From positions 1-14,018 of the forward strand of contig JAFGSL010000434.1 in the NCBI GenBank assembly GCA_016934645.1: a stretch of 14,018 bases of DNA. Reading direction: 5' to 3'. This stretch comes from Anaerolineae bacterium. GTDB lineage: Bacteria; Chloroflexota; Anaerolineae; B4-G1; SLSP01. The notes under the pieces were generated by a model. That model had not been told where the DNA came from. It saw only the letters and a program-made list of their open reading frames with translations, and did no database searches. The position numbers were made by a program, and so were the translations under genes. This document shows positions 1 through 14,018 of the stretch, piece after piece (within the stretch, counting starts at the first letter, position 1; each line of letters opens with the position of its first letter).

Positions 1-4
1 CCAT
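1..4 (-). CDS. Possible start of a gene running off the left edge
   Basis: On the minus strand an ATG (plus positions 2-4) is preceded by a textbook Shine-Dalgarno AAGGAG (plus 11-16) with a 6-nt spacer. This is the arrangement used by the other genes here. Only the start codon and one base are inside the window, so no product can be named. It would follow arsC by about 98 nt and could be another member of the arsR-hgcAB-arsC operon, for example an arsenite efflux pump, but that is a guess. The ribosome-binding site lies inside a long inverted repeat, which could control its translation. If the palindrome is merely a repeat element, this start may be spurious. Confidence 0.3.
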
Positions 5-76
5 TTGAGGCTCCTTGTCGTATAAGCTGGCTCCACTGGTACTGGAACTCCTTATACTACAAGAGCCTCATTTTGG
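1..76. repeat. Imperfect long inverted repeat after arsC, overlapping a Shine-Dalgarno
   Basis: The left arm GAGGCTCCTTGTCGTATAAG (7-26) is complementary to 51-69 with one bulged base and one mismatch. A weaker extension through an AT-rich stretch reaches CCA at 1-3 and TGG at 74-76. The central 24 nt (27-50) can form a small inner hairpin (TCCA/TGGA). On the minus transcript this is a long stem directly after arsC. It has no U-tract, so it is not a classic rho-independent terminator. It contains the AAGGAG of the possible next gene, so it could be an RNA element that limits translation, a processing site, or a small mobile palindromic repeat. Confidence 0.65.
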
Positions 77-102
77 CGAAGGTATTGAGACTCAAGTATG
101 CG

Positions 103-558
103 TTATAGATGCACGGCAAAAGGATTGCTGTTCAGCAACACCTCTGGCAGCGTTTGAACAAATGCCCGGATTTCGTCACGCACGCGGCGATAGTGAGACA
201 AGGCTTCTTCTTCAGTTTTTGCATTTGCTGCCAACCTGGGCGGATCGTCGAAACCGTGATGTACCACCATCGCGCGTCCCGGAAAAACAGGGCAGTTTTC
301 TTGCGCGTGCCCACACACGGTAATAACGTAATCGAAGGGGATGTGCAGTACCTCACCGACAAGCTTGCTCCGGTGATGGGAAATATCTATGCCAGCTTCT
401 GCCATCACCTTGACAGCAGTGGGATTGAGGCCGTGCGTCTCAATGCCAGCGGAATAGACCTCCAGCACATCGCCTTTCAAATGCTTTGCCCAACCCTCGG
501 CCATCTGGCTGCGGCACGAATTGCCGGTGCAGAGAAAGAGCACGGTTATAACAGTCAC
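103..558 (-). CDS. arsC: Arsenate reductase, LMW-PTP / thioredoxin-coupled type
   Basis: 151 residues of the low-molecular-weight tyrosine phosphatase fold. It reduces arsenate to arsenite in the cytoplasm using an internal cysteine cascade regenerated by thioredoxin. The P-loop CTGNSCRS starts at Cys10. Cys82 and Cys89 lie in VCGHAQENC, and the general acid Asp105 lies in DDPP. These positions match the numbering of the Staphylococcus aureus pI258 enzyme, so all catalytic residues are present. The start is GTG (556-558), 3 nt after the hgcB stop, with only a weak GGA upstream, which suggests translational coupling. It is the last complete gene of the arsR-hgcA-hgcB-arsC run. The product arsenite would be the natural ligand of the ArsR encoded first in the operon. 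A plain protein phosphatase is unlikely given the Cys82/Cys89 pair. Confidence 0.93.
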   Translation of the reverse strand: MTVITVLFLCTGNSCRSQMAEGWAKHLKGDVLEVYSAGIETHGLNPTAVKVMAEAGIDISHHRSKLVGEVLHIPFDYVITVCGHAQENCPVFPGRAMVVHHGFDDPPRLAANAKTEEEALSHYRRVRDEIRAFVQTLPEVLLNSNPFAVHL

Positions 559-561
559 TAT

Positions 562-942
562 CTATCCACAGCAAGCCGCTGATTGTGTCCCACCACATGC
601 CGGCTCTGGGCCGCCGCACGATGGCTCCTTCAGCCCTCGCAGTGCTGCGTTGATCATCGCCGCCGCGCATCCTACGCCGCTATCCACCTTCAATGCGCCG
701 GTAGGACAGTTGAGCTGGCACGCACCGCACTCCATGCAGGCGTCTGCCCGCACGATCTGCACCCGCCGCGTCCCGCGTGCGCCCGGCGCGAACACGCCCT
801 GCGGGCACACCGCGCTGCACATCCCACAGTTGATGCACGCCTCCGCGTTAAATTCCAACGTATTGCGCTGGCTAAGCGCCACAAATCCTGTCTGCACTTC
901 ATTCGTACAACCACAAGTTACTGTCTCTATAGTGCTTGCCAT
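562..942 (-). CDS. hgcB: HgcB, 2x[4Fe-4S] ferredoxin of mercury methylation
   Basis: 126-residue small iron-sulfur protein, predicted to donate electrons that reduce the HgcA corrinoid to Co(I) and possibly to bind Hg(II). Cluster motif 1 is Cys36/39/42/46 and motif 2 is Cys69/72/75/79. The second contains the HgcB signature CMECGA. The C-terminus ends Cys124-Cys125-Gly, the vicinal pair described as important in HgcB. It is longer than the roughly 95-residue Pseudodesulfovibrio mercurii protein. The extra length is at both ends and carries additional cysteines: Cys10 and Cys12 in the N-terminal arm, and Cys92, Cys109 and Cys116 in a Gly/Pro/Ala-rich tail. The ATG lies 3 nt after hgcA. Its Shine-Dalgarno GAGGTGA overlaps the hgcA stop codon, so the two are translationally coupled. 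A generic ferredoxin is ruled out by motif and neighbour. Confidence 0.93.
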   Translation of the reverse strand: MASTIETVTCGCTNEVQTGFVALSQRNTLEFNAEACINCGMCSAVCPQGVFAPGARGTRRVQIVRADACMECGACQLNCPTGALKVDSGVGCAAAMINAALRGLKEPSCGGPEPACGGTQSAACCG

Positions 943-945
943 ATT

Positions 946-1926
946 TCACCTCGTCGCCTTCTTGCTTTTTTGCGTCAGCCGTAGACCTAGCGCCAACAAT
1001 ACCCCCGCTCCGAACATCCCCGCCATCACACGGATGTAGCGGAACATCTCACGCTTCACGCCGGTCTTGGACGTGAATGGTGTCGAGCCGGTGAAGTTGA
1101 GCGCGAGAAAGGCTGTCACCGGTGGCAGACCCAACATGTAGGCCAGCGGCCATCCGCGCTTCTCTTCTCGCTGGCGCGCTGCCAGTGCAAACGGAAGGGC
1201 AGTCAGTCCCCCCAGGATGAAGCCTTTGCTGATGAAATCTTCGGTGGGGAGCCAGGGTAGCAGGATGGGGAACAACGCTGCTCCGGCCAGCACGGCTGCC
1301 ACTGCGCCTGTTGCTGCCAGTGGCCCCAGCAGGATGGTCAACACCAGCACCGCTAACGCCGTCGGTTTGGCCAGGTGGACTAGTTCCACCGGGATCAACA
1401 CAAGCCGGTCGTACAGGGGAAAGTGTACCTGCCGCATCTCTGGCGTAGCCTGATGCGTCTTGAGGTATTCTGGCAGATCGTCGGCCCGTACCGGCCCGTA
1501 CTCCACCTTGAATCCCGTGCGCTGTTTGACTTCGTGCGCGGCGACGCCGGGTGCGCCCAACTGCGGCAAGATCAGTGTACGATGGCTGACCACCTCGGAT
1601 AGCCGTGTCGCTTCGACGCGCCGCACAATCTCATCGGTGCCGAATGTACCCTTTCCAGCGGCGCACCACACATTGATACCCAGTGTATCCAACACCAGGA
1701 TATAGCCATCCACGCCTGGCAGGGACGAGCGCAGCGCATCAAAGCTGAGGGTGTAGTTGGCGGTGACGAACACTGGCGATTCTGGGGTGGGGTGGCCAAG
1801 CTTGTATAATCCCGGCGTCACACGGTGATTGCCGCGCCGGTAGCCCCACCGCGCCAGGAAGTGATCCCAATGGTTGGCAAAGGTCAAAGTGCTGCTGGTG
1901 TGCATAAGGTCTGGTGTTACATTCAT
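946..1926 (-). CDS. hgcA: HgcA, corrinoid-dependent mercury methyltransferase
   Basis: 326 residues; the family is usually about 330-340. HgcA carries a methyl-cobamide and transfers the methyl group to Hg(II), making neurotoxic methylmercury. The N-terminal cytoplasmic corrinoid-binding domain (about 50-165) contains N85-V-W-C88-A-A-G-K92 followed by GTFGT. Cys88 corresponds to the cobalt-ligating Cys93 of Pseudodesulfovibrio mercurii ND132. The C-terminal part (about 188-315) has around five hydrophobic membrane segments (188-205, 206-226, 234-250, 260-280, 297-316), as in known HgcA. It ends in a basic tail. The ATG at 1926 has GGAGG with a 6-nt spacer and lies 48 nt after arsR. The corrinoid/iron-sulfur protein large subunit of acetyl-CoA synthase is the nearest alternative. 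It lacks the membrane tail and has Thr at the cap-helix position, so HgcA is far better supported. Confidence 0.96.
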   Translation of the reverse strand: MNVTPDLMHTSSTLTFANHWDHFLARWGYRRGNHRVTPGLYKLGHPTPESPVFVTANYTLSFDALRSSLPGVDGYILVLDTLGINVWCAAGKGTFGTDEIVRRVEATRLSEVVSHRTLILPQLGAPGVAAHEVKQRTGFKVEYGPVRADDLPEYLKTHQATPEMRQVHFPLYDRLVLIPVELVHLAKPTALAVLVLTILLGPLAATGAVAAVLAGAALFPILLPWLPTEDFISKGFILGGLTALPFALAARQREEKRGWPLAYMLGLPPVTAFLALNFTGSTPFTSKTGVKREMFRYIRVMAGMFGAGVLLALGLRLTQKSKKATR

Positions 1927-1974
1927 TTGTGTCCTCCATCATTTCAGTAGACGGCAGATGGTCCGTTTACCAGA

Positions 1975-2310
1975 TCAATCCATAATCTGCATAATCTGTT
2001 CCCTGAACCACGCAATGTTCTCGGCGTTCAGGCAGTAGCAGCGTGCCGGACCTTCGGTGATGCCGGAAATCCACCCGGCCTCGCGCAGGACTTTAAGGTG
2101 CTGTGACACAGTCGCTTGCGCGATGGGCAGGTAATCCACGATGTCGCCGGTGATGCAGCCGGGATGGGTGACCAGGAACTTCAAAATCTCAAAGCGGGTT
2201 GGGTTACCGAGTGCCTTGAACATTGCCACCAGTCGCTCTTGATCCGCGCCAGTAATGTCTAGTGAACAACATGCCGGAGTGCAAAGCGCGCATGAGATTG
2301 TTTCTGACAT
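1975..2310 (-). CDS. arsR: ArsR/SmtB-family metal(loid)-responsive repressor
   Basis: 111 residues, typical for a dimeric winged-helix ArsR repressor. The core starts at the family motif MFKALGNPTRFEIL (30-43). The recognition helix is about 64-76 (AQATVSQHLKVLREAGW region) and the wing about 81-93. It has seven cysteines: Cys7, Cys10, vicinal Cys14-Cys15, Cys52 just before the helix-turn-helix, and Cys91/Cys93 in the wing. The usual ELCVCDL site in the DNA-binding helix is absent. The vicinal N-terminal pair plus Cys52 resembles the As(III) site of Corynebacterium glutamicum ArsR (Cys15/16/55). The ATG has GGAG with a short spacer. It is first in the operon, directly behind a consensus promoter with an overlapping palindromic operator, so autoregulation with hgcAB-arsC is expected. 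The inducer (As(III), Sb(III) or Hg(II)) is inferred, not shown. Confidence 0.93.
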   Translation of the reverse strand: MSETISCALCTPACCSLDITGADQERLVAMFKALGNPTRFEILKFLVTHPGCITGDIVDYLPIAQATVSQHLKVLREAGWISGITEGPARCYCLNAENIAWFREQIMQIMD

Positions 2311-2321
2311 AGAATCTCCAT

Positions 2322-2339
2322 TATCGTATTTTTACGATA
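2322..2339. promoter_or_regulatory. ArsR operator, perfect inverted repeat
   Basis: TATCGTA-TTTT-TACGATA is a perfect 7-bp inverted repeat with a 4-bp AT spacer. The ATCGTA/TACGAT half-sites are typical of ArsR-family operators. It starts immediately downstream of the -10 box and covers the expected transcription start, 12 bp before the arsR ATG. A bound dimer there would block initiation of the whole arsR-hgcA-hgcB-arsC transcript. Confidence 0.85.
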
Positions 2340-2340
2340 T

Positions 2341-2368
2341 ATTATATAATCAAAAGAGCGCCTGTCAA
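2341..2368 (-). promoter_or_regulatory. Consensus sigma70-type promoter for arsR-hgcAB-arsC
   Basis: On the minus strand TTGACA (plus 2363-2368) and TATAAT (plus 2341-2346) are both perfect consensus hexamers separated by 16 bp. Transcription would start near 2334, inside the ArsR palindrome, giving a leader of only about 24 nt before the arsR ATG. Such a strong core promoter is consistent with a tightly repressed operon. Confidence 0.85.
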
Positions 2369-2432
2369 TAGCCAAGCGCCCGGTAAAAACCCTGTTTTCG
2401 GTATGGCTGAATCCCTTCCTAGGGCATCTATC

Positions 2433-3407
2433 CTAGAGAAATCCGACCTCCCGAAACCATGTCAGCGTATCGGAAATGGTGTCGTCAAATGGCCGCGGCT
2501 GGTAACCCAGGTCGTGACTGGCACGCGCCGAACTGATGGGGCTGGTCAGGCGCAGGGCACTCAGCGAGACACTGGTATAGAGCGGACGGGCGCCAGTTAG
2601 CCGGGCCAACGCACTAGCGAAGGGCGCGCCGACGCGCGCCAATGCCATTGGGCAAACGAAACGTGGCGCGCGTTGACCCGTGATATGCTCAATCGTCGCG
2701 GCCAGGTCGGATACGGAAATCCGGTGACCACTGAGCATGTAGCTCGCCCCGGTCGGTGCTTGTTCGGTTGCTCGTAGCGCCCCGTCTGCCACATCACGCG
2801 CATCCACCCAGTCAAAGCCCCCTTTCACGAGGGCTGGTAGTGTCCCCCGGGCGAGTTCGAGAAGGACCTGCCCGATGTGTGAAGGGCGAAAATCGTACGG
2901 CCCAATCACGGCCGTTGGCCGAAGGATGACCGCGTCCAAGCCGTGTGCAATGCCCCGCTGAACCTCGCGCTCACTATCTGCTTTGGAGTCGCTGTAGGGT
3001 GAATGATGGTCATCTACCAACGGGCAAGTCTCGTCGATGAGACCGGGCTGGGCGGCATAATTGAGGGCATGGATTGAGCTAAAGTGAACGAGTCGCCGCA
3101 CACCAGCATGCAGACAGGCCTCCACCACGTTGCGCGTACCGAGCACGTTGATCTGGTGGACGAACAATCTGTTGTCCATTTGCAGTGAGATTTCGGCTGC
3201 CGCGTGGTAAACGACCTCAGCGCCGGCAAAGGCGTGCTCCAGAGAAGCGGGAATCGAAATATCGCCTTCGACGATCTCGACATCCAGCCCGGCAAGGGCG
3301 CGCCGGTCGCGATGGACCAGGGCGCGCACGTGCTCCCCTTTTTCCAGCGACGCGCGGACCAGGTTGGCGCCTACGTGCCCGGCGGCGCCAGTGACGAGGA
3401 TGGACAT
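2433..3407 (-). CDS. Extended SDR, NAD(P)-dependent epimerase/dehydratase-like
   Basis: 324 residues with a Rossmann fold. The nucleotide-binding TGAAGHVG gives Gly7/Gly10/Gly13. Other features are GD at 48-49, YHAAA at 67-71, the active-site Ser110/111 in HFSS, catalytic Tyr138 and Lys142 in YSDSK, and LRPTAVIGP at 162-170. These define the extended short-chain dehydrogenase class, close to the dihydroflavonol-4-reductase/HpnA-like and nucleoside-sugar epimerase group. The C-terminal half (about 170-324) would set substrate specificity, and I cannot name the substrate. The ATG has AAGGAG with a 6-nt spacer. It stands alone: the preceding cluster ends at the terminator at 3522-3541, and the arsR promoter lies downstream. 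No convincing promoter was found between 3408 and 3521. Confidence 0.88.
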   Translation of the reverse strand: MSILVTGAAGHVGANLVRASLEKGEHVRALVHRDRRALAGLDVEIVEGDISIPASLEHAFAGAEVVYHAAAEISLQMDNRLFVHQINVLGTRNVVEACLHAGVRRLVHFSSIHALNYAAQPGLIDETCPLVDDHHSPYSDSKADSEREVQRGIAHGLDAVILRPTAVIGPYDFRPSHIGQVLLELARGTLPALVKGGFDWVDARDVADGALRATEQAPTGASYMLSGHRISVSDLAATIEHITGQRAPRFVCPMALARVGAPFASALARLTGARPLYTSVSLSALRLTSPISSARASHDLGYQPRPFDDTISDTLTWFREVGFL

Positions 3408-3521
3408 AAACTGCTCCTTTGGAAGGGATATGACTGATCTGGTTATGAAAAACTGAAGCTACCCCGCCGTCCCAGAGGCGTATGAAGGTCTAGCAAAATA
3501 CGATCGGATCAGTAAAGAATT

Positions 3522-3541
3522 AAACCCCGCTAGCGGGGTTT
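3522..3541 (-). terminator. Rho-independent terminator of the six-gene cluster
   Basis: AAACCCCGCTAGCGGGGTTT is a perfect 20-bp palindrome with a GC-rich core. Read on the minus strand it continues as TTTAATTCTTT, a usable U-rich tail, 28 nt after the stop of the thiazoline hydrolase-like gene. It separates that cluster from the SDR gene. The plus-strand side lacks a good U-tract. Confidence 0.8.
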
Positions 3542-3569
3542 CGATACGGCGTGGTGGCACCCCTTTGCG

Positions 3570-4286
3570 TCAGTATTGGCGCTGCGTCCCCCGGCAGAAG
3601 CGGAAACTACAATATTCGTCACCTCGACCGAGCGTTTTGTCGTGTGTGAAGACAATTTCTGGCGCGAGTTGCGAGTAGGTCAGGTCATCCATCTGGCAGA
3701 AGACGGCAGTAAGTTCCGGTGCACCGAAGTCCGTCAGAATTTTCTGGTAGATGCACTGGTCATGTACTTCAAATCCCAGGCAATCGGCAGTATCTTCTAC
3801 GAACTTCGTGTTCCAACCAGGGGCAGGGAAAGCAAGTTGTTGCACCCATTTGCCGATGAAACGAAATACCGCAAATGGATTGGGTAATCGCTTGAGCAGG
3901 GGAAAGAGTAAAGCCTGCTTTGTGAGGATTACGGCGATCAGCTTTTCTGCTTCAGCTAGAGCTGCCGCTTGCGTCTCGTGTTCCTCGCGGAGCACTTGAT
4001 ACAATGCCAATCCGGGTAGGATGCTTGCGCGCACATGCCAGTTCAACACCGGGTGTGTGAAGCGCGGGCGGCGTGCCCAAAGATCGTCATAATGCGCCTG
4101 GACGCGACCCGCAAGCAGCGCCGCATCGACCGTCCCGCGCGTCTTGGCCAACTCACGCTGCCAGATATTCAGGAACAGCATCCGTGTATTGGCGGAACGT
4201 CGCCCGGAAAGCCACCAAACGCCTGTCAGGCCGGTAAGAAGACCAAACCCAAACCAGGGCCACCGTGGCTGTTTTTGTGTCATCAT
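3570..4286 (-). CDS. L-2-amino-thiazoline-4-carboxylate hydrolase-family protein, membrane anchored
   Basis: 238 residues. One hydrophobic segment (about 10-27) followed by positive residues suggests an N-terminal membrane anchor with the rest in the cytoplasm. The C-terminal part matches the ATC hydrolase family (PF14196) by pattern: Cys178 in DQCIY, FCQMDD at 196-201, and a C-terminal GDEYCSFRF with Cys226. Characterised members open the thiazoline ring of ATC to S- or N-carbamoyl-cysteine in cysteine synthesis. Many homologues are of unknown substrate, so the reaction here is uncertain. Two ATGs are in tandem; the second (4281-4283) lies 6 nt from AAGGAG and the first only 3 nt, so the second may be used. 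It is the last gene of the six-gene cluster, 41 nt after the methyltransferase, and ends before a terminator. Confidence 0.75.
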   Translation of the reverse strand: MMTQKQPRWPWFGFGLLTGLTGVWWLSGRRSANTRMLFLNIWQRELAKTRGTVDAALLAGRVQAHYDDLWARRPRFTHPVLNWHVRASILPGLALYQVLREEHETQAAALAEAEKLIAVILTKQALLFPLLKRLPNPFAVFRFIGKWVQQLAFPAPGWNTKFVEDTADCLGFEVHDQCIYQKILTDFGAPELTAVFCQMDDLTYSQLAPEIVFTHDKTLGRGDEYCSFRFCRGTQRQY

Positions 4287-4327
4287 TTGCTCCTTTTGTT
4301 CCTGTATGCGGATTCAGCTTGAAGAGG

Positions 4328-4972
4328 CTAACCCCGCCGAAAGTTGAGTGTGTAGGTCCACCAGTTACCGTAGCATTTTTCCAACTCAAATCCGGCGGCT
4401 TTGGCCCAGGCGATGGTGGTCGCGCGCCGGGGATAGTCGGGATCGAGGAATTCTTCTGTGGTCGAGACGATTCCGCCCGGCTTGAGCACGCGATGGATTT
4501 CGCGCAGCGCACGCACCGGATCGGGGATTTCAGGCAGCACGGTGATGAGATAGGCGCGATCGACGCTGGCGTCAGGAAGTGGTAGTTCATAGGCGCTGGC
4601 GACGTGTGTTTCTACGTTGGTCACGCCGGCAGCTTTGACCCGCGCATCTACTTGCGCGATCATCCCCGGCTGGATGTCCACGGCGATCAGGCGGCCTTCT
4701 AACCCCACGCGTTGCGCTGCATCAACGGTGAATGCGCCTGGGCCAGGACCAAGCTCCAGCACCGTCTCTCCGGCGCGCAGACCTGCCCAGTCGAGCGCAT
4801 AACGCACATCCCAACGGCGAAGTGGGTTATCCACAATCCAACTCCACGAGGTGGGACATGGCTCGCCGCGCCCCTTGTTCAACTTTAGGATAAGTTTTAG
4901 CAGCAAAAGCCAAAAGAACAGCACTCCACCTACTACCAACAGGATTGTCCACAGAATGTTTTTCTTTTTCAT
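4328..4972 (-). CDS. Class I SAM-dependent methyltransferase, membrane anchored
   Basis: 214 residues. A strongly hydrophobic N-terminal segment (about 7-30) flanked by Lys is a probable membrane anchor. A UbiE/Methyltransf_11-like domain follows: SAM-binding motif I VLELGPGPGAFT (71-82), acidic residue Asp99 in AVDIQPG, ASAYELPLPDASVD (about 125-138), and LKPGG at 163-167. The acceptor substrate cannot be read from sequence. The cysteine set of arsenite methyltransferase ArsM is absent, so it should not be read as part of the arsenic genes. The start is 3 nt after the stop of the serine hydrolase gene, without a clear ribosome-binding site, which implies translational coupling. An anchor on a small methyltransferase is unusual but seen in environmental genomes. 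Confidence 0.85.
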   Translation of the reverse strand: MKKKNILWTILLVVGGVLFFWLLLLKLILKLNKGRGEPCPTSWSWIVDNPLRRWDVRYALDWAGLRAGETVLELGPGPGAFTVDAAQRVGLEGRLIAVDIQPGMIAQVDARVKAAGVTNVETHVASAYELPLPDASVDRAYLITVLPEIPDPVRALREIHRVLKPGGIVSTTEEFLDPDYPRRATTIAWAKAAGFELEKCYGNWWTYTLNFRRG

Positions 4973-4975
4973 TGA

Positions 4976-7078
4976 TTACTCAGCCATAACCTGCGTCAAA
5001 ACCGCTTCTCGTACACTGAAGCAATCGTTGCCGGAGAAGACCAGATAACACGTCGTGCCATCCGCGCTCATCCACTTCGTGGGGAAGCTGCCCATCTCGC
5101 CGGGGCCGCAGTCCCATTCCAGTGTGAAGTAAGCTGTCGTCCACGGTCCCCATGGTTCGGGGGCATCGTAGATCGCAAACCCGCCGTTGAAGCGCGTGTC
5201 CACGTCGAGTTCCGCGCGCTGCTGCCACCAGAGATAGCGTCCCAGCCCGGCATTGTAGCTGATACCCGACCGCCGGCACAATCCTGGGTGCTCGAAAACC
5301 GCACCGCGTCGCGCGATATCGGGCGACCAGACAGGGCTGCCGTTATGGTTGAGGCGTACAAAGAACTCGAAGGCGTCACACTCGCGAATGTGATCCTTGG
5401 GCACACGCGCCAATACCATCCGGTTGGCAGGTTCGTAGGCGCTGTCGGCATCGTGCGAGTAAACGTAGACATAGCCATCGCGTGCCCTCGCGTAGTTTTT
5501 CCCGAAGTTGAGGAACGTGGGACAGCCGAAGCTGGTGGTGAAGCGCCAATCGGCCCACATCCACGTCTGTGCACCATCCACAGACCAGGCAAGCTGTGAA
5601 TTGCCCGTGTTCCGCGCCAGCATGTAGAGGATGCCGTCCACCATCAACATCCCGCTGGCTTTCGCTCCGGTAACGTCGTGGCCTACCCGCTCCCCGCTTT
5701 CCGAGCGGATATTGATGCCCTCGAAGTTGGGGGGTGATCCGATGACCTTCACAAAACCGAGACTCAACACTTTGTCGAGGCAGGGGGCAAAGCCGTACCC
5801 ATCACCGTAGGCGGTGTATTGAGCGTCATTATATGCCCAGGTGATGGGCCAATTGTCGCCGTGAAAGCCCTCGCGCACGATGGTCGAGGGCGGCGACCAG
5901 ACGATCTCCTTGATCACCGAGCTAGGCGGGTACGGCGCGGCATCCGCGTCTTCTGGCAGTTGACCCAGGAAGGCATCCATCAACGGGATGAAAAGGTGCT
6001 TCTCCAGGCCACCCCAAAAGCCTTCGCTTTGTTCGGGAGCGCCGATGGTTGCCCCGTTGCGCACGACGATGAGATCGCGGCACGGCACCACCAGCAGGAT
6101 TTGGTTGCCTGCCCCGGCTCCCGTGAAGACATCGCGCGGCAGCGAAGGCCACACACCGTCGAAGTTGGTCCACCAGCCCAGGCCGGAACCAGGCCGGGGA
6201 TCGCCATCCAAACGCGATGGCAACGGCGTTTTGGCGTAGGCTAGCACTCGCTTCACCCACATACTATCGATGAGTTGCTGGCCATCCCACTGGCCCTGGT
6301 GCAGCATCAGCCGTCCCACGCGGGCCACGGCGCGGGCGGTATAGCTCCCACCGCCCCAGTTCGCCACCATATCGAGGCCATCCACCGTGTACGTCTGCCC
6401 GTAGCCGACCGACCACGCATTTTCTGCTACGCCGATGGGATCCATCACTCGTTCTTTGAGCAACGTGCGCACATCGGGCCAGGGTGTGCCACGCAACGCC
6501 GACGTGATCGCGTATGCCAGCACTGCCATCCCTGGGTTGCTGTAGGCGTAATCCGTGCCCGGCGGGAAGATGACGGGCGCATCGTGAATGGCGATGGAGA
6601 ATGGGTCCGGTTCCCTGCGCCAAAATGCGCCTTTCCACCCCGGCAGCGCCATGTGATGATCGGTCAGCGTCTTGCCTTCCGCCAGTGCCCGCTCGTGGTC
6701 GGCCTGGCTCAATTCGGCATCCTCAATGCCGGAGGAATGTGTCGCCAGGTGGCGGATGGTGATCTGTGACTTGAGTGGATCATCGCGCCACGCAGGGATG
6801 TAGGTACATACCGGTTCGTCGATATCGAGCAGACCATCGTTCAGTGCCAGTGCCAACGATAAGCCACCCACCAGCGCTTTCGCCAACGACGCCGTGTAGT
6901 GCGGCTTGTCGGGACCATGTCCCGCCGCGTACCACTCGTAAACAATCTTGTCCCGGCGGACAACCAACAACGACTTCGTCCCACGCGCCGCCAGCCCATC
7001 GCGCAATGCGTCCAGCCGCGCAACGTCCATGCGCTGATTTTGCGGTGATACAGTCTGCCATACGAATGGCTCGTTCAT
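4976..7078 (-). CDS. Beta-lactamase-fold serine hydrolase fused to a DUF4185 domain
   Basis: 700 residues in two parts. Residues about 15-370 are a class C beta-lactamase/esterase-type serine hydrolase. The SxxK nucleophile motif is Ser64-Leu-Ala-Lys67 and the YxN motif is Tyr179-Ser-Asn181. HLATHSSGI (110-118) and GAGAGNQ (320-326) are also typical; the latter takes the place of the usual KTG/HTG-like strand. Residues about 400-697 resemble DUF4185, a five-bladed propeller-like domain related to carbohydrate-active proteins: WPITWAYNDAQYTAYGDG (410-427), a LSLG repeat, then several Trp/Gly-rich blades. No signal peptide is visible, so the protein looks cytoplasmic. The ATG has GGAGG with an 8-nt spacer. 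It may hydrolyse an amide or ester of a sugar-bearing or peptidic substrate in the cluster's pathway. The exact substrate is unknown. Confidence 0.85.
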   Translation of the reverse strand: MNEPFVWQTVSPQNQRMDVARLDALRDGLAARGTKSLLVVRRDKIVYEWYAAGHGPDKPHYTASLAKALVGGLSLALALNDGLLDIDEPVCTYIPAWRDDPLKSQITIRHLATHSSGIEDAELSQADHERALAEGKTLTDHHMALPGWKGAFWRREPDPFSIAIHDAPVIFPPGTDYAYSNPGMAVLAYAITSALRGTPWPDVRTLLKERVMDPIGVAENAWSVGYGQTYTVDGLDMVANWGGGSYTARAVARVGRLMLHQGQWDGQQLIDSMWVKRVLAYAKTPLPSRLDGDPRPGSGLGWWTNFDGVWPSLPRDVFTGAGAGNQILLVVPCRDLIVVRNGATIGAPEQSEGFWGGLEKHLFIPLMDAFLGQLPEDADAAPYPPSSVIKEIVWSPPSTIVREGFHGDNWPITWAYNDAQYTAYGDGYGFAPCLDKVLSLGFVKVIGSPPNFEGINIRSESGERVGHDVTGAKASGMLMVDGILYMLARNTGNSQLAWSVDGAQTWMWADWRFTTSFGCPTFLNFGKNYARARDGYVYVYSHDADSAYEPANRMVLARVPKDHIRECDAFEFFVRLNHNGSPVWSPDIARRGAVFEHPGLCRRSGISYNAGLGRYLWWQQRAELDVDTRFNGGFAIYDAPEPWGPWTTAYFTLEWDCGPGEMGSFPTKWMSADGTTCYLVFSGNDCFSVREAVLTQVMAE

Positions 7079-7127
7079 CGTTCACGCCTCCATTGAAAAT
7101 ATAGAAGCAAGACCCAGAGCTATTCCT

Positions 7128-7460
7128 TTACCGATAGTCTTCCCGCACCGGGTAGAAGACGTCGATGAGCGTACACTGCGTGATCGCCCGGCCCGAATGT
7201 TGGGCGTGCGGCGGGATGACGCAGGCCGTCCCCGGTTCCAGCCGGTAGGGCACGCCATTCACCGTCAACTCGAACGTGCCCTCAATGGCGTTCGTAACCT
7301 GCTCGTGTGGATGCGAGTGCGCGCCGAGGGTACTGCCGGGTGCGAACTCCCAGTATGCGAGCGTTATGTGATCCGTGTGGATGAAGCGTGCTTCGGCATT
7401 AGGGATCAAATCTTTGGGTTCAATGTCTGATAATTTCACAAACCGTGCTTGATCTTCCAT
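7128..7460 (-). CDS. Small single-domain cupin protein
   Basis: 110 residues, one cupin_2 barrel. Metal-binding motif 1 gives His48, His50 and Glu53 (GAHSHPHE), and motif 2 gives His88 in PPHAQHS. The full ligand set for a divalent metal is therefore present. Such small cupins act as isomerases, dioxygenases or KdgF-like sugar-ring openers, and sequence alone does not choose between these. The gene lies 24 nt after the FAD oxidoreductase and 49 nt before the serine hydrolase, so it is most likely an enzyme of the same pathway. A regulator role is less likely because there is no DNA-binding domain. Confidence 0.88.
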   Translation of the reverse strand: MEDQARFVKLSDIEPKDLIPNAEARFIHTDHITLAYWEFAPGSTLGAHSHPHEQVTNAIEGTFELTVNGVPYRLEPGTACVIPPHAQHSGRAITQCTLIDVFYPVREDYR

Positions 7461-7484
7461 TTTTCCCTCCGTGATGAAAGCGTA

Positions 7485-8789
7485 CTAAAGTGTGACGCCC
7501 ATATCTCGTAGCGTCGCTTGTAACTTTGTGATGTTTAATTGCCGGGGCGTGACGCCTTGCGCGCTACACAGCGCTGCTGCGACGCCCGCTGCTTGCCCGA
7601 CCGCCATCATGTTGCCCATACTCTTGCCTGCCGCGTGCCCCAGGAATGTCGCGGAACCGCATCGCCCGGCAACGAGCAGGTTTTCTACGTTAGTCGGTAG
7701 CAGGCTGCGATACGGATACCCGAACCCGGAGTGCATCTCGCCGACGAAAAGTTGGTTGGCATCGATGGCCCCGTATTTGCGGGCGACCACGTCATCAAAA
7801 GTTGGACCGGTGCGGGCGTCTTCCACGGTGAGTACGTACTCGCCGACGAGACGCCGTGTATCACGCACGCCGACAGTCGCGCCGGCCCGCGCAAGGTGGC
7901 AATCTTCCAGGCCGGGAATTTGCTTTTCGCGTGCCAAGCGCACGAAATTCACCGCCACCTGGATACCCGCGCGCTCGGCGACGGTCATCTCGCCAGGCTG
8001 TGTCGCATCGATGTTGCCCAGGTCGCGCCACGCGCCATTGTTGACGTTGACCACACCGGGGATCGTCGTGCGGTCGAAAGCATACCATGCAGCGATGGCA
8101 TAGCCTTCAGCAGCGGCTTCGTCGAGGATGGTTTTGTAGCGTTCGTGTTCTTCTTCCAGGAAAGCGAAGAAGCGTGCTGTGTCCACGTTCGCCAACGCAA
8201 AGACCAGCGACACGGGCATGTGCCGACCGTCCTCTTCGCGGCCCTCCACCATTTTCGCCCCTGCAAAATAGGCCACGTCGCCATCGCCTGTAGCGTCCAC
8301 GACAACCTTTGCCTTGAACGTGTGTTGCTGCCCTTTGTGCGTGCACACGACTCCGGTCACGGCATTGCCATCCATCACTACGCTTGTCATCGGGCTGTAG
8401 AGCCGGTAATGGCAGCCGACTTCTTCCAGCGCTTCAAAGCACGCCAGCCGCAGGTATTCCGGGTGGACGTTGAGACCGTCGCCGTTGATGAAGTCTTCTT
8501 TGCCAGGGATAGACGCGACGACGCCGCGCTCCCTGATTTTCTCTACAAGGAGATCATGCGCGCCACCGCGCGGTCCGCCGTTGAGCAGCAGGCGGTTCAT
8601 AGGCATCCACATCGCGATTGATGCCACGCCACCGAAGAAGCTGTGCGCTTCCAGCAGCAGCGTCCGCGCGCCGTTCAATGCTGCACCCAGCGCGGCTCCC
8701 ATCCCCGCCGGACCACCTCCGGCGATGATGACATCAAATGTGCTATCCTGTAACGGAATCATCTTTTCAAGCTCGTCACGTGACTGCAT
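7485..8789 (-). CDS. FAD-dependent oxidoreductase (FAD_oxidored family)
   Basis: 434 residues. The N-terminal FAD-binding Rossmann motif is IIAGGGPAGMGAALGAA (21-37), with acidic Glu47 closing the first beta-alpha-beta unit, then FFGGVAS (51-57). A second FAD contact is VVVDATGDGDVA (about 167-178), and the C-terminal GRCGSATFLGHAAGKS segment is typical of the FAD_oxidored (PF12831) group, which includes thiazole-synthase-like and fumarate-reductase-like folds. The ATG has AGGAG with a 6- to 7-nt spacer. It follows the amidohydrolase by 35 nt. The substrate is not evident; oxidation or reduction of the deaminated product of the upstream gene is one reading. No signal peptide is present. Confidence 0.88.
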   Translation of the reverse strand: MQSRDELEKMIPLQDSTFDVIIAGGGPAGMGAALGAALNGARTLLLEAHSFFGGVASIAMWMPMNRLLLNGGPRGGAHDLLVEKIRERGVVASIPGKEDFINGDGLNVHPEYLRLACFEALEEVGCHYRLYSPMTSVVMDGNAVTGVVCTHKGQQHTFKAKVVVDATGDGDVAYFAGAKMVEGREEDGRHMPVSLVFALANVDTARFFAFLEEEHERYKTILDEAAAEGYAIAAWYAFDRTTIPGVVNVNNGAWRDLGNIDATQPGEMTVAERAGIQVAVNFVRLAREKQIPGLEDCHLARAGATVGVRDTRRLVGEYVLTVEDARTGPTFDDVVARKYGAIDANQLFVGEMHSGFGYPYRSLLPTNVENLLVAGRCGSATFLGHAAGKSMGNMMAVGQAAGVAAALCSAQGVTPRQLNITKLQATLRDMGVTL

Positions 8790-8824
8790 AAAGTTCTCCT
8801 GATTTTAGATGTGCTCCATGCTCC

Positions 8825-10156
8825 TCAGGCTGCATACGACCGCAGGGAGCTCATCGGTTTGCCCACCATACGGAAGGCCCGGCACTCGGCTTCCCAACGG
8901 ATGCGTTCGATGTCGAGTGTGAGGAACTCGCCCTGGCGATAGAGCAGCTTTCCGTCGCACCAGACGTAGGCTACGTCGCCGGGATGGGCGGTGTAGACGA
9001 TGCCCGCCGCCAGGTCGTGCCGGGGAATCCAGTGTGGGGCGGTGGTATTCAACAACAGCAGATCGGCGGGGCGGCCCGGCGCAATGACACCGCTTTCCGG
9101 GAATCCCAACGCTGCCGCCGAAGTCTGCGCCGTCATGCGAAGCACCATTGTGCGCGGGAAAACTTCGGGATCACGCAGCGCGCCTTTCCAGTACAGGCCC
9201 GTCAGGCGCATGATCTCCAGCATATTGAAGTCGCTATTGGAGGCGGGGCCGTCGGTGGCAAGGCCCACGCGCATTCCGCGCGCCAGCATCTCCGGCAGTG
9301 GCGGCATCGCCATACCGAGTTTCTGGTAGGTCTTGGGTGTGTGGGCGACGTAAGCATTTTTACTAGCGAGAAGGGCCTGATCCTCCGGCGTGGCGGCGTT
9401 GCAGTGCGCGACCAGGGTGGGGCGCGGCAAATCGAACAGCCCCAGTTTGTCGACGTAGGCCGGCGGCGTGAGACCGTGGCGCTCCAACGAGTTGCGCACT
9501 TGTTCGTCAGATTCGCTCAGGTGGAAGTGCGCGCCCACGCCCACACGCTGCGCCTCTGCGACGAAGCGTCGCAACACGGCGATCGGCGTCATGTACGGCG
9601 AATGGGGCCCCATTGCCGTGTGGATGCGCCCGTCAGCCGCGCCATCGAAGGCTTCGACGAAGGCGACGGTTTCCTCGAACGAGACGCCGCCGACCTCCTT
9701 GTCATCGCCAATGCCAAAGTGGCACCACGCGAGCAATGCCTTCATGCCGTTGTCAGCCACCACCTCAGCGACTTTGTCCATCCAGAAGTAGTGATCGGCA
9801 AAGCCCACCACGCCGCAGCGGATCATCTCGGCGGCGGCGAGGGCGGCGCCCCAGGTGATGTCGTCGGCTTCGAGAGCCGATTCCGCCACCCAGATTTTCT
9901 CGTTGAGCCAGCGTTCGAAGGGCAAATCCTCGGCCCAACCGCGCTCCAGCGTCATAGCGGCGTGGCAGTGCGCGTTGAAGAAGGCGGGCAGTGCGACCAT
10001 CTCGCGCCCGTCAATGATCTCATCGGGGATGAAGTCTGGCGGAGTCTGTCCCACCGCGAGGATACGTTGATCTTCCAGCACGAGGTCAACATCCGGCAAA
10101 ATGCGGTCTTCCGCGTCCAAGGTCACTACGGTCGTGTTTTTGATGCGTGTGCGCAT
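8825..10156 (-). CDS. TRZ/ATZ-family amidohydrolase, MTA/SAH deaminase-like
   Basis: 443 residues with a TIM-barrel metallo-hydrolase core. Zinc ligands by motif are His63 and His65 (NAHCH), His212 (HFHLSE) with catalytic Glu215, His251 (VAHCN) and Asp302 (ATDGPASN). The stretch HAAMTLERGWAEDLPFERWL is close to 5-methylthioadenosine/S-adenosylhomocysteine deaminases and related chlorohydrolases that remove an amino group from a heterocycle. The start at 10156 is chosen because AGGAG lies 7 nt before this ATG. An in-frame upstream start at 10213 would add 19 residues from repeat-rich intergenic DNA and has no support. It is the first gene of the six-gene cluster. Deamination of a purine- or triazine-like ring is the probable reaction class, but the true substrate is unproven. 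Confidence 0.9.
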   Translation of the reverse strand: MRTRIKNTTVVTLDAEDRILPDVDLVLEDQRILAVGQTPPDFIPDEIIDGREMVALPAFFNAHCHAAMTLERGWAEDLPFERWLNEKIWVAESALEADDITWGAALAAAEMIRCGVVGFADHYFWMDKVAEVVADNGMKALLAWCHFGIGDDKEVGGVSFEETVAFVEAFDGAADGRIHTAMGPHSPYMTPIAVLRRFVAEAQRVGVGAHFHLSESDEQVRNSLERHGLTPPAYVDKLGLFDLPRPTLVAHCNAATPEDQALLASKNAYVAHTPKTYQKLGMAMPPLPEMLARGMRVGLATDGPASNSDFNMLEIMRLTGLYWKGALRDPEVFPRTMVLRMTAQTSAAALGFPESGVIAPGRPADLLLLNTTAPHWIPRHDLAAGIVYTAHPGDVAYVWCDGKLLYRQGEFLTLDIERIRWEAECRAFRMVGKPMSSLRSYAA

Positions 10157-10208
10157 AGGTATTCTCCTGCTTGATAGACAGCCACGGAGTGAATATCTCC
10201 TGCAGAGC

Positions 10209-10259
10209 CGCAAAGACGCAGAGTTTCAAAAATTCACTTGGCGACTCTGCGTCTTTGCG
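10209..10259. repeat. Intergenic inverted repeat with 16-bp arms
   Basis: CGCAAAGACGCAGAGT (10209-10224) and ACTCTGCGTCTTTGCG (10244-10259) are perfect complements around a 19-nt loop. Neither strand has a following U-tract, so it does not look like a rho-independent terminator. The CGCAAAGACGCAGAG core resembles palindromic repeats dispersed between genes in many environmental bacterial genomes. It lies about 50 nt upstream of the amidohydrolase start and would be in that transcript's leader if the promoter is further right. Confidence 0.75.
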
Positions 10260-10292
10260 CGAGAATTGACAACTTGGCTAATTCAAAGTGCT

Positions 10293-10317
10293 TTTATCGG
10301 TGACATAAAACGATAAA
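10293..10317. promoter_or_regulatory. Short inverted repeat downstream of the GH3 gene
   Basis: TTTATCG (10293-10299) and CGATAAA (10311-10317) form a 7-bp inverted repeat with an 11-nt AT-rich loop, starting 10 nt after the beta-glucosidase stop. It could be a weak terminator for that gene or an operator for the amidohydrolase cluster. The low GC content and missing U-tract leave this open. No clear promoter for the cluster was found in this interval. Confidence 0.35.
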
Positions 10318-10326
10318 CATCCCGGC

Positions 10327-12609
10327 TCATTCGAGCTGCCGGACTTGCTGGAGCAGTCCATTGACGATCTCTTCGGGTGTGGCAGGCAGGGCCGCATCCT
10401 GGAAGTGGAGGACGCTCATCAAGGTCATATCCATCAACATACTTGTCGTGTCTATGCCAATCATCTGATCGGCGTCCGACTCCCCGCCCAGGGCCTCGCC
10501 AAATCCCGCCATCATCTGCTGGAACATCGGTTCAAAGACGACCTTGCCGCGCGGGTCTTGCATCCAATCGCGGATGGTGGATTCCGTATTGAGCAGTGAC
10601 GGCAGTTCCTGCGTGGACTGCAGTTCGATGGTTTGTGTGCAGCGGATGTCCGCGGAAGATGTGCCGATCAGAATGTCAAACTCGCCGTCCTCCGTAATCC
10701 ACTGCCCATAGCCGGAGTGATAGAAGGCGAAGGCGCGGAAATCGAGCGGGATGGTCACGGTTTTGGTTTCCCCTGGTTGGAGTTCGATCTTGGCGAAACC
10801 TTTCAGCTCCTTGTATGGGCGGACCAAAGCGGATTTGTGGTCGTGAACATAAACCTGCACCACTTCTTTGCCGGTTACAGGCCCGGTGTTGGTCACATCG
10901 ACCGTCATGGTTACCCCATCAGTATCTTGGAAGAAGGTGGCGGAGACAGTCGGGTTGCTGTAGGCGAAAGTTGTATAGCTGCCGCCGTAACCAAAGGGGA
11001 ATTGTACGGGGATTTGCTTGGCCTCGTAGTAGCGGTAACCGATGAACAGCCCTTCACCGTAGGTCACTTTTCCGTTTTCACCCGGATAATTGAGATAGGC
11101 TGGAGTGTCGGCCAGTTTCACCGGGAATGTCTCGGCCAGCTTGCCGCTGGGGTTCATCTTGCCGAAAAGGATATCGGCGATGGCCCCGCCACCTGCCTGC
11201 CCCATGGTCCAGGCTTCAAGCACGGCGCTGACATGGGCGATCCATTCGCCCACCACCACCGCCGAACCGTTGTTCAGAATCACCACGGTTTTGGGCTGGG
11301 CGTCACCGACGACCTTGATCAGGGCGACTTGCTGTGCGGTCAGATCAAGATCGGCGCGGTCGTAGCCTTCGGAGTCCTTGTAGGTTGGTAGCGCGATGTA
11401 AAGCAGGGCGACCTCTGCCTTGCCGGCAACGCTCACGGCCTGGTCAATCAAATCCTGGCGGAATTGGTCATCGGCCGGGTAGCCCTCAGCGTAGATCAGC
11501 TCAGTATTCTTGGCATACTGTTGAAGCTCCTTGATCGGCAAGGCGACCATAGTGGGATTGATGTGCGAGCTGCCGCCGCCCTGGAAATGCGGTGATTCAG
11601 CCGCGCGACCAATCACGGCAATGCGCGTGAGGTCGTCTTTCAAGGGCAGAACGCCGTTGTTTTTGAGCAATACCATCCCTTCGGCGGCGACCTTACGAGC
11701 CAGAGCGTTGTGAGCCTGTTGGTCAAATGCGTCACCCTTGGTCGTTTCCGCCGCTTTGAACGCGATTCTGAGGATGCGCCTGACCGACTCATCCAGCACG
11801 GCTTCATCCAGCATTCCGTCTTGGACGGCCTTGATCACGGCCTGCACACGGTTCGGCTTTGGCCCAGGCATTTCCAGGTCGAGGCCGCCGTTAAGGGAGG
11901 CAACTCGGTTGTGGACGGCGCCCCAATCTGACATAACCAATCCTTCAAATCCCCACGTATCTTTCAGAATATCCACCAGTAACCAATGATGCTCGGAGCA
12001 GTAGGTGCCGTTGAGCTTGTTATAGGCACACATGACCGTCCAGGGCTTGCCTTTCTTGACAGCCTTTTCAAAGCCAGCCAGGTAGATTTCATGCATCGTG
12101 CGTTCATCGACTTCCGCGCTGATCGAAAAGCGTTGGTATTCCTGATTGTTGAACGCAAAATGTTTGAGTGACGCACCCACACCCCCGCTCTGCATACCCT
12201 CAATCAGGCTGGCCGCCATTTCGCCGCCCAGGTATGGATCTTCGGAAAAGTATTCGAAGTTGCGGCCGCACAGCGGGGTTCGCTTCATATTGTTGCCCGG
12301 GCCAAGCAGCACGCCCACCCCCAGCGCGTTAGCTTCTTCTGCCAGGGCCTGGCCCATTTCGTGCACCAACTCGATGTCCCACGTACAGGCCAGACTTGAC
12401 GCCGTGGGGAAGCAGGTTGCCGGATGGCTGAGTGAGCCAATTTTGTTGATGTCAATGGGATGACGCACGCCGTGTGGTCCATCAGAGACCACCAACGCGG
12501 GCACGTCCAGGTGCGGAATGGCTGTGGTGGCCCAGGGACCTTCTCCTGTACACAGGGCCGCCTTTTCTTCTAGCGTCATTTGTTGGATGATGGATTCAAT
12601 ATCTGCCAT
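10327..12609 (-). CDS. Glycoside hydrolase family 3 beta-glucosidase
   Basis: 760 residues. The order is the GH3 N-terminal barrel (about 10-285), the alpha/beta C-terminal domain (about 310-545), the fibronectin type III-like domain (about 567-650), then an unassigned tail (about 665-760). The nucleophile is Asp228 in VMSDWGAVH. The acid/base is probably Glu414 in KDSEGYDRADLDL. Substrate-site motifs GRNFEYFSEDPYLGG (115-129) and KHFAFNNQE (149-157) are intact. No PA14 insertion and no signal peptide are seen, so it should act in the cytoplasm on imported beta-glucosides or other oligosaccharides. The ATG has AAAGGAG with a 6-nt spacer. It is transcribed alone: a hairpin lies upstream and a short inverted repeat downstream. 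Exact sugar specificity cannot be assigned. Confidence 0.93.
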   Translation of the reverse strand: MADIESIIQQMTLEEKAALCTGEGPWATTAIPHLDVPALVVSDGPHGVRHPIDINKIGSLSHPATCFPTASSLACTWDIELVHEMGQALAEEANALGVGVLLGPGNNMKRTPLCGRNFEYFSEDPYLGGEMAASLIEGMQSGGVGASLKHFAFNNQEYQRFSISAEVDERTMHEIYLAGFEKAVKKGKPWTVMCAYNKLNGTYCSEHHWLLVDILKDTWGFEGLVMSDWGAVHNRVASLNGGLDLEMPGPKPNRVQAVIKAVQDGMLDEAVLDESVRRILRIAFKAAETTKGDAFDQQAHNALARKVAAEGMVLLKNNGVLPLKDDLTRIAVIGRAAESPHFQGGGSSHINPTMVALPIKELQQYAKNTELIYAEGYPADDQFRQDLIDQAVSVAGKAEVALLYIALPTYKDSEGYDRADLDLTAQQVALIKVVGDAQPKTVVILNNGSAVVVGEWIAHVSAVLEAWTMGQAGGGAIADILFGKMNPSGKLAETFPVKLADTPAYLNYPGENGKVTYGEGLFIGYRYYEAKQIPVQFPFGYGGSYTTFAYSNPTVSATFFQDTDGVTMTVDVTNTGPVTGKEVVQVYVHDHKSALVRPYKELKGFAKIELQPGETKTVTIPLDFRAFAFYHSGYGQWITEDGEFDILIGTSSADIRCTQTIELQSTQELPSLLNTESTIRDWMQDPRGKVVFEPMFQQMMAGFGEALGGESDADQMIGIDTTSMLMDMTLMSVLHFQDAALPATPEEIVNGLLQQVRQLE

Positions 12610-12634
12610 AGGGAACTCCTTTCTAAAGTACGGG

Positions 12635-12640
12635 ATTATA
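12635..12640 (-). promoter_or_regulatory. Possible -10 box for the GH3 gene
   Basis: TATAAT on the minus strand lies 26 nt before the beta-glucosidase ATG, leaving a leader of about 19 nt. No acceptable -35 hexamer is found 16-18 bp upstream, so this needs an activator or is chance. Confidence 0.35.
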
Positions 12641-12720
12641 AACTATTCCAGTGATAGGATGTGCAGAACGAAACAATCAAACCATACATCCATTCGCAGG
12701 TTTCGCAAGTATCAGATAAT

Positions 12721-12744
12721 CCCCCACCTGGTACCGGGTGGGGG
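12721..12744 (-). terminator. GC-rich hairpin after the membrane-protein pair
   Basis: CCCCCACC (12721-12728) pairs perfectly with GGTGGGGG (12737-12744) around an 8-nt loop. On the minus strand it follows the stop of the 133-residue membrane protein by about 42 nt and continues as ATTATCT, a poor U-tract. It is a likely terminator for the preceding pair and also bounds the regulatory region of the GH3 gene. Confidence 0.6.
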
Positions 12745-12786
12745 AGCTAATACACCGATCGCAAAACCTAGAGAGATCCCAGTATC

Positions 12787-13188
12787 TCAGAATTTGGGCC
12801 AGCGCAATACGAGGACTGCCGCCAAAATGGCGACGTTGATCAAAATGCCGATAATCCCCTGATCATCCAGCTGTTGCAAGTACCCATTCCACATGAGGAT
12901 ATAAAGCACGGCGGAGAGCACCGCTGCCCCTACGACGAGTAAGCGCCACCAGTCTTGTCCGGCTAGTATGCCTACGCCGCCTGCTACAAAACCCATGGCT
13001 GCCAATACCAACAGCACCCCCGCCAGTTTCCGGGTGGTTACATCGCCCAAAAGTCTCGAAAACGCCCACGCACCATCGGGCCAAACCAGTCCGGGTTGAA
13101 GCTCGAAGAATCTCTGCCTCTGTCCCAGATACAACAAATGTACCAGGCCGTGTAACACCATGAACACACCAACGATGATTTTAAGCAC
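12787..13188 (-). CDS. Small four-helix membrane protein of unknown function
   Basis: 133 residues, mostly hydrophobic, with four predicted membrane segments (about 1-21, 54-76, 82-100, 111-129). The first holds HGLVHLLY, with two histidines inside or beside the helix. I do not recognise the family. The start is GTG (13186-13188) and overlaps the end of the upstream membrane-protein gene by 8 nt, with GAAGG as ribosome-binding site. The two are therefore co-translated and perhaps form one complex. A hairpin follows the stop. Confidence 0.8.
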   Translation of the reverse strand: MLKIIVGVFMVLHGLVHLLYLGQRQRFFELQPGLVWPDGAWAFSRLLGDVTTRKLAGVLLVLAAMGFVAGGVGILAGQDWWRLLVVGAAVLSAVLYILMWNGYLQQLDDQGIIGILINVAILAAVLVLRWPKF

Positions 13189-13927
13189 GGGATACCTTCT
13201 TTGTGTTGTTTTGCTCCATTCTTAGAAGTTCATGCCCGAACCCGGCGATGAACGTGATCACGCATAGCATGACTGCCGAGAACAAAAAGACCATGGCGCT
13301 GCTCTCCACGCGTGCAGGCTCCGCGATCCCAGGGAAATAGCCGAAAAACCCGATCTCCAAAACGACCAACATGGTGAGGATCATCAGCGCGAGCGTAACG
13401 ACCCAGAGCCGGGACAGGACCGGCCACACGCTGGGGGGAAGCACCTTCCGCCACCAGGTCAGTGGCTTGCCCAGGCGCGTCGCAAAAGCCCAGGCCGGGA
13501 TAAAGAAGAAGGCCTGACCGATGCCGCCGCCCACCAGGAAGCTCAGGATGAACAGCCCCAGGAAGACGGTACGCCCATGTCGGGTGGGCAAAAACCAGAT
13601 CGACCAGATCGCAATGGCCACCCCGACGATCATCGAGGCGATGCCGGTGGTCAGAAAATTCGGGATGAGGGTGAAGGCCAGCTCGCCGCCCAGGGGCCAG
13701 AATCTTTGTGCTTCCCCGATGGCATAGATGAAAAGGCCGCCGGTGGGGGTGTTGCCCTGCAAGACTTCGAAGAAACCGTGGTTCACACCGGAAAGCAATC
13801 CAAAGAACACGCCGATGATTGTGGCGATGATGCGCGTCGCATTGAGGTTTTTGAAAGACGACCTCTCTTTTGTTATGTTTGTGGATCTTCTTGCGTTCAG
13901 TTCATTGGCGACAATTTCAGCAGACAT
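13181..13927 (-). CDS. Multi-pass membrane protein of unknown function
   Basis: 248 residues. A polar N-terminal arm (1-29) is followed by about five membrane segments (about 30-52, 88-113, 119-145, 172-197, 210-232). The first helix ends SGVNHGFFEVLQGNTPTGG, a small-residue and histidine-containing stretch that may be a conserved site. No known transporter or enzyme motif is seen. The ATG at 13927 has only a weak AAGA upstream, so the start is less certain; a shorter protein starting later would lose part of the first helix, so this start is kept. It overlaps the next gene by 8 nt. Confidence 0.78.
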   Translation of the reverse strand: MSAEIVANELNARRSTNITKERSSFKNLNATRIIATIIGVFFGLLSGVNHGFFEVLQGNTPTGGLFIYAIGEAQRFWPLGGELAFTLIPNFLTTGIASMIVGVAIAIWSIWFLPTRHGRTVFLGLFILSFLVGGGIGQAFFFIPAWAFATRLGKPLTWWRKVLPPSVWPVLSRLWVVTLALMILTMLVVLEIGFFGYFPGIAEPARVESSAMVFLFSAVMLCVITFIAGFGHELLRMEQNNTKKVSRA

Positions 13928-13959
13928 TTTTAGTATCTTATCAATAAAACGAGGGAATC

Positions 13960-14002
13960 ACGGCGCAGCCCAAGAATCCCCCAGATGCAGAGCTTGCGCC
14001 GT
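13960..14002. repeat. Inverted repeat upstream of the membrane-protein pair
   Basis: ACGGCGCA (13960-13967) and TGCGCCGT (13995-14002) are perfect 8-bp arms. On the minus strand a one-base bulge and four more pairs (GCTC/GGGC) extend the stem. It lies 33-75 nt before the ATG at 13927. No U-tract follows, so it may be the terminator of an off-window gene acting with Rho, or a leader hairpin. Confidence 0.5.
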
Positions 14003-14018
14003 TTGAGCGATCAATTCG

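Follow-up and report, generated by a model that had tools for sequence, protein, structure and literature searches.

An hgcAB locus of an Anaerolineae bacterium preceded by an arsenic-type ArsR gene and a predicted single-copy operator

Genes and features of the locus

The window considered here, 14,018 nucleotides at the start of contig JAFGSL010000434.1 (Anaerolineae bacterium, assembly GCA_016934645.1), carries four genes, arsR, hgcA, hgcB and an arsC-like gene, arranged head to tail on one strand. The features of the locus are as follows:

2..4, minus strand: ATG preceded by AAGGAG, perhaps where another gene starts that is truncated at the window edge
103..558, minus strand: arsC-like gene of the thioredoxin-type arsenate reductase/LMW-phosphatase family (PF01451; TIGR02691 below cut-off)
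562..942, minus strand: hgcB, dicluster ferredoxin of 126 aa with Cys92 in GVGC and terminal Cys124-Cys125 (NF040864, motifs)
946..1926, minus strand: hgcA, corrinoid protein of 326 aa with Cys88 in the cap-helix motif NVWCAAGK and a membrane tail of five helices (NF040863, PF03599, AlphaFold2)
1975..2310, minus strand: arsR, ArsR/SmtB repressor with Cys14, Cys15, Cys52, Cys91 and Cys93 (NF033788)
2323..2338, minus strand: predicted ArsR operator ATCGTAAAAATACGAT, located 3' of the -10 box and 5' of the arsR start codon
2341..2368, minus strand: predicted sigma-70 promoter, TTGACA and TATAAT separated by 16 nt (12 of 12 consensus positions)

The original prediction placed a complete hgcAB pair at 562..1926. 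Both genes pass their NCBIfam cut-offs, HgcA easily (NF040863, 447.5 bits against 275) and HgcB narrowly (NF040864, 100.7 bits against 99, a margin of 1.7 bits), and the pair is confirmed as real and complete, far beyond chance. That interpretation was right about the identity of hgcAB, but it overlooked the arsR gene, the arsC-like gene, the promoter and the palindrome, which are our main subject here.

Identity of HgcA and HgcB

The motif NVWCAAGK occupies residues 85-92 of the HgcA translation, exactly as predicted, and its Cys88 is the only cysteine of the protein. A loss of Cys88 had been raised as a possible objection; every one of the 39 aligned rows (the window and 38 relatives) has the residue. 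The predicted five-helix membrane tail also appears in the AlphaFold2 model built on 39 rows, where long helices would span residues 171-200, 202-225, 231-252, 259-280 and 287-325. The best model has a mean pLDDT of 80.6 (five models, 61.5-80.6), with residues 87-92, within the NVWCAAGK motif, below 50. Foldseek ranks 9a0b_A first (TM 0.53, 43% identity), itself a computed HgcAB model and not an experimental structure, and chains of CFeSP come next.

Such similarity raises the question of whether HgcA might be a non-methylating paralogue, either a CFeSP large subunit or a fused HgcAB-like protein. Both share the PF03599 domain, which HgcA also matches in Pfam, and the fused HgcAB-like model NF043039 does match, at 208.8 bits; however, this score misses the cut-off of 285, the two genes are separate, and Cys88 and the five helices are in place. 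Across 95 HgcA and CFeSP rows, NVWCAAGK is present in 85 and missing in nine CFeSP rows and the fused protein L126. A maximum-likelihood tree with SH-aLRT supports was computed by a quick method from 86 rows (nine of the 95 rows, L059, L060, L064, L066, L068, L071, L073, L075 and L077, were excluded). In it, the nine CFeSP rows, trimmed to their last 150 residues, and L126, whose branch is long (support 92, not starred), fall outside the group of the window's HgcA. The placement within CFeSP or fused clades that would have spoken against the prediction is thus not observed. Overall, the NF043039 miss, the motif rows and the tree rule out both paralogues, and we regard such an identity as extremely improbable.

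HgcB follows hgcA after 3 nt (943-945), with the cluster motifs CINCGMCSAVC at residue 36 and CMECGACQLNC at residue 69, both of the form CxxCxxCxxxC, a lone Cys92 in GVGC, and Cys124-Cys125 followed by one last Gly. The spacing, the two cluster motifs, CMECGA and the terminal Cys pair had all been foreseen; further cysteines lie at positions 10, 12, 109 and 116.

Both proteins resemble HgcAB of Pseudodesulfovibrio mercurii ND132, which likewise have adjacent genes, a cap-helix Cys and a five-helix tail, and a dicluster HgcB in which a single conserved Cys is accompanied by a pair of Cys at the C-terminus (PMC7305189). The window differs from ND132 in its Chloroflexota-type HgcA, in its 126-aa HgcB with extra Cys at both ends, and in the arsC-like gene next to the pair.

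Carriers of hgcA and the lineage

In the tree, the window's HgcA clusters with L013, L117 and L120 (SH-aLRT 100), and L006 and L123 join them at 91. Its closest named relatives are protein P0006 of an Anaerolineae MAG (89%) and, at 85%, L013 from a Chloroflexota MAG. An amidohydrolase of the window (8825-10213) shares 89% identity with a frame of genome G042, which belongs to the same order as G001, and this Chloroflexota order is therefore the most likely home of the host. Among 48 genomes of that order, six carry hgcA above the cut-off; in a class sample of 396 genomes, 22 carry it at E<=1e-60. The suggestion of a poorly studied methylator lineage was partly right, but published work already covers hgcA of Chloroflexota and Anaerolineales, some isolate genomes among them (PMC7438021, PMC10469668), and the window is therefore an expected hgcA carrier.

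The arsC-like gene and the remaining window

The arsC-like gene lies 3 nt beyond hgcB. Its product fails the thioredoxin-type ArsC model of NCBIfam (TIGR02691, 162.2 bits against 174.3), and a manual count on the translation places cysteines at positions 10, 15, 82 and 89, which we take to be the catalytic set of pI258 ArsC. The gene is absent after hgcB in all four close loci that reach beyond hgcB (genomes G001, G040, G050 and G059), while the contig of G002 stops too early to show this region; the nearest copies in G001 (85%) and G059 (66%) are on other contigs. Such a distribution rules out arsC as a conserved operon member of the clade. The order of the window, with an arsC-like gene directly 3' of hgcB, is also seen in four of 80 loci (L009, L030, L032 and L033), all methanogen-labelled.

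A methyltransferase encoded at 4328-4972 was considered as ArsM and rejected (75.3 bits against a cut-off of 263). The minus strand at 4976-7078 encodes a 700-aa protein with a beta-lactamase-family domain and a DUF4185-like region, the latter under its cut-off.

The ArsR protein and its cysteine sites

The window's ArsR passes NF033788 (66.8 bits against a cut-off of 55 in NCBIfam), and its best match among sequences of solved structures is CgArsR (6j0e). As(III) is bound by Cys41, Cys80 and Cys82 in ArArsR of Arsenicibacter rosenii and by Cys15, Cys16 and Cys55 in CgArsR of Corynebacterium glutamicum (PMC11868830). Cys52, Cys91 and Cys93 of the window's ArsR have the same spacing (39 and 41) as the ArArsR ligands, and Cys14, Cys15 and Cys52 align with the CgArsR triad. 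Judged by these residues, the protein would qualify for both types of As(III) site at once.

To place this combination, 30 of 34 ArsR matches (the four without a locus were omitted) were aligned together with the window and L117. Both triads occur in all six ArsRs adjacent to hgcA and in none of the 26 relatives, where the 26 are defined as ArsRs that do not adjoin hgcA, and not as ArsRs from hgcA-free genomes: L176, with the ArArsR-type site only, is from G360, which carries hgcA on the same contig, beyond arsM. Cys7 and Cys10 are each found in five of the six hgcA-adjacent proteins and neither in the 26 others, their placing being within a gappy MAFFT region. At E<=1e-20 this ArsR is present in five of the 48 genomes of the order, in all five next to hgcA; at E<=1e-15, matches occur in 32 of the 396 genomes of the class sample.

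The 26 relatives were also compared by neighbourhood and type of site. The CgArsR-type triad is present in 12, of which 10 adjoin a permease like that of L153; the loci of the remaining two are too short for the neighbour to be seen. In the other 14, the neighbour is a methyltransferase gene like that of L165 (10 cases) or an FAD oxidoreductase gene like that of L163 (four cases), and the ArArsR-type triad is found in 12 of them. In L168, the methyltransferase is in the reading frame of ArsR itself, and L166 has a 60-residue permease match too. The permeases are ArsP_1 in all four cases run against Pfam; the best NCBIfam models of the L153 permease, both below cut-off, are SO_0444 Cu/Zn efflux (124.9 against 300) and SaoE (101.3 against 325), and the arsenic transporter role of the permeases beside the closest ArsR relatives is putative. 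For the L165 methyltransferase, the model of arsenite methyltransferases gives 282.3 bits, above its cut-off of 263. The L163 FAD oxidoreductase scores a mere 57.1 with the ArsO model, whose cut-off is 425. Since the L153 permease and the L163 oxidoreductase failed the arsenic models, the arsenic setting is firm only for arsM, and the Cys residues, taken alone, would make the case for an arsenic ligand look stronger than it is.

These data bear on whether the window's ArsR is an arsenic sensor at all. It might instead be a sensor dedicated to hgcAB whose specificity was retuned, to Hg(II) or to a different soft metal, its arsenic likeness reflecting only ancestry. The additional cysteines confined to the hgcA-adjacent proteins (both triads, Cys7 and Cys10), and the leaning of a close relative's permease towards Cu/Zn efflux and SaoE, would suit such retuning, and an ArsR that binds Hg(II) as well as As(III) has been described (PMC11212059). 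Against it, every ligand of the two characterised As(III) sites is retained, and ArArsR-type relatives adjoin arsenite methyltransferase genes where this was tested (L165, 282 bits; L212, 334 bits; cut-off 263). Moreover, hgcAB of ND132 are arsenic-responsive, as cited in PMC10349881. We consider the retuning scenario possible but doubtful, and most likely an arsenic-type sensor dedicated to hgcAB represses the pair in the window.

Promoter and predicted operator

The window contains one match to ATCGTAAAAATACGAT, and none was found in 200 shuffles, which rules out a chance palindrome. The palindrome ATCGTAnnnnTACGAT lies 5' of arsR in the window and in all five related arsR-hgcA genomes (G001, G002, G040, G050 and G059). 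In the six-locus alignment TTGACA is invariant, and a -10-like box and the palindrome precede arsR in each of the five relatives. It is important to note that these six loci belong to one clade and are therefore not independent events. A second half-site-like repeat stands next to the first in three loci (L111, L117 and L118).

When exact matches alone were counted in ten genomes, imperfect copies being outside the count, the palindrome was present as a single copy in each of the five arsR-hgcA genomes, always at that promoter. Four of the other five genomes had none, and G051 had one copy with a G/C-containing spacer. The one remaining genome of the order with hgcA, G024, showed neither the ArsR nor the palindrome, but its hgcA contig is only 3453 bases long. 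The palindrome is ruled out as a general feature of hgcA, being found in the fetched flanks of only L006 and L013 among the first 80 hgcA loci. In the class sample it occurs in 52 of 396 genomes, many with other spacers, and a reversed control pattern, read from the list by eye, in 11 of 396.

The exact palindrome is present at 22 of the 26 loci of ArsR relatives. The site footprinted for ArArsR is TTTTATCGTAATATTGCGATCACAATC (PMC11868830), and 11 of 12 half-site bases of the window palindrome are equal to those of this As(III)-ArsR site. The positions differ, the ArArsR footprint overlapping the -35 box (PMC11868830), whereas the window palindrome is downstream of the -10 box.

A possible mechanism

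Taken together, we propose that arsR, hgcA, hgcB and the arsC-like gene form an operon repressed by ArsR and released by a thiophilic ligand, whose HgcAB would yield methylmercury; we give this explanation as a whole a probability of roughly 70%. Bound to ATCGTAnnnnTACGAT just past the -10 box, ArsR would block transcription of arsR and hgcAB. ArsR would be released when its Cys sites are occupied by a trivalent thiophilic ligand, As(III) or methylarsenite being the most likely candidates and Hg(II) a possible one. HgcA might then transfer a methyl group from SAM onto the Cys88-ligated cobalamin, and HgcB would re-reduce the cobalt, its Cys tail handling Hg(II) on the way to methylmercury. In ND132, SAM is the methyl donor for HgcAB (PMC11588087), and both electrons and Cys residues are provided by HgcB (PMC11588087, PMC7305189). 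In the draft genomes G001 and G002, HgcA was found and no full CFeSP large subunit with PF03599 was; this suits SAM better than a Wood-Ljungdahl donor, with the reservation that draft genomes can miss genes.

It is also conceivable that HgcAB serve mainly arsenicals or another thiophile pathway, mercury methylation being a side reaction. The proposed operon of the window does combine an arsenic-type sensor with an arsC-like gene, the four methanogen-labelled loci also have an arsC-like gene directly 3' of hgcB, and arsM is near hgcAB in two further genomes of the class. In L212 (genome G360), positions 500-4150 hold, in order, an ArArsR-type arsR, the exact palindrome, arsM (333.9 bits over two stretches, cut-off 263), hgcA and hgcB. 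In L214 (genome G342), hgcA-hgcB at 5725-7790 are followed shortly by arsM (322.2 bits, cut-off 263), with no palindrome at the locus. Nevertheless, HgcAB are not known to act on arsenic, which counts against this idea. The window proteins, moreover, contain the residues that PMC11588087 and PMC7305189 single out as critical for mercury, and a primary role in arsenical handling seems improbable to us.

Returning to the ArsR-repressed operon with methylmercury as its product, a more specific scenario may be sketched for this Chloroflexota clade. A repressor dedicated to hgcAB would join two arsenic sites, the hgcAB promoter would be its only exact genomic target, and methylmercury formation would be induced by arsenicals, or by arsenic and mercury jointly, and not by mercury alone. 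We put this forward tentatively, as a scenario with clearly less than even odds.

Relation to known systems

The hgcAB pair itself is ordinary, and its link with arsenic is already in print. An ArsR-like regulator of hgcAB has been reported in P. mercurii ND132 too, with ArsR control and an arsenic response, as cited in PMC10349881. McDaniel et al. 2020 (PMC7438021) likewise described arsC, acr3, arsM or arsR beside hgcAB, and a conserved putative regulator just 5' of the pair, some of whose transcripts were assigned to Chloroflexi; the operator and Cys-site analysis is added here. Compared with ArArsR and CgArsR, the window's ArsR unites both triads and precedes hgcAB, where those two precede arsM and arsC (PMC11868830). 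The dual-site ArsR and the single-operator arrangement are the new detail: among the matches listed in our search of the literature on hgcAB regulators and operators, which did not extend to the ND132 regulator paper, none described the palindrome or a dual site.

The inducer of hgcAB and the purpose of the pair are open questions (PMC10349881). A conserved unit of promoter, palindrome and repressor with predicted ligands makes the question of induction testable by a simple reporter, and describes the arsenic link in Chloroflexota in more molecular detail.

Variants at other loci

Several variants were seen along the way. In G040, arsR and hgcA are 252 nt apart, a distance that counts against the proposed operon, and the space between them (L146, 8073-8324) contains repeats, which show up as a recurring peptide when a frame of the other strand is translated. 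The HgcA motif of L212 reads NVWCAAGE in place of NVWCAAGK. HgcB of L006 and L148 (genomes G002 and G059) has its Cys pairs at the N-terminus and a single C-terminal Cys after GVGC, as if the Cys-rich tail had moved to the opposite end. At L045, an HgcB encoded on the plus strand (4603-4917 and onward) has 16 Cys past the second cluster motif, many of them as CC pairs. Some hgcA and hgcB homologues have been suggested to be selenoproteins in work cited in PMC11588087, and HgcB of L011 (about 2763-3032, plus strand), with an in-frame TGA at the position of the conserved GVGC Cys, is a candidate selenocysteine form.
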